From positions 1 to 60,295 of the forward strand of contig DASYZB010000148.1 of assembly GCA_035946615.1 (NCBI GenBank): 60,295 bases of DNA, given 5' to 3'. The stretch is from Verrucomicrobiia bacterium (GTDB lineage Bacteria; Verrucomicrobiota; Verrucomicrobiia; Limisphaerales; UBA8199). Positions 1 through 60,295 of this stretch are shown here, one piece after another. Each line of letters begins with the position of its first letter. The stretch's first letter is position 1. The notes under the pieces were generated by a model, which saw nothing but the letters and a program-made list of their open reading frames with translations, had not been told where the DNA came from and searched no databases. Position numbers and translations under genes: made by a program.

Positions 1-3000
1 GGTAGCCGGTGCCATCGCCCGATTCGGTCATTTCTTGCAGGGAATTGAACCAGTTGGTGACGTTGTAACCGTCGGCATAATTAACGGTGATCAGGTTGCC
101 CTGCTGGTCGTAGTTGTTGATGGTGACCGCCTGAACCGGGGTGCCGAGGGCATTGGTGATATAGCTCACGCCGCCGCAGGGACAATAGCCAAAGGCAGTG
201 ACGACGCTGTTGGCGTTGGTTTCGGCGATTTCGCGGCGAAGGGCGTCATAGACGTAGTAGGTCCAATAGCCGAGCCGGTCTTTGGCGGCGGTGAGGTCCA
301 GGATGCTGGTGCCGCCGCTGCTGTTGGCGTAGGGCGAGCCGCTCAGCAAATAATACAGATTGGTGGTGGAGGTTCCGTCCGGGTAAAGCCTGCCGGTGGG
401 CCGGTGGAGGGCGTCCCAGAAGTTGGTGACCGTCAGGCCGCGCTCGTCGGTGGAGCTGAAAACGGTTCCGTCCGTGTTCCAGGTATAGCTTCGCGTGCGG
501 TTTATGGGCGAATCCGTCACCTGCTGGAGGCGGTGACCGGCGTTGTAAGCGTAGCTGGTTGTTAAGCCCGAGGCGTACGTTGCGTTGGTGATCTGGTGGG
601 TTGTGCCGTCGTAGGCGTAGGTGGTCGCCTGCCCGAGGGCATCGTAATTGGTGGTGACCTGGTGGAAGGCATTGAAGATGTTACTTGTGGCGACAATGCC
701 CAGGGTGTTTGTCCAGGCGATGAGGTCGCTGTTGTTTGCGGACCAGAAGTAGCCCTCGGAGCGGGTCAGGACCGAGCTGCCGCTGAGCCAGGCTTCGGTG
801 ATTTGCGTCGGAAGCCCGTTTGTCAGGAGCTGGAGGTACTGGTACCAGGTGCTGCCGTCGGGCATTACGCGGGCGATGACCGAGGGCATTTTTTGGGCGC
901 CCACCTCGTAATCGACGCCTGCGGGTTTGCAAGCGTAATCGTACCAGGTGATTTGGCCTTCGGTGGTTCCGTCGGGGCTGGGGGCCTGTTCGAGGGAAAG
1001 GGAATCCCAATGGGTGTACGTGGGCTCCGTGTCCGCCAGCCAGTGACGGATGCGGGCCTGCTTGAAAATGGCCCAGTCAAAGCTGCCGGGATCGGTGTTC
1101 ACGTAATTAGCGAACTGCTCGGGATTCCAGTAGAATGTGTTGCGCTCCTGGCGGCTGCCGGCGTCTTTGTCCAGCGTCCCAACAGGAGTGTTGGTGGGGA
1201 TTTGACTGGTGGCGTAATCGGGCCAGTCGGTGTTGGTGTACTGGTTCATTTGGGCGTAGAACTCCTGTTGACCGAGGGAGTTGGTGACCAGGACGGTGCG
1301 GTCGAAAATCCCGGTTGAGTCGTTTTCGGCAAAGGACGTTGTGCCGTAAGGAGTTATCAACTGGCTCAGGGGGCCGCCCCAGGCGTTCGTATAGACGAAT
1401 TGCGAAGCCAGTCCGGCGGCATCGACGAGGTTGGTCAGGATGGGCCAGTAATAATCGAAATAGCCGAAGGACACGGAGGCTCCATAGGAGGCTACCACGG
1501 CGGTCACCGCGCTTGCCGTGTTATTGGTGAACTGCAGGGAGAAGGTTGTGCCGTCTGCCGCAGTGACATTGGTCAGGTAAAAATTCTGATCATAGGCGAA
1601 AGAGGTGCTGATTCCCGAGGCATCTGATGCCTGGGTCATGTAGAAAAGCCCCTCATACGATGTATCGCTGCTGTCTTCCAGGCCATAACTGGCTTGCGAG
1701 CCGTTAGGAAAGTGCAGCACGAGGTTGGTGATAGCGCCCGCCGGTCCTTGCTTTTCGAGGTAAATTTGGTGCCAGTAATTAATCGAGCTTATACTCGAGC
1801 CCGATGCAAAGTCGAATGTGGCCCAGGCTCCTGTGGGCAGCATCAGGTCTGCCGTGTATTCGTCGGAGCTGAGTTCGACGAAGGAAAAGAAGGAGCAGGA
1901 CCAGAGGCCGGAGCTGCCAGCGTTGTTTCCCATTTGGGCGCCGTGCCAGTAGGCGCCGGAAACCCTGCTCGCAGCGGTTCTGTCGTGGAAGGATAGTCCC
2001 AGTTGCACGACGGGACCGTAGGCAGGCTGGTACTGCATCGGGGTATCGTGCAGCCAGACGTTCACAAAGGGTTCCGTCACAAACCATATTGGCATGCCGC
2101 CGCAGGAACTGCACGTTTGGGCCTCGGGTGGTGGCGAGTTGGGAGGTGGACCCGCTGGTGGAGGGGCGCCGGGTGGGGGGCCGCTAGCTGGCGGCTCATT
2201 GGGGGGAGGACCTCCTGGAGGACCTCCGCCCCCGCCGCCGCTCGGGTTTGTTGGACAGGGGCACGATGTCGGCGTGGCGTTTGTGCACCCCGGATCGTTG
2301 TGGTCCGGTACGAAAGGGTTGTGGCACCGCCCACGGTAACCGGCCGCTGTGAGCGGATCGATGCTGGTGAGAGAGGTCGCTGTGGACGGCGGGAGCGCAT
2401 CGCTGACCACAACACAGCCGGTAGCCTCCTGGGCCATTTCCGGCGCCGTTAGCCATGTTGAGCCATAGGCAACGGGATCGTAGATGTTGTAAAACGCGCC
2501 ACGTTGCTCGCGGATAACCACGAAGTGGTCGGAGCGGAGGTGCATTATGGACGGAACAGGAAGCGCGCTAAAATTAGTAAGGAACGCAGCGTGCACCCTG
2601 AGGCCCGCTGCGGTGGCAATGGTGAGCAGGTCTGCGGCGGTAAAGCCGTTGGTTGAGGAAGCAACCTCATCCACGTCCTTCGGGAGGAACTGGCCCGGCT
2701 GGGTCAACCGGCCGAGCTGGTCCAGGCAGTAAAGGCCGCATTTGTAGGATTCGTTGGGGTGTTTGGCGACCCAAGCGCGCATTTCGCGCGCCCATCCCCA
2801 CTCGCTACCACCAGCGGGCAAACCGAGCTGGGAAACTTCCGACTCCAAAGTGTTCAGGTCCGCAATCCTCCCGGTGAGGGCAAGCAGTTTTGCCAGTCCG
2901 GCGCTCGAGGAGATCGCGACGGATTGAGCCACCGCGTCGGAGGAGCCTTGGGCGGCGTCGAAAGCATCGAGGAAATGGTTCATAGCCAGAGAATAGCCGC

Positions 3001-3145
3001 AGCGCACGAGAGCGCGGCGCCCCAGCCATAGGTGAACGCTGGGCGTCCAGGCGGAGGCGGGGTTATTGGTTGTGAAGCTCTCGAGTTCGGCACGCAGTTC
3101 ATCATCGACGGGAGAGGGCCTCGGTTTGTATATCCAGGTGCTGTT
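1..3145 (-). CDS. RHS/YD-repeat protein with N-terminal C39-like peptidase domain (partial; 5' end probably truncated)
   Basis: An uninterrupted minus-strand frame runs off the left edge of the window, so the C-terminus is missing. The N-terminal part has a papain-like C39 pattern: YKCGLYCLDQL (candidate Cys), then SDHFVVIREQRGAFYNIYDP (candidate His and Asp). A Pro/Gly-rich linker at about 2240-2110 follows. The rest is Tyr/Asn/Thr-rich YD-type sequence with units such as TNYDALGQATTYAYDG and VYDALRREIAETNAN. RHS/YD proteins are usually large and exported. The frame is closed upstream by TGA at 3148-3146. The residues just after it already read like mature protein, and there is no in-frame ATG until 2983 (GTG at 3007). 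No signal peptide is visible. I infer loss of the true 5' end by deletion or frameshift, so it may be a pseudogene. The cell-surface role is inferred from the family only. Confidence 0.85.
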
Positions 3146-3455
3146 TCATAGGAAATTGATTTGGGTCTCATCCTCTTATACGGAGCGAGGGGTCAAAATC
3201 TTTCAAAGACTCGTCAAACTATTTGAGATTCTTTTTGGGGCGCAGTGTGGGAGGAGTGAGGTTGGCATGGTCCAACTTGCTGGCATCCGAGGGGAAAGCC
3301 ACTGGGCATTTCCGAGGTTCGTTTAGGGTTTTGCAGGAGTGGCGGATTGGCTCTTTTCGCCCTGAGTGCGTTTTCCACTTCGCGTTGGCAACATCATCGT
3401 TCGCGTCCCTCCGTGGCTAATGACAGAGTCGAAGCAACGAGCCGCCATTCCTGAG

Positions 3456-3558
3456 TGTAGGAGACGACGTAAGGAGTCTCTGATCAGCAACTTCCGGGTG
3501 AACCAAAGGCGGCCAGTCTGACAATCTTGATTAGAGACTCCTTACGTCGTCTCCTACA
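3456..3558. repeat. Inverted repeat, 31-bp arms around a 41-nt spacer (dispersed repeat family A)
   Basis: The left arm (3456-3486) and right arm (3528-3558) are reverse complements with one mismatch. The core starts GTAGGAGACGACGTAAGGAG and ends CTCTGATC. The same consensus recurs at 38584-38613 and, inverted, at 42785-42814. The unit lies in the 489-nt gene-free stretch between the RHS gene and ruvX (3146-3634). I see nothing else convincing in that stretch. It could act as a bidirectional terminator-like hairpin or be a small non-autonomous element. Confidence 0.85.
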
Positions 3559-3634
3559 AAGGTTTGGAACTGCCTCGCCATTTTCCAAAGAGGTTCCTAG
3601 GATGTCGAGAGCCTTGTTTGGAAAAGGCTCTGAC

Positions 3635-4048
3635 ATGAGAATTTTGGCCATCGACCATGGGACAAAGCGCATCGGCATTGCAATCAGCGATGAACTGAAA
3701 ATGATTGCGCAGCCTCTCCAGTACATTGAGGCGGAGCCTTTCGAGGCGTTTCTCGCGCGGCTGAAGGAATTGCTGCGCCAAAAGGAGGTGGAACTGATCC
3801 TCATCGGGATGCCGCGCAATATGGATGGTACCTACGGGCCTGCAGCCGCCAAGGTACAGGAGTTCGTGAGCGCTTTGAGGGCTGGCCTGAGCGTGCCCAT
3901 CAAAACATGGGATGAACGCCTGACCTCCGCGCAAGCCAATCGCCTTCTCATCCAGGGCGGTGTCCGGCGCCAGAAACGAAAGGAGACGGTGGATAAAATG
4001 GCGGCTGCAATCCTGTTGCAAAGCTATTTGGACGGCCTCTCCGGCTGA
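3635..4048 (+). CDS. ruvX: RuvX/YqgF-family Holliday-junction resolvase-like nuclease
   Basis: The 137-aa product has the normal YqgF length and an RNase H-like fold pattern. The first acidic residue is in MRILAIDHGTKRIGIAISD. A central LILIGMPRNMDGTYGP segment carries the conserved glycine and proline, WDERLTS carries the second acidic pair, and KRKETVDKMAAAILLQSYLD carries the last Asp. The family is tied to pre-16S rRNA 5'-end processing and recombination. The start at 3635 is chosen because the protein then begins exactly at the conserved first strand. An in-frame ATG at 3602 would add 11 residues outside the family. truA follows after 9 nt, suggesting one operon. Confidence 0.9.
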   Translation: MRILAIDHGTKRIGIAISDELKMIAQPLQYIEAEPFEAFLARLKELLRQKEVELILIGMPRNMDGTYGPAAAKVQEFVSALRAGLSVPIKTWDERLTSAQANRLLIQGGVRRQKRKETVDKMAAAILLQSYLDGLSG

Positions 4049-4057
4049 TCCGGCCTC

Positions 4058-4897
4058 ATGGGCACCGCATCAAAAGGCTCGGCCAAAATCGCCTCGATAC
4101 AGCGCCTGGCGGCGGATGATTTGGCCAAATTTAAGCTGGTCATCGCGTATGACGGCTCGGGTTACGAGGGATGGCAGATACAAAAGATCGGCACAGGCGT
4201 GCAGGAAAAGGTCGAGCAGGCCCTGGCAAAGCTTTTTGCGAGCCGCCCTCGGGTGCACAGTTCGAGCCGCACCGATACCGGCGTGCACGCTTTGGGCATG
4301 GCCGCGCATTTTGAAGTCCCACGCGCCCAGGCCAGGCTCTCCGTGCGCAAACTGATGCTCGCTCTCAATGCCTGGCTGCCACAAGACATCCGGGTTGTGC
4401 GCGCCGTGCGGACCGGAAAGGATTTTCATGCCCGCTTCAACGCCAGCGGCAAGCAGTACCGATACTTCGTTTGGAATCATGCCGCAATGAACCCGTTGCT
4501 GCGCGCGAGTGCCTGGCACGTTCCGCGTTCGCTGGATTTCAAGGCAATGCGCCTGGCCGCCCCTCTCTTCATCGGCAAGCACGACTTTCAATCCTTTGCG
4601 GCAAATACCGGCTACGCCAGGCAATCCACCGTGCGCAACCTCCGCCGTTGCGAATTAAGGCGCGCGGGGCCTTTGCTCACTTTCATCATCGAAGCGGACG
4701 GCTTCCTCTACAAGATGTGCCGCGGAATAGTGGGAACCCTCGTTCAAGTAGGACTGGGGAAATTTTCTGCCGGCGAAATCCCGTCGATGTTGGCGAAACG
4801 GGACCGGCGCGTGGCAGGGATGACCGCCCCAGCGCATGGATTGGTTCTTTGGAAGGTGTTTTACAAACAACATGCACATCGTCCTGGTCGAACCTGA
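4058..4897 (+). CDS. truA: tRNA pseudouridine(38-40) synthase TruA
   Basis: The 279-aa cytoplasmic enzyme isomerises uridines 38-40 of the tRNA anticodon arm. The catalytic Asp lies in SSRTDTGVHALGM near residue 74. Other family hallmarks are KLVIAYDGSGYEGWQIQ, FHARFNASGKQYRYFVWN, HDFQSFAANTGY and FLYKMCRGIVGTLVQVGLG. The first ATG gives about 20 residues before the conserved first strand. A later non-ATG start near LAKFKLVIAYDG cannot be excluded. Its 3' end overlaps trmL by 26 nt, so the two are probably co-transcribed and translationally coupled. Confidence 0.95.
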   Translation: MGTASKGSAKIASIQRLAADDLAKFKLVIAYDGSGYEGWQIQKIGTGVQEKVEQALAKLFASRPRVHSSSRTDTGVHALGMAAHFEVPRAQARLSVRKLMLALNAWLPQDIRVVRAVRTGKDFHARFNASGKQYRYFVWNHAAMNPLLRASAWHVPRSLDFKAMRLAAPLFIGKHDFQSFAANTGYARQSTVRNLRRCELRRAGPLLTFIIEADGFLYKMCRGIVGTLVQVGLGKFSAGEIPSMLAKRDRRVAGMTAPAHGLVLWKVFYKQHAHRPGRT

Positions 4898-5336
4898 AAT
4901 CCCTCCCAATACAGGCAATATCGCCCGGCTCTGCGCGGCGACGCACAGCGTCCTGGACCTGATCGAGCCGTTTGGATTCAAGCTCGATAACGCGCAGCTC
5001 AAACGGGCTGGAATGGACTACTGGGAGCATGTCCAGTGGCATCGCTGGGCAAACTGGGCGGCTTTTGCATCGAGCTTGCCGGAAGGCGCAGGTCTCTGGT
5101 TTGTGGAATCCCATGGGCCGCGCCTGTACAGCGAGGCACAAATCGCTGCAGATGATTATCTCGTGTTTGGCCGCGAGACGGCAGGATTGCCGGGAAAATT
5201 ACTCGAAGAAAACCGCCAGCGCTGGCTGCGCATTCCGATGTTCAATCCCAAAGCTCGTTCACTAAATCTTTCCAATTGTGTGGCCCTGGTCCTCTTTGAG
5301 GCCCTGCGCCAACAGGGCTTCCAAGGCCAACTATAG
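4872..5336 (+). CDS. trmL: tRNA (cytidine(34)-2'-O)-methyltransferase TrmL
   Basis: A 154-aa SPOUT-class methyltransferase that 2'-O-methylates the wobble nucleotide of tRNA-Leu in characterised homologues. It starts MHIVLVEPEIPPNTGNIARL, typical of TrmL. The C-terminal trefoil-knot motifs are FGRETAGLPGKLL and SLNLSNCVALVLFEALRQ. Length and start match the family; a longer frame from 4836 lies inside truA and is unlikely. It forms a tRNA-modification pair with truA, and both follow ruvX. Confidence 0.94.
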   Translation: MHIVLVEPEIPPNTGNIARLCAATHSVLDLIEPFGFKLDNAQLKRAGMDYWEHVQWHRWANWAAFASSLPEGAGLWFVESHGPRLYSEAQIAADDYLVFGRETAGLPGKLLEENRQRWLRIPMFNPKARSLNLSNCVALVLFEALRQQGFQGQL

Positions 5337-5389
5337 GTGGCCAGAAGAAAGAACTGGGCAAAGCCCGCCAAATCCTGTTTGCTCGGCGC

Positions 5390-7309
5390 ATGAATCGACG
5401 CGCCTTTGTGCGAACCGGCGCCGGGGCCGCGGCCATGCTCTTTGTCCCCTCCTCCTGGTCCGCCGAAGCTCGCCTATTCAGGCTTGCTACCGCAGCTCCA
5501 CAACAGGCCGTCCCTTCACTTTCCGTTCCCGAAGCCACTCAAATCCTTAGTACTCTAAAAGCCGTTCACCCACGGCTTTTGATCTCAAAAGAATCGGTTG
5601 AACATCTCAAAATCCAAATCGCCTCTGACCCTCTGCTGCGGCAATGGCACAAAACCCTCATCAAAAAGGCCCAGGACATTCTGCTCGAAGAACCCTCGCG
5701 CTATGAAATCCCCGATGGCTTGCGGCTGCTGGACACCAGCCGCCGAGTGGTCAGCCGGGTTTACACTTTGGCCCTGGCCTACCGGCTTGATGGCGATCGG
5801 CGCTACGCCGAACGCGCTTGGCGCGAACTGGCCGCCGCCGCTGCGTTTAAGGACTGGAACCCGCGCCACTTCCTGGATACGGCCGAGATGACCCATGCGT
5901 TCGCGATTGGTTATGATTGGCTTTACGATGTCTGGACTCCGGAACAGCGAGAAACAATCTGCCAATCGATAGTCGAGAAGGGGTTCCAACCCGCTTTAAA
6001 GGTCTATCGCGCCAATAACTGGTGGGCCAGCGCGCGGCATAATTGGAACCAGGTCTGCAACGGCGGCATCGGCATGGGGGCACTGGCCGTCGGCGATGTC
6101 GAACCGCAGGTCGCGGGCGAGGTCCTTCACTTTTCCCTCAAATCCTTGCCGCTCGCTATGAGCGAGTTTGCCCCGGACGGCGCCTGGAAAGAGGGACCCG
6201 GTTATTGGAATTACGCAACATCTTATAATGTGGTGTTTCTTGCCGGATTACAGACAGCCCTCGGAACCGACTTTGGTCTCTCGAAGCTGCCAGGTTTCAG
6301 CGACACCGGCCTCTTTCCGCTCTATCTCACCGGGCCGTTGCGGCGCACGTTCAACTATGCAGATGGGGGTGATGGCGCCATTCGCGCCCCGCAGATGTTC
6401 TGGCTGGCCCGTCAATTTAACAGGCCTGTGTATGCCGATTACGAGCGTCAGTTGGCTGCCCCGGCTCCCCTGGACCTGGTCTGGTTTTATTCACCCGGCG
6501 ACGCCCAGGCGCCCGGGCTGCCCCTTGATAAGTATTTCCGGAATGCAAAGGTCGTTACATTGCGAAGCGATTGGCACGATTGGAAGGCCTGGTTCGTCGG
6601 CTTCAAAGGCGGTGATAATAAAGCCAACCATAGCCACCTGGATTTGGGCACCTTCGTCTTTGACGCCTTGGGGGCGCGGTGGGCTGTCGATTTGGGCGCG
6701 GATAATTATAATCTCCCCGGTTACTTCGATTTCGCCAAAAGACGATGGACCTACTATCGGCTGCGCGCTGAAGGGCATAACACCCTGGTCATCAACCCCG
6801 GCGCGGGACCGGACCAGGTCCTCGCCGCCAGCTCGCCCATCGAGCGCTTTGACCCCAGACCGGACCGCCCGTTTGCCATCGCCGACCTGAGCCGAGCTTA
6901 TCAGGGCGCCGCGCGCAAAGTGCGGCGCGGGATTTCCCTCGAGCGAGGCAATACACTGCTCATTCAGGACGAGATTCAAGCTGACAAACCCGCTGAGGTT
7001 TGGTGGTTCATGCATACCCCCGCAAACGTCGAGATAGAAAAGGATGGCCGCCGCGCCATCCTTCGGCAAAAGGGCGAAGAACTCGAAGCCGGCCTCCTCT
7101 CGCCGGCGAATGCCACGTTTGAGGTCATGGATGCCGCCCCTTTGCCGGAGTCGCCGCACCCGGTGAAACAGGCCAAAAACAATGTCAGGAAACTCGCCAT
7201 CCACCTCACGGGCGTCACCGAGTCACGCCTGGCCGTGCGCCTGGCGGCTTCCTCCCAAAATGCGCGATCTAATTCAAACGCGCCCCTCGTGCCCCTGTCA
7301 GAATGGTGA
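5390..7309 (+). CDS. Secreted heparinase II/III-family polysaccharide lyase-like protein
   Basis: A 639-aa protein with an N-terminus that looks Tat-like (MNRRAFVRTGAGAAAMLFVP, twin Arg), implying folded export. An (alpha/alpha)-barrel region at about residues 50-400 carries NNWWASARHNWNQVCNGGIG and APDGAWKEGPGYWNYAT, with His, Asn and Tyr positions common in heparinase II/III and alginate-lyase-like folds. The beta-sandwich half begins near NKANHSHLDLGTFVFDALG and continues with EGHNTLVINPG, as in heparinase II/III-like proteins. These enzymes cleave uronate-containing polysaccharides by beta-elimination. The substrate cannot be deduced. The trmL stop is 53 nt upstream. The GH29 and GH9 genes elsewhere in the window fit a polysaccharide-degrading lifestyle. 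Confidence 0.85.
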   Translation: MNRRAFVRTGAGAAAMLFVPSSWSAEARLFRLATAAPQQAVPSLSVPEATQILSTLKAVHPRLLISKESVEHLKIQIASDPLLRQWHKTLIKKAQDILLEEPSRYEIPDGLRLLDTSRRVVSRVYTLALAYRLDGDRRYAERAWRELAAAAAFKDWNPRHFLDTAEMTHAFAIGYDWLYDVWTPEQRETICQSIVEKGFQPALKVYRANNWWASARHNWNQVCNGGIGMGALAVGDVEPQVAGEVLHFSLKSLPLAMSEFAPDGAWKEGPGYWNYATSYNVVFLAGLQTALGTDFGLSKLPGFSDTGLFPLYLTGPLRRTFNYADGGDGAIRAPQMFWLARQFNRPVYADYERQLAAPAPLDLVWFYSPGDAQAPGLPLDKYFRNAKVVTLRSDWHDWKAWFVGFKGGDNKANHSHLDLGTFVFDALGARWAVDLGADNYNLPGYFDFAKRRWTYYRLRAEGHNTLVINPGAGPDQVLAASSPIERFDPRPDRPFAIADLSRAYQGAARKVRRGISLERGNTLLIQDEIQADKPAEVWWFMHTPANVEIEKDGRRAILRQKGEELEAGLLSPANATFEVMDAAPLPESPHPVKQAKNNVRKLAIHLTGVTESRLAVRLAASSQNARSNSNAPLVPLSEW

Positions 7310-7363
7310 AAAAAAGGTTTTGATGCCTTCGGATGAATGCAAGAGAAGGCGCACCTGCCCCCT

Positions 7364-7403
7364 TCGAGGTTGAATGTTCGACGTTGAGCGTTGAATGTTC
7401 AGG
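7364..7403 (+). repeat. Short tandem-like GTTGAATGTTC repeat
   Basis: Two copies of a GTTGAATGTTC unit about 25 bp apart, separated by GACGTTGAGC, lie upstream of the flavoprotein gene. Nothing else is evident in the stretch 7310-7537. It may be spacer debris. Confidence 0.45.
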
Positions 7404-7537
7404 TTTGCGGCAATCCTGACCAGTGCCAGGAGTTTTCCAGGGACGCAGTTTTTTTATCCTTCAGTCACATTGAGCCTCCGCAGGGTCATCAAATTGACAA
7501 GGGCTTGAATCCAGTCGAGCATGACTTCGCGGAGCGC

Positions 7538-9241
7538 ATGGGTATGACTGACTTAGACCAGGATGAGCAATTCTATCGGGACACCGAGAGCGTGGCCTTT
7601 CCCAAGCTGGATGACCGGCAACTGGCCATGCTCGAACCGCTCGGCGTGCGGCGCATGGTGCGGCGGGGCGAGTTGGTATTCAAAGCGGGTCAGCGCGACC
7701 TGGGGATGGCGGTGGTTTTGCGCGGCGCCCTGGCAATCTTCGAGTCGCGGGATGGCCAGGAGCAGATTCTCGCGACCCCCGGGCCTCGTGATTTTGTCGG
7801 CGACGTGGCAATGCTGATGGGCACGGCGGCGCTGGCCAGCGCCCGAGGCGAGGCGGAAGAAAGCGAGATTCTAGAAGTGCCGGCCAATCGGCTGCGGCAG
7901 GCGCTGGCGGACCTTCCCGGGGTGGGCGAGCCTATCGTGCGCGCCTTTATCATGCGCCGGCAACGGCTGCAACGAGACCGGGAGTTTGCCGGGATGCGCA
8001 TTGTCGCAAAGGAGGGCTCGCGCGAAGGACTCCAGCTTGACGATTTTCTCGACAAAAACCACGTCCCACACCGAGTGATCGATTTTCAAAGTGAATATGG
8101 ACGGGGCCTTTGCGAGAGACTGCACCTTGCCAGCCGGGATTTGCCCGTGCTGCTTACGGCCACCGGTAACCTATTGCGACATCCCTCCTTGCGCGAGGTC
8201 GCCCGGGTAGCCGGACTGCTGCGCTCCGTAGCGGCTGATGAAGAGAGCGAGATTACCTGCGACCTGGCTATCATTGGCGCAGGGCCGGCCGGCCTGGCCG
8301 CCGCCGTCTATGCTGCTTCGGAAGGCCTCAAAACCATAGTTCTGGAGAGCTACGCGCCGGGGGGCCAGGCGGGGGCCTCTTCATTAATCGAGAACTTCTT
8401 TGGCTTCCCCACCGGTGTGGCCGGCGGGGAGTTGACCTACAACGCGCAGCTTCAAGCGTATCGGTTCGGCGCGAAGTTCGCCACACCGGCCCAGGCGCTC
8501 TCACTGGAATTTACTGACGGAGACCACCGCGCGAGCCTGCGAGCCGAAGGCTGTACCGCAAGCTTGCGCGCCAAGTGCGTCGTTATCGCCACGGGGGCTG
8601 AGTACCGGCGGCTGGACGCCGAGAGACGCGAGGAGTTTGAAGGGTGCGGGGTTTATTACGCCGCAACTGGCCGGGAAGGACGGCTCTGCCGGGGCTCGAC
8701 AGTGATTGTCGCCGGTGGCGGCAACTCGGCCGGGCAAGCGGCAATGTTTCTCTCCGAAGGGGCCGAGAAAGTGCTGCTCGTCATCCGCGGCGAGGGCCTG
8801 GCAAAAAGCATGTCGAGTTATCTGGCGCGGCGGGTTGAGGCAAAAGAGAACATCGAGATTCTGGCGCACACGAAAATCTGCAGGATGCTGGGTGGCAAGG
8901 CCCTTGAAGCCGCCGAGTTGGAGAATACCAGCACGCATGAACGGCGAACTATCCAGACGCCGGCCATTTTTTCCATGATTGGCGCGAACCCCTGCACCGG
9001 TTGGCTGCCCTCTGAGATTGAATGTGATGAAAAGGGCTTCATCAAAACCGGCAACGCCGTAGTCGGCGCTCCCGCGTGGAAGGGGATGAGCCGTTCGCCC
9101 GGCCCGCTCGAGACGAGCCGTCCGGGCATTTTTGCCGCAGGCGACGTGCGCTCCGGCTCGGTGAAACGCTGCGCTGCGGCCGTTGGCGAGGGCGGCATGG
9201 CGGTGGCCGGCGTACATGACGTGCTCGGAACCTACGATTGA
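7538..9241 (+). CDS. Cyclic-nucleotide-binding / thioredoxin-reductase-like FAD-NAD(P)H oxidoreductase
   Basis: About 567 aa from ATG 7538 (a second ATG at 7544), with GGAG a few bases upstream. An upstream TTG extension to 7391 reads like non-coding sequence. Residues about 20-145 resemble a cNMP-binding beta-roll (RRGELVFKAGQRDLGMAVVL, GDVAMLMG). A linker domain follows, then a pyridine-nucleotide disulfide oxidoreductase with FAD motif IIGAGPAGLAAAVYAASEG, NAD(P)-binding VIVAGGGNSAGQAAMFLSEG and C-terminal IFAAGDVRSGSVKRCAAAVGEG. The redox CxxC expected between the nucleotide domains is absent: the region reads GVYYAATGREG. This fusion family is known in bacteria, but its electron acceptor is not apparent here. 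Its stop overlaps the longest possible frame of the next gene. Confidence 0.88.
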   Translation: MGMTDLDQDEQFYRDTESVAFPKLDDRQLAMLEPLGVRRMVRRGELVFKAGQRDLGMAVVLRGALAIFESRDGQEQILATPGPRDFVGDVAMLMGTAALASARGEAEESEILEVPANRLRQALADLPGVGEPIVRAFIMRRQRLQRDREFAGMRIVAKEGSREGLQLDDFLDKNHVPHRVIDFQSEYGRGLCERLHLASRDLPVLLTATGNLLRHPSLREVARVAGLLRSVAADEESEITCDLAIIGAGPAGLAAAVYAASEGLKTIVLESYAPGGQAGASSLIENFFGFPTGVAGGELTYNAQLQAYRFGAKFATPAQALSLEFTDGDHRASLRAEGCTASLRAKCVVIATGAEYRRLDAERREEFEGCGVYYAATGREGRLCRGSTVIVAGGGNSAGQAAMFLSEGAEKVLLVIRGEGLAKSMSSYLARRVEAKENIEILAHTKICRMLGGKALEAAELENTSTHERRTIQTPAIFSMIGANPCTGWLPSEIECDEKGFIKTGNAVVGAPAWKGMSRSPGPLETSRPGIFAAGDVRSGSVKRCAAAVGEGGMAVAGVHDVLGTYD

Positions 9242-9360
9242 CCCTATTGACTCTGAAGCTCCTTGTATGTTGGATTGGCGCGGTTGAATATACGCGAACG
9301 AATCCTGTTCGTTATCTGCGCAACAGCGGCGCTTGCGCTTCCACCTCGTTCACCAAACTC

Positions 9361-11127
9361 GTGAAGTACTGCATCCTGCGCGCGCTGGTCGGCTTGGCCG
9401 TGTTGGCGCCGCTGATATGCGAACCCGCGCCCTTGAATCGGACTCTGGCCACCCTTTTTACGTACACTTTGGCGCGCGAGGGCGATGCCGAAGCCTATGA
9501 CGAGGCGCTGGCGGCGGCTTGCCTGCAGGGGATCATCAACAGGGAATCGCCGCAGCTTTATCTGTTGTCGGGCAAGAACAGCCCGCCTCAGTACTGGCTC
9601 GACCTGCTTTCGGCGAAGGGCCGTTGGCTTGAACAACGCGAGCTAAAGCCGCTGCCGGACCTTAATGCGCTGGTAAAGCTGGCGGGAGCGCGATTGCGAG
9701 GCGCGGTCATTTGGGACCCCGCCGTGCCCGCCACAGTGAATGTCGCGACTACGGTAGCAGGCGTCGAGGACGGGGTGGTTCTCAGCCCGGAGTTCGCCAA
9801 TCGTTATGTGTCGCGATGGGGCCTGAAAGTGCTTGCCGATTTGCGCGGGCGCTTCACAGGAACGGAAACCGGCAGCCCCAAAAACGACGCCTATCGCTGG
9901 GCAATCCGGGAGTACCTGGCCAAAGGGCGCTGCTTCCCGCATCGGCTTTGCCTGTTTGAAGATTCTTTTTCCACACGGTCGCGCGGTGACCTGGGTTATG
10001 TCGTCATGCGCGACTGGGCGGTGTATAATCGCGCGTTTGTTTTTGACCTCTCGCCCTGGGGCGACGAGCCACCGGCGGACGATGCTGCCCAACGCGCCGG
10101 GCTGGACCTGGAAACCTACAAAATGATCCTGGGCCAAATCCTGCGTCAATCCGCGGGAAAACAGATGACAGAAGTGGCGGGCTTTTTTGTGTTTTCGAAG
10201 TACAGCAACGTGCCCGGGCACAAAAGCGCGCATGAGCCGGTGCCGACCGAGTGGGAGACGGTCTGGCTGATAACCCCTTACAACTGTTACCAGAACACCG
10301 TGGCCAGCGATTGCTTCAACCAGTCGTTTCACACCCAGGCCCCTCGCCGCCCGCTCCAGCAGCATCCGGCAATCAAAACAGTCCCCTTGCAGAAAAAAAA
10401 CTACATCTGCATTCTGATGGCGGACTATGATTCGGCACAACCCCTGTATGATTTCCTGCCGAAGTACTGGTCGAGCCCCGAGCGTGGCAGAATTCCACTG
10501 GCTTGGGGCATCAACCCGAATTTGCTGGAAACCTACCCGGACCTGATCGCCTACTTTTACCAAACGGCATCTCCGGCGGACACCTTCACGAGCGACGCCA
10601 GCGCCGCAGGCTATATGAACCCGAACCGCATCCGGAAGGAATACCTTCCGTTATTTGTGCGGCACAACCAGCGTTTCTTTCACGAGGCCGACATGACCAT
10701 GGCGCCGATGGTGCTGGATTGGGATGAGCCCTCGGCCGAGGTGAAGGACGCCTTCCGGCAATTCGCGCCGGATGGCTTCGCCACCATCGTAATGGATTTG
10801 CACAATGGCGGCGGGAAAGCTCCTCGACCGCAAGTCTGGAAAGGGATGCCCGTGCTTGAACTCATTAATGATACCTGCAACTTCGCAGGACCGGAACAGA
10901 CAGCGCAGGTCATGGCGCGGGCGATTACGGCGCATGGCGGACGGGCGCCAGGGTTCTATTTCTTTCGGATTGTGTGGGTCAGCCCGACAGATATTTCCGC
11001 AACCCTGACCGCGCTGCGCCAAAAGCGAACAGATTTCGAGGTCGTTGACCCGCACACCTTCTTTGCCCTCTTTAAGCAATCCCAGCAGACGCGCGACAAA
11101 GGCAGCCTGCCGCCAAGTGGCAAGTGA
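9361..11127 (+). CDS. GxGYxYP-domain putative glycoside hydrolase, exported
   Basis: About 588 aa from GTG 9361, chosen because it is followed by a signal-peptide-like stretch (KYCILRALVGLAVLAPLI). The frame is open back to TTG 9238, overlapping the previous stop, but that extension has no homologous look. ALAAACLQGIINRESPQLYLL near residue 50 is a hallmark of the GxGYxYP N-terminal domain, a family assigned to putative glycoside hydrolases. The second half has TIM-barrel-like acidic motifs such as ADMTMAPMVLDWDEPS and ATIVMDLHNGGG. The family-naming motif appears degenerate (SAAGYMNP). Biochemical function is unproven for the family. Confidence 0.75.
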   Translation: MKYCILRALVGLAVLAPLICEPAPLNRTLATLFTYTLAREGDAEAYDEALAAACLQGIINRESPQLYLLSGKNSPPQYWLDLLSAKGRWLEQRELKPLPDLNALVKLAGARLRGAVIWDPAVPATVNVATTVAGVEDGVVLSPEFANRYVSRWGLKVLADLRGRFTGTETGSPKNDAYRWAIREYLAKGRCFPHRLCLFEDSFSTRSRGDLGYVVMRDWAVYNRAFVFDLSPWGDEPPADDAAQRAGLDLETYKMILGQILRQSAGKQMTEVAGFFVFSKYSNVPGHKSAHEPVPTEWETVWLITPYNCYQNTVASDCFNQSFHTQAPRRPLQQHPAIKTVPLQKKNYICILMADYDSAQPLYDFLPKYWSSPERGRIPLAWGINPNLLETYPDLIAYFYQTASPADTFTSDASAAGYMNPNRIRKEYLPLFVRHNQRFFHEADMTMAPMVLDWDEPSAEVKDAFRQFAPDGFATIVMDLHNGGGKAPRPQVWKGMPVLELINDTCNFAGPEQTAQVMARAITAHGGRAPGFYFFRIVWVSPTDISATLTALRQKRTDFEVVDPHTFFALFKQSQQTRDKGSLPPSGK

Positions 11128-11176
11128 AGCGCGCCTCGTGGTCAATCGAATCACCGCAACACTGCCAACTGGATCA

Positions 11177-12721
11177 TCAGACCCGTGCAAATGAACCCAA
11201 ATAACGCGACTGTCGTTTCAGGCCGTCCCGGCGCGCCAACGGCTTCGTGGCTAACTGCAGGTTTTCTGGCAGGAACGGTTTGAGAAAGGGCGGCAGGTCG
11301 CGTCGGCCACCCCTCTGATAATCCTGCCAAACGGTTTGGGCCGTTTCCTGTTTTGGTTGGCCAAGTTCGGCTGTCAAGAACTCGAACAACAACGCCGCCA
11401 GGCGGGTGAGGGCGATGCTGTCAGTACGGCCGACGCGGGCGTAGAGCCACTCGCTCCAACGCAGAAACGCCCGGAATGGCGAAGGGGCGCTTTTCCAAAT
11501 CAAAGGAGTGCTTTCGATAAAGTTGCCGCTGTTGCCCACGAGGTCCCAGTAACGGGCGAAGCGGCGCAAACACTGCATCTGGGCGAAGCTGATCAGCTTG
11601 TTCTGGAGCACTTCATAGGGCGGCTTTGGATGATAGACCATTTGCCATTCGGCGTCGTGGCGCACAATGGGTGTGCCGCGCAAACGCTTGAGGATGCCCA
11701 CCTGGATTTCCTGCGGCCCCAGGGCTACCAGCCGGTCAAAGCCGCAACCAAAACTCTCGACTGTCTCCCCAGGCAACCCGGCGATGAGATCGGCGTGCAG
11801 ATGCGCGCCCGTCTCTTGGCGCAGGAACCTGAAGTTCTCTTCGAGTCGTTGATAATTCTGGCGCCTCTTTATCAGCGCGCCCACTTCCAGGTTGAACGTT
11901 TGGATGCCCACCTCGAATTGCAGCGCGCCGGGCGGGAACCTGGTGATGAGGCTTCGCAACTCTTCGGGCAAACGATCAGGAACCATCTCGAAGTGCATGA
12001 AATGACCCGGCTGATAACGTTCGAGAAAAAATTCGAGAATGGCGCGGCCCGCGCGGGGATTCAGATTAAACGTGCGGTCCACGAACTTGAACTGCCTGGC
12101 GCCGCGGTCGAGCAGGTTTTGCAAATGGCCGAGCAAGGCCGGCAAGGGCGCCTGTCGCACAGGAATCTCAAGCGATGAAAGGCAAAACTCGCAACTGAAC
12201 GGGCAGCCCCTCGAGGCCTCGACGTAAATGACCCGGTGAGCGATGTCCTGGCTATTATATAATTCGTAAGGCAGCACCAGGTCGCAAAAGGCCGGCGGTT
12301 CCGCGTTCATAATGCGCCCGGGAGGATTTTCCCCAGCCAGGAGCTGAGAGCAAAGCTTGGCAAATGCCAGGTCTGCTTCCCCCGTGATGAGATAATCGGC
12401 CATCCCGACGATGGGCTGCGCCTCCCATTCATAACTCACCTCCGGGCCGCCCAGGATAATAATAAGGCCCGGCAGCACCCGCTTGAGCGCGGAAACCAGT
12501 TCGGTCGTCTGTGCCACATTCCAGATATAGACGCCCAGGCCCACGATTTTGGGCTTTTGCGCCAGGATTCTTTCGGCAATGTCCAAGGGCCGCTGATTGA
12601 TATCGAACTCGGCGAGTGCGGCGTTGTGTTGGAGCGGGCCCAGGTTGGCCATCAGATAGCGCAACCCGAAAGCCGCGTGGATATACTTCGCATTGAGAGT
12701 CGATAGGATGATATCGGCCAT
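11177..12721 (-). CDS. B12-binding radical SAM protein (DUF4080-type)
   Basis: About 514 aa. Residues 1-130 form a cobalamin-binding-type Rossmann domain ([50 protein letters not shown]). A radical SAM core follows with CxxxCxxC at residues 173, 177 and 180 ([12 protein letters not shown]), ligating a [4Fe-4S] cluster, and downstream [20 protein letters not shown]. The C-terminal 200 residues resemble DUF4080. The start at 12721 is preferred because [20 protein letters not shown] is the usual family opening. A 13-residue upstream extension is possible. The substrate is unknown. It converges with the GxGYxYP gene, whose stop is 49 nt away. Confidence 0.88.
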
Positions 12722-12921
12722 CGTCAGCGGCAAGATAGCGGACAGACCCAGTCCGCGCAATTCCAGCTAACCAGTTGATTCCGCTGCGGGTTGACGGGTG
12801 CCTTTCACCGATTTCGAGCGCCTGGCGCATCCGAAAGCAGTCAGCTTTACCAATTGAAAGGCAAAGGGTTCAACCCTCGACCCTAAACCTAAACCTAAGA
12901 TCATTCGGATTATTCGGGACT

Positions 12922-12957
12922 AAAAAAGTGGCAGCGGCTTGACGCCGGTGCCACTTT
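12922..12957 (-). terminator. Rho-independent terminator of the DUF892 gene
   Basis: On the minus strand a 9-bp stem (AAAGTGGCA paired with TGCCACTTT), extended by an inner 4-bp CGGC/GCCG stem after one mismatch, is followed immediately by a T-run. It starts 16 nt past the DUF892 stop codon. Confidence 0.85.
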
Positions 12958-12972
12958 GCAATGTGCAGATTT

Positions 12973-13485
12973 TCAAGCGGCTTGCCGCGTCTTTTCGGCG
13001 GACCTTTGGTTTACACCCGCCCTGGCAAGCTCGGTCAGTTTCTTATCGGTTTCTTCTTCCTCTTCAAGGGTTTGACCGAGAAGCCGTTTCACATCATTGC
13101 GCCCCAGCATAGCAGCCCAGGTGGCGGCACTGCCGTAGCTGGCAATCTCATAGTGCTCGACCTTCTGTGCGGCCATGATGATAGCCGCATCAAGCGTCTC
13201 GGGTGTGCCTTTTTGAGACATCACTTCCTCGCCTTCGTCCAGAATCCCTTCCATCCCCTTGCACTTAACGCTTTTGGCGGGCTGGCCAAGCATTTCAAAA
13301 ATCTGCTCCAACCGGTTCACATGTTCCTCGGTTTGTTGCAAATGCTCCTCGATGGCATCCTTCAGCTCCTGGGAAGAAGCCTTTTTGGCTACTTTCGGGA
13401 GAGCCTTTACCAGTTGTTGTTCAGCGTTGTACAGGTCCTTGACTTCATGCAGAAGCAGGTTTTCAAGCGAATCGATTCTATCCAT
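12973..13485 (-). CDS. DUF892/YciE-like ferritin-fold stress protein
   Basis: A 170-aa all-helical protein opening with MDRIDSLENLLLHEVKDLYN, typical of DUF892 (YciE/YciF). It keeps family positions such as HLQQTEEHVNRLEQIFEMLG and AAQKVEHYEIASYGSAATWA, which supply Glu and His residues in the ferritin-like four-helix bundle. Members are stress-associated cytoplasmic proteins with uncertain enzymatic roles. The Lys/Arg-rich C-terminal tail ends QRSAEKTRQAA. It is monocistronic, with its own terminator just downstream. Confidence 0.92.
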   Translation of the reverse strand: MDRIDSLENLLLHEVKDLYNAEQQLVKALPKVAKKASSQELKDAIEEHLQQTEEHVNRLEQIFEMLGQPAKSVKCKGMEGILDEGEEVMSQKGTPETLDAAIIMAAQKVEHYEIASYGSAATWAAMLGRNDVKRLLGQTLEEEEETDKKLTELARAGVNQRSAEKTRQAA

Positions 13486-13764
13486 AATAAGCCTTTCTTT
13501 CGGTCTGGTTTTTGAGTTCGGAACTCAACGTGCTTGAGCGTATCTGGCACAAGGGGGTCCGCGCCATGGGGACAAGTCCCGAGTTGCAGTCCGGGCCGGA
13601 CGCTGTGTTTTTGAAAGGCGCCTCAATGCTTTCTTACGCCCTCCACATGGCGTGATTCCTGCTATTTCATCCCTCAGAATTGGAATGAAAACCGGTGGAC
13701 TACACGCGGCAGCGGGACCGTTTCTCTTCGGGAGGAGCGCTCCAGCCCTGCATAAAAGACTCTG

Positions 13765-15273
13765 ATGACCTACTCCCCAGTCTATAACTCGGTGGTTGGT
13801 CTTCTGCAACTCATTGTCCCTTCTTATGCTTTGCGGTTGAATCGGCTGTTTGGGACGCGGCGGGTGGGCTGGCCGGTCTTCGTTACTTTTATCCTCCTGG
13901 CGCTGTTGCACCTGGTGCGGGCCTTTCAACCGGCTGGCTGGGGGTTCAATCCGGAGATGACCATCGAAGGGCTTTACATCCTGATTCCTATACTGCTGGT
14001 CATTGGAATGGCCCATATTGAATCCTTGTTTAAAGAACGATTGCGCGTCGAGCAGGAGGAGAAGCGATTGATGGCGGATTTGGAACGGCAAATCAAACAG
14101 CGGACAGCCGATTTGGCCAAAGCCAACGCCGACTTATCCCAGGAGATGGTCCTGCGCGAGCAAAATCAGGAAGCCCTCAAGAAATCCGAGGAACAATACC
14201 GCTTGATGTTCGTTGAATGCCCGGAACCCATGTGGATTTACGACCTGCGCTCTCTTGCGTTCTTGGCTGTAAACAAGGCCGCCATGCGCCATTACGGCTA
14301 CAGCGAGGAAGAGTTCCTGGCCATGAGCGCAAAAGACATCTGCCTCCCGGGCCAGATGGCCGCCTTTGCAGCCGAGTCCGCCAAACCTCTGGCCGGCGTG
14401 CAGTCCCGAGGTTTATGGCGTCATTGCAAGAAAGACCGCAGCCTCGTTGAAGTGGAAATCACCGCGCTGGATTTAATGTATAAAGAGCAGCCGGCCCGCC
14501 TGATGATGGCCGAAGACCTCACCGAAAACCGCCAGCACCTGCGTGAATCCCTGCAGACCCAGAAGGTCGAGCTGACGACACGTCTGGCGGGCGGGGCGGG
14601 ACAGCGTTTCAACGGACTTGTCAGCGTCATGGAAGGATATGCCGATATGTTGCTGCAGCGCGGACAGCATCCGGAGACGACTGAGTTGCTGATGCGCATC
14701 GTTGCCAACGCGGAGAGCGCATCGTGCTTTGCGCGTCAACTCCTGGCCATCGCCCGCCAACATCCCCAGCACATGGAGTGGGTTAACTTGAACGAGCTGG
14801 TCGAGAACCAAATCCGGGTGATGAGCCAAATGGTGGGTCAGACGGTTGTCGAGCGGCATCTCGCGTCCAAGTTGCCAGACATCCAGGCCGATCCGGGTCT
14901 CGTCGGGCAAATCCTCCATCACTTGGCTCTCAATGCTCTGGAATCCATGAGCGGCACCGGCGTGCTGACGATCGGCACCGCCCCCATCAGCATCGATGCC
15001 TCCAGTCAGCGGCGCCATCCCGATGCACGGCCAGGCGAGTTTCTGTGCCTGACCGTTTCCGATACTGGCTGCGGCATGACCCCGGAGGTTCAAGCCCATC
15101 TGTTCGAACCCTTCTTCACCACAAAACAAAGGGAGCAGGGCAAACCTGCCGCCGGTTTGGGCCTCGCCACCGCCCTGGGCTTTGTGCAGCAGCATTCCGG
15201 CTGGATTGAAGTTACCAGCCAGCCCGGCGCCGGCACACGCGCGCGAGTTTTCTTCCCTTTGGTAAAGCTCTAA
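13765..15273 (+). CDS. PAS-domain membrane sensor histidine kinase with degenerate H-box
   Basis: 502 aa. Two hydrophobic segments (about residues 33-50 and 70-88) precede a coiled coil at 93-140 and a PAS domain at about 143-260 (YRLMFVECPEPMWIYDL). The DHp region at about 275-300 reads RLAGGAGQRFNGLVSVMEGY. In relatives the equivalent is GGxAHDFNNLL, so the phospho-accepting His is replaced by Gln. The ATPase domain looks intact: HHLALNALESM (N-box), VSDTGCGM (G1), FEPFFTTK (F-box) and GLGLATALGFVQQHSG (G2). There is no receiver domain and no adjacent response regulator. It may be a kinase-dead or partner-dependent sensor. Confidence 0.88.
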   Translation: MTYSPVYNSVVGLLQLIVPSYALRLNRLFGTRRVGWPVFVTFILLALLHLVRAFQPAGWGFNPEMTIEGLYILIPILLVIGMAHIESLFKERLRVEQEEKRLMADLERQIKQRTADLAKANADLSQEMVLREQNQEALKKSEEQYRLMFVECPEPMWIYDLRSLAFLAVNKAAMRHYGYSEEEFLAMSAKDICLPGQMAAFAAESAKPLAGVQSRGLWRHCKKDRSLVEVEITALDLMYKEQPARLMMAEDLTENRQHLRESLQTQKVELTTRLAGGAGQRFNGLVSVMEGYADMLLQRGQHPETTELLMRIVANAESASCFARQLLAIARQHPQHMEWVNLNELVENQIRVMSQMVGQTVVERHLASKLPDIQADPGLVGQILHHLALNALESMSGTGVLTIGTAPISIDASSQRRHPDARPGEFLCLTVSDTGCGMTPEVQAHLFEPFFTTKQREQGKPAAGLGLATALGFVQQHSGWIEVTSQPGAGTRARVFFPLVKL

Positions 15274-15465
15274 ACCGGGAGTTACGCAGTTGGTGCTTGG
15301 AATGATCAGAGCCTTGTCCAACTTGGCTCTGTGGATGGTCCCCTGAACACGCCGACTGACCCATCTGTTTTGTACGTTTTTGAGACAAAGGATGGTCCTG
15401 GAAAGCTCGGAGATGTCCAGTTATTGGCGGTCATCCCCGTCCTCATAGGGACGCTTAAACTCAAT

Positions 15466-15968
15466 TCCGATGCCACGGGCTGAGCATTCGCGCCGAAAAC
15501 GTCCCCTCCCTGGCCGAGCCAGACCGAAAGGACATGGCGGCGGGCGCAGCTTCTGTTTCCGTCGGCCCTTACGTTCTTCTAAGAGTTTCCGAAACGGGCG
15601 CCGCCGTTCCTCCGCAGATTATCGCGCGGATTTTCGAGCCGTTCTTCACCACAAAAGGTCCGGAGAAAGGCATGGTCACAGACGTAGAAATGCCGTTCCT
15701 CGATGGGGTGAGCGCCGTGCGCTCGGTGCGCAAGATTTCGCCGCACCTACCCATCCTCCTGGCCACCGGAAGCAGCAGACACGGCACCGAACACTTTTCG
15801 CAGAATGACTTGGCCGGCATCGTCAGAATCTCGAAGCCCTATAACGCGGAGCAACTTTTGACTGAAGTAGCCAGGGCCTTGCATTCTCCACTTAGGCCTT
15901 TTGCTCGACTCTCTTGCGGGCCATCGTATGAGTGGCGTGGCCGTAAAAGGCCTCGGCGGCCTCCATGA
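15466..15968 (+). pseudogene. Remnant of a hybrid histidine kinase (HATPase fragment joined to receiver fragment)
   Basis: One frame reads LSIRAENVPSLAEP, then GPYVLLRVSETGA (a damaged G1 box) and IIARIFEPFFTTKGPEKG (the F-box). It then jumps straight to VTDVEMPFLDGVSAVRSVRK, the phospho-Asp strand of a receiver domain, and ends ISKPYNAEQLLTEVARAL. The G2 box and the N-terminal half of the receiver are missing, so the join is an internal deletion. Upstream sequence has stops in this frame. It follows the H-box-defective kinase and runs into the 3' end of lpdA on the other strand. It is not expected to function. Confidence 0.75.
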
Positions 15969-17319
15969 GCGTCTCGGACAACGTCGGATGCGGATGAACG
16001 GCCAGTGAAAGGTCCTTGGCCGTAGCGCCCATCTCCACTGCCAGGACACCCTCTGAAATCAGCTCACCGGCGCCCGTGCCGACAATCCCTACCCCCAGAA
16101 TGCGCTCGGTGTCCGGGTCGATGATCAGTTTGGTCAAGCCCTCCGGGCGGTCAAATGACAGCGCCCGTCCCGAAGCAGCCCATGGGAACTTGGCCACCTG
16201 CACCTCGATGCCTTTGCTCTTGGCTTCCGATTCGGTTAAACCGCACCAGGCCAGCTCGGGATCGGTAAACACGACCGCAGGGATGGTGACGTTGGTAAAC
16301 GCGCTGTCTTCGCCTGCAATGACCTCGACGGCTATGCGCGCTTCTTTGGCGGCCTTGTGGGCCAGCAGCACTCCACCTGCGATGTCGCCGATAGCGTAAA
16401 TGGCCGGATCAGTCGTCTGTTGCTGCTCGTTGACGTGGATAAACCCTTTGTCATCGAACGAAACCTGGGTGTTTTCAAGACCCAGGTCGTCGGCATTGGG
16501 CGCGCGGCCCACAGCCACCAGAACACGGTCGTAAAGCTCCTCGGCCTTTTGGCCGTCGTGATCGAACTCGACTTTGATCTGCTTGCCGCTGGTGGCCATC
16601 TTGCCCACCTTCGTCTTGAGCCGCACTTCCTTAAACGCCTTCTTTGCATAAGCCATAATGGGACGTGCAAGGTCCGGGTCGGCGCCTGCAAGGATGCTAT
16701 CGAGCGCCTCGACCAGAACCACTTTGCTGCCCAGGGTGGCATATACAGTGCCGAGTTCCATGCCGATGTAGCCGCCGCCTATCACGAGCAGGTTTTCCGG
16801 GATATCTTCGACATCCAAGGCCTCGCGCGAGGTCATGATGCGCGGATTCCCCAAATCGAAGGCCTTGGGCAGAGCCGATTTCGAGCCCACCGCAACAATG
16901 GCCTTGTCGTAGCGAACAAACTGCTGTCCTTCATCACTCTCGACACGCAACGTGCGGGAGTCCTCAAAGTAGCCGCGCCCGTACATAACCTGCACTCCGC
17001 GCATTTTTGCCAGTTGCGCAATCCCTCCCGCGAGCCGGGTGAGAATCGATTCCTTCCAAGTCCGAAGTTTGGAAACATCAATCGACGGTGCGCCGAAAAC
17101 AATGCCCCGATGCTCTGATTCACGAGCCGAAGTGATGGTATGGGCGGCATGGAGCAGCGCTTTCGAAGGGATGCAACCCCGGTTGAGGCAGACCCCGCCC
17201 AAACGCGCATCGCGTTCGACCAACACGACCTTCTTGCCGAGGTCCGCGGCGTAAAAAGCTGCGGCGTACCCCCCGGGTCCGGCGCCAAGAACAACAATAT
17301 CGGTCGTAATGGGTTCCAT
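15892..17319 (-). CDS. lpdA: Dihydrolipoyl dehydrogenase (E3)
   Basis: 475 aa. E3 of the pyruvate dehydrogenase complex reoxidises dihydrolipoyl groups with FAD and NAD+. Visible motifs are the FAD-binding VVLGAGPGGYAAAFYAADLG, redox-active GGVCLNRGCIPSKALLHA, NAD-binding LLVIGGGYIGMELGTVYATLG, second FAD contact IYAIGDIAGGVLLAHKA and C-terminal interface AVHPHPTLSETLMEAAEAF with the catalytic His-Glu pair. The start at 17319 is chosen because MEPITTDIVVLG is the family opening. The longer frame would read through Arg-rich repeat sequence. It is the last gene of aceE-aceF-lpdA, but a small remnant ORF lies between it and aceF. Confidence 0.96.
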   Translation of the reverse strand: MEPITTDIVVLGAGPGGYAAAFYAADLGKKVVLVERDARLGGVCLNRGCIPSKALLHAAHTITSARESEHRGIVFGAPSIDVSKLRTWKESILTRLAGGIAQLAKMRGVQVMYGRGYFEDSRTLRVESDEGQQFVRYDKAIVAVGSKSALPKAFDLGNPRIMTSREALDVEDIPENLLVIGGGYIGMELGTVYATLGSKVVLVEALDSILAGADPDLARPIMAYAKKAFKEVRLKTKVGKMATSGKQIKVEFDHDGQKAEELYDRVLVAVGRAPNADDLGLENTQVSFDDKGFIHVNEQQQTTDPAIYAIGDIAGGVLLAHKAAKEARIAVEVIAGEDSAFTNVTIPAVVFTDPELAWCGLTESEAKSKGIEVQVAKFPWAASGRALSFDRPEGLTKLIIDPDTERILGVGIVGTGAGELISEGVLAVEMGATAKDLSLAVHPHPTLSETLMEAAEAFYGHATHTMARKRVEQKA

Positions 17320-17320
17320 A

Positions 17321-17542
17321 TTAAAATTCTCTCTCGTCCTTCCCCTGTGCTGTCCTCGTCCTCGTTCTCGCCCTCGAATTTCCTTTCCCGTAGCTCGCCC
17401 GGTCAAGTTGATCGCAGACTTCACGAGTTTTGCCGGCGACTCTTGCCTCCTCGATTAAAGGGGGCACCCAGGCAATGAACCCAAGCTCCAGTCGATACAC
17501 ATCGAGTTTTTCATGACCAATTACTGGAGCGTTTATGCTCAT
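17321..17542 (-). pseudogene. Truncated four-helix-bundle (S23/IVP-type) protein inside the pdh operon
   Basis: A 73-aa ORF starting MSINAPVIGHEKLDVYRLEL, the usual opening of S23 rRNA intervening-sequence-type proteins. The first helix and part of the second are recognisable (GKTREVCDQLDRAS). The frame then passes directly into an Arg/Thr tail (SRARTRTRTAQ) encoded by a purine-rich ACGAGG repeat. Family members are about 115-130 aa, so the middle and last helices are missing. An AAGGAG box sits just before the ATG. 13-bp inverted repeats flank it at 17352-17364 and 17559-17571, the outer one forming the 3' end of aceF. I infer an inserted cassette later deleted internally. Confidence 0.65.
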
Positions 17543-17549
17543 TGGCTCC

Positions 17550-18869
17550 TTATGATTTCGAGGACGAGGACAACTCTGGCATCACGTCCTGCTCTTTAAA
17601 CTTTTCCAAGGCGTCCACCAACTCCACCATAAATCTTGCTGCGGCGCCACCGTCTATCACCCGGTGATCGTACGACAACGCCAGCGGTAACATCAGACGC
17701 GGTTCAACCCGGTTCTCCCGCACAACGGCCCGCATCGCCCCGCGACCCAACCCGAGAATCGCCACCTCTGGCCGATTCACAATCGGCGTGAAATGCGCGC
17801 CCCCTATCCCACCCTGGTTCGAGATGGTGAAAGTCCCGCCTTTGAGTTCCTCAGCCGAGACCTTCCGCTCACGCGCCTTCTTGGCCAATTCCTCCAACTC
17901 TTTAGAAAGATTTAGCAGGTCCTTCTTATCCACGTCTCTCAGGACCGGAACGATTAGCCCGGCCTCCGTATCGACAGCAATGCCGATATGAAAATATTCT
18001 TTCAAAACAATTTCCTGCGCCGCTTCGTCCAGGCTCGAATTGAAAACAGGATATTTCTTGAGCGCCTGAACGACCGCTTTGAGGACGAATGAAGTCAACG
18101 TGAGCCGCGCGCCCTTTTGCTCGTAGGCGGGCGCGTATTTCTTGCGCAGCTCATTGAGCACCGTCAGGTCCGCCTCATCAAACTGCGTGACATGCGGCAC
18201 GGCGTTCCAGTTCTCGGCCATGCGCCGGGCGATGACCTGACGCAGGGGGCTCAAAGGCTTTTTCGAAATCGGACCCCACTTGGAAAAATCAATCGGTTCG
18301 GGGGCGGGCTTGGGGCTGGGGGCGGGATTCCCACTCGCCGCCGGACTCTTCGGCTCCGAGGCGAGGCGTTGGAGCCTCTGAATATAGGCGCGAACATCCT
18401 CGAGAACGATCCGCCCGCCGCGGGCGCTGCCGCGCACCTTCGTCAGGTCGATGCCCAGCTCCCGCGCCAGCTTGCGAATCGAGGGCGCGGCGGCGGTAGG
18501 AACCCCGGGTTTAGGCTCAGCAGGAGTCGGCTCCTCCTCCTGTTCCTTTTTGATCGGCGCCTCAATTGGTTCGGCTTCACCGTGCGCAGTTTTGGGAGCT
18601 ATCTCCGCCTTCGCTTTCGGCTCGACCGGCGCGGCGCCGCTTTCCGCAACCGATAGGATACGCTGGCCGACGTTGATCTTGTCGCCGGTTTTGACAAAGA
18701 CCCTGGAGATCGTTCCCGCCACCGTCGATGGAATGGTGGCAACGGCCTTTTCGTTTTCCAGTTCGAGGATCGGCTGGTCTTTGGCTATTGCTTCGCCTTC
18801 TTTTACAAAAAGGTTCACCACCGTTCCCGAGTCGGCGCCCTCACCCAAATGCGGCAGTTTAAAATCCAT
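17550..18869 (-). CDS. aceF: Dihydrolipoamide acetyltransferase (E2 of pyruvate dehydrogenase)
   Basis: 439 aa. It transfers acetyl from lipoate to CoA and forms the core of the complex. One N-terminal lipoyl domain carries the lipoylated Lys in LELENEKAVATIPS (near residue 43). A Pro/Glu/Ala linker and the peripheral subunit-binding domain follow (SIRKLARELGIDLTKVRGSA, about 130-170), then a second flexible linker. The catalytic domain from about 205 ends with SYDHRVIDGGAAARF, which holds the catalytic His and Asp. The last residues (ELSSSSKS) are encoded by a copy of the flanking repeat. The start codon lies 11 nt after the aceE stop, indicating one operon. Confidence 0.96.
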   Translation of the reverse strand: MDFKLPHLGEGADSGTVVNLFVKEGEAIAKDQPILELENEKAVATIPSTVAGTISRVFVKTGDKINVGQRILSVAESGAAPVEPKAKAEIAPKTAHGEAEPIEAPIKKEQEEEPTPAEPKPGVPTAAAPSIRKLARELGIDLTKVRGSARGGRIVLEDVRAYIQRLQRLASEPKSPAASGNPAPSPKPAPEPIDFSKWGPISKKPLSPLRQVIARRMAENWNAVPHVTQFDEADLTVLNELRKKYAPAYEQKGARLTLTSFVLKAVVQALKKYPVFNSSLDEAAQEIVLKEYFHIGIAVDTEAGLIVPVLRDVDKKDLLNLSKELEELAKKARERKVSAEELKGGTFTISNQGGIGGAHFTPIVNRPEVAILGLGRGAMRAVVRENRVEPRLMLPLALSYDHRVIDGGAAARFMVELVDALEKFKEQDVMPELSSSSKS

Positions 18870-18880
18870 GTCAGTAGAAT

Positions 18881-21595
18881 TTAGACAATGTCAGGATGAA
18901 TTTTTTCCGGGTCCAAATCCAAGTCTTTGATGGCCTTCGCGACCAGGCTGTTGTCCACCTGCCCCTTTTGAGCCAGCGCATACAAGGTGGCGATAACAGT
19001 GGTTTCGGCATTAATCTCAAAAAACCACCGCAACCGTTCGCGAGTGTCGCTGCGGCCAAAGCCGTCGGTGCCCAGGGTGGTCAACCCGCCAGGGACCCAT
19101 GGCGCTATCTGATCGGGCACTGTTTTAATATTGTCTGAGACGGCAACGAACATCCCGGTTTCGTTCTTCAAAAGGTCTTCAAGGTAGGATTTTCTCGGAG
19201 CCGCCGTTGGGTGCAGCATGTTCCAGCGCTTGGCGCGCAGGGCCTCGTTTCGCAGCAGCTTATAGCTGGTGGCGCTCCAGACATCGGCGGACACATCATA
19301 CTTTTCGGCCAGGATTTGCTGCGCCCGCAGGGCCTCGCGCAGGATCGGCCCACTGCCCAACAGATGGGCTTTGAGCCGTTTCTTTTCCGAGCCTGCATTG
19401 AATCTGTACAACCCTTTCAGGATTCCCCTCTCTGCGCCATGAGGCATCGGGGGCATCGCGTAGTTCTCATTGTACAGAGTCAAGTAGTAAAAAATGTCTT
19501 CACCCGCCACGTACATCCGGCGCATCCCTTCCGCGATAATCACCGCCACCTCGTAGGTGAATGCCGGGTCGTAGGTCAGCAAAGTCGGGATCGAACTCGA
19601 CAGCAGCAGGCTGTGGCCATCCTGATGCTGGAGGCCCTCGCCGTTGAGCGTCGTCCGCCCGGAAGTCGCGCCCAGCAGAAAACCTTTCGCGCGAATATCG
19701 CCCGCCAGCCACATCAAATCCCCGATGCGCTGGAATCCGAACATCGAGTAATAAATATAAAAGGGCACCATGTAGCGGCCAAGCGTGGCGTAGGACGTGC
19801 CCGCCGCCACAAACGAGGCCATCGAGCCGGCTTCGGTGATGCCTTCCTCAAGGATTTGCCCATCCTTGGCTTCGTGATAATAAAGCAACGACTTCTTATC
19901 CACCGGCTCGTAAAGTTGGCCTTTGGACGCAAAAATCCCTATCTCACGGAACAGGGCATCGAGTCCGAACGTGCGCGCTTCGTCAGGAATAATCGGCACG
20001 ATTTGGCGGCCAATGGTTTTATCGCGCACCAGCAGGCTCAGCAGGCGGACAAAGCCCATGGTGGTTGACAACTCGAACCGGCCCGAACCTTTCAACAGCT
20101 CGGCAAAGGCCTCCACACCCGGCACATCCAGCGGTTCGACCTTTACAACGCGCTGCGGCAGAAAACCACCCAGCTTCTTGCGCCGTTCAAGCAAATACTG
20201 CCGCTCACGGCTCTCAGGGGCTGGACGAAAGAAAGGCGTCTCGGCTATTTCTTCGTCGCTTATCGGGACGCCGAATCGGGCGCGAAATTCTCGAAGCTCC
20301 TTTTCGTTGAGCTTCTTTTGCTGGTGCGTGATGTTGCGGCCCTCCCCGGCCTCACCCAGGCCGTAGCCTTTAACGGTTTTAGCCAGAATGACCGTCGGCT
20401 GGCCTTTGTGCTCGATGGCCGCTTTATAGGCTGCATAGACCTTGCGCGAATCATGGCCCCCGCGCAGCAGCTTATGAATCTGCTCGTCGGTGAGCGAATT
20501 GACCAGCTCGAGCAGCTCAGGATATTTGCCGAAGAAATGTTTGCGAGTGTAACTGCCGGGCTCTACGGAGTACTTCTGGTAATCCCCGTCCACGGCCTCT
20601 TCCATTCTTTTGAGCAGGAGCCCTGTTTTATCGGACGCCAGGAGATTATCCCAATCTGTTCCCCAAATCACCTTGATCACGTTCCAGCCGGCGCCCTGGA
20701 AAACGGCTTCCAATTCCTGGATGATCTTGCCATTCCCGCGCACCGGGCCGTCCAGCCGTTGCAGGTTGCAGTTGATGACCCAAATTAAATTATCCAGATT
20801 CTCGCGCGCCCCCAACCCAACAGCTCCCAAGGTCTCAGGTTCATCGGTTTCTCCGTCGCCCAGAAAGGCCCATACCTTCGGTTCCTCTCCGCCAGCAAGG
20901 CCCCGCGCGCGCAAGTAGCGATTGAACCGGGCCTGGTAAATGGAAAGCAACGGTCCCAATCCCATCGAAACAGTTGGGAACTGCCAAAACTCCGGCATCA
21001 AGTAGGGATGCGGATAGGAAGATAAGCCCCCTCCCTGGGCCAATTCCTGGCGGAAATTCTGTAAATGGTGGTCGTCCAGGCGGCCTTCAAGGAAAGCGCG
21101 CGCGTAAATGCCCGGAGTCGCATGGCCTTGAAAATAAACCATGTCCCCGCTGAAATTCTCCGTGCGCGCCCGGAGGAAATGATTGAAAGCCACTTCGTAC
21201 AGGGTGGCGGCGGAGGCATAGGTGGAGATATGCCCGCCCAGACCGCTATGGGCCCGATTGGCATTAACCACCATGGCCATGGCGTTCCAGCGGATGTAGC
21301 TCTTGAGCCGCCGCTCCATTTCCCAATCCCCTGGAAACTGAGCCTGTTTATCCGCGGGGATGGTGTTGATGTACGGGGTGCTTACCACCCGCGGCGCTTC
21401 CACACCTTCTTCCTGCAACCGGGATGCCAGCCGGCTTAGAAACCGCCCGCCGGTCCCCGGAGGCTGCCCCCGCAGCGTGTGTTCGACAACTGATTCCAGC
21501 GAATCCAGAAGCTTGTCTTCCCCGCGGTCTTCGGGCTCGGGCAACACACGCAATTCCGGGGCGGCGCCCTTTTCCTGTTTTTTAGCCACTTTCAC
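18881..21595 (-). CDS. aceE: Pyruvate dehydrogenase E1, homodimeric type
   Basis: 904 aa, the usual size for AceE. It performs thiamine-diphosphate-dependent decarboxylation of pyruvate and acetylates the E2 lipoyl group. The ThDP/Mg motif is FLGDGETDEPE followed by NLIWVINCNLQRLDGPVRGNGK. Other hallmarks are GHISTYASAATLYEVAFNHF, VYFQGHATPGIYARAFLEGR, KTVKGYGLGEAGEGRNITHQ and GEGLQHQDGHSLLLSSSIPT. The start is GTG at 21595. Promoters for aceE and the divergent lplA must share the interval 21596-21705. It is the first gene of the pdh operon. Confidence 0.97.
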   Translation of the reverse strand: MKVAKKQEKGAAPELRVLPEPEDRGEDKLLDSLESVVEHTLRGQPPGTGGRFLSRLASRLQEEGVEAPRVVSTPYINTIPADKQAQFPGDWEMERRLKSYIRWNAMAMVVNANRAHSGLGGHISTYASAATLYEVAFNHFLRARTENFSGDMVYFQGHATPGIYARAFLEGRLDDHHLQNFRQELAQGGGLSSYPHPYLMPEFWQFPTVSMGLGPLLSIYQARFNRYLRARGLAGGEEPKVWAFLGDGETDEPETLGAVGLGARENLDNLIWVINCNLQRLDGPVRGNGKIIQELEAVFQGAGWNVIKVIWGTDWDNLLASDKTGLLLKRMEEAVDGDYQKYSVEPGSYTRKHFFGKYPELLELVNSLTDEQIHKLLRGGHDSRKVYAAYKAAIEHKGQPTVILAKTVKGYGLGEAGEGRNITHQQKKLNEKELREFRARFGVPISDEEIAETPFFRPAPESRERQYLLERRKKLGGFLPQRVVKVEPLDVPGVEAFAELLKGSGRFELSTTMGFVRLLSLLVRDKTIGRQIVPIIPDEARTFGLDALFREIGIFASKGQLYEPVDKKSLLYYHEAKDGQILEEGITEAGSMASFVAAGTSYATLGRYMVPFYIYYSMFGFQRIGDLMWLAGDIRAKGFLLGATSGRTTLNGEGLQHQDGHSLLLSSSIPTLLTYDPAFTYEVAVIIAEGMRRMYVAGEDIFYYLTLYNENYAMPPMPHGAERGILKGLYRFNAGSEKKRLKAHLLGSGPILREALRAQQILAEKYDVSADVWSATSYKLLRNEALRAKRWNMLHPTAAPRKSYLEDLLKNETGMFVAVSDNIKTVPDQIAPWVPGGLTTLGTDGFGRSDTRERLRWFFEINAETTVIATLYALAQKGQVDNSLVAKAIKDLDLDPEKIHPDIV

Positions 21596-21705
21596 GTTTT
21601 CGATAAAAATGTTATCTGTTCACCTGGCTGTGATCATTATAGCACCAGTCGCCTAACTTATTCTTTAACAAGCCGCATAGCTTACAATCAGAACTCAGAA
21701 TTGCA

Positions 21706-22425
21706 ATGGAGCATTGCGAATTGACTTTCCATAACCCAGCCCTGGACCTGGCCTGCGATGAGGTATTGCTCGATGTGTGCGAGGCCGGGCGAGCGGGCAG
21801 CCTGTTACGGTTGTGGGAGCCGGCGCGGCACTTTGTTGTGGTGGGCTACGGAAACGCGGTGGCTTCCGAGGTGAACATTGAGTTCTGCCGCCGCCATTCG
21901 ATTCCCATCCTGCGCCGCTGCAGCGGAGGCGGAACGGTGCTCCAGGGGCCCGGCTGCCTGAATTACGCTTTGCTCCTGCAGGTCGAGGACCACCCGGCCC
22001 TCCAGGGTATCGGCGGCACGAACGAGTTTGTTCTCCAACGCCACCGGGAGGCGCTAGCCGCGCTGCTCAAGACCCCGGTCGAGAAGAAAGGCCATACGGA
22101 TCTCGCCATTGGCGGCCTTAAATTCTCCGGCAATGCCCAACGCCGCCGCAAACGCTTTCTGCTCTTTCACGGCTGCTTCTTGTTGAACCTGGACATCGAC
22201 CTTCTCCAGCAGGTGCTTCCTCTGCCCTCGCGCCAGCCGGATTATCGCAGCAACCGTTCACATGCAGATTTTCTCCTCAACCTCAAAGTGCCGGCGCAGA
22301 TGCTCAAAGCCGCCTTGCTCAAGGCCTGGGAGGCGACCGAGCCGCTCGCTCGCGCGCCTGTGGAGCAGATTACCGCCTTGGCTCGGGAGAAATACGCCCG
22401 TGACGAATGGAACTGGAAATTCTGA
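21706..22425 (+). CDS. lplA: Lipoate-protein ligase / lipoyltransferase (LplA-LipB fold)
   Basis: 239 aa. The BPL/LplA/LipB fold is marked by PILRRCSGGGTVLQGPGCLN (lipoyl-AMP binding loop), the catalytic-lysine segment HTDLAIGGLKFSGNAQRRRKR and LLFHGCFLLNLDIDLLQQVL. It is shorter than E. coli LplA because no C-terminal accessory domain is present. The likely role is attaching lipoate to AceF. Divergent placement from the pdh operon supports that partner. A role as octanoyltransferase cannot be excluded from sequence alone. Confidence 0.85.
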   Translation: MEHCELTFHNPALDLACDEVLLDVCEAGRAGSLLRLWEPARHFVVVGYGNAVASEVNIEFCRRHSIPILRRCSGGGTVLQGPGCLNYALLLQVEDHPALQGIGGTNEFVLQRHREALAALLKTPVEKKGHTDLAIGGLKFSGNAQRRRKRFLLFHGCFLLNLDIDLLQQVLPLPSRQPDYRSNRSHADFLLNLKVPAQMLKAALLKAWEATEPLARAPVEQITALAREKYARDEWNWKF

Positions 22426-22426
22426 A

Positions 22427-24304
22427 CTAAGCCTGGGTCTCCGAACCGGCCAGCGCAGGTGATCCAGCTTCCACCTCGTGGTCCCGTCGAGGAGGTGGCG
22501 TTGCATGAAGTCTTGCGCTCAAGTCGCTTAGTTGCTTTCGAAGCGCCTGGGGCAATTTGTCGCCGAATTTCGCAAAATAAACCTCGGCGTCTGTTGCCTC
22601 TTTCTTCCATGCCTCAGAATCGACCTGCAGCAGGGTCTGCAAATCGGCCATGCTCAAATCCAGCCCGTGCAAATCCAGCGCATTCAACCGCGGCAGCCAG
22701 CCGATTGGGGTCGAGACAGCCCGGCCCATCCCCTCGACGCGCTCGGAAATCCACTTGAGCACACGGCTGTTCTCCCCATACCCCGGCCACAGAAACTTCC
22801 CATCGGCATTTTTTCTGAACCAATTCACAAAAAAGACCTTGGGCAACTTCGACCGATCGGTGCGCTGCGGTAATGAAAGCCAGTGCGCAAAGTAATCGCC
22901 CATGTGATAGCCGCAAAAGGGCAGCATGGCGAATGGGTCGCGCCTAAGCACGCCCGCTTTGTGCAAAGCCGCGGCCGTGGTTTCGGACCCCGCGGATGCG
23001 CCCAGAAACACCCCGTGCTCCCAGTCAAACGCCTCCGTTACCAGCGGCACGGTGCTTGGGCGCCGTCCACCAAACAGTATTGCCGAGATCGGCACCCCTT
23101 CGGGCTTTTCCCAATTTGGGTCTATAACGGGGCATTGGCTGGCTGGGGCGGTAAAGCGCGCATTGGGATGGGCCCCTTTGCGCCCGGAGTCTGGCGTCCA
23201 TTCTTTGCCTTCCCAATCAATCCCGCGCGCCGGAGGCGGTGTTCCCATGTCTTCCCACCAGACGTCCGCATCGGGGGTGAGCAAGACATTTGTAAAAATC
23301 GTGTTGCGGCTCATCGTCCGCATCGCGTTGGGATTTGATGCATTCGAGGTTCCAGGCGCCACGCCGAAAAAGCCCCACTCCGGGTTGACTGCGTACAGGC
23401 GGCCATCAGACCCGAGGCGAATCCAGGCAATATCATCGCCCACGCAACGCACTGTCCAGCCCGGCAGGGTCGGTTGCATCATGGCCAGGTTTGTCTTGCC
23501 ACAGGCGCTGGGAAAAGCCGCCGTGACATAGTAGGTTTTGCCCTCGGGCGAGGTCAGGGCAAGGATGAGCATGTGCTCCGCCAGCCACCCCTCCCGCCGC
23601 GCGACCACCGAGGCGATTCGCAAGGCCAGGCATTTCTTGCCCAAAAGCGCGTTGCCGCCATAACCCGACCCGTAAGACCATATGGAAGGGTCATCCGGGA
23701 AATGCACAATGTACTTCTTGTTGGGGTCGGGCTCGCAGGGCCAGGAGACGTCTGCCTGGCCGGGCTTGAGGGGCGCCCCCACGGAATGAAGGCAAGGTAT
23801 GAATTCCCCCTCGGTTCCCAGTTTATCCAGCGCCTTCTGCCCCATGCGCGTCATGATCCGCATGTTCACCACCACATAAGGCGAGTCACTGATCTCGATC
23901 CCTACCTTGGCTACCGGTGAGTCCAACGGACCCATCACAAACGGGATGACATACATCGTGCGTCCCGCCATCGCTCCCGCGAATATTGTTCGCAGCCGCT
24001 CCTTCATCTCGGTGGGGTCGGCCCAGTTGTTGGTCGGCCCGGCTTCTTGCCGGTTTCGCGCGCAAATGAATGTGCGGTCCTCGACCCGCGCCACATCGCT
24101 CGGATGCGAGCGGGCTAGAAACGACCCGGGCCGCTTCACCGGGTCCAGCCGCGTCAAAGTTCCCGCGCGGACCATCAACTCGCAAAGCTCGCGGTGTTCC
24201 TCTTCAGAACCGTCGCACCAATGGATTCGGGCAGGCTGGCAGAGGCGGGCAACCTCCTCGACCCAGGCGAGGAGTTTCGGATGGCGGCTTAAGGGAGCTG
24301 ACAT
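22427..24304 (-). CDS. pckG: Phosphoenolpyruvate carboxykinase (GTP)
   Basis: About 625 aa, typical of the GTP-dependent class. It interconverts oxaloacetate and PEP and is a gluconeogenic enzyme. The kinase-1a P-loop is [21 protein letters not shown], which includes the reactive Cys. Metal- and GTP-binding elements are [20 protein letters not shown] and [40 protein letters not shown] and [20 protein letters not shown] are also class-specific. Two ATG starts are possible (24328 and 24304). The later one is chosen because it begins nearer [16 protein letters not shown]; the interval between them is AT-rich. No strong RBS is seen for either. It is divergent from an NhaR-type regulator. Confidence 0.95.
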
Positions 24305-24410
24305 ATATAAATTATTAATTTTAACCATGAGACTATGTGGCAACCGGGGCCATTAGCCTAATACGATTTTTCGATTGAGCTGATAGGTTTATTCAAATAC
24401 CCTCCGGCGT

Positions 24411-25313
24411 GTGGCTTTTTTGAATTATCATCATCTGCGGTACTTCTGGGCTGTGGCCCAGGAGGGCAGCCTGCGCAAAGCTGCCGCCAAAATGCGGGTG
24501 TCCCAGCCGACGATCTCCGCCCAGCTCGCCGCGTTGGAAAGCGTGCTGGGAGAGCGGCTGTTCCGGCGCAGTCCTCGAGGCCTGAGCCTGACCGATGCCG
24601 GGCGCCAGGCCTTCAGCTATGCCCAGGAGATTTTCTCGCTGGGGGAGGAATTGCTCCACTCGCTCAAGCAGCCGGTGGATCGGCCCTTGCGCATCCACAT
24701 CGGCATCGCCGATTCGGTGCCGAAGCTGGTGAGCCATCATATCATCAAACCCATTTTTCACCTCGAACAACCAGTCCAGGCGGCCTGCCTCCAAGGCAAA
24801 ACCACCGATCTGCTGGCGCAATTGGCCGTGTTCCGGCTCGATGTCGTGCTGGCAAACGAGCCGGCCCCAACGTCCCTTCACGTCAAGGTCTTCAATCATT
24901 TGCTCGGCGAGTCCGGAGTGACCTTCTGCGCAGCCCCTGCTCTGGCGCATCAATTGCGCCGCGGCTTCCCTCGGTCATTCAACGAAGCACCGGTCCTGCT
25001 GCCCACCTCCAGTCCCCTGCGCCGCTCGATCGATGCCTGGTTTGATTCTCGCAAGCTGCGACCTCGGCCCGTGGCGGAGTACGACGATGCGGCCCTGATG
25101 AAGGTTGCGGCGGTGGATGGCCTTGGCTTTTTCGCCCTGCCCAGTGTAGCCGCCCAGGAAGCCGTCACCCGTTATGGCTTCCAAATCATTGGCCGGGCTC
25201 CGGAATGCCGGGAGCAATTCTATGTTATCAGCCCTGAGCGCAAGCTCAGCCATCCCGCCGTGCTGGCCATCACCTCCTCCGCACGCAATCAGCTCTTCGC
25301 CGGTTCGAAGTAA
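24411..25313 (+). CDS. nhaR: LysR-family transcriptional regulator, NhaR type
   Basis: 300 aa from GTG 24411 (a TTG three codons later is an alternative). The N-terminal winged helix-turn-helix reads LNYHHLRYFWAVAQEGSLRK, then VSQPTISAQLAALESVLGERL and RSPRGLSLTDAGR. The HHLRYFW opening and the RPLRIHIGIADSVPKLVSHH start of the effector domain resemble NhaR, the sodium/proton-responsive activator of nhaA. No antiporter gene is in the window. It shares an interval of about 80-105 nt with pckG, so pckG or its own promoter are possible local targets. Confidence 0.82.
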   Translation: MAFLNYHHLRYFWAVAQEGSLRKAAAKMRVSQPTISAQLAALESVLGERLFRRSPRGLSLTDAGRQAFSYAQEIFSLGEELLHSLKQPVDRPLRIHIGIADSVPKLVSHHIIKPIFHLEQPVQAACLQGKTTDLLAQLAVFRLDVVLANEPAPTSLHVKVFNHLLGESGVTFCAAPALAHQLRRGFPRSFNEAPVLLPTSSPLRRSIDAWFDSRKLRPRPVAEYDDAALMKVAAVDGLGFFALPSVAAQEAVTRYGFQIIGRAPECREQFYVISPERKLSHPAVLAITSSARNQLFAGSK

Positions 25314-25349
25314 TCCAGCGGTGGATCATCCGCTAAGGTAAAACCCGTT

Positions 25350-28300
25350 CTACTTCGCAGGAGGAATCAAAACCACCCTGAAACCAACAACCCGGGAAGG
25401 GTCGCTGAACGTGTCGGTAAATCGGTATTTGAATGAGGCCGCTGTGTCCGTATAGCGCCCCCCTTTGGCACGATAGCCGGGCAGCGCCTGGTCGAAACAA
25501 ATCTGGTCCACATTCCCATATACGCCAAAAATGCCATGAGCATCGGCTACGGCGCTCTCGTCGGGTTTGGGGCGGTCCAATGGCAGCGCCGGCCTGGGCG
25601 CGGAAAAAATGCCCTTGCTCGGATCAGCGGCTAATTTGAGCTGGTCCCATTGTGCGACAGTCAGGAGCGAATAGACGCAACCGCCGGGGAATGCCGGGTC
25701 TTTTTTATCGGCATCGGTCAGTCGCTGGCAAAACGTGAGAGCATCTTGAGCGCTGACATTGTTGACCGGCAGATCGTCCTGGGCGGGTAGTGGTTCGCTT
25801 GGGTTGGCGTTCATAACCTGCCGGTATTGGCCCTGAGTGACATGAGTTCTGCCGACATATCCGCCGTCGCGAGTGCCAGGCAGGCCCGGCACCCACATCA
25901 ATTCCAGACCGCTCGTCTTGCTCCGATACGGCAAGGGCAAGGGCGAAGTCAATACAACCCAACTGGCCCGCAAAACATTAGTCGAGGCCTGGTTCGTGTA
26001 ACCCTCGCGCACAAACAGAAAGGTGGCCGGCCCTGGCCGCGCATAAATGGTCTCCGGGGCGCGCCCTTGAAAAACCAGCGAATTGGGGTCCGCCTGATAT
26101 ATTTCGGTGCCTGCGAGCAGGTTGGTGGTGATGACGCTTCCGTAATCTTCAAAGGTGAATGTATCGCGGGCGCTTCCAGACCGAGGGACGACCAGGGTGT
26201 GCCTCAAGGGCGCCAGATTGCCGTATTTGGCAACGAGGACGTTAGTCCCCCAAGCCAGATAAAAATTCGTTCCCTGGCCCAACGGCACTTCCCGCCTGTT
26301 TTCGTCCAGATACGAATAAGCCGCGCCGCGTAAATTGCTCTCCAGGACCATTGGTATTTGGTTTCTGCGCAACCTGACAGGAATTGTAGTTAAATCTCCG
26401 GCTGCGAGCGCCACCCAATTGGTCCACAACTGGTAATCATCCAACTGCACTTGATACAAGACCTTCTGACCGGGCCGCTGGTAAACCGTTTCGCCGAATG
26501 GAACCAAAGCTCCAGAGGCATTTCTGACTAGGGGATTGGTGCCAATCTCTGCGGGCATGCTGTTAAAAAACGACACACGGCCATACTGGAATCTGAACGT
26601 GCCCAGGTTGGTAACCTGTCCAGGGAAAATGATAATGTTGCTCCGCCATACGGGGTCCAGTCCGCTGAATAACGCCACCAAATCGGTTGTGCCCCGGGCC
26701 AATGGGACCCGAGTCATTCCTCCCACCAACGTATGGGTCAGGACCTTGCCCGTTCGGTCCCGGATTTCCGCCCCGAGCGGGTCGCTGGTCAAATCCACAA
26801 AACCACCCAGCGGGTCAAGAACGGGTGACAGCCGGTTGGTGACTCCATCGGATACCAATGCCGGCTGGATATTGGTTTTAAAGCCACTGGCCCGAAACTC
26901 GAGTTCATACGCCCCGGGCGGCAGCAGAAGGTTCGTAGGCGAGACACCCGCCAATTGGTTTGTTAAAAAAATCTGCAGCACCGGCGGCGTGCTGCTGACG
27001 ACCGTCAGGGTGCCATGGGGGAAATAAAACCTCTGCGATGGGTTTTGCCCCTGAACAACCTCAATTTGCTTTGTAATCGGGGCAAAGGGCGCTGGCAATT
27101 CAGCGCGGATGGTATGCGGCGCAATTTCAAGCGATACTCGGATGGGCAACGACGCCTTTCCTTTGGAAACGCCATCGACGTAAATCACCGCGCCAGGCGG
27201 GTCACTGAGAAACTCAACCAGCCTGCTGCCCGGCGGCGGTTTGCGCAACTGCGCCACCCACGAAACCACCTGATGGTTGGTTGGAACCGTTACCGTGAGA
27301 TTGGTGGTTTCGTAACCTTCCAACTGAAGCTGCAGATCAAGGACCGCCGGCGGGTAAGAATAATTCGTAAAGGGCGTGTGGAAAACGGTGTCGCCAACCT
27401 TGAAAGAGGCCCCTGGCGGTTGGCTGACCACGACCAGGCCCCCATAGGCCAAACTCAAATTCGTCCGCACCGTCTGGCCCGCATCCAGCCTCACCGTGAG
27501 CCGGCGCGATGGTTCGAGCTTGTTCTCCGGAGATTCCGCCCTGATCCGGTATTTCCCTTTTTTAAGGACCAGCTTCAAAACGCCCTTCACCGCGGGCCGC
27601 GTCTCGGAGATGCCCTCGACATCTTCCTCGTCAAGAGGCGTGAGGACGACCCGGGCGCCTTCAGGCTCGACTCCGATGATCAGCGTGCCAGTCTGGCGTT
27701 TGTGCAGCAGCAGGAAAGCCATCAAGCCCCCTACCAGCAGCACCCCCGCAGCAATCCCCACCGGCATCACCGGCACTGGCGGCTTGGGCTCCAACCGGCG
27801 AAGGTCCTGCTCCAGACTCGCCAAATTGGTTTTATCGAGCGAAAGGCTCGGATCAAGCAGGCGATTGCAGAGCGCCAACCAGGCGCTGGTCTTCTTCCCA
27901 AAGATACGCGCCCACTCAGGCGATGTTTCCAACGGAACAATTACCCACGCGAAATCGACTGCCCGCTTGAAAACCAACTGGTAAATCAATTGGCCTATTG
28001 CCCGAAGGTCCTCCCGTTCATACCGCTCTGCCTCAGCCGCATCCCCCGGCTGGGGGTCCGCCACAACCACCCGTGAACTCCTGGGTTTGCGAACACCCTC
28101 CACAAAGATGTTCGAGGGTTTGAGATTGCCATGGGACCGGCCAGCGGTCCGCTGCAAGTGCAGGGCAGCGCGCACTGCGGACTGAACCACACGAAAGAGG
28201 TCGGGCGCCTCCAACGCCACGATGCGCTCGAGCATGGCCTTGATAGAGCGGGGATAAAAGCGGGTCACATACCAGGCCCCTCGCTCATCGTGGCCGGCGG

Positions 28301-28565
28301 CAAGAATAGGCGCAAAGTAAGGCGAGGAGTCGGCCGCTTTCTTCTGCAGGTTAACACGGCTGGTGAAAGACGCCCCGAGGTCTTTGAAGAGCGGTTCCAG
28401 CGCCGAGCGCTCTTCGCCGGCCTCCTCGGCCATTAACCGCTCCGGCGCGAACACCTTTAAGACATAGCGCCCTTTGGAATCCCCTTCTTTCCGGGCCTCA
28501 TAGACAATCGCCCCGTTGCCGGAATCCAGAACCCTCCCGGCTTCAAAGGCTCCAAAACGCTCCAT
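25350..28565 (-). CDS. Membrane pseudokinase with PEGA repeats and C-terminal FGE-sulfatase-like domain
   Basis: 1071 aa. Residues 1-265 form a Hanks-type kinase fold with the beta-3 lysine in RYVLKVFAPERL. The catalytic loop reads HGNLKPSN instead of HRDLKPxN, so the catalytic Asp is Asn. The DFG position reads ADPQPG. It is therefore probably kinase-dead. One transmembrane helix follows (VGIAAGVLLVGGLMAFLLL, about 280). A long outer region contains PEGA-type beta units, for example GTLIIGVEPEGARVVL and SDPPGAVIYVDGVSKGKASL. The last 200 residues from LELMWVPGLPGTRDGGYVG resemble a formylglycine-generating/sulfatase-modifying fold. It is the last of three same-strand genes starting at 31313. 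Confidence 0.85.
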   Translation of the reverse strand: MERFGAFEAGRVLDSGNGAIVYEARKEGDSKGRYVLKVFAPERLMAEEAGEERSALEPLFKDLGASFTSRVNLQKKAADSSPYFAPILAAGHDERGAWYVTRFYPRSIKAMLERIVALEAPDLFRVVQSAVRAALHLQRTAGRSHGNLKPSNIFVEGVRKPRSSRVVVADPQPGDAAEAERYEREDLRAIGQLIYQLVFKRAVDFAWVIVPLETSPEWARIFGKKTSAWLALCNRLLDPSLSLDKTNLASLEQDLRRLEPKPPVPVMPVGIAAGVLLVGGLMAFLLLHKRQTGTLIIGVEPEGARVVLTPLDEEDVEGISETRPAVKGVLKLVLKKGKYRIRAESPENKLEPSRRLTVRLDAGQTVRTNLSLAYGGLVVVSQPPGASFKVGDTVFHTPFTNYSYPPAVLDLQLQLEGYETTNLTVTVPTNHQVVSWVAQLRKPPPGSRLVEFLSDPPGAVIYVDGVSKGKASLPIRVSLEIAPHTIRAELPAPFAPITKQIEVVQGQNPSQRFYFPHGTLTVVSSTPPVLQIFLTNQLAGVSPTNLLLPPGAYELEFRASGFKTNIQPALVSDGVTNRLSPVLDPLGGFVDLTSDPLGAEIRDRTGKVLTHTLVGGMTRVPLARGTTDLVALFSGLDPVWRSNIIIFPGQVTNLGTFRFQYGRVSFFNSMPAEIGTNPLVRNASGALVPFGETVYQRPGQKVLYQVQLDDYQLWTNWVALAAGDLTTIPVRLRRNQIPMVLESNLRGAAYSYLDENRREVPLGQGTNFYLAWGTNVLVAKYGNLAPLRHTLVVPRSGSARDTFTFEDYGSVITTNLLAGTEIYQADPNSLVFQGRAPETIYARPGPATFLFVREGYTNQASTNVLRASWVVLTSPLPLPYRSKTSGLELMWVPGLPGTRDGGYVGRTHVTQGQYRQVMNANPSEPLPAQDDLPVNNVSAQDALTFCQRLTDADKKDPAFPGGCVYSLLTVAQWDQLKLAADPSKGIFSAPRPALPLDRPKPDESAVADAHGIFGVYGNVDQICFDQALPGYRAKGGRYTDTAASFKYRFTDTFSDPSRVVGFRVVLIPPAK

Positions 28566-28674
28566 GGCTCAAGTGCATTGTACCGCCAAACCGGCCCGCC
28601 CCGCAGGTGGAATGGCTGGCAGCCAGGGCATAGGGCAGCGGTCGATTGTTACCAGTTGCCCAGGCGGCAGAAGT

Positions 28675-29232
28675 TCACCACGCGGGAAGTGTCCAACCTT
28701 CACGCGGCGCATTGACCAGGCTGACTCCGCCCGCCTGCGCTTTAACATCGAGGTCGCTCGTGTTATCAGGCCAATAACACTTGCACAGGGGAATCAATTG
28801 ACGCCTGGGGTCCTGGCTGCCAGCCTTGCCTTCCTTGCTTACCAGCGGAAGGTCGGCCAGAACCACCAGGTACTGCGCACCGGACTTCATCCACTTGTTC
28901 CATAATGGATCGCCCTTCTTCAGCGTGATCGGGTTTTGTTTTCCCGGCACGAATTCCGCCGTAAACTTCACTGCATCCTGGCGCACCGGATCGTTCGGAG
29001 TGAAGTAATCCCGGATGCTGTAAGTCTGCCATTTCGGCAACTCCGAAGGATTAATACCCACCACGTCCACCAGGACTGAGCTGTCCTTTAAGGAATCGCC
29101 TGGCGTAATGGTCAAATTGTAGCTGAGGGCCGGCCCCGGAGGGCCGCCGGGTTTGCAACTTTTGCAACCGGCAAAAACTCCCGTGCCGAGGGCTAGGAGA
29201 ACCAACAAGAGGCATTTCAAAAACTGTTTCAT
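28675..29232 (-). CDS. Lipoprotein, possibly TssJ-like
   Basis: 185 aa with a lipoprotein signal peptide: MKQFLKCLLLVLLALGTGVF followed by AGC as the lipobox Cys near residue 23. The mature part is predicted to be mostly beta strands. Its layout recalls type VI secretion TssJ lipoproteins: an early strand pair, then QYLVVLADLPLV and RRQLIPLCKCYWP near the end. This resemblance is weak and no tss genes are visible. It sits between two unusual genes of the same orientation, with a 116-nt gap upstream and 109 nt downstream. Outer-membrane location is inferred from the lipobox. Confidence 0.6.
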   Translation of the reverse strand: MKQFLKCLLLVLLALGTGVFAGCKSCKPGGPPGPALSYNLTITPGDSLKDSSVLVDVVGINPSELPKWQTYSIRDYFTPNDPVRQDAVKFTAEFVPGKQNPITLKKGDPLWNKWMKSGAQYLVVLADLPLVSKEGKAGSQDPRRQLIPLCKCYWPDNTSDLDVKAQAGGVSLVNAPREGWTLPAW

Positions 29233-29348
29233 GATTCGCTTTTTTCGTGTACAGGCGCCGAACCTGGACTTTTTTTATGTTTGTGTTGAAATTAGGCTAC
29301 ATCAAATCAATCTCTGGTCAACTGGAAACTTTCGATTCTGCTCCTTTG

Positions 29349-31313
29349 TTAGATGCGTTGGAGAAAAGTCTCAATCGTATCGCGAATTTCCTGGTTAAAG
29401 GTCCAATCAATCACAACGAGGCTGCGGGAGCGCAGCAGCAGGTTTTCCAGCGCCGCCATTGGCCGGTCAAAAACGGCTTCCAACGCCAGCGCCGCCACAT
29501 CCCCAAAGTCGCGGCAGACGCTATCGGGCCCCAAACCGGGAAAGAGGCTTGCCACAACCGCAAGGCTATCGCACCAAAGGTCCATCGGGATGACCTGGGC
29601 CAGCGGCTTCGCATCCGGCCCGGCTGCTGCCAGCCGATGCGGCCCCAGCGACTCGGCATACCGCGTGTCCCGCTCGAGGATAGCCCGGATACGGGCGCCC
29701 AGGGCGAGATTAGGCTGGTGTTCGGTCGCTGCCTGGCGCGCGAGGCTCAGCAATTCGTCCAATGCGATAGGCAACGTGTTCTCTCCATCCACCAGCAACG
29801 TGCGCACTCCCAGCACTCCCAGCGCGTAGAGATCGCAAGGCGAACTCAACAGCGGCACCACTTCAAAGGGCGCGCGCGCGAACGAGACCCCTTCTGCAGC
29901 CTTCAGGTTTTCAACCACTCCCGGTGGCAACTGCTGCGGGATTGTGCGGAACCGAACCTCTCCCTGCGCCAGGGCCTCAGCCGCGTATAAATGGCCATAG
30001 AGGTCTTGCCGGCCGGAAGCCAGCGGCAGCCGAATCCAAAGCAGGTCGTGCGGAGATATGGCCAGCCGCTCCTGCAGCACCAGCGTCCCCTCCACGATTG
30101 TCCGGCCCTGGTCCGGCGGCAATACCTGGCGAATTCGAGCGCTCGCGCTTCCCTGCAACGGTGCGCTCAATCCCTCCGGCAAATAAATCGATGCCCCACC
30201 GGAACGGGCGCGGATAAAGTACCGGAAATCACTCGTCTCGACGGGCAAGGCGAAGGCGGAACCAGGCCGCACCAGCGCGCAGTGTGCGGTCCACAGGATG
30301 GGCAGGCCGGCCCCCGGCTCTTTGAGGCTCACCCGAAAGCTCTCGCACGTCAGGTTGAGCAATGGCAACTGCTGCTTCTGCACAAACGCGCGCGTCTCTC
30401 GCATGGCATCCACCAGCAACTGAAGCTTCAAGTGAAACGTCTCGATGAGACGGCCAGCCCGGCCTTGGGGACCCAGAAACAAATGGGCGCTCTCCTGCTG
30501 CCCCTGCTCCCAATCGGCCAGGCCGCCATAAACCCCGTTCAACTGCAGCCGCTTTCGCCCATGCTCAATCCCTCCCCAGGCCTTTCCGCCCAGCAAATCC
30601 ACGTATTCCTCAAACGGGATGGGCGAAAACCCCAAAGCCAGCATTAATCCCCCCTGCGGGTTGAGGCTCAAATGCTGTTCCATCGTCGCCACCGCTTCGC
30701 GCAGCGGGCGCGTCGCGCCATTCTCGGGCGCGCCCGCCGTGACTGGGATGAAATGCGTCGCAGAGCCCGCTGAGGGCTGATAAAGATAACGAAAGAGCGA
30801 GGTGCTGAAGGCCGGCAGCCCCGCAGCGCGAAGCAAATCGTCCTGGCGGCATAACTCCCATGGCCCTTCCGGCCCCGCAGGGTGGAGCGGATTGCCTTGC
30901 GCAAGGTCCAAAAACGATGGGAGCGGGTGGGTCTCTTCCCATCCTGTCCAAAGACAGTTCGGGCCGGCCAGCTCTCGAAAGGCCTTGGCCTGCTCGGTCC
31001 ATCGCGCGTCCAGGGAAAAATTGGAAAAAGCCTCTCGGTATGCGGGAAGACTGGCCTCGAGCCCATCCACGTTTTGAACCCACAACTCCAGCCACTCGCG
31101 CACTTGCCCCGCAGCATCGACCAACGCCCCTAAGTACACCAGCGCGTCGTGCAGGTCGCGCAGGAGCAGAAAATGCCCCGCCACCGGGTCTGGTGTTTGG
31201 CGCACCAGCACACAAATCCGCAATGCGGCATTTTGATCCGACTGGCTGATCGGAATCGCGCGATATCCTTCCGGAACGCGAGCCTTCACTCCGGTCGTTG
31301 CGGTGGTGTCCAT
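29349..31313 (-). CDS. Uncharacterised 654-aa cytoplasmic protein
   Basis: I do not recognise the family. There is no signal peptide or clear transmembrane helix. The first 200 residues are rich in Leu, Trp and Glu with helical character (LRDLHDALVYLGALVDAAGQ). A stretch near the C-terminal third, SSPCDLYALGVLGVRTLLVDG, resembles the C-lobe segment SDxYxLGxxLxxLL of Hanks kinases, but no catalytic loop is found before it. The start at 31313 is preferred over 31355 because a weak GAGG box precedes it. It is the first gene of a three-gene set with the lipoprotein and the pseudokinase, which suggests a shared envelope or signalling role. Confidence 0.6.
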   Translation of the reverse strand: MDTTATTGVKARVPEGYRAIPISQSDQNAALRICVLVRQTPDPVAGHFLLLRDLHDALVYLGALVDAAGQVREWLELWVQNVDGLEASLPAYREAFSNFSLDARWTEQAKAFRELAGPNCLWTGWEETHPLPSFLDLAQGNPLHPAGPEGPWELCRQDDLLRAAGLPAFSTSLFRYLYQPSAGSATHFIPVTAGAPENGATRPLREAVATMEQHLSLNPQGGLMLALGFSPIPFEEYVDLLGGKAWGGIEHGRKRLQLNGVYGGLADWEQGQQESAHLFLGPQGRAGRLIETFHLKLQLLVDAMRETRAFVQKQQLPLLNLTCESFRVSLKEPGAGLPILWTAHCALVRPGSAFALPVETSDFRYFIRARSGGASIYLPEGLSAPLQGSASARIRQVLPPDQGRTIVEGTLVLQERLAISPHDLLWIRLPLASGRQDLYGHLYAAEALAQGEVRFRTIPQQLPPGVVENLKAAEGVSFARAPFEVVPLLSSPCDLYALGVLGVRTLLVDGENTLPIALDELLSLARQAATEHQPNLALGARIRAILERDTRYAESLGPHRLAAAGPDAKPLAQVIPMDLWCDSLAVVASLFPGLGPDSVCRDFGDVAALALEAVFDRPMAALENLLLRSRSLVVIDWTFNQEIRDTIETFLQRI

Positions 31314-31558
31314 GCCTCGCATTTTGGACCAGTTTCCTCCGGCCAACAAGTCCAAAGAACAGCTCGAGTTTGGACATTTTCATAACGATCTCATCTCCCT
31401 TTGTCGGAACCTTTGTCGAAGCCCAACCTCGCTGAGCCTCAGAAGCAATATCCAGAAGGCTCTGCGGTCCTCCCAGTATTAGCCGGCTGCGGAAAGAGTC
31501 ACCCTTTGAGAACAGTTTGTGACAAGCGGCTATCCATGGTAAGAATCTCCTGCGAATT

Positions 31559-32998
31559 ATGGAATTGGCCGCATACGAACCCGTTATTGGCCTGGAGACA
31601 CACGTCCAGCTTAAAACCCAATCCAAGATGTGGTGCGGGTGCGCCAATGAGTTCGGCGCCCCGCCCAATACCCGCGTCTGCCCGGTTTGCCTCGGCCTGC
31701 CGGGGGTCTTGCCTGTCGCCAACCAGGAAGCCCTCCGCTTGACTGCCCTCGCCGGGCTTTTGCTGAATTGCGCCATCCCATCCCGCTCGAAGTTCGATAG
31801 GAAAAATTATTTCTACCCGGACATGCCAAAAAATTACCAGATCACGCAATACGACCAGCCCTCGGCGGTTCGGGGCTGCGTCGAGTTCGAGTTTGGCGGC
31901 GGGCTGGCCCGGGTGCGCATCACCCGCGTGCATCTCGAAGAGGATGTAGGAAAGAATTTCCATTTCGAACGCCAGAGCGGAGTCGATTTCAACCGGGCCG
32001 GTGTGCCTCTAATGGAGATTGTGTCCGAGCCGGACATCTCCAGCGCCCCAATGGCCTATGAGTACCTCAACGCACTCAAGGACATCCTCATGTACGGCGG
32101 CGTGAGCGATTGCGACATGGAGAAGGGCATGGTCCGGTGCGATGTCAACGTCAGCGTCCGGCCTAAAGGACAGACCGCGCTCGGGGCGAAGATCGAAATC
32201 AAAAACATGAACAGCTTCAGCGGGGTCCGCAAAGCCCTCGAATATGAAATCCCCCGCCAGATTGCGGTCCTCGAGGGCGGAGGCGCTCTCCAGCAGTCCA
32301 CACGGCGCTGGAACGACGCGGCGGGCATTACCGAGGAAATGCGCACCAAAGAACAAGCCCATGATTACCGCTATTTTCCCGAACCGGACCTGATGCCTTT
32401 CGAACCAACTGAGGCCTGGCTGCAAGAAGTCTCCAAATGCGTCGTCGAGCTCCCGCTGGCGCGCAAGCGACGTTTTATGCGCGATTTCAACTTGCCCGCC
32501 TCCGATGCCCAGACGTTTGTTTGGGACGTGCCGCTAGGAAATTATTTCGAGACCGCCGCCCGCCAGGCCAAGAACCCCAAGGCAATCGCCAATTGGGTCA
32601 TCAATAATCTGCGGGCCAAGCTCGCCGAGACCCAAACCAGCCTTGAAAATTTAAAGTTTCCCCCCAGCGCTCTCCGGGAACTCGCCGGGCTGGTTGACGA
32701 GGGGAAAATCAGCACCCGAACTGCGCAGGACGTGTTTTCAGAGATGTTTGAATCGGGTGAATCTGCGGCGAAAATCGTCGAAAGAAAGGGATTGGCCCAA
32801 TTGAGCGATCACGGGGCAATCGAGCAGTTTTGCGACCAGGTGATTGCAGCCAATCCGGGGCCGGTTGTCGATTACAAGGCCGGAAAAAGCGCAGCGTTGA
32901 ATTTTCTCAAGGGCCAAGTGATGAAGCTCAGCAAAGGCAAGGCCAACCCAGCCCTGGCTGGAGAGATTCTGGAACGAAAGCTACGGGCAGTTACCTGA
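31559..32998 (+). CDS. gatB: Asp-tRNA(Asn)/Glu-tRNA(Gln) amidotransferase subunit B
   Basis: 479 aa, the normal GatB length. The subunit phosphorylates and binds misacylated tRNA for amidation with ammonia from GatA. Signatures are YEPVIGLETHVQLKTQSKMW, the zinc-site cysteines in CGCANEFGAPPNTRVCPVCL, FDRKNYFYPDMPKNYQITQY, RIEITRVHLEEDxGK-like ARVRITRVHLEEDVGK and HDYRYFPEPDLMPF. A YqeY-like tail ends in LSKGKANPALAGEIL. gatA and gatC are not adjacent in this window. Its promoter lies in the 245-nt divergent interval 31314-31558. Confidence 0.97.
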   Translation: MELAAYEPVIGLETHVQLKTQSKMWCGCANEFGAPPNTRVCPVCLGLPGVLPVANQEALRLTALAGLLLNCAIPSRSKFDRKNYFYPDMPKNYQITQYDQPSAVRGCVEFEFGGGLARVRITRVHLEEDVGKNFHFERQSGVDFNRAGVPLMEIVSEPDISSAPMAYEYLNALKDILMYGGVSDCDMEKGMVRCDVNVSVRPKGQTALGAKIEIKNMNSFSGVRKALEYEIPRQIAVLEGGGALQQSTRRWNDAAGITEEMRTKEQAHDYRYFPEPDLMPFEPTEAWLQEVSKCVVELPLARKRRFMRDFNLPASDAQTFVWDVPLGNYFETAARQAKNPKAIANWVINNLRAKLAETQTSLENLKFPPSALRELAGLVDEGKISTRTAQDVFSEMFESGESAAKIVERKGLAQLSDHGAIEQFCDQVIAANPGPVVDYKAGKSAALNFLKGQVMKLSKGKANPALAGEILERKLRAVT

Positions 32999-33043
32999 GG
33001 AGTCCGTTATGAAAAGGTCCTAACTCCAGGCTCACGCTTCGCG

Positions 33044-33256
33044 TCAGTACCCGTTTCGGAGCAAAAAATACACGGCCCCCATCAGCCCCATGCACACCAG
33101 CGACATCATCAACGCGGAGAAAAAGTACGAGGCCGCCATCATCAGGACACCAGCGATCATTGGCGGCCAGGAGGCCTGTTTCTTCCCATAAATAAAATAG
33201 CCCATGCCGACCGAGCCCCAGATTAACGAGGCGAACAGGAAGTTTGTGCTGAACAT
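33044..33256 (-). CDS. Small two- to three-helix membrane protein
   Basis: A 70-aa, strongly hydrophobic protein: MFSTNFLFASLIWGSVGMGY opens the first helix, FIYGKKQ forms a basic loop, and two further hydrophobic segments run to YFLLRNGY. The compact pattern (SLIWGSVGMGYFIYGKKQ) is one I associate with conserved hypothetical proteins of diverse bacteria. No function is assigned. It lies convergent to gatB, with 45 nt between stops. Confidence 0.7.
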   Translation of the reverse strand: MFSTNFLFASLIWGSVGMGYFIYGKKQASWPPMIAGVLMMAASYFFSALMMSLVCMGLMGAVYFLLRNGY

Positions 33257-33403
33257 CTTCAGGAATTTTCACGCCCGACACGAGGTTGTCAACGAAGTAA
33301 CCGGAAAGTTTTCAATCTCCGCGCGGAACTTCCCTCACCAAAATTCAAGCTTGTGAGGGGCTGCCCGTCGCCAGCACACTAAAGAAAACCAATCACCGTT
33401 AAA

Positions 33404-34903
33404 TTGAAACACAATCACAGAGCCAGATTGTTCCTCGCGTTCGCTCCGGGCTTTTTATGCCTCGCCGTTTTTGCCGCAGAACCACCAGCGCCATACGGCC
33501 CCATCCCGACCACCCGCCAATTGTTCCGCCAAACCAGCGAGTTTTACGGCTTCCTCCATTTTACCGTCAACACGTTCACGGACCGGGAATGGGGTAATGG
33601 CGATGAAAACGAAAGCGTGTTTAACCCGGCGCATTTCGACGCCGATCAAATCGTTCGCACCGCCAGGATGGCGGGCATGAAATGCCTGGTTCTCACGTGC
33701 AAACATCACGACGGCTTTTGCCTCTGGCCTTCGGCCTACACGGAACATTCCGTCAAGAATTCGCTCTGGGAACACGGCAAGGGCGACGTGGTGAAAGCCA
33801 TTGCCGGCGCCTGCCGAAAATACGGGCTGAAGTTCGGGGTGTATCTCTCGCCCTGGGACCGCAACAACGCCAGCTACGGCACACCCGCCTATATTACTTA
33901 CTACCGCAATCAGCTCCGCGAGTTGATGACGCGCTACGGGCCGATTTACGAGGTCTGGTTCGACGGCGCCAACGGCGGCAGCGGCTATTATGGCGGCGCC
34001 CGCGAAACCCGCCGGATTGACAACCACACCTACTACGACTGGAGCAATACGTGGCAAATTGTGCGCGAGCTTCAACGCAATGCTGTCATGTTCAGCGACG
34101 CGGGACCTGACATTCGCTGGGTCGGCAATGAAGAAGGCAAGGCCGGGGACCCCTGCTGGGACACTGTGGACCCCACCGGCTGGTGCCCCGGCAACGCCGA
34201 TAACCAGCAACTCTTTCACGGCTTGCGCCCGCAGCCACCAACCCCCGGTTTGCGCTGGATTCCTGCCGAGTGCGATGTCTCGATTCGCCCTGGCTGGTTT
34301 TATCATCCGAGCGAAGACGCCCGGGTCAAAACATCGCCCCAATTGGTCGATCTCTATTACGACTCGATTGGCCGCGGGGCGGCGCTGCTGCTGAATATTC
34401 CGCCGGACCGAAACGGGCAAATCCATTCCACTGACATCGCGGCGCTCCGTGAATTCCGCAGCATTTTAGACCAAACTTTCGCGCATGATTTGGCCCGCCA
34501 CGCGAAGGTCACCGCATCGAATGTCCGCGGCAACGACAGGCGATTCTCGCCAAAAAACGCCCTCGACCCCCATCCCGGCACCTACTGGTCAACAGACGAT
34601 TCCGTGACGAACGCAGAATTGGTTTTGGATGTGGGCAAGCCCATAACGTTCAATGTCGTTCGTCTCCGCGAATACCTGGCGCTCGGCCAGCGCGTCGATG
34701 CCTACGGCCTGGATCAATGGCAGGATGGGAATTGGGTCGAATTTGCCAAAGGCGCAAGCATTGGCAATTGCCGCCTGGCGCGCGTGCAGCCAATTACTTC
34801 AAGAAAAGTCCGCGTGCGTTTCACCGGACCTGTTTGCCCGGCTATCTCTGAAGTCGCCCTGTTCGCCGAACCGATGAAATTGGACACAGGGACCCATCCA
34901 TAA
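33404..34903 (+). CDS. Secreted alpha-L-fucosidase, GH29, with C-terminal discoidin-like domain
   Basis: 499 aa from TTG 33404, which is the only start giving a full signal peptide (LFLAFAPGFLCLAVFAA, cleaved near residue 26). The GH29 barrel shows LVLTCKHHDGFCLWPSAYTE, KYGLKFGVYLSPWDRN and YGPIYEVWFDGANG, the last carrying the nucleophile Asp. WIPAECDVSIRPGWFYH and SPQLVDLYYDSIGRGAALLL are also typical. From about residue 365 a F5/8-type (discoidin) module begins (HAKVTASNVRGND, DPHPGTYWSTDD, VRVRFTGP). It releases alpha-L-fucose from glycans; substrates are likely fucosylated plant or algal polysaccharide. Confidence 0.94.
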   Translation: MKHNHRARLFLAFAPGFLCLAVFAAEPPAPYGPIPTTRQLFRQTSEFYGFLHFTVNTFTDREWGNGDENESVFNPAHFDADQIVRTARMAGMKCLVLTCKHHDGFCLWPSAYTEHSVKNSLWEHGKGDVVKAIAGACRKYGLKFGVYLSPWDRNNASYGTPAYITYYRNQLRELMTRYGPIYEVWFDGANGGSGYYGGARETRRIDNHTYYDWSNTWQIVRELQRNAVMFSDAGPDIRWVGNEEGKAGDPCWDTVDPTGWCPGNADNQQLFHGLRPQPPTPGLRWIPAECDVSIRPGWFYHPSEDARVKTSPQLVDLYYDSIGRGAALLLNIPPDRNGQIHSTDIAALREFRSILDQTFAHDLARHAKVTASNVRGNDRRFSPKNALDPHPGTYWSTDDSVTNAELVLDVGKPITFNVVRLREYLALGQRVDAYGLDQWQDGNWVEFAKGASIGNCRLARVQPITSRKVRVRFTGPVCPAISEVALFAEPMKLDTGTHP

Positions 34904-34986
34904 GAGGAGGAGTTCAATAGCGCCACGGCCTGATCGTGCCACTTATCCGAAGCGCGTAAGTTAGCTACATCTCTAATCTGCCGATC

Positions 34987-35040
34987 CTTCTCCCTCTCCC
35001 CTTCCGAAGTAGAGAAGGCCGGGAGAGAGGGGTCCCAGGG
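34987..35040. repeat. Dispersed palindromic CTCTCCC repeat (family B, copy 1)
   Basis: A degenerate palindrome with arms CCCTCTCCCC and GGGAGAGAGGGG around CTTCCGAAG, followed by TCCC. A second copy on the other strand lies inside the DUF3631 gene at 39814-39870. The rest of the interval 34904-35199 shows no gene. Confidence 0.7.
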
Positions 35041-35199
35041 AGTCTATGCCACGCTTCTAATACGGCCCTAATCCCCGTTCCTTTCTTTCTCCGTTCCTCG
35101 GTGGTTTTCATCTCTTTGGACGCAGGAAAAGAAAGCTATCGACTCTTTACTTTGCTCCGTGCGGGCTCATACTCCCTTCATGAGAGCGGAACGGCACTT

Positions 35200-36126
35200 A
35201 TGATCGCTGTCAAGCAATTGTCAAAAAGGTTCGGCGACCTGCGCGCCGTTGAACGCATCTCATTCGAGGTGGCCCCAGGCGAACTGTTCGGGTTTCTCGG
35301 TCCAAACGGCGCAGGCAAGACCACCACCATCTCGATGATCTCCGGCCTGCTCAGGCCCGACGAAGGGACTGTGACGGTTGGCGACTACAATCTCTGGGAG
35401 TCGCCTCGCCAAGCCAAGGCGCTGCTGGGTTTGGTTCCCCAGGAAGTTGCCCTGTACGAGGAGTTCAGCGCGAGGGAGAACCTGGCCTTCTGGGGCGGCT
35501 TGTATGGATTGCCCAGACCCGTGCTTAAAAAGAGTATCGACGAAATCCTTGGTCGGGTGGGCTTGGCTGACCGCGCGCGCGAGCCCGTATCGCGCTATTC
35601 AGGGGGGATGAAGCGGCGGCTCAACCTGGCGATTGGCCTGGTCCACCGGCCCAAGGTGCTGCTGTTGGATGAGCCCACCGTCGGCATTGATCCTCAAGGC
35701 CGGAACGCCATTCTCGAAATCATCCGCGACATCGCCGGCGAAGGCACCACCATCATCTTCACCACCCATCACCTCGAAGAGGCCGAAAAACTCTGCGACC
35801 GCGTTGCCATCATGGACCACGGGCAAGTCCTCCAGACCGGCTCGTTGCGCGAACTGGCCCGGGTGGTGGGTGATCGGGATGTCATCACGTTGCGCGGCAA
35901 ATTCTCCGCCCGGCAAATGCAGCAGTGCCTGGGAGAACAGCCGGTTTTGGTTCTCAATGTGGCCGATCACCTGGCCACCCTGCACCTCGCTGACGGCCAA
36001 TACGGCTTGGCCTCTTTGGTCGATCGGGTTGCCAAAGCCGGCATTGAACTGGCCGATTTATCTGTTCAAAAGCCGACGCTCGAGAGCGTTTTCCTCAAGC
36101 TAACAGGCCGGGAGCTGCGCGATTGA
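35200..36126 (+). CDS. ABC-2-type exporter ATP-binding protein
   Basis: 308 aa. Walker A is GPNGAGKTTT, the signature is YSGGMKRRLNLAIGL, Walker B is VLLLDEPTVGIDP and the H-loop is FTTHHLEEAEKL. A C-terminal extension after residue 220 resembles the regulatory tail of drug- or polysaccharide-exporting ABC proteins. The start at 35200 matches the family opening (MIAVKQLSKRFG). An upstream frame extension to 35101 is not family-like. Its stop overlaps the next gene's TTG start, and four genes form a tight operon with overlapping ends. Substrate unknown. Confidence 0.93.
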   Translation: MIAVKQLSKRFGDLRAVERISFEVAPGELFGFLGPNGAGKTTTISMISGLLRPDEGTVTVGDYNLWESPRQAKALLGLVPQEVALYEEFSARENLAFWGGLYGLPRPVLKKSIDEILGRVGLADRAREPVSRYSGGMKRRLNLAIGLVHRPKVLLLDEPTVGIDPQGRNAILEIIRDIAGEGTTIIFTTHHLEEAEKLCDRVAIMDHGQVLQTGSLRELARVVGDRDVITLRGKFSARQMQQCLGEQPVLVLNVADHLATLHLADGQYGLASLVDRVAKAGIELADLSVQKPTLESVFLKLTGRELRD

Positions 36127-36797
36127 AAACTGCCCTTCGCCTGCTGCTTAATGATTTGCGGCGCGACGCCAAACGCCCCTGGTCGATGTTGCTGCTGGGG
36201 GCCATGCCCTTGGTCTTATCGGTCCTGATTGCCTCGGTCTTCGGCGGACACGGCTCCGGCCCAATGCCGACGGTCCATGTGGCCGTTCTGGACCAGGACA
36301 AGGACCTGTTGACCCGCATGCTGCGTTCCCTGCCATCTCAGGGTGATGCCGCCAGCCGCCTGCGCCTCCACTTTGTCGAGAGCCGCGAGGAAGGGCTGAG
36401 GCTGGTCGAGCAGCGCAAAGCTTCGGCCCTGGTGGTGCTGCCTAGAGAGATGACAGCCAATTTGCTCGAGGGCCAAACCAATTCCATCGAGCTGTATGAG
36501 AATCCGGCCGAGCAGGTCCTGCCGAAAGTTGTCCGCGAGGGCGCCTCGCTTCTGGCGCTGGGCCTGTCCGCCGCGGCTGATTTATTGGGTGAGCCGCTCC
36601 GCGAGATGCGCGCAATGATCAAGAGCAATGACTTCCCCATCGACGCCTCCGTCAGCGGGGTCGCCTCCAAATCGGTGAGCAAGCTCCGGGGTATGCGCAC
36701 GTATCTCTTTCCGCCCATCATCAAGTTCGAAACCGTCGCGGCGGCGGACTACACTCCCACCCTCACCAACACACCTGTCATCCCCAAAACGCCATGA
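36123..36797 (+). CDS. ABC-2 permease, N-terminal half (split gene)
   Basis: 224 aa from TTG 36123, overlapping the ATPase stop. One transmembrane helix (SMLLLGAMPLVLSVLIASVF) is followed by an extracytoplasmic domain (VHVAVLDQDKDLL, KASALVVLPREMTANLLEGQ, IELYENPAEQVLPKVVREG). This matches the first half of ABC2_membrane_3-type permeases, which are single chains near 370-430 aa. The frame stops at TGA 36795-36797, just before the membrane bundle. The rest of the protein continues in the -1 frame. See the next entry. Confidence 0.85.
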   Translation: MKTALRLLLNDLRRDAKRPWSMLLLGAMPLVLSVLIASVFGGHGSGPMPTVHVAVLDQDKDLLTRMLRSLPSQGDAASRLRLHFVESREEGLRLVEQRKASALVVLPREMTANLLEGQTNSIELYENPAEQVLPKVVREGASLLALGLSAAADLLGEPLREMRAMIKSNDFPIDASVSGVASKSVSKLRGMRTYLFPPIIKFETVAAADYTPTLTNTPVIPKTP

Positions 36798-37405
36798 GCG
36801 ATTTTCTGTTCATTCTCTTGCCGGGCGCGATGTACTTTTGGGTCCTGTTCATTGGCCAGGGACCGCTCCAGGAAATCCTGCAGGAAAAAGAAACCCGCGT
36901 CCTGCCGCGCATCCTGGCTTGTCCGGTTGCCCCTAGCCAGTACGTGCTGTCCAAGATGCTGCGCTGTTTTGTCCTCTGCAGCCTGGCGGTCGTCCTGCTC
37001 ATGATTTCGAGCGCCCTCTTGTTTGGCATTAAATGGGGAAATCCCTTAAAGCTGGGCATCGTGATCGCTGTGTGGGCTGTCTCGATGACTGGCCTGCTGG
37101 CGGCCATCTATGCCTCCGCGCGCACCCGCGAGCAGGCCAACGTCCTCGCGCCGCTGGTGCTGATGCTCTTTGCCATGCTGGGCGGGAGCATGTTTCCCTA
37201 TGAAAACCTTCCCAGTTTCCTCCAGATGTTCGGCCAGTTCAGTCCGAACCGCTGGGCCGTGCTCGCCTTGCAAGGAGTCGCCCGCTCCAAACCGTGGCTC
37301 GATTTGCTCAAGCCCTTCTCAGGGTTGGCCGCTATCGGGACGTTAGGGTGCCTCTTCGCCTTCCTCCGCTTCCAACGGCAACTGGCCAATGGGGGCCGCG
37401 TATGA
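36794..37405 (+). CDS. ABC-2 permease, C-terminal membrane half (split gene)
   Basis: 203 aa with about five to six hydrophobic segments (DFLFILLPGAMYFWVLFIG, VLCSLAVVLLMISSALLFGI, IVIAVWAVSMTGLLAAIY and others) and the coupling-loop-like KETRVLPRILACPVAPSQY. The next gene, an intact permease, has the equivalent region SLPGMLVMFMLQM then LRRVLATPVHRFEAYG inside one chain, so this ORF is the missing half of the upstream one. It starts at an ATGA overlap. It is either translated by coupling or joined by a frameshift at CCCCAAAA about 10 nt upstream. The next gene also overlaps by ATGA. Confidence 0.85.
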   Translation: MSDFLFILLPGAMYFWVLFIGQGPLQEILQEKETRVLPRILACPVAPSQYVLSKMLRCFVLCSLAVVLLMISSALLFGIKWGNPLKLGIVIAVWAVSMTGLLAAIYASARTREQANVLAPLVLMLFAMLGGSMFPYENLPSFLQMFGQFSPNRWAVLALQGVARSKPWLDLLKPFSGLAAIGTLGCLFAFLRFQRQLANGGRV

Positions 37406-38610
37406 ACGGCTTGCGCATCGCCTTGGCTGATTTGAAACGCATCGCCAAAGACAGAATGGCCATTGTCTGGTTGCTGGCCATGCCGCTGATTATGGCTTAC
37501 GTCTTTGGCAGCGCCATGCGCGGCGGCGGCCAGCAGGCCACCTGGATTCCTGTCATCGACCTCGATCACCACGAGCTCTCCGCACTGTTCATCGACCAAC
37601 TCCGCGCAGAAGGCTATTTCATCGACACCCAGGATGCCTCATCACAACTCGAACTCAAGAATAAGTGGCCTTACGGCGTCGTCATTCCAGCCGGCTTCGG
37701 CGACGCCATCTTGCGCGGCAAACAAGTCAAACTCCCCTTTGTGAAAGGCAACAGCGCGCCCGAAAAGATCATGGAGGTCCAATCGCGCCTGCTCCATGCC
37801 ATTGTCCGGTTTACAGAGGGCCTGGCCATTGCCGACACAAGCCACCGTCCGTGGGACACCGCCTCCAAAGCGGCGCTCAAGAAGGCGCTGGGGCGGCCTC
37901 AGCTTCTGACAGTCTCGCCTCAAAGCCATCGCACCTTGCGCCCGCCGCCAACGGGTTTCAGCCAGAGCCTGCCTGGCATGCTCGTGATGTTCATGTTGCA
38001 GATGATCCTCACCTACGGGGGTGTCTCGCTCGTCAATGACCGGCTCGGCGGGCAATTGCGCCGGGTGCTGGCGACACCGGTGCACCGGTTCGAGGCCTAT
38101 GGCGGAAAGGTCCTCGCCCGCGTGCTGCTGGGTTGCTTGCAAGCCATCGTGTTGCTGGCCTGCGGCGTTCTCATCTTCCGGCTCCCAATGGGCGATCACC
38201 CGCTCTTTGTTGTGCCCGTGGTCCTCTGCCTGGCTGTCTTTTCAGGCAGCCTCAGCATCGTCGCCGGCGTCCTCTGCCAAACGGAAAAACAGGTCATCCT
38301 GGTGGCCATCTTTGGAGCCATGGTCCTCTCCGCCCTCGGCGGCTGCTGGTGGCCTATTGAAATCGTCCCCGACACGTTCAAAACCATCGCCACCCTGACT
38401 CCAAGCTATTGGGCCATGCACGGCTTGCAGAGCGTTTTGTACTTCGGCAAATCCTACGAAGTCCTGCTCCTGGATTGCCCTGTGTTGTTGGGATTTGCCG
38501 CAATCTTAGGCCTGGTTGCCCTCCTGTCCCGCCGCCTGCTGCACGCCGCACCCATCGTACCAGCCGGCCCCACCCCCCTAAAAGTAGCAGCCGACGCCAG
38601 GAGGCTCTGA
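37402..38610 (+). CDS. ABC-2 permease (intact)
   Basis: 402 aa. An N-terminal helix (MAIVWLLAMPLIMAYVFGS) precedes an extracytoplasmic domain (residues about 45-190) and a five- to six-helix bundle from FSQSLPGMLVMFMLQMIL to the end. The conserved TLTPSYWAMHGLQSVLY is typical of ABC-2 permeases. The start at 37402 overlaps the previous stop (ATGA). With its split partner it would form a heterodimeric exporter driven by the ATPase at 35200. The last ten codons (KVAADARRL and stop) are supplied by repeat family A at 38584. Confidence 0.92.
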   Translation: MNGLRIALADLKRIAKDRMAIVWLLAMPLIMAYVFGSAMRGGGQQATWIPVIDLDHHELSALFIDQLRAEGYFIDTQDASSQLELKNKWPYGVVIPAGFGDAILRGKQVKLPFVKGNSAPEKIMEVQSRLLHAIVRFTEGLAIADTSHRPWDTASKAALKKALGRPQLLTVSPQSHRTLRPPPTGFSQSLPGMLVMFMLQMILTYGGVSLVNDRLGGQLRRVLATPVHRFEAYGGKVLARVLLGCLQAIVLLACGVLIFRLPMGDHPLFVVPVVLCLAVFSGSLSIVAGVLCQTEKQVILVAIFGAMVLSALGGCWWPIEIVPDTFKTIATLTPSYWAMHGLQSVLYFGKSYEVLLLDCPVLLGFAAILGLVALLSRRLLHAAPIVPAGPTPLKVAADARRL

Positions 38611-38613
38611 TCC
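38575..38613 (+). repeat. Dispersed repeat family A, copy at left edge of the island
   Basis: Starts CCCCTAAA, then GTAGCAGCCGACGCCAGGAG and GCTCTGATCC. The 30-bp core (38584-38613) matches the reverse complement of 42785-42814 with one mismatch, and the CCCCTAAA extension is shared too. It overlaps the permease stop codon. Confidence 0.85.
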
Positions 38614-38745
38614 CCTCCGTAGGTCTCTCCTTCCCCTGCGCACGACATGAGCTGCGAACTGGAGTTCGAAAGTCCAGGTCATGCCGGCGCTACCCCAGTG
38701 ACCGACCAGCCCGTCGAGCCGCTTCCCGCGGGCAGTCATAAGTGG

Positions 38746-38769
38746 TCACTTCCGCTACCGCGGAAGTGA
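38746..38769 (+). terminator. Hairpin after the ABC operon, possible terminator
   Basis: A perfect 10-bp stem TCACTTCCGC / GCGGAAGTGA with a TACC loop lies 136 nt after the permease stop. A run of seven T follows about 11 nt later, just after a TTTCGAAA palindrome. The spacing is not ideal for a rho-independent terminator. Confidence 0.45.
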
Positions 38770-38838
38770 TCGTTTCGAAATTTTTTTGCGGGGGCACCTG
38801 GAAATCTGTGAAGGGTCCGGAGAAGAAACTTTTGTTTT

Positions 38839-38898
38839 AGCCGCGGAAAGCCGCGGAAAGGTGCGGAAAGGTGCGGAAAGCCGCGGAAAGGTGCGGAA
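38839..38898 (+). repeat. Six tandem decamers (AGSYGCGGAA type)
   Basis: Six consecutive 10-bp units alternating AGCCGCGGAA and AGGTGCGGAA in the order 1-1-2-2-1-2. The exact 10-bp period places each unit on the same face of the helix, as protein-binding iterons often are. Confidence 0.85.
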
Positions 38899-39059
38899 GA
38901 GGGAGGCATGATCCGCGCCTTTCCGCCGCTATCGGGGGTGAGGTCCGAGGGTATCCGAGGGTGGAAATCGAACTGAGTCGAAGGGCGGTCGTTTGTTTTG
39001 GATAAAAAAATTTGGCCGGGCACCTGGTTCAGGTCGGCGAGAGGGGGGGCCCGATTTGT

Positions 39060-39109
39060 GGTGACCATTGGTGACCATTGGCGACAACAGGTGACATCTG
39101 GTTACAGGA
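39060..39109 (+). repeat. Five decamers of GGTGACCATT type
   Basis: Units at 39060, 39070, 39080, 39090 and 39100: two identical GGTGACCATT, then GGCGACAACA, GGTGACATCT and GGTTACAGGA. The 10-bp register is kept while the sequence drifts, which suggests old or degenerate binding sites. Confidence 0.75.
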
Positions 39110-39187
39110 AGGCTGAGAGTGTCCAAGATTTGGATAGCCAGGGAACAGGGAGAGGGGGAGGGGGGGAGTGTTTAGGTGCTACAGGGC

Positions 39188-39285
39188 GTTACACCGTTAC
39201 AACCCGCATAAAACCGAAGGATTTTGAAGATCAAACCGTTACAAGGGCGTTACAAAGGCGTTACAGGGTGTTGCAAAGCGTTACA
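39188..39285 (+). repeat. Seven GTTACA boxes, five with 10-11 bp spacing
   Basis: GTTACA occurs at 39188, 39196, 39238, 39249, 39260 and 39280, with the variant GTTGCA at 39270. The last five are spaced 11, 11, 10 and 10 bp apart, and most are preceded by C or GC. The array lies 440 nt upstream of the DUF3631 start. Confidence 0.8.
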
Positions 39286-39483
39286 AAAGAGGGGACGGGG
39301 GGCGTAGGGCGAGGAGCGGGGAGCGACCTACCCTTTGCGGTTGAAGAAGAGATAACGTAGGGAACGAAGGGGGACAAGGGCGATCCAAAACCTGGCCTAA
39401 CGGATCTTTGAACCGCGGAATGCCCTCACTGAATACGAGGAAGAATCGGGCGAGATGGCGGGGCCGGTTCGGGAAGGAGGAAA

Positions 39484-39504
39484 CACCAGGCGAGAGGCCT
39501 GGTG
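39484..39504 (+). other. Perfect hairpin CACCAGGC / GCCTGGTG
   Basis: An 8-bp stem with a GAGAG loop between the GTTACA array and the DUF3631 gene. No T-run follows. From here to 39722 I see no convincing gene. Confidence 0.5.
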
Positions 39505-39722
39505 AACTCTCCGGCGGGGACGCCTGGGGTACAGGGGAGAGCACGCCAGTTTGTGTTATGGAAAAGATTATTGTTTTCGATAACTTATGCTGTGAGAGCT
39601 AACTGGAATAGAAACCGCTGCTAATTAAGGATTGGACGGCGTTTTTTTGGCGATTGCCCGACCTTGGGTTGAATGAGGCGGGCAAAGAAAGCTGCCGAGC
39701 CGTCCTGGAAAGGGCATAGCAG

Positions 39723-41300
39723 ATGAGTATCGAGAATTCGGAATGCAAAGCAGGTCAAACCAATGAAAAGCCGAAGGAGATTGCGTCATTGGGAAGAATA
39801 CAGACAGAGGGAACAAGGGGACCCCTCTCCCCGACCCTCTCCCCTTTGGAAAGGGAGAGGGAGAAACCTCAGCAGCTTACGGTTGTAGCGCGCGTTGCAG
39901 ACTCCTCTGACGAGGCAAAGGCGCCGGAGCACCCGGTTAGCGGGCCATCCGGGGAAGCTGGAGGCAAGAACGGATGGAATGGCGGCAATGGTGGGAATGG
40001 GAACGGCGGGTTTGTTAAAGGGCGGGGGCCGCGCCGGGTGGAGATGCCGGTGGTAGAGCCGTGGCACGAGCCGGTGAACGGTGCGGAATTGCTGGACCGA
40101 TTAGTGGCGGAATTGGCGCGTTTCGTGGTATTTCCGAGGTGGGCGGCAGAAACGGTAGCTTTGTGGATATTGCACACCTTTGCGTTCCGTCTGCGGGATG
40201 TGACGGCGTATCTTGGGATAGAGTCGCCGGAGAAGGAATGCGGGAAATCGACGTTATTGATGTTGCTGAGCTATTTTGTGGACCGTCCGGCGGTGTCCTC
40301 GAACATCAGTTCATCAGCGTTTTACCATGTAATCGAGGAGATGGACCCGACGTTGCTGCTGGACGAGGGGGACACGACGCTGAGGGGCCGCGACGAGCTG
40401 ACGGGGATATTCAACGGGGGCTACACGAAGCACACGGCTTATGTATGGCGGATATCGTATGACCCGCTGCCGGAAGATGGGGAGGCGGGAGCGGGGAAAG
40501 AGGGAAGCGAAGGGATGAGCCAGGCGGGGCATGTAACGCGGTATTCGACATGGTGCCCGAAGGCAATTGCGACGATTGGGAATTTGGACCCGACATTGGC
40601 GAGCCGTTGCATTGTGATCCGGATGCATCGCAAGACGGAGAACGAGGAATGCGCGCGGTTAAAGTTGCTGGAGGCGACGGAACTGAAGCGGAAGTGCGCG
40701 CGGTTTGTGGCGGACCACGCGGAAGAGATAGCGAAGGCGGAGCCACAGATACCAAAGGGGCTGACGAACCGGGCGGCGGACATCTGGGAACCGCTGCTGG
40801 CGCTGGCGGATGCGGCTGGCGGGCGGTGGCCGGAGATGGCGCGAGAAGCGGCGAAAGGGTTGACTGCCCGGGCACAGGGGCACAGTCCGGCGGGGTCGTT
40901 GCTGTTGGACATCTTCTTTGTTTTTATTCTGGGGCACAAGGAACGGGTATTCAGCCGGGACGTGGTGACGGCGTTGACGGCTTGCGACGAGCGGCCCTGG
41001 GCGGAGCTGAGGAAGGGCAAGCCGATAACTGAGGCGTGGCTGGCGCGACAGTTGCGTCCGTATGGCATCACACCGCGAACGATGCGGATTGGGACGGAGG
41101 TGGCAAAGGGTTATGTGCAGGAGGAGATGATGGAGACCTTTCGGCGGTATATACCGAAAGCGGAGCTGGAACGGGTGAAGGTCGAGCTGGCCGAGCAGTC
41201 GGCAGCGATAGAGGAGAGACAGAGGGTGGATGGGAAGGTTCAAGGCGCGGAGGGGACGGGTATATCCATGCCGATGGCCGCCTCGAACCTCACGCGGTAG
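39723..41300 (+). CDS. DUF3631-domain ATPase/replicative-helicase-like protein
   Basis: 525 aa. Residues 1-105 are low-complexity and include a Gly/Asn-rich tract (NGWNGGNGGNGNGG); no primase or TOPRIM motif is present. The ATPase core starts near 110. Walker A-like YLGIESPEKECGKSTLLMLL and Walker B-like EEMDPTLLLDEGDTTLRG are followed by KAIATIGNLDPTLASRCIVI, the sensor-like strand. The DUF3631 part runs from about 360 (AADIWEPLLALADAAGGRWP) to YGITPRTMRIGTEVAKGYVQ. DUF3631 is common in phage, plasmid and island replication proteins, usually fused to a primase, so this copy lacks that half. Residues near 34-48 are encoded by a palindromic repeat. Codon usage is unlike the flanking genes. Confidence 0.85.
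   Translation: MSIENSECKAGQTNEKPKEIASLGRIQTEGTRGPLSPTLSPLEREREKPQQLTVVARVADSSDEAKAPEHPVSGPSGEAGGKNGWNGGNGGNGNGGFVKGRGPRRVEMPVVEPWHEPVNGAELLDRLVAELARFVVFPRWAAETVALWILHTFAFRLRDVTAYLGIESPEKECGKSTLLMLLSYFVDRPAVSSNISSSAFYHVIEEMDPTLLLDEGDTTLRGRDELTGIFNGGYTKHTAYVWRISYDPLPEDGEAGAGKEGSEGMSQAGHVTRYSTWCPKAIATIGNLDPTLASRCIVIRMHRKTENEECARLKLLEATELKRKCARFVADHAEEIAKAEPQIPKGLTNRAADIWEPLLALADAAGGRWPEMAREAAKGLTARAQGHSPAGSLLLDIFFVFILGHKERVFSRDVVTALTACDERPWAELRKGKPITEAWLARQLRPYGITPRTMRIGTEVAKGYVQEEMMETFRRYIPKAELERVKVELAEQSAAIEERQRVDGKVQGAEGTGISMPMAASNLTR
39814..39870. repeat. Palindromic CTCTCCC repeat (family B, copy 2) inside a coding region
   Basis: Reverse-strand copy of the 34987-35040 repeat, with CCCTCTCCC arms around a TTTCCAAAG centre. 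It adds GPLSPTLSPLEREREK in frame to the DUF3631 protein. Confidence 0.75.
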
Positions 41301-41409
41301 CGATGGATCGCCTGTTTGATCTGACCGGCGTCCCGCGAGAGGATCTGTTTCGATCACGGGAGGAACTCTTGAACGAGGTTCTGTTGCGCCAGGAGCGGCA
41401 GATCGCCTT

Positions 41410-41568
41410 CGTAGCAAGCGGCGGATTGAGGAGCATATCCCCAAGGAAATAGTCGCCGAGGGTTGTTTGCTCTGTAGCGAAGACAAACCTCATCATTGCC
41501 ACCGTCGTTTGGTAGCGGAATATCTGAGGCAACGTTGGGGAGACCTGGACATTTTGCATTTGGGATGA
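41410..41568 (+). pseudogene. C-terminal remnant of a DUF488 protein
   Basis: The frame ending at TGA 41566-41568 reads RIEEHIPKEIVAEGCLLCSE, then DKPHHCHRRLVAEYLRQRWG and DLDILHLG. CLLCSExxPxHCHRRLVAEYL is the C-terminal signature of DUF488. The N-terminal two thirds cannot be found upstream in this frame, so it is a 3' fragment. It starts about 110 nt after the DUF3631 stop. Confidence 0.7.
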
Positions 41569-41649
41569 GGGCACGGTTCAGGGCCGTTCGATGGGCAGGG
41601 CCCGTGCCGTGTGCCTATAGAACCAGCCGGGGCCGTCGAGTTAAGGAGC

Positions 41650-41693
41650 AATGTCTAAATGACAAGACGTGACCCAGACGTGTCCCCAATGCT
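41650..41693 (-). repeat. Inverted-repeat partner 1 (AGCATTGGGG ... GTCTTGTCAT)
   Basis: Read on the minus strand it begins AGCATTGGGG, has a 10-nt insertion relative to its partner, then GTCACGTCTTGTCATTTAGA. The partner is at 42261-42293 on the plus strand; 9 and 20 of 24 positions match on either side of the insertion. Confidence 0.65.
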
Positions 41694-41895
41694 TTCACAC
41701 AAAGGTCAGAGAATTAAGACCGAACTTTTTCTATTGTTTGACTCCCTTTCACCGTGCAATTGGGATACTCCGGGTTCTCGATGAGCAGGTGAATCCGCAT
41801 CATCCGCTCCATCGCCGCCCGCCCGCATCCACGCGCCCACAGCCACCCACCCGCCTCGGAACCATACCTTGCTGTAACGGCCCTCGTCTTGGTAA

Positions 41896-42093
41896 CTAGC
41901 GGCATGCCGCATGAGCCAAAATCTCAAGAGCATTGATGGTCGCCTGAATGAACTCTGGTCCAACGGAGAGTTTAACCGGGCGTACGAGGTCATCGTGCAG
42001 GAGTTGGTTCCAGCCCTCCAGGATTACCTTACCAGCGACGGGGTAGTCCGCCACAGCGGCTTCGACTTCTTGGCGTGACCAGACGTCTGACAT
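41896..42093 (-). pseudogene. Gene fragment of unknown family (MSDVWSRQEVEAAVADY...)
   Basis: A short frame opens MSDVWSRQEVEAAVADY and ends PEFIQATINALEILAHAACR. The opening looks like the N-terminus of a larger protein family with a WSRxEVEAxVADY start, and the second part is clean amino-acid sequence, but at 65 aa it is too short for either. I suspect an internal deletion of a larger gene. The assignment is weak. Confidence 0.35.
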
Positions 42094-42189
42094 AGCGCGG
42101 GTGCCGAATGCGCCCAAGATGGGCAAAACCACAAACGGTAGCAAGCCTGGGAACCATGGAGCACGCTGGGGAGACCGCCCCTTTGCGGG

Positions 42190-42241
42190 TCGCGGAGCGA
42201 CGGTTGAAACCGTGGTTTGGATTTCAGGCGTCGCTCCGCGA
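42190..42241. repeat. Hairpin repeat TCGCGGAGCGACG ... CGTCGCTCCGCGA
   Basis: A perfect 13-bp stem flanks a partly self-complementary centre (GTTGAAACC / GGATTTCAGGC). It has the structure of a REP-like unit and sits next to the second inverted-repeat partner. Other sequence in 41569-42784 shows no intact gene. Confidence 0.7.
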
Positions 42242-42260
42242 TGCAATTCCTGTTGTTCGA

Positions 42261-42293
42261 AGCATTGGGGTCAGGTCTTGTCATGTGGACAAT
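42261..42293 (+). repeat. Inverted-repeat partner 2 (AGCATTGGGGTCAGGTCTTG)
   Basis: Partner of 41650-41693. The GGGGTCAGGTCTTGTCAT motif is of a kind I recall beside IS200-like/RAYT transposase genes. No such gene is intact here. Confidence 0.6.
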
Positions 42294-42784
42294 ACGTTTT
42301 GGAGGGAGGCTCAACTGCTTGCGCAAGGAGGCGTCCAAACAAAGCCGGCGACCAAAGGGCGCGCTGGCTTTGCATTACTGCTGCCGCTGGGAACCAGCCT
42401 GGCGGCCTGGACGAGCAGATCCTCGACATGGTCGCTTTAGAGCGGTGGCGTTCAGACTGCAAAGGCGGCTCTACAGAGGAGCTGAAGGGCGCGAAGAACT
42501 TGTGGTGCCGTGGCGGGGCTGGTCGGGGGACAAGAGCGCCCGCCGAGCACTGCCGCGGGGCGCGGAGCCAAATTGCGGCTTTGCCCTGCGAGCGGACGGG
42601 GGCCATGACCTGGCTACGCTTTGCTTTGCTGAAGACGTCTGGAATGCGTTCAGCCTAAATTAGGCGATTCTTCATGCGGTGTCAGAACTGCGGAAGCTGA
42701 TGCCTGGTGGAATCAAGGCATCTCCTCATACACCGGAACAAGTTCGAGCTGTCGAGCTGTGGGAGCAGGGGCTATGACAGGCGA

Positions 42785-42825
42785 GGATCAGAGCCTCCTG
42801 GCGTTGGCTGCTACGATTTAGGGGA
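42785..42825 (-). repeat. Dispersed repeat family A, copy at right edge of the island
   Basis: The reverse complement reads CCCCTAAA, two bases, then GTAGCAGCCAACGCCAGGAG and GCTCTGATCC. It matches the left-edge copy with one mismatch in the 30-bp core. Confidence 0.85.
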
Positions 42826-42893
42826 CTGCCAGGGAGCGGACCTGCGGTCATCCAATACTTGCCAGCGCGCAGAAAACCTTTACGCTACCGATT

Positions 42894-43925
42894 GTGAAAA
42901 TAGACCGTTGGAGAGTAGTTTTCCTCGTGCTCTGGGCCGGCCTGGCCATGTCTTGTCTGTCGCAGCCGGCCCAAGCCGACCGCGAACTATTCGCCCAGGT
43001 CAAGGCGCAGGCAGAAAAAGGAGATGCGGAGTCGCAGTTACGTCTTGGTTCCCTTTATGCCACCGGCGCCGGTGTGGCCAAGGACCTGTCCAAGGCTGCC
43101 CGGTGGCATCGCAAAGCCGCCGAGCAAGGCCTGGCTCGCGCCCAATACCGATTGGGCCTCGATTATGCCAGCGGTTCAGGTCTGAAGCCCAACTCTTTCG
43201 AGGCCGTCAACTGGTTTCGCAAGGCAGCCGAGCAAGGCCTGCCCGAAGCGCAGTATGAACTGGGCGCTTGCTCGGCGCGCGGCTCCGGCGTTGGCGAGAA
43301 CTACTCCGAGGCCGCCCGCTGGTTCCTCAAAGCGGCCCAGCAAGGCTACCCTCCAGCCCAATTTCAACTTGCCCAATGCTATTTTGAAGGCGCCGGGGTG
43401 GTGAAGGATATCGAGGAGGCGGTCAAATGGACTCGCCTGGCTGCCGACAAGGGCTATGCACCCGCCCAGAACCGCCTGGGCGCCTGCTTCGAAAAAGGCG
43501 AAGGAATGGCCCAGGATTATTTGCAGGCCTACAAGTGGTTCCTCCTGTCTGCCGCACAGGACGACGAAATGGCTCCCGACATCCGCGTCAGCATCGCCAA
43601 AATCGAAACCTCCATGAGCCCGGAGCAAATCGCCCAGGCCCAGCGCACCGCCCGCGACTTCAAACCCATCAACGCCTCTGCACCCCCCTCAGACCCCATT
43701 TCCTCTGGCTCGGCCACGGGTTTCGTCTCGGTGAACCTGAACGAGCTAGACAGTGAAATTTTCGTGGATGGCGCGTTCGTTGGAAACCCGCCGGCAAAGC
43801 TGAAGCTCGCCCAGGGTTCGCACCTGGTCGAGGTCAGGAAAACCGGTTTTAAAGATTATCGCAAAGCGCTCACGGTGAATGCTGGCTCGGACCTGACGCT
43901 GCGGGTGGTGCTGGAGAAGAATTGA
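42894..43925 (+). CDS. Exported SEL1-repeat protein with C-terminal PEGA domain
   Basis: 343 aa from GTG 42894, which directly precedes a signal peptide (VVFLVLWAGLAMSCLSQPAQA). Five SEL1-like repeats of about 36 residues follow (for example AQYRLGLDYASGSGLKPNSF and AQYELGACSARGSGVGENYS). After a linker, the C-terminal 70 residues form a PEGA unit (GFVSVNLNELDSEIFVDGAF, HLVEVRKTGFKDYRKALTV). SEL1 repeats mediate protein-protein contacts, and PEGA units occur in envelope proteins. A lipidation Cys near residue 21 is possible (AMSC). Partner unknown. Confidence 0.88.
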   Translation: MKIDRWRVVFLVLWAGLAMSCLSQPAQADRELFAQVKAQAEKGDAESQLRLGSLYATGAGVAKDLSKAARWHRKAAEQGLARAQYRLGLDYASGSGLKPNSFEAVNWFRKAAEQGLPEAQYELGACSARGSGVGENYSEAARWFLKAAQQGYPPAQFQLAQCYFEGAGVVKDIEEAVKWTRLAADKGYAPAQNRLGACFEKGEGMAQDYLQAYKWFLLSAAQDDEMAPDIRVSIAKIETSMSPEQIAQAQRTARDFKPINASAPPSDPISSGSATGFVSVNLNELDSEIFVDGAFVGNPPAKLKLAQGSHLVEVRKTGFKDYRKALTVNAGSDLTLRVVLEKN

Positions 43926-43936
43926 ATGCCACCCTC

Positions 43937-44836
43937 TCAGGGCGCCAGCGGTTGCGATGTGAGCCGGATCCTGAGGCTCGAACTCTCGCCCGGCGGCAGG
44001 CTGATTTGGTTTGAGGAAACGTTGCCGGGCTCGACACACACCATGCGCTGGTACTCGTCATTGCCGAAATCAGGCATTTGCTGGGCTTTGGCAATCCAGG
44101 GATTCCAGACTACCGTCGAGAGAGCGCTTTGTTTTTCCACGCGGATGCTGCGCCGCAGTCGCTCGTCCACAATCTCAACGGGATTGATCGTGTCCAAATA
44201 GATGCGGTCCACCTCGGATTCAATGCGGATGCTTTCCTGCCTCTCGGTCTTGCGGGCGAAATGGTCAACCTTGTCCAGGTAACCGCCCCCTTTCAGCCCC
44301 TTAATGGAAACCGCCGTAATGTCCCCTACCTCAAAATAAGAGTGAAGACAGTTCTCAAACGTGAAGGACTCCTCCTTTGATTGGTTGGTGACGGTCAATT
44401 GCAGGCTCAATGCCTCATCGACTGTGACCGTGTAGTCGGCTGTGAACGCTGGAATCGAGCCGGCCTCGGGGCATTCGGGCAGACGAAACCGAATGCTGAC
44501 GCTCCCGTCGGGAGCGGGTGAGAACTCCTTGAGTTCCCACTCTTTTACCCGGGCGAAACCGTGCTGGCCGAACCCCTCACGCATGCCGAACCACGGAAAA
44601 ATGATAGGGATTCCGCCTCGGATAGGCTGCTCCGGCGCAAACCGGCTGCACTGGCTCATAAACAGCAGCGGGGGTTCGCCATTTTTGCGGAAGTGGGTCA
44701 CGTGGGCGCCGTGAAGGTAAATCTCCGCGGTGCTCCAGCGAGTAGTCACCTCCAGCATGGGCAACTCTCCGCGGCCATCGAGAAACATCACCCGGCCCAG
44801 CGCCCCGCTTAGGGGTGCGGCTTCATTGGTTTGCAT
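43937..44836 (-). CDS. D-hexose-6-phosphate mutarotase / aldose-1-epimerase-like protein
   Basis: 299 aa. It interconverts alpha and beta anomers of hexose phosphates (YeaD-type). Family motifs are AEIYLHGAHVTHFRKNGEPP, RGGIPIIFPWFGMREGFGQH (with the catalytic-site His), GFARVKEW, TFENCLHSYFEVGDI (second active-site His) and VVWNPWIAKAQQMPDFG. VCVEPGNV supplies the catalytic Glu. GAGGTGA precedes the ATG at 44836. It is divergent from a xylose-isomerase-like gene, which fits sugar catabolism. Confidence 0.9.
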   Translation of the reverse strand: MQTNEAAPLSGALGRVMFLDGRGELPMLEVTTRWSTAEIYLHGAHVTHFRKNGEPPLLFMSQCSRFAPEQPIRGGIPIIFPWFGMREGFGQHGFARVKEWELKEFSPAPDGSVSIRFRLPECPEAGSIPAFTADYTVTVDEALSLQLTVTNQSKEESFTFENCLHSYFEVGDITAVSIKGLKGGGYLDKVDHFARKTERQESIRIESEVDRIYLDTINPVEIVDERLRRSIRVEKQSALSTVVWNPWIAKAQQMPDFGNDEYQRMVCVEPGNVSSNQISLPPGESSSLRIRLTSQPLAP

Positions 44837-44973
44837 AACTCACCTCTGCGCATCGGCTGCTGCCGAGGAAACCGCACCCTCGGCCTCGCCAACATCCTAT
44901 AGAACAGGCCGGCTCATTGCACTCATTTTTTTGCTGTTCTTTGAATCCCGCCGCGCTAAGGTCGCCCCTTACT

Positions 44974-46011
44974 ATGCCAAAAAACCAATATCGATTCTGC
45001 TTCGGTCCATGGAACATCAGCGAAGGTCAGGACCCCTACGGCCCCACCACCCGCCCTGCACAGACCTTCGACTGGAAACTTGAACAACTCAAGAAGCTCG
45101 GGTTCGACGCCATGATGTTTCACGATGACGACGCGGTTCCCGATATCGACGGCAAATCCGACCAACAGCTCCGCAAAGAGGCAAAGACGCTCAAGAAAAG
45201 GCTGGACGACCTGGGCGTCGTGGCCGAGATGGTCGCGCCGCGCCTTTGGTTTAGTCCGATGACCATTGACGGCGCATATACCAGCAACGATCCCAAATGC
45301 CGCCGCTATGCCATCGAGCGCTCACTCCGGTCGATTGACATCGCCAATTATCTCGACACCGATCTGATCGTCCTCTGGTTGGCGCGGGAGGGCACTTATC
45401 TGCGCGAGGCCAAAAACGGACGGCGCAGCTTCGATCTGTTGGTCGAGGCCCTCGATAAGATGCTGGCGCATGATAAGAGAATCCGCCTGGCCATCGAGCC
45501 CAAGCCCAACGAACCGATGGACCACGCCTATCTGCCCACCATCGGCCATGCCCTGGCCATCGCGCAATTGACCCGCGACCCCAAACGCGTCGGGTGCCTC
45601 ATCGAGTCCGCTCACGCACTGTTGGCCGGCCTGGACCCGGCAGATGAAATCGATTTCGCCATGACCTTTGGGAAATTATGGTCGCTTCACCTGAACGACC
45701 AAAACGGCCTGAAGTTCGACCAGGACAAACCGTTCGCCAGCTCGAATTTGCGAGTTGCCTTCAACCAGGTCCGCGCCCTGGAGCGCAACGGCTACGGCAA
45801 ACATGGCGAATTTGTCTGCTTCGATGTGCATCCCTTCCGCACGACAAAAACCGAGCATTGGCTGGCGCATTTGGAAAACAGCCGGCGCACTTTTCTCCTG
45901 CTCCTGAAAAAGGCGCGAGCATTCAACGAAAAGAAAGCCCAAGCCCTCGTTGCCCAACGCGATTACGCCTCCCTGGACCAAATGGTGTTGGAGCATTTGA
46001 TGGGGGTCTGA
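44974..46011 (+). CDS. Xylose-isomerase-like TIM-barrel sugar isomerase
   Basis: 345 aa from ATG 44974; earlier in-frame codons are not family-like. The order of motifs follows class I xylose isomerases: FDAMMFHDDDAVP (active-site His), VLWLAREGTYLREAK, RLAIEPKPNEPMDHAY (metal-binding Glu), GCLIESAHALLAGLDPADEI (second Glu), LWSLHLNDQNGLKFDQDKPF (metal-binding Asp and catalytic Lys) and EFVCFDVHPFRT (further Asp). It is somewhat shorter than the usual 385-440 aa. D-xylose or another aldose is the likely substrate; the actual sugar is not determinable. Confidence 0.85.
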   Translation: MPKNQYRFCFGPWNISEGQDPYGPTTRPAQTFDWKLEQLKKLGFDAMMFHDDDAVPDIDGKSDQQLRKEAKTLKKRLDDLGVVAEMVAPRLWFSPMTIDGAYTSNDPKCRRYAIERSLRSIDIANYLDTDLIVLWLAREGTYLREAKNGRRSFDLLVEALDKMLAHDKRIRLAIEPKPNEPMDHAYLPTIGHALAIAQLTRDPKRVGCLIESAHALLAGLDPADEIDFAMTFGKLWSLHLNDQNGLKFDQDKPFASSNLRVAFNQVRALERNGYGKHGEFVCFDVHPFRTTKTEHWLAHLENSRRTFLLLLKKARAFNEKKAQALVAQRDYASLDQMVLEHLMGV

Positions 46012-46024
46012 AGCTGAGAGGCTT

Positions 46025-46375
46025 TCAGAGCAGCGCCTTGAGCAAATAGTAAACGCCCAGGGCGCACACCAGGCTCGAGACACTGCTGAGCAGCAGAATC
46101 GCTTTGGCCCAGCATCGGGAAACCTTTAGCATTCGGCGCAGGGCGGTCATGATAGAAAAGACGCCCAGGCTCAGAAGAATGATTTTGACGCTGCACCAGG
46201 CGGCTGGCCAATCCCACCAGTGGTTCCAAGGGGATTGGCGAGCCACGTTGAAAAAGGAGCGGCCTTCCCAATAAGCCTCGTCAGGAAATAAAAAGGCGAA
46301 TGCCAGCATGCAAAAACCGGCTGCATACAACAACAACGCCCGGCGGTTGGGCCATTTTTCGTGATCTGCGGCCAT
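46025..46375 (-). CDS. Small integral membrane protein
   Basis: 116 aa with three predicted membrane helices: LLLYAAGFCMLAFAFLF, CSVKIILLSLGVFSIMTAL and AILLLSSVSSLVCALGVYYL. A Trp-rich periplasmic loop lies between the first two (WNHWWDWPAAWC). An in-frame ATG at 46402 would add nine residues. It converges with the isomerase gene, 13 nt between stops. No family recognised. Confidence 0.6.
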   Translation of the reverse strand: MAADHEKWPNRRALLLYAAGFCMLAFAFLFPDEAYWEGRSFFNVARQSPWNHWWDWPAAWCSVKIILLSLGVFSIMTALRRMLKVSRCWAKAILLLSSVSSLVCALGVYYLLKALL

Positions 46376-46518
46376 AATACCGCTTTCTATTCTCACGCGC
46401 ATGGCGCGTAGGGTCTTTGGCTCGCCCGCCCAGCCTTCTTATAGGATGATTCAAACCCACCCAGCCGCAGAAGTCAATGAGGGAATGAGAGTAGTTGTAA
46501 TGCCTCAGTGACTACGGG

Positions 46519-46574
46519 GCTGCCGGCTGAAGCCGGCGTTCCGGACGCGCGGAACGCCGCCTTTAGGCGGCAGC
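46519..46574. repeat. REP-like palindrome, 24-bp arms
   Basis: Arms GCTGCCGGCTGAAGCCGGCG(TTCC) and GGAACGCCGCCTTTAGGCGG(CAGC) pair with three mismatches around GGACGCGC. It lies between divergently placed gene ends in 46376-46622. Confidence 0.75.
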
Positions 46575-46622
46575 GCCCGCCGTCACTAACCGATTACGAG
46601 TAGTTTCTGCGCTATCCGCTTC

Positions 46623-48401
46623 TCAGTACCCCATCGCTTCGCCGTCCTTGCGCATCTCCGATGCGCCCCAATAAACGTGGTTCGTCGCGTCGAACTCGAT
46701 TGCCTGATAGCCGCCAAACCCGCCGGTGCCCGGCACTACTTTGTAACCGCGCCTTTCAAGTTCCGCCTTCACCTCCGGAGCGAACCCGGATTCCATTTCC
46801 ACCGTCCCGATCCCCTGTGATGGTTCGCCGGTCGGTTCCGCATTGCCAATGTGACGCCAGCGCGCGGCGTCTCCGGCTTCCTGCACGTTCATGCCAAAAT
46901 CGATGATATCGGTCAGGATTTGCACGTGGCCTTGAGGCTGCATGTCGCCCCCCATCACCCCAAACGACAGGAAGGGCCTGCCCTCCTTCATCACGAACGC
47001 GGGTATAATCGTGTGGAAAGGCCTTTTACCCGGCCCATAAACATTGGCTGCATTCGGATTGAGCGCGAACAACTCGCCCCGGTCCTGGAACATGAAACCC
47101 AGATGGTCGGCGACCAACCCGGAGCCCATGCCCCGGTAATTGGACTGGATCAACGACACCATCATGCCGTCTTTGTCGGCTGTAGTCAGGTAAATGGTGT
47201 CACCATCTTTCGGGTTCGGAGCCCCCGGACCAACGTCCATATTGGCGTGGTCAAGATGGATGAGATGACGCCGCTGCCTCGCGTAAGACTCCGAAATCAG
47301 TCCCTTCATCGGCACCTGCACAAACGCCGGGTCCGCATACCACCTGGCCAGGTCTTCGTATGCCAGCCGCTTGGCTTCCAGCAGGACAATCAGCGTATCC
47401 GCGGAACCCGCCCCCATCTTCCTTAGGTCGTAGCCCTTCAGAATCTGCAACATTTCCAGAACCGCGCCGCCCTGGCCGTTGGGTGGAAGCTCATACACCT
47501 CGTAACCGCGGTAGTTGACCGACAGCGGCTCGACCCATTCGCCGCGATGGCCCGCAAAATCATCGTAGCGCAGGTCGGCCCCTATCCGCTCGAAATATGA
47601 GGCCATCCGGTGCGCGAGTTCACCCCTGTAAAAGGCCTCCCGCCCTTTCTTTGCCAAAACCGAAAGCGTGTTGGCCAGGTCCGGATTGCGGAAAACCTCC
47701 CCTTCCTCCGGGGTATGCCCGTCGATCAGATAGGTAGCGCGGGCGTTGTCGAGTTCCTCGATGAGTTTCTTGTGCTTTTCAAATGACGCCATGTTTCCTT
47801 TCCAGTAACGCGCGATCAGTTGCGTTACGGGAAAGCCGTTCCTTGCGTATTGTATTGCCGGTTGCAAATCTTCCTTCATGGGCAGCTTGCCGAACCGGCT
47901 GTGGAGCGCGAACCAGGCATCTACTGTCCCCGGCACCGTCACGGGTAACGAGCCGACAGGCGGGATATGCGCTCGGTAAGGCTCTCCGGCTTTCTGGTAG
48001 GCCGCTCGGACCTCCTCGTTTAAGCGGGTCAGGCCTCGATTTTTCGGCGAGCGGCCCGAGCCGTTATAGCCGTAAAGCTGCCTGGTCTTGGGATCATAGA
48101 CAATGGCGAACAGATCACCGCCAATACCATTCAGTACCGGCTGCATCAAACCTATCGCCGCGTTGGCCGCTATGGCCGCATCCACCGCGCTGCCTCCCTT
48201 CTTGAGGATATCGATGGCGATCTGCGTAGCCAGCGGCTGTTCGGTCGCCGCCATCCCGTTTTGCGCCAGAACGGGCGACCGCGTCGCCCATGGCGCGCCG
48301 GCATACCGGTCACCTCGGCTCAACTGGCCGAAGCCTCTCAGGGGTAAACAAGCTGCAACCAGCATCACCGCCGCCGCTGCGATATTCATCAGAATCCTCA
48401 T
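46623..48401 (-). CDS. ggt: Gamma-glutamyltransferase / glutathione hydrolase
   Basis: 592 aa with a signal peptide (MNIAAAAVMLVAACLPLRGF), so periplasmic. The proenzyme cleaves itself before the nucleophilic Thr. Candidate site: GDTIYLTTADKDGMMVSLIQ near residue 397. Other motifs are MAATEQPLATQIAIDILKKG, VLNGIGGDLFAIVYDP, PPNGQGGAVLEMLQIL and the C-terminal VMGGDMQPQGHVQILTDIID. It degrades glutathione and gamma-glutamyl compounds. It is monocistronic as far as seen, with tRNA-Pro upstream on the same strand. Confidence 0.94.
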   Translation of the reverse strand: MRILMNIAAAAVMLVAACLPLRGFGQLSRGDRYAGAPWATRSPVLAQNGMAATEQPLATQIAIDILKKGGSAVDAAIAANAAIGLMQPVLNGIGGDLFAIVYDPKTRQLYGYNGSGRSPKNRGLTRLNEEVRAAYQKAGEPYRAHIPPVGSLPVTVPGTVDAWFALHSRFGKLPMKEDLQPAIQYARNGFPVTQLIARYWKGNMASFEKHKKLIEELDNARATYLIDGHTPEEGEVFRNPDLANTLSVLAKKGREAFYRGELAHRMASYFERIGADLRYDDFAGHRGEWVEPLSVNYRGYEVYELPPNGQGGAVLEMLQILKGYDLRKMGAGSADTLIVLLEAKRLAYEDLARWYADPAFVQVPMKGLISESYARQRRHLIHLDHANMDVGPGAPNPKDGDTIYLTTADKDGMMVSLIQSNYRGMGSGLVADHLGFMFQDRGELFALNPNAANVYGPGKRPFHTIIPAFVMKEGRPFLSFGVMGGDMQPQGHVQILTDIIDFGMNVQEAGDAARWRHIGNAEPTGEPSQGIGTVEMESGFAPEVKAELERRGYKVVPGTGGFGGYQAIEFDATNHVYWGASEMRKDGEAMGY

Positions 48402-48473
48402 CGCTTTGCAGCTTTTAATTCAGCAGGTTTCACTCCGGGAAGCTTGCGTCTGACCTGCCGTTTTCATTACAAA

Positions 48474-48550
48474 TGGTCGGGGCGGTGAGATTTGAACTCA
48501 CGACCTTCTGAACCCCATTCAGACGCGCTACCAAGCTACGCTACGCCCCG
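48474..48550 (-). tRNA. tRNA-Pro (anticodon GGG)
   Basis: The minus strand folds as a 77-nt cloverleaf with the CCA tail encoded. The acceptor stem is CGGGGCG/CGCCCCG with discriminator A and the tail at 48476-48474. The D arm contains AGCTTGGTAGCGC. The anticodon arm TCTGA-ATGGGGT-TCAGA gives GGG. The T arm is GTGAG-TTCAAAT-CTCAC. Confidence 0.95.
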
Positions 48551-48639
48551 AACCATTGTGCCGGCCTCCACGAGGCCGCCACGCGAGAATACTACCCCCT
48601 CGAATTCTGATTTCAACCTTTAATCGGGACCGCTGCATT

Positions 48640-48650
48640 CCAACATTATA
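48640..48650 (+). promoter_or_regulatory. Possible -10 element upstream of the GH9 gene
   Basis: CATTATAATCC contains a consensus TATAAT, about 160 nt before the ATG at 48808. A convincing -35 box at 17 nt is not evident. The rest of 48551-48807 shows nothing recognisable. Confidence 0.3.
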
Positions 48651-48807
48651 ATCCGCGGTTTTCTTAATTAATTCCTCAAGGAACTTGTCCTTTCCGGTCC
48701 CGGTTTGTCAGCCAAACACCGACAAAAACCCTTCGCTGGAGGCGGACAGGATTACAGGAGCCCTTCCGATTTTTAAGCCTGCACCCAATCGACAAGGTGT
48801 TCGCACT

Positions 48808-51800
48808 ATGAGAAAAGCTATATCTCTCGTATTGAGCCTGCTGTCTCTGTTCGCGGTCACGCATACGGTCCGCGCTACGGAAATGACGTGGGAATTCTCT
48901 GTCCAGGTCAGCGCCGCGGTCCAGGCCACTCCCGCTCAGATAACTCTGAGCTGGCCCCAAGACCAGTACATGCTCCCCAACAGCTATACAGTTTATCGAA
49001 AAGCTCCCTCGGATAGCTCCTGGGGCGCCGGCGTCCTTCTCCCGGCCACCGCCACCAGTTACACCGACAACCACGTCACCGTCGGCACCCCTTATGAGTA
49101 CCAGGTGGTTAAAGTCACCTCCCAATACACCGGTTACGGCTATGTCTATTCGGGCATCAATGTTCCCATGACCGATAGCCGCGGCAAACTGCTCCTGGTC
49201 ATCGATAACACTTATGCCGCCAGCCTCACCAACGAGCTGGCCCGCCTCCAACAGGACCTCGTCGGCGACGGCTGGACCGTTATCCCGATCTTCGTCAACC
49301 GCTCCGACTCGGTCGTCAGCGTTAAGAATCTCATCAAGGCCCAATACGCAGCCGATCCGGCCAACGTGAATTGCGTCTTCCTCTTCGGCCACGTCCCAGT
49401 CCCATACTCGGGGAACATTGTCCCGGACGGCCATACCCCCGATCACCAGGGGGCCTGGCCTTGCGACGGTTACTACGGCGACATGGACGGCATTTGGACC
49501 GATAACTCGGTCAACGTCACCGGCCAATATGATCCCCGGAACACAAACGTCCCCGGCGACGGCAAATTCGATCAAAGCTCGTTCCCTGCTCCGATCAAAC
49601 TCATGGTTGGCCGGGTGGACCTGGCCAATATGCCGGGTGAACTGTGGTATGGCGGCCCCACGACCATGCCCAGCGAACTGGAGTTATTGCGCAATTACCT
49701 CAACAAAGACCACAATTTCCGCACCAAGCAGATGGACCTGCCCCGGCGCGGCATCGTCGGCGACTTCTTCGGCGTGCGCAGCGGCGAGGCCTTCGCGGCG
49801 AGCGGTTGGCGCAATTTCGCCCCGTTCTTCGGCGCCAACAACGTCACCACCGACCAGACCATGGGCGCCTGGACCCCTATCCTCAGCACCAACGCCTATC
49901 TGTGGGCCTACGGCTGCGGCGCAGGCAGTTTTACCAGCATCGCCGGGCTGGGCAACAGCGATTCCTATAACGACGTCACAACACCCGAGCTCTACACCAA
50001 CGACATCAAAGCCGCCTTTACCCTCCTGTTCGGGAGCTGGTTGGGCGATTGGGATGCCAAAGACAATATCATGCGCTGCGTCCTGGCCTTGCCCTCCTGC
50101 GGCCTGACCTGTGCCTGGTCCGGGCGTCCGCATTGGTTCTTGCACCACATGGCCTTGGGCATGCCCATCGGCTTTTCCGCGCGCCTGACACAAAACAATG
50201 GCCCGGGCGGGATTTATTCCAATGAAGTCAACAGCGCCGCAGGCGAAATCCATATCGCTCTGATGGGCGACCCCACTCTGCGCATGCACGCCGTCGTGCC
50301 CCCATCCAATATTGCCGCCACAACTAACGGCAGCGCCGTCACCCTGAACTGGACGGCTTCCACTGATTCGGTCGTCGGCTATCACATTTATCGCGCCTCG
50401 GGCACCAACAACTCATTTGCCCGCCTCACCACCACACCCATTACCGGCACAACCTTTACCGATTCCAGCGCCTCAGGCGCCTCCGATTACATGGTTCGCG
50501 CCGTGAAACTCGAGACTTCTTCGAGCGGCACCTACTTTAACCCCAGCGAAGGCGCGTTCCTGGCGCCGGTCGGCAGCGCGACTGGCTACCTGGGCGTGAC
50601 CGGCACTTCCGGCTCAACCTCGGGCACTAATGGAACTGTTTCGAGCACCGGGGGCACGGGCTCGACCAACAGCGTGACACCCACTGGAACCAGCCCCAAC
50701 CTGGTCGCCTGGGTTGACGACGCCCTGCCCGCCGGGGCTACTGCCGGCACCGACGGTGGCGACGCCTGGAATTGGGTCAGCAGCAACCCTGCTCCCTTCT
50801 CCGGCAGCCTGGCTAATCAATCCACGATTAGCGCCGGTCTCCACCAGCACTTCTTCACCGGGGCGACCCAGCCCCTGACGGTCAACACCGGCGACATCTT
50901 GTTCGCCTATGTCTATCTCGATCCCAATAATCTCCCCAGCCAAATTATGCTCCAGTGGAACGACGGCTCTTCCTGGGAACATCGGGCGTACTGGGGCGCT
51001 GATAACATCAATTACGGCTCTGACGGTACAACCAGCCGCGTTTATATGGGGCCGCTCCCCGCTGCGGGTCAATGGGTCCTCCTCCAGGTCCCCGCCAGCA
51101 AGGTCGCCCTGGAAGGCAGCACCGTCCCTGGCATGGCCTTCAGCCAGTACGACGGACGCGCCACGTGGGATTACGCCGGCAAATCCTCGGCATTGCTCAC
51201 CGGCACAACGCCTTCAAACGGCGGCACCAACACCGTTGGGTCGTCCGGCTCGACCAACTCGACCGGGACCGTTTCCAGCACCAGCACCACCAACACTCTG
51301 GTCAGCCCGCTCGCCTGGGTGGATGACACCTTGCCCGCCGGCGCTGTGGCCGGTGCTGATGGCGGTGATTCCTGGAACTGGATCAGCAGCAATCCCGGTC
51401 CCTTCTCCGGCGCGCTGGCCAATCAGTCCAGCGTTGCCCCTGGCCTCCACGAGCACTTTTTCTCCTGGGCATCTCAAGGCCTCAGCATCAATTCCGGCGA
51501 TACACTCTTTGCTTACGTCTATATCGACCCCAACAATCCCCCCAGCGAGCTGATGCTCCAATGGCACGACGGCGCCTCGTGGGACCACCGCGCTTATTGG
51601 GGTGCTAACAACATCACCTACGGCACCGACGGCACCGCCAGCCGCTCTTACATGGGGCCGCTGCCCGCCGCAGGCCAATGGGCACTGCTCCAGGTCCCGG
51701 CCAGCCAGGTCGGTATGGGCGGCGCCACCGCTGTGGGCATCGCTTTCAGCCAGTTTGATGGACGCGCCACCTGGGATTACACCGGCAAAGCCGCCGGCGT

Positions 51801-54800
51801 TGTCTCAACCACCACCGCTTCCGGTGGCGGCACAAACACTTCGGGCACCGGTGGCACCACCGGCACCTCCAGCACAAACAGCACTGGCGCCTCCCCAAAT
51901 CTCACCGTCTGGATCGATGATGCGCTCCCCGCAGGCGCCGTCCCGGGCAGCGACGGCGGCGACGCCTGGAATTGGGTCAGCAGCAACCCGACCCCGTACT
52001 CCGGCTCGCTGGCAAACCAATCCGCAGTTGCCTATGGCCTGCACCAGCACTTCTTCATGAGTGCGACACAGACCTTGAGCATCAATTCCGGGGACATCCT
52101 GTTTGCTTACGTTTATATTGATCCGAGCAACATCCCCAGTGAGATCATGCTGCAGTGGAACGACGGCACCTGGGAACATCGCGCATATTGGGGCGCTAAC
52201 AAAATCAACTACGGCACCGATGGCACAACCAGTTGCACCAACATGGGGCCCGTTCCCGCAGCGGGCCAATGGGTCTTGCTCCAAGTCCCGGCCAGCAAGG
52301 TTGCCCTCGAAGGCAGCGCTATCAATGGCATGTCTTTCAGCCAATATGATGGCCGCGCCACCTGGGATTATTCCGGCAAATCCTCCGCCCTGCTCACCGG
52401 CACCGCGCCTGCCAGCGGCGGTTCTACCTCCTCGACAAATACCGCCACCCTGACCAATGCCACCGTTTGGGTCGATGACGCCCTGCCCGCTGGCGCCTCG
52501 CCCAGCTCCGATGGCGGTGACTCCTGGAATTGGGTTAGCAGCAATCCAGCCCCATTTTCTGGTTCATTGGCAAATCAATCCAGCATCGGCTCCGGTCTGC
52601 ATGAGCATTTCTTCACGGGCGCCACCCAAACCATGGCTGTGAATACCGGCGACAATCTGTTCGCCTATGTTTATCTCGACCCCAATAACCTCCCGAGCGA
52701 AATCATGCTCCAATGGAATGATGGTTCCTGGGAACACCGCGCGTTCTGGGGTCAGGACAATATCGGTTACGGCACCGCCGGGACTACCAGCCGCGTTTAT
52801 GTCGGCCCATTGCCTGCCCCAGGCCAATGGGCCCTTCTCCAGGTGCCCGCCAGCGCCGTAGCGCTCGAAGGCAGCACCGTTTCTGGCATGGCCTTCAGCC
52901 AATTCGACGGACGCGCCACCTGGGACTACGCAGGGAAGGCCTCCGCGCCACTCGTGAGCACCTCGGGCGGCGGCACCGTCGGATCCGGCACCAACTCGAC
53001 TGGGGGGACAGGCATCACCGGCACGGATACGAACTCAACGCCTGTCACAACGACCAACAACCCGCCGGTGGTTAGCACCAATTCGCCCTCGAGCACCAAC
53101 ACCATCGTCGCCAGCACCAACGCTGTCTCCGGCGTGAGCCTCATCGATTATGTCACCCCTCAACTGCCGCACGTGGGTGATAATACCCTGCATGTCCTGA
53201 CGCCGACATTGCTCGAACTCAAACTTATCAACACCAAACAGCCTGACCCCGCCCAGGTCGCTCAATGGAACCTGGTCGATAGCCTGGGCAACTTCCAGGC
53301 CCCGGGGGCCGGCGCCTTTGCCGTCACGGCCAATGGCCAAACCGTCGCCGTCACAGCGGTTGGTTTCAAACGGCGCCCGCTCTATGCGCCGATGGCCGGA
53401 TACGACCTGCGTATCGACAACTCCCTCTATCTGCAGTTGGCCAGTCCCATCTCAGACAACCAGACTATCGAGGTGAAAAACACCGATGGCTCGCTCTGGC
53501 CTTCGAGCATGCAATTCATTGCAACCGTCGATCCGCTCCGCTATAGCCCGGCCATCCACGTCAACGAAGAAGGCTACATGCCCAATTACTCCAAGGTCGC
53601 CATGGTCGGCTATTACGCCGGCAGCATGGGCGAAGTCTCCATCCCGGCCTCAGCGGGTTTTAAGATCGTGGATGCCGCCACAGGCAATTCGGTGTATCAA
53701 GGCACCCTGGCCCAGCGTCCGGACTCGGGTTATACCTATTCCCCGACCCCTTACCAGAAGGTGTACCAGGCTGATTTCAGCAGCTTCAACACGCCAGGCG
53801 AATACCGCCTCGTAGTGCCCGGCATGGGCGGCTCGCTGCCGTTCATGATCCACGATGGGGTTGCCATGGCCTTTGCCCGCGCCTATGCGCTCGGACTCTA
53901 TCACCAGCGTTGCGGCACCAATACTGCCATGCCTTTTACGCGCTTCACCCACGACGCTTGTCATACGGCTCCGGCCAGTGTGCCCGCCTCCGCATCGGCC
54001 TACCCGTTTACCTGGACGACCATCGCCGGTTACGCCAACACGCTCAACGCGAACAATCCTACCCAGATTGCCCCGGCCCTCACCAGCCCTTCAGCCCAGC
54101 TCTTCCCCTACATCAACCAGGGGCCGGTGGATGTCACTGGCGGACATCATGACGCCGGCGATTACAGCAAATACACCATCAACAGCGCCAGCCTTATCCA
54201 TTACCTCATGTTCGCTGTCGATTCGCTTCCTGGGGTCGCCGCGCTGGATAATCTCGGCATCCCCGAAAGCGGCGACGGCATCAGCGACGTCATGCAGGAA
54301 GCCAAATGGGAGGCAGACTTCCTGGCTAAAATGCAGGACTCAGACGGCGGCTTTTACTTTCTGGTTTATCCACAGAACCGCGAATACGAAGGCAACGTCA
54401 CGCCTGACCATGGCGACCCGCAAGTGGTCTGGCCTAAAACCACCTCGGTGACTGCCGCCTCTGTAGCCGCCCTTGCCCAATGCGCCTCGTCGCCGCTGTT
54501 CAAGCAAACCTATCCAGCCGCCGCCGCCGCATACCTCCAAAAGGCCAAGCTCGGCTGGCAATTCCTGATGAATGCCGTCAACAAATACGGCAAGAACGGC
54601 GCCTACCAGAAGATCACCCATTACGGCGACAACTTCGCCGATAACGATGAGATGGCCTGGGCGGCCTGCCAGATGTACCTCGCCACGGGCGATTCGTCCA
54701 TTCACCAACTGCTGCTCTCCTGGTTCGATCCGGCGGACCCGGCCACGTGGCGCTGGGGCTGGTGGCACATGTCCGAGTGCTATGGCCACGCCATTCGCAG

Positions 54801-56742
54801 CTATGCCTTCGCCGTCCAAAGCGGGCGCGCCACGGCCAGCCAGCTCGACGCCACCTTCCTAAGCAAGTGCCAGGCCCAAATCGCCGCCGGCGCAAATGAC
54901 ATGGTCTCGTTCTCCCAGCAGAACGCCTACGGCAGCAGTTTCCCCATCGACACCAAAGCCGTCCAAAGTGCCGGCTGGTACTTCTCGTGCGACCAGGCCT
55001 TTGACATCGCCGTTGCTTACCAGTTGAACCCAAACCCGGCTTACATCAATGCCATGCTCGCCAACATGAATTTCGAAGGCGGCTGCAATCCGGTCAACGT
55101 CTCCTATGTGACGGGCCTTGGTTGGAAACGCCAACGCGACATTGTCAGCCAGTGGGCTTTGAATGATACCCGCGTCCTGCCGCCCTCGGGCATTCCCGTG
55201 GGCAATATCTCCGCCACCTTCGGCTATCTGTGGGATTACTCCGGCGAATTGGAAGGGCTTTGTTTTCCATCCGACGGCGCGACAACCGCCCCTTACCCGT
55301 TCTACGATCGGTGGGGCGACAGTTGGAATGTCAGCAGCGAAATGGTCGTGCTCAACCAGGCTCGCGGCATCGGCATGCTGGCCTTCCTTGCGGCCCAAGG
55401 CCCCTATAAAACCCAGCTCTGGACCGCTCCGGCCAACGCTCAGATCGTTGTGCCGGCCTCGGTGGTGCCCGTCGGCTCACCGGTTACGCTTTCCTTGCAA
55501 GCGCCCGGCATGGACCTCAGCGGCGCCCGCGTTACTTGGGAAGCGCGCGATCAAGAACCCATCTTTGGCCAAACCTTCACCTACTCGCCCCAAAACAATG
55601 GCCTCCAATGGGTCGAGGCCGAAGCGCAGTGGCCGGATGGCCGTCGCGTCTTTGCCAAGGCAAGCTATACCGCCAACTCGCCCAATATTGTCTGGATAGA
55701 TGACACCGTTCCGGCGGGGGCGGCCGCTTTGGCGGATGGGGGCGATGCCTGGACATGGCTCAGCAGCAACCCAACTCCTCATTCGGGGACCCTGGCGAAC
55801 CAATCCAATATTGGCGCCGGTGAGCACCAGCATTATTTCCAGAACGCCACCGCTACAATGAGCATCGGCACCGGGGACGTGCTTTATGCCTGGGTGTATA
55901 TCGATCCAAACAACATGCCCAGCGAGCTGATGTTACAGTGGAACGACGGTACCTCCTGGGACCACCGCGCCTACTGGGGCGCCGACTCCCTCGGCTATGG
56001 CGCTGACGGCACACCGGGCCGCGTCAATATGGGCCCCTTGCCTCCTGCCGGCCAATGGGTGCAACTCAAAGTGCCCGCCAACCAGGTCAATCTCGAAGGC
56101 GCCACTCTGAGTGGTATGTCCTTCACACTCTATGGCGGGCGCGCAACGTGGGATGCCGCTGGGCGCCTGAGTTCGGGCGGGACCTCGAACACCACGGCGA
56201 CCGTGACGGTTAATGCCACAGCCACACTGGCGTCTCGAACCACACCGAGCCTGGGGACATTTACCTTCTCGCGCGGCGGGGATCTCACGGCCAATCTGCC
56301 GCTGCAATATGCCCTGGGCGGCACAGCCGTCAGCGGACTCGATTACCAGGTATCCGCCCCGGGGGTGACCATCCCGGCGGGGGCGTCCTCGACGACCCTG
56401 AACATCGTTCCGCTGATTTCCAGCAACTTCATTGCAGGCCGCAGCGTCATCCTCACGCTGGCATCCAACGCCTCTTATGCCATAGGCGCCCCTGGCTCGG
56501 CCACCCTCGCGGTGGGCGGCAATACCATGCCGCTGGCCTTGAGCCTCTCCCCGAGCGGCGCGACCCTCTCCTGGAACAGCGCCTCGGCAAAAAGCTATCA
56601 GGTCTCCTACAAAAATAACCTGACCGACCCAACCTGGACCACCGCCGGCCAAATCACCGCCACCGCCGGCACCAGCTCGTGGGTCGATCCCAGCGCCCTG
56701 AAAACCAACCAGCGCTTTTATCTCGTGGCCCAGGTGGATTAG
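48808..56742 (+). CDS. Giant secreted multidomain GH9 glycoside hydrolase with gingipain-like domain and five tandem-type modules
   Basis: 2644 aa from ATG 48808, which begins a clean signal peptide (MRKAISLVLSLLSLFAVTHT). Order by residue: FN3-like (40-105); peptidase C25-like (about 125-490), where the His and Cys positions appear replaced (YGCGAGSF, FGSWLGDWD); FN3 (500-575); four modules of about 160 residues (631, 835, 1031, 1219), each starting VWVDDALPAGA-like and ending FSQYDGRATWDYAGK-like, joined by Gly/Thr/Ser linkers; GH9 N-terminal Ig (about 1580); GH9 catalytic domain (1687-2198) with GGHHDAGDYSKY and candidate acid Glu in WNVSSEMVVLNQA; a fifth module (2293); Calx-beta (2465-2570); and an FN3-like tail. 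It probably binds and cuts beta-glucans outside the cell. Confidence 0.9.
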   Translation: MRKAISLVLSLLSLFAVTHTVRATEMTWEFSVQVSAAVQATPAQITLSWPQDQYMLPNSYTVYRKAPSDSSWGAGVLLPATATSYTDNHVTVGTPYEYQVVKVTSQYTGYGYVYSGINVPMTDSRGKLLLVIDNTYAASLTNELARLQQDLVGDGWTVIPIFVNRSDSVVSVKNLIKAQYAADPANVNCVFLFGHVPVPYSGNIVPDGHTPDHQGAWPCDGYYGDMDGIWTDNSVNVTGQYDPRNTNVPGDGKFDQSSFPAPIKLMVGRVDLANMPGELWYGGPTTMPSELELLRNYLNKDHNFRTKQMDLPRRGIVGDFFGVRSGEAFAASGWRNFAPFFGANNVTTDQTMGAWTPILSTNAYLWAYGCGAGSFTSIAGLGNSDSYNDVTTPELYTNDIKAAFTLLFGSWLGDWDAKDNIMRCVLALPSCGLTCAWSGRPHWFLHHMALGMPIGFSARLTQNNGPGGIYSNEVNSAAGEIHIALMGDPTLRMHAVVPPSNIAATTNGSAVTLNWTASTDSVVGYHIYRASGTNNSFARLTTTPITGTTFTDSSASGASDYMVRAVKLETSSSGTYFNPSEGAFLAPVGSATGYLGVTGTSGSTSGTNGTVSSTGGTGSTNSVTPTGTSPNLVAWVDDALPAGATAGTDGGDAWNWVSSNPAPFSGSLANQSTISAGLHQHFFTGATQPLTVNTGDILFAYVYLDPNNLPSQIMLQWNDGSSWEHRAYWGADNINYGSDGTTSRVYMGPLPAAGQWVLLQVPASKVALEGSTVPGMAFSQYDGRATWDYAGKSSALLTGTTPSNGGTNTVGSSGSTNSTGTVSSTSTTNTLVSPLAWVDDTLPAGAVAGADGGDSWNWISSNPGPFSGALANQSSVAPGLHEHFFSWASQGLSINSGDTLFAYVYIDPNNPPSELMLQWHDGASWDHRAYWGANNITYGTDGTASRSYMGPLPAAGQWALLQVPASQVGMGGATAVGIAFSQFDGRATWDYTGKAAGVVSTTTASGGGTNTSGTGGTTGTSSTNSTGASPNLTVWIDDALPAGAVPGSDGGDAWNWVSSNPTPYSGSLANQSAVAYGLHQHFFMSATQTLSINSGDILFAYVYIDPSNIPSEIMLQWNDGTWEHRAYWGANKINYGTDGTTSCTNMGPVPAAGQWVLLQVPASKVALEGSAINGMSFSQYDGRATWDYSGKSSALLTGTAPASGGSTSSTNTATLTNATVWVDDALPAGASPSSDGGDSWNWVSSNPAPFSGSLANQSSIGSGLHEHFFTGATQTMAVNTGDNLFAYVYLDPNNLPSEIMLQWNDGSWEHRAFWGQDNIGYGTAGTTSRVYVGPLPAPGQWALLQVPASAVALEGSTVSGMAFSQFDGRATWDYAGKASAPLVSTSGGGTVGSGTNSTGGTGITGTDTNSTPVTTTNNPPVVSTNSPSSTNTIVASTNAVSGVSLIDYVTPQLPHVGDNTLHVLTPTLLELKLINTKQPDPAQVAQWNLVDSLGNFQAPGAGAFAVTANGQTVAVTAVGFKRRPLYAPMAGYDLRIDNSLYLQLASPISDNQTIEVKNTDGSLWPSSMQFIATVDPLRYSPAIHVNEEGYMPNYSKVAMVGYYAGSMGEVSIPASAGFKIVDAATGNSVYQGTLAQRPDSGYTYSPTPYQKVYQADFSSFNTPGEYRLVVPGMGGSLPFMIHDGVAMAFARAYALGLYHQRCGTNTAMPFTRFTHDACHTAPASVPASASAYPFTWTTIAGYANTLNANNPTQIAPALTSPSAQLFPYINQGPVDVTGGHHDAGDYSKYTINSASLIHYLMFAVDSLPGVAALDNLGIPESGDGISDVMQEAKWEADFLAKMQDSDGGFYFLVYPQNREYEGNVTPDHGDPQVVWPKTTSVTAASVAALAQCASSPLFKQTYPAAAAAYLQKAKLGWQFLMNAVNKYGKNGAYQKITHYGDNFADNDEMAWAACQMYLATGDSSIHQLLLSWFDPADPATWRWGWWHMSECYGHAIRSYAFAVQSGRATASQLDATFLSKCQAQIAAGANDMVSFSQQNAYGSSFPIDTKAVQSAGWYFSCDQAFDIAVAYQLNPNPAYINAMLANMNFEGGCNPVNVSYVTGLGWKRQRDIVSQWALNDTRVLPPSGIPVGNISATFGYLWDYSGELEGLCFPSDGATTAPYPFYDRWGDSWNVSSEMVVLNQARGIGMLAFLAAQGPYKTQLWTAPANAQIVVPASVVPVGSPVTLSLQAPGMDLSGARVTWEARDQEPIFGQTFTYSPQNNGLQWVEAEAQWPDGRRVFAKASYTANSPNIVWIDDTVPAGAAALADGGDAWTWLSSNPTPHSGTLANQSNIGAGEHQHYFQNATATMSIGTGDVLYAWVYIDPNNMPSELMLQWNDGTSWDHRAYWGADSLGYGADGTPGRVNMGPLPPAGQWVQLKVPANQVNLEGATLSGMSFTLYGGRATWDAAGRLSSGGTSNTTATVTVNATATLASRTTPSLGTFTFSRGGDLTANLPLQYALGGTAVSGLDYQVSAPGVTIPAGASSTTLNIVPLISSNFIAGRSVILTLASNASYAIGAPGSATLAVGGNTMPLALSLSPSGATLSWNSASAKSYQVSYKNNLTDPTWTTAGQITATAGTSSWVDPSALKTNQRFYLVAQVD
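50698..51186 (+). repeat. 160-aa module, copy 1 (within GH9 protein)
   Basis: Reads DDALPAGATAGTDGGDAWNW to YDGRATWDYAGK, with internal QIMLQWNDGSSWEHRAYWGA. The Trp/Tyr-rich beta pattern suggests a carbohydrate- or surface-binding module. Confidence 0.85.
51303..51792 (+). repeat. 160-aa module, copy 2 (within GH9 protein)
   Basis: Same module; here HDGASWDHRAYWGA and FDGRATWDYTGK. The offset from copy 1 is 605 bp. Confidence 0.85.
51892..52383 (+). repeat. 160-aa module, copy 3 (within GH9 protein)
   Basis: Same module; ends YDGRATWDYSGK. One residue shorter in the WNDGTWEHRAYWGA loop. The offset from copy 2 is 589 bp. Confidence 0.85.
52456..52935 (+). repeat. 160-aa module, copy 4 (within GH9 protein)
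   Basis: Same module; has WEHRAFWGQDNIGYGTAG. The offset from copy 3 is 564 bp. A Ser/Thr/Asn-rich linker follows. Confidence 0.85.
55684..56163 (+). repeat. 160-aa module, copy 5, after the GH9 domain
   Basis: More diverged copy (WIDDTVPAGAAALADGGDAW; YGGRATWDAAGR), placed on the far side of the catalytic domain. Confidence 0.85.
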
Positions 56743-57125
56743 GAAAGAGAGATGCTCTTTGAATCCACTTGACGGGAGCCGATGTAACCGCCGATAAGCG
56801 CAGCTATCGGTTTAAGGCGCTGCACAGTCGGGTCCGCCTGAACTCCGAAATTCTCCAGCGCCGTTGCTCCGAGAAGATAAAGCGAACCGGTGGGAGCGAA
56901 GACAACCGGGCAGGTCAACGTCTCTTCCAGTTCGGGCAAGGACAGCAGCGCTTCGCCCAGTAAACGGCGGTCACGGCGTCCGTCCGCGAGGACCAAGTCG
57001 CGACTGCGAAGCGGCTTTAAACCAATACCGGCAAGCCGGTCTTCGGGCACAAAGGTGTACGATGCTCCCGTATCTACCCAGAACCGCTTTTGGATGTCCT
57101 TTCGGTCTGACCATGCCCGCCCAAT
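56739..57125 (-). pseudogene. Retropepsin-like (clan AA) aspartic protease, 5' end lost
   Basis: The frame contains RFWVDTGASYTFVPEDRLAG, with the catalytic DTGA motif, then LVLADGRRDRRLLGEALLSL and YLLGATALENFGVQADPTVQ, the second half of a small single-domain protease of about 110-120 aa. The frame opens after TGA 57128-57126 and has no ATG, GTG or TTG before the catalytic Asp (first GTG at 57050), so no start is usable. A palindromic repeat lies 57 bp upstream. Its stop overlaps the end of the GH9 gene by four bases. Confidence 0.65.
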
Positions 57126-57181
57126 TCAATGCCACTGGGCGTGGGAGTGGAATCTGACGCAAGGTGCGGCCTAAATGCGCC

Positions 57182-57262
57182 AGAGGACTGGCGCAGTCCA
57201 CGACGCTTCGCGCGGAAAGGCGCCGGAAGGCGCGCCAGCGTCTTGGACTGCGGTAGTCCTCT
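57182..57262. repeat. Palindromic repeat AGAGGACTG...CAGTCCTCT-type, 26-bp arms
   Basis: Arms 57182-57207 and 57237-57262 are reverse complements with three mismatches around a GC-rich 29-nt loop. A family of this shape is common in verrucomicrobial intergenic regions, in my recollection. It lies between the damaged protease and the helicase stop codon. Confidence 0.75.
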
Positions 57263-57316
57263 CCCTGCCAACCTTGGTGCTTGCTGCGCCCGGGCCGGGG
57301 CACTCCTTTTACCCTT

Positions 57317-59473
57317 TTACCCATAGGTTCTCAGGTTCCATTCTTCGACCAATTCCTTGGAGATTTCCCCCAGGAAACGGGAAGGGTGCTGCATCATGTC
57401 GCCGCTGGCGCCGTAACTGGCGCGAATCAACGGGTAGCTCAGGTACAACTCGTTGCGCGCCCGCGTCGTTGCCACATACATGAGCCGCCGTTCCTCCTCC
57501 TCGCCTTCGGGCGTTTCAAGCGAGCGCGCCGAGGGGAAAAGGCCATCGCACAACATAATAACAAACACCACGTCGAATTCGAGGCCCTTTGACTGGTGAA
57601 TCGTCGAGAGGCGCAGCAGTTCGTCGTCGCGTTTGGCAGGCTGCTCGTCCTCTGCTTCGAGGTTGCTCAGCAAGGCAAGCTGAGTCAGGAACTCTTCGAG
57701 CGTGGCGAACTGCAAGGCAAAGACGGCTAATTGTTCGAGGTCATCGAGACGCGCGCGATGGTTGGCGTAGTTTTCTTCGAGGTATTCGTCGTAACCGGCC
57801 TCGATGACGAGGTGAATCATCTTCGAGGCATTGCCATGAACCGGCTTGGACTCAAGCTGGGCAATGGTGGCAACGAACTGGGCCCAGGCGACTGCGGCTT
57901 TTTTTGGAACGGCGCCGGCACATCGTTGCAAGCGTTGGGCAAGAGGGGCGTGAGGCGCCGGGCCGGCCTGGCCCTTTGAAGCCTCGTTCGCGGCAACGGG
58001 GGCGCTCCCCTGCGCTGCACCGTTGCCGGCCTTGGCGCGCCTGGCCGCTGGCTGGGACGCGGCCTGGTTTAACGCCGGAACGGGGGTTTGGGCGGGCTCC
58101 GTTGGAGCTGGTTGGCTGGTGGCAAAGAACTCCTTCCACAGTCTATCGCCCCCTTTGGCCCCGATACCGGGCAAGAGCTGAACCAGTCGTTTGAAGGCGA
58201 GTTCATCGCGAGGATTGACGATCAATTTGAGAAAGGCAGTGACATCTTTGATATGCGCCTGTTCGAAAAACCGGATGCCGCTGGTGATGCTGAAGGGGAT
58301 ATTGTGCCGGGTCAGTTCGAGTTGCAGTTCGAGGGCATGAAAATGCGAGCGGTAGAGGACAGCCATTTTATTTAAATCCACGCCTTCTTCGCGCAGTTCG
58401 AGGACGCGTTGGGCAACGAAGAGGGCCTGTTGCGCGGCATCGTTGCAGGCTACAACGACCGGCTTTGGCCCGGTCGTGCGGGCGGGGGCGAGCTGTTTGG
58501 CGAACTGTTGCGTATTGGCGGCGATGGCGGCGTTGGCCACATCCAGGATTTCCGGCGTGCTGCGGTAATTGGTTTCGATCTTGAACAGGGCTGCGCCGGG
58601 GTAGCGTTCGGGGAACTTGAGGATGTTTTGGTAGTTGGCGCCGCGCCAGGCATAGATGGACTGGGCATCATCGCCCACGACCATGACATTGCGGTGGCGT
58701 TCGGCCAGAAGATCGATCAGGTCGCTCTGGAGCTTGTTAGTGTCCTGGTACTCATCCACGAGGATGAATTGGAAACGGCGCTGGTACTGCTCGCGGACGT
58801 CGGGCTGCTCACGAAGGAGCTTGAGCCAAAGGGCCAGCAGATCATCGAAATCCATGGCGTTCGTGGCCCGTTTGCGCCCGGCGTAGCGTTGGTGCAGCCC
58901 GGCGATGGGCCCAGCCAGATTCGAAAAATGGCCGTATTCTTCGTTGAGGATTTGGTCGATGCTTTTTTGTTTGTTGACCGCCAGCGAGAAAATCTCCTCG
59001 ACGACTTCGGGTTTAGGGAAGCGTGTGGCTTTTGCGTCAATGCCGGCTTCGGCGATGCAGGCCGCCACGAGGTGTTTGGCGTCTTCGCGGTCGAGAATCG
59101 AGAAATCGCGCTGGTACCCCAAGAGCGGCGCGTGCTGGCGCAGGACGCGGTTGCCGATGGCGTGGAAAGTGCCTCCCCAAAGGGCGACGAGTTCCTGGCC
59201 GAGCAAGTCGGCGACGCGGCGCATCATTTCTTTGGCGGCTTTATTGGTGAAGGTCAGCAGCAGGATGCGCTCAGCAGGAATCCCTTGCTCAAGCAGGAAT
59301 GCGACGCGGTAAATCAGGGTTCTGGTCTTGCCCGAGCCGGCTCCGGCAATGACCAGCGAGGGACCTGGCGGCGCAGTGACTGCCGCGAGCTGCTGCGGGT
59401 TGAGTTCGCGCGCATAATCGATCTGCAGATGCAGCGGCGCCCGGAAGGGTTGGAGGATGTAATCTCGGGACAT
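57317..59473 (-). CDS. UvrD/PcrA/Rep-family superfamily 1 ATP-dependent DNA helicase
   Basis: 718 aa from ATG 59473; the extra 62 residues of the longer frame are Arg/Pro-rich and not family-like. Motifs in order: Q-motif LNPQQLAAVTAP, Walker A VIAGAGSGKTRTLIYRV, Ia LLLTFTNKAAKEMMRRV, II FILVDEYQDTNKLQSDLIDL, III VVGDDAQSIYAWRGA, IV IETNYRSTPEIL, V LSTIHQSKGLEFDVVFVI, VI RLMYVATTRARNELYLSYP. A Pro/Ala/Gln-rich insertion at about residues 450-511 lies inside the second RecA-like half and is unusual. It unwinds DNA 3'-5' in repair. The HD gene ends 20 nt upstream of its start on the same strand. Confidence 0.95.
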   Translation of the reverse strand: MSRDYILQPFRAPLHLQIDYARELNPQQLAAVTAPPGPSLVIAGAGSGKTRTLIYRVAFLLEQGIPAERILLLTFTNKAAKEMMRRVADLLGQELVALWGGTFHAIGNRVLRQHAPLLGYQRDFSILDREDAKHLVAACIAEAGIDAKATRFPKPEVVEEIFSLAVNKQKSIDQILNEEYGHFSNLAGPIAGLHQRYAGRKRATNAMDFDDLLALWLKLLREQPDVREQYQRRFQFILVDEYQDTNKLQSDLIDLLAERHRNVMVVGDDAQSIYAWRGANYQNILKFPERYPGAALFKIETNYRSTPEILDVANAAIAANTQQFAKQLAPARTTGPKPVVVACNDAAQQALFVAQRVLELREEGVDLNKMAVLYRSHFHALELQLELTRHNIPFSITSGIRFFEQAHIKDVTAFLKLIVNPRDELAFKRLVQLLPGIGAKGGDRLWKEFFATSQPAPTEPAQTPVPALNQAASQPAARRAKAGNGAAQGSAPVAANEASKGQAGPAPHAPLAQRLQRCAGAVPKKAAVAWAQFVATIAQLESKPVHGNASKMIHLVIEAGYDEYLEENYANHRARLDDLEQLAVFALQFATLEEFLTQLALLSNLEAEDEQPAKRDDELLRLSTIHQSKGLEFDVVFVIMLCDGLFPSARSLETPEGEEEERRLMYVATTRARNELYLSYPLIRASYGASGDMMQHPSRFLGEISKELVEEWNLRTYG

Positions 59474-59493
59474 GCTCGGGCCAGCGGCGTGAG

Positions 59494-60291
59494 TCAAGCG
59501 GCGGTGTCGGCCATCCGGCTGAGGTGTTGTTCGAGCCGATGAATATTGGCCTCGATGCGGTCGAGGTAATCGTTGGGGCCGCCGGGATAGGGAACGCTCA
59601 GGAACCGGTAGAGTCCCAGGAATTGGTTTTCGAGTTTTGGCAGAACCGTCTTTCTCCAAAACTCGGCGGTATTCTGCATCAAATCTCGGGCGCTGGTGAA
59701 GCCGGCGATGAAGTGGGGTGCATCGGGGGTAAAGCGGACAGCCTCTGCGAATTCGGCATAGAGGGTGGGGAGCTTCTCGATGTAATCGGGGGCCGCCATC
59801 TGCCCGAGGAGGTCGGCGGTGGCCAAAGAAAAGCCGGCGACCTTTTCCAAATCGCTTTGGAACGGGATCGCGTCGAGATTGGCGTTGATGCCGGTGCAGC
59901 GGATCATGTTTTGGACCGCGAGAATGGCGGGCGGCTCGAAGCCCTTCTGTGAGAGGAGTTCGTCCGCAAACAAGGCGCTGCGCTGGACATGAGTGACGGT
60001 GTACTTAGCGCCGGTGCCCTCGGTATCATTGCGTTTTTTGAGGTAGCCGGTGTCATGCAGGAGGATGGCCAGCAGCGCCAGGTGGGACAGGCGCGGGGAC
60101 ATTGCAGGATTGGCCCCTGCGCGGTGGCGCCCCGCCAGGAGGCGCGCCAGGCAGAGAGTGCCCTGGAGCGAATGCTCGAGGTCATGGTAGCGCGCGTCGA
60201 TGGGCTGGTAATCGTTGAAATGGCCTGTAAAGCACTCGATGGCCCATCCGAAGGATTGGTGAACAAACCCGGGCTCGCCCTTGGGGAACAT
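59494..60291 (-). CDS. HD-domain metal-dependent phosphohydrolase-like protein
   Basis: 265 aa. HD-type metal ligands are suggested by ARYHDLEHSLQGTL, LAILLHDTGYLKKRNDTEGT and YTVTHVQRSALFADEL, followed by helical sequence. A later FSLATADLLGQMAAPDYIEK resembles the C-terminal Asp segment of HD domains. The ATG at 60291 is four bases from the window edge, so the real start may lie outside. It is upstream of the helicase and probably co-transcribed. The nucleotide or phosphoester substrate is unknown. Confidence 0.75.
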   Translation of the reverse strand: MFPKGEPGFVHQSFGWAIECFTGHFNDYQPIDARYHDLEHSLQGTLCLARLLAGRHRAGANPAMSPRLSHLALLAILLHDTGYLKKRNDTEGTGAKYTVTHVQRSALFADELLSQKGFEPPAILAVQNMIRCTGINANLDAIPFQSDLEKVAGFSLATADLLGQMAAPDYIEKLPTLYAEFAEAVRFTPDAPHFIAGFTSARDLMQNTAEFWRKTVLPKLENQFLGLYRFLSVPYPGGPNDYLDRIEANIHRLEQHLSRMADTAA

Positions 60292-60295
60292 GGAT

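Follow-up and report, generated by a model that had tools for sequence, protein, structure and literature searches.

Short direct repeats beside the gene of an AAA+ initiator-type helicase are found in the SaPI Rep/ori system and at the SCCmec Cch2 origin. In the case of SaPI Rep, the C-terminal domain recognises iterons located just downstream of the rep gene, as described in the available part of the source (PMC7581432). The alpha protein of satellite P4, which unites primase and helicase in one protein, is a primase-helicase-type initiator that recognises repeats. Binding of repeats through a winged-helix domain is noted in the accessible portion of one article (PMC4234260). A different type of initiator is RepAM, the DUF3631 replication initiator of the actinobacterial AICE pMEA300; RepAM proteins are predicted to be rolling-circle initiators, and the word "iteron" is absent from the main text of the paper (PMC3218068). 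Dispersed extragenic element families, each tied to one gene-linked copy, are known from the REPIN/RAYT system, again according to the available part of the source (PMC3116915).

The locus described here lies in a window of 60,295 nucleotides (the whole stretch of DNA that was analysed, from the Verrucomicrobiia genome G000) and, like the SaPI and SCCmec origins, combines the gene of a predicted AAA+ initiator-type helicase with adjacent short direct repeats. The original prediction had placed three distinct short-repeat arrays with near-10-bp spacing upstream of a replication-type ATPase gene, and a repeat search located all three (Table 1). The steps are exactly 10 bp in arrays I and II, while the last five boxes of array III follow each other at 11, 11, 10 and 10 bp. 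Scored over 30 positions for matches at period 10, array I reaches 28 and array II 24, whereas the highest value in 200 dinucleotide shuffles, taken across the entire window, was 21/30. At period 11, array III reaches just 20 and does not stand out by this measure; it was accepted as real because the same spacing is found again in other copies and genomes. Array III, referred to below as the T element, ends 437 bp upstream of the DUF3631 start codon.

Table 1. Coordinates of the repeat features and the ATPase gene in the window
Feature	Positions	Strand	Remarks
Inverted TTCCGC/GCGGAA box pair upstream of array I, 10-bp arms	38746..38769		inverted repeat I12
Left-end-like motif TTTGCGGGGGCACCTGG	38785..38801	+	direct repeat D9; recurs before array II
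Array I, GCGGAAA decamer repeated six times, period exactly 10 bp	38839..38898	+	GCGGAA boxes at 38843, 38853, 38863, 38873, 38883, 38893; four-unit version at C48; word shared with C105 prophage array
Inverted GCGGAAA-like boxes 3' of array I	38912..38931	-	inverted repeat I4, 90% complementary
Second left-end-like motif TTTGGCCGGGCACCTGG	39011..39027	+	D9; near left homology limit of C152 copy
Array II, five GGTGAC-type decamers, exact 10-bp period	39059..39108	+	GGTGAC/GGCGAC/GGTTAC boxes at 39060, 39070, 39080, 39090, 39100; conserved at C48 and C152
T element (array III) boxes 1 and 2, CGTTACA, 8 bp apart	39187..39201	+	boxes at 39187, 39195; shared T architecture
T element gap, 35 bp	39202..39236	+	A+T content of T gaps compared with boxes
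T element boxes 3-7, CGTTACA type	39237..39285	+	boxes at 39237, 39248, 39259, 39269 (variant TGTTGCA), 39279; three-copy homology stops here
Standalone DUF3631 ATPase with AAA+ core and winged-helix-like C-terminal domain (residues 386-482), both predicted	39723..41300	+	Pfam, structure models, fold matches

The ATPase proved to be a 525-aa DUF3631 protein (PF12307, E = 5.6e-43 in Pfam; 147.7 bits against a curated cut-off of 24), which shares this Pfam domain with RepAM. Pfam assigns DUF3631 only, and no primase domain was found in the 525 residues, in contrast to P4 alpha. In the AlphaFold2 model (mean pLDDT 67; residues 1-109 below 50) the AAA+ core matches MCM (Z 16.9, rmsd 3.3, 230 aligned), and Foldseek returned 51 matches at E < 0.001, amongst them CMG/MCM, NrS-1, Rep40, D5 and SaPI5 PriRep1 with dsDNA (E 3.9e-5); RuvB is listed too, and all TM-scores are low. 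The C-terminal domain modelled alone reaches a pLDDT of 91 and shows helices and a beta hairpin in winged-helix order. Its best match in VIA-align is a Rex-family protein (Z 8.0), with ORC/Cdc6 and a replication terminator protein also listed; many of the best matches are winged-helix domains and some are other folds. For this domain Foldseek gave no match at E < 0.001 and the fold match is modest, which counts against reading the repeats as an origin. The sequence A3, compared with solved structures, gave nothing at E < 0.3.

The arrays are not peculiar to the window and recur in the same genome. Alignment identified a nearly complete copy of the window element with all three arrays on contig C48 (84%) and a partial copy with arrays II and III only on contig C152 (91%); the G000 search found no DUF3631 match on either contig. 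Homology between the three copies covers the T gap and stops with the last GTTACA box. On its left side, the C152 copy starts near the second left-end-like motif, another instance of which precedes array I. Array I has six units in the window and four at C48, and indels of 1, 4 and 20 bp separate the copies. Substitutions between copies amount to 2/49 in boxes versus 6-8/67 at other T positions, numbers too few to rely on that point to a possible constraint on the boxes. G000 has four DUF3631 matches, three of them standalone genes (window, L019 and L020), and period-10/11 arrays with other words lie upstream of L019 and L020. Fifteen T elements were found in the genome (three with the word CGTTACA, six with CGTCCCA and six with CGTCAA); one of each kind adjoins a DUF3631 gene, and the others lack it. 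Array matches often lie near contig ends (C10, C19, C41, C60, C127, C133 and C136), which suggests that the repeats break the assembly and that the T and array counts are lower bounds.

The T element consists of 7-bp boxes at +0, +8, +50/51 and +61/62, followed by further boxes at 10-12-bp steps; 44 of the 45 collected elements show offsets of 0, 8 and 50-52 and then 10-12 further. While this spacing is fixed, the word changes in all boxes together: CGTTACA in the window, C48, C152 and Pedosphaera sp. RYN_620 (L037), CGTCCCA at L019 and in UBA693 (L040), CGTCAA at L020, and CGTGACA in Centralia_MAG_180 (L036) and an Amazon metagenome-assembled genome (L041). Within 44 of the 45 elements, the middle dinucleotide agrees in 239 of 264 box pairs, versus 66 +/- 7 (maximum 94) after 2000 shuffles between elements; the search pattern leaves both bases free, five of the 44 elements were found by word, and related copies are not independent. 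In the same number of elements, the A+T content averages 58% in the gaps versus 45% in the boxes. RNAalifold predicted 0 pairs and no conserved hairpin in 35 of the 45 elements, and cmscan of 38600-39800 gave two matches only, both far below their gathering scores; on these grounds a structured RNA was rejected.

The generic T pattern, which covers CA-type words and leaves CGTCAA types uncounted, was found in 11 of the 320 genomes searched from this order (1-30 copies per genome), and its reversed version in none. A class-wide search found T in three of 384 genomes (G000, G549 and G035), all from this order, against one match (G300) for the reversed control. In a set of 58 genomes, nine match the DUF3631 family model, and T is present in all five with a standalone gene versus one of the 53 others, namely G035 (p = 1.3e-6). 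The standalone class comprises G000, G004, G009, G011 and G030 (a 61-aa fragment), all T-positive, while the class with long ORFs comprises G015, G045 and G056 (803-867 aa) and G051 (a fragment), all T-negative; the fragments in G030 and G051 were classed by resemblance. The association remains when these two fragment-only genomes are left out (p = 1.4e-5) and when all DUF3631 types are counted alike (5/9 versus 1/49, p = 1.5e-4). In a second set of 44 genomes, a standalone gene was found in five of the six T-positive genomes (G519, where it is only in pieces, G520, G525, G527 and G549), and DUF3631 matches in two of the 38 T-negative ones, both in long ORFs (782 and 833 aa). The sixth, G035, is T-positive with no DUF3631 detected, which counts against the origin reading; its T lies 43 bp from a contig end. 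Query A1 matched in three of 387 genomes of the phylum and identified four DUF3631 relatives (32-34% identity) in viral contigs.

The association also holds locally. Similar arrays were sought beside DUF3631 genes elsewhere, one way to check the original prediction. Of 13 standalone loci whose flanks were usable, 12 had a T element no more than about 2.5 kb away: nine by pattern (window, L019, L020, L022/L041, L024 as a relaxed match, L036, L037, L040 and L329) and three by eye with looser boxes (L023/L044, L028 and L029). Loci left out of this count are fragments at or near contig ends (L027, L030, L332, L333, L334 and the G030 fragment). At L331/L038, the sole exception, T was not found downstream, and only about 190 bp of upstream DNA is present. 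None of the five loci with long-ORF DUF3631 (L021, L025 and L031-L033) has a T element. T has no fixed side or orientation relative to the gene; it is downstream at L040, L041 and L329. A downstream position is confined to the relatives G549, G011 and G009. The T elements of G549, G009 and G011 thereby match the downstream position of the SaPI origin in the available part of PMC7581432. By eye, two T elements with the word CGTTAA (L044:3715 and L044:4620) flank an apparent fragment of a second DUF3631 copy. Proteins whose T elements share a word are 51, 47 and 44% identical (76% for L028/L029, from one genome) and other pairs 38-59%; amongst 10 proteins (L036 excluded) no correlation of T word with whole-protein similarity was seen, which counts against the origin reading.

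As T is almost confined to genomes with a DUF3631 ATPase, it is probably a docking or replication-start site of that ATPase. The reading we favour, with fair rather than high confidence, is that T is a putative iteron-type recognition site, most likely a replication origin, of the neighbouring DUF3631 AAA+ initiator helicase. The observed basis is the conserved architecture, the concerted words, the genome-level and local association, the gene-less dispersal and the position in a prophage; from these we infer binding, melting, replication and the spread of copies. The fold matches of the protein, the T-like arrays in two IMG/VR contigs and the published roles of RepAM and SaPI Rep also speak for this reading. 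The C-terminal winged helix of DUF3631 would bind the 7-bp boxes and the protein would oligomerise on boxes stacked about one helical turn apart, upon which the A+T-richer gap between boxes 2 and 3 would open and DUF3631 would load for replication, like SaPI Rep and related self-loading initiators. T copies lacking the gene would be non-autonomous remnants of this site or copies of it that have spread. The system differs from SaPI Rep/ori in its DUF3631 family and its many gene-less copies, and by reading we recognised no satellite genes. The P4 ori/crr iterons differ from T in architecture and words. Several observations count against an origin: the 30 T copies in the single genome G525 are unexplained by an ordinary origin, the window T is upstream and not downstream of DUF3631, and neither an integrase nor a phage gene was recognised by reading near it. 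If the rolling-circle prediction for RepAM applied, a T-type origin would be unneeded, which likewise speaks against it. A difference from the RepAM elements is that no AICE genes were recognised here. The original prediction of stacked initiator or regulator sites stands in part: it is upheld, as putative, for array III by architecture, co-occurrence with DUF3631 and the prophage position; for arrays I and II the link to DUF3631 is indirect. If the origin reading is true, DUF3631, a Pfam domain of unknown function, gains a directly testable cognate DNA site, the T words would represent naturally matched initiator/origin specificities that have changed together, and origin-like sites can turn into dispersed chromosomal repeats; it would also raise the question of whether DNA might spread by means of an initiator ATPase with no transposase involved.

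A more speculative extension, which we put forward only tentatively, is that T represents a new class of miniature mobile DNA, origin-like iteron cassettes copied chromosome-wide by standalone DUF3631 proteins with one paralogue per word and concerted switching. It would be a REPIN/RAYT counterpart built on a replication initiator rather than a transposase, and the accompanying modular decamer arrays would supply it with additional specificity modules. The resemblance lies in the many extragenic gene-less copies and the one gene-linked copy per word in G000. REPINs, however, are palindromic doublets with a hairpin while T consists of direct repeats, and the REPIN/RAYT gene encodes a tyrosine transposase whereas the recurrent gene of T is the DUF3631 ATPase (the other neighbouring ORFs were judged by reading).

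Alternatively, a transcription regulator could use the T elements as operators; DUF3631 would then be one of the targets, under autoregulation, and the dispersed copies would form the regulon. Helically spaced direct repeats fit cooperative regulators, and at several loci T precedes the DUF3631 start by a few hundred bases. We consider this unlikely, given that T also occurs downstream of DUF3631 in either orientation (L040, L041 and L329), that the ORFs beside solo T elements look unrelated by reading, that several words occur together in one genome, and that the homology includes the gap and stops at the last box.

Arrays I and II are members of another, modular array family, which is found at many sites without DUF3631 as well. 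The region upstream of L019 has 57 matches in G000, itself included, some of them outside arrays, and many cluster with shuffled modules of about 4-6 decamers, each with its own word. In 587 kb of G000, eight period-10 arrays reach the cut-off of 22/30, one a plain tandem at a contig start; these stretches were chosen regardless of arrays and are mostly contig starts, where repeats may be over-represented. Other periods gave 10 matches in the same sample (period 7, two; 8, one; 9, five; 12, two), and a first-order Markov simulation gave one, at period 7. The 78 kb around T elements contain 10 period-10 arrays, in G520, G011, G525, G527 and G000 (three in G000), and altogether 49 non-identical decamer arrays were collected. 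Orientation by a shared leader leaves 34 of the 49 undecided. Cyanobacterial STRR heptamers resemble these arrays as intergenic short tandem arrays with several words, whereas here the period is 10 with variable spacers and T has a fixed composite architecture. Descriptions of the arrays were not found in the literature searched on DUF3631 and on iterons and intergenic tandem repeats in Verrucomicrobia. Arrays I and II are separate modules of this accompanying family and probably protein-binding as well.

These numbers bear on the proposal that the arrays are functionless minisatellites generated by slippage and spread by recombination, with which the varying unit number of array I (six in the window, four at C48) and the many different words agree. 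Slippage does not produce the fixed composite spacing of T, in which an 8-bp pair, a 42-bp step and 10-12-bp steps recur across genera with different words, and 311 kb of sequence taken from 13 T-negative genomes (mostly contig starts; 18 matches at other periods) contained no array of period 10 above the cut-off. We regard such an origin as improbable, although it may apply to arrays I and II. As separate observations, some arrays (L151:795, L019:2392 and L069:87) open with a GCGGTTTG-like leader and finish near CATGAGG, and the spacers between cores in leader-bearing arrays often read purine, G or C, pyrimidine. In G009 (contig C310, L339:545-930), four period-10/11 arrays with different words lie within 400 bp beside a T element, and at L069:291-695 what we take, by motif, to be a truncated IS110-like transposase is joined to an array module.

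The T element also occurs in phage-like surroundings. In the prophage of the relative G549 (contig C31), the primase and DUF3631 genes are followed by T(+), T(-), the genes of the small and then the large terminase subunit, and portal; T(+) starts inside the last DUF3631 codons and the two elements are in inverted order. The adjacency of primase and DUF3631 is reminiscent of P4 alpha. In IMG/VR the full T pattern occurs in three contigs (L367, L368 and L369). In L368 and L369 a T-like array is located at the 3' end of a PF08273-bearing primase-helicase gene that lacks a DUF3631 match. L367 has CGTATCA repeats with T-like spacing by pattern around position 3313, in a different context before an outer-membrane beta-barrel gene, and was judged unrelated. 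Viral scans with CGTCCCANCGTCCCA gave at least 120 stretches, and as the full T spacing was present in 0 of the 80 examined, the matches were taken as chance. In a prophage-like region of G000 (contig C105, L140:12830-12915) an array of GCGGAAA decamers, the word of array I, lies between a TerS-like ORF and TerL. Comparisons of L176 and of L164 with five genomes each did not yield a clean filled/empty site pair; one L164 flank matches three T-negative genomes.

Such neighbourhoods could indicate that the arrays serve in phage packaging as pac/cos-like sites, to which a ring-shaped terminase small subunit would bind, the dispersed copies being host-carried packaging starts. The T pair just before the terminase genes in G549, the C105 array and the position of T between primase-helicase and packaging side in L368 and L369 would agree with this. 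The genome-wide association, however, is with DUF3631, T adjoins DUF3631 with no terminase recognised by reading at the window, L019, L020 and L037, and the TerS-like call for L140 was made by reading, with no match in PHROGs. Packaging is accordingly quite unlikely in our view, and we retain the iteron-type recognition site as the preferred reading of T.

That the arrays are decayed coding sequence from the linker of a lost primase is scarcely credible: although ORFs of 110 and 120 aa cross the array region and DUF3631 is fused to a primase in other genomes, neither ORF has a Pfam match up to E 0.001, the window box offsets 0, 8, 50, 61 and 72 put the same word in all three reading frames, so that a protein cannot be the reason for the repeats, and no frame can have been maintained across the 1-, 4- and 20-bp indels that separate the copies. 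No array lies inside a primase ORF at the loci examined, and T overlaps ORFs only in the last few codons of DUF3631 or primase-helicase (L329, L368 and L369). For array III, stacked protein-binding sites are the better of the two explanations offered in the original prediction.

A minor feature of the DUF3631 loci is a palindrome-like, operator-like GGACA...TGTCC motif (e.g. TGGGACAGTTTTTGTCCCA) shortly before the start of the gene at L022, L023, L024, L028, L029, L036 and L038; not obvious in the window, it is clearest in L022-L024 and L038.
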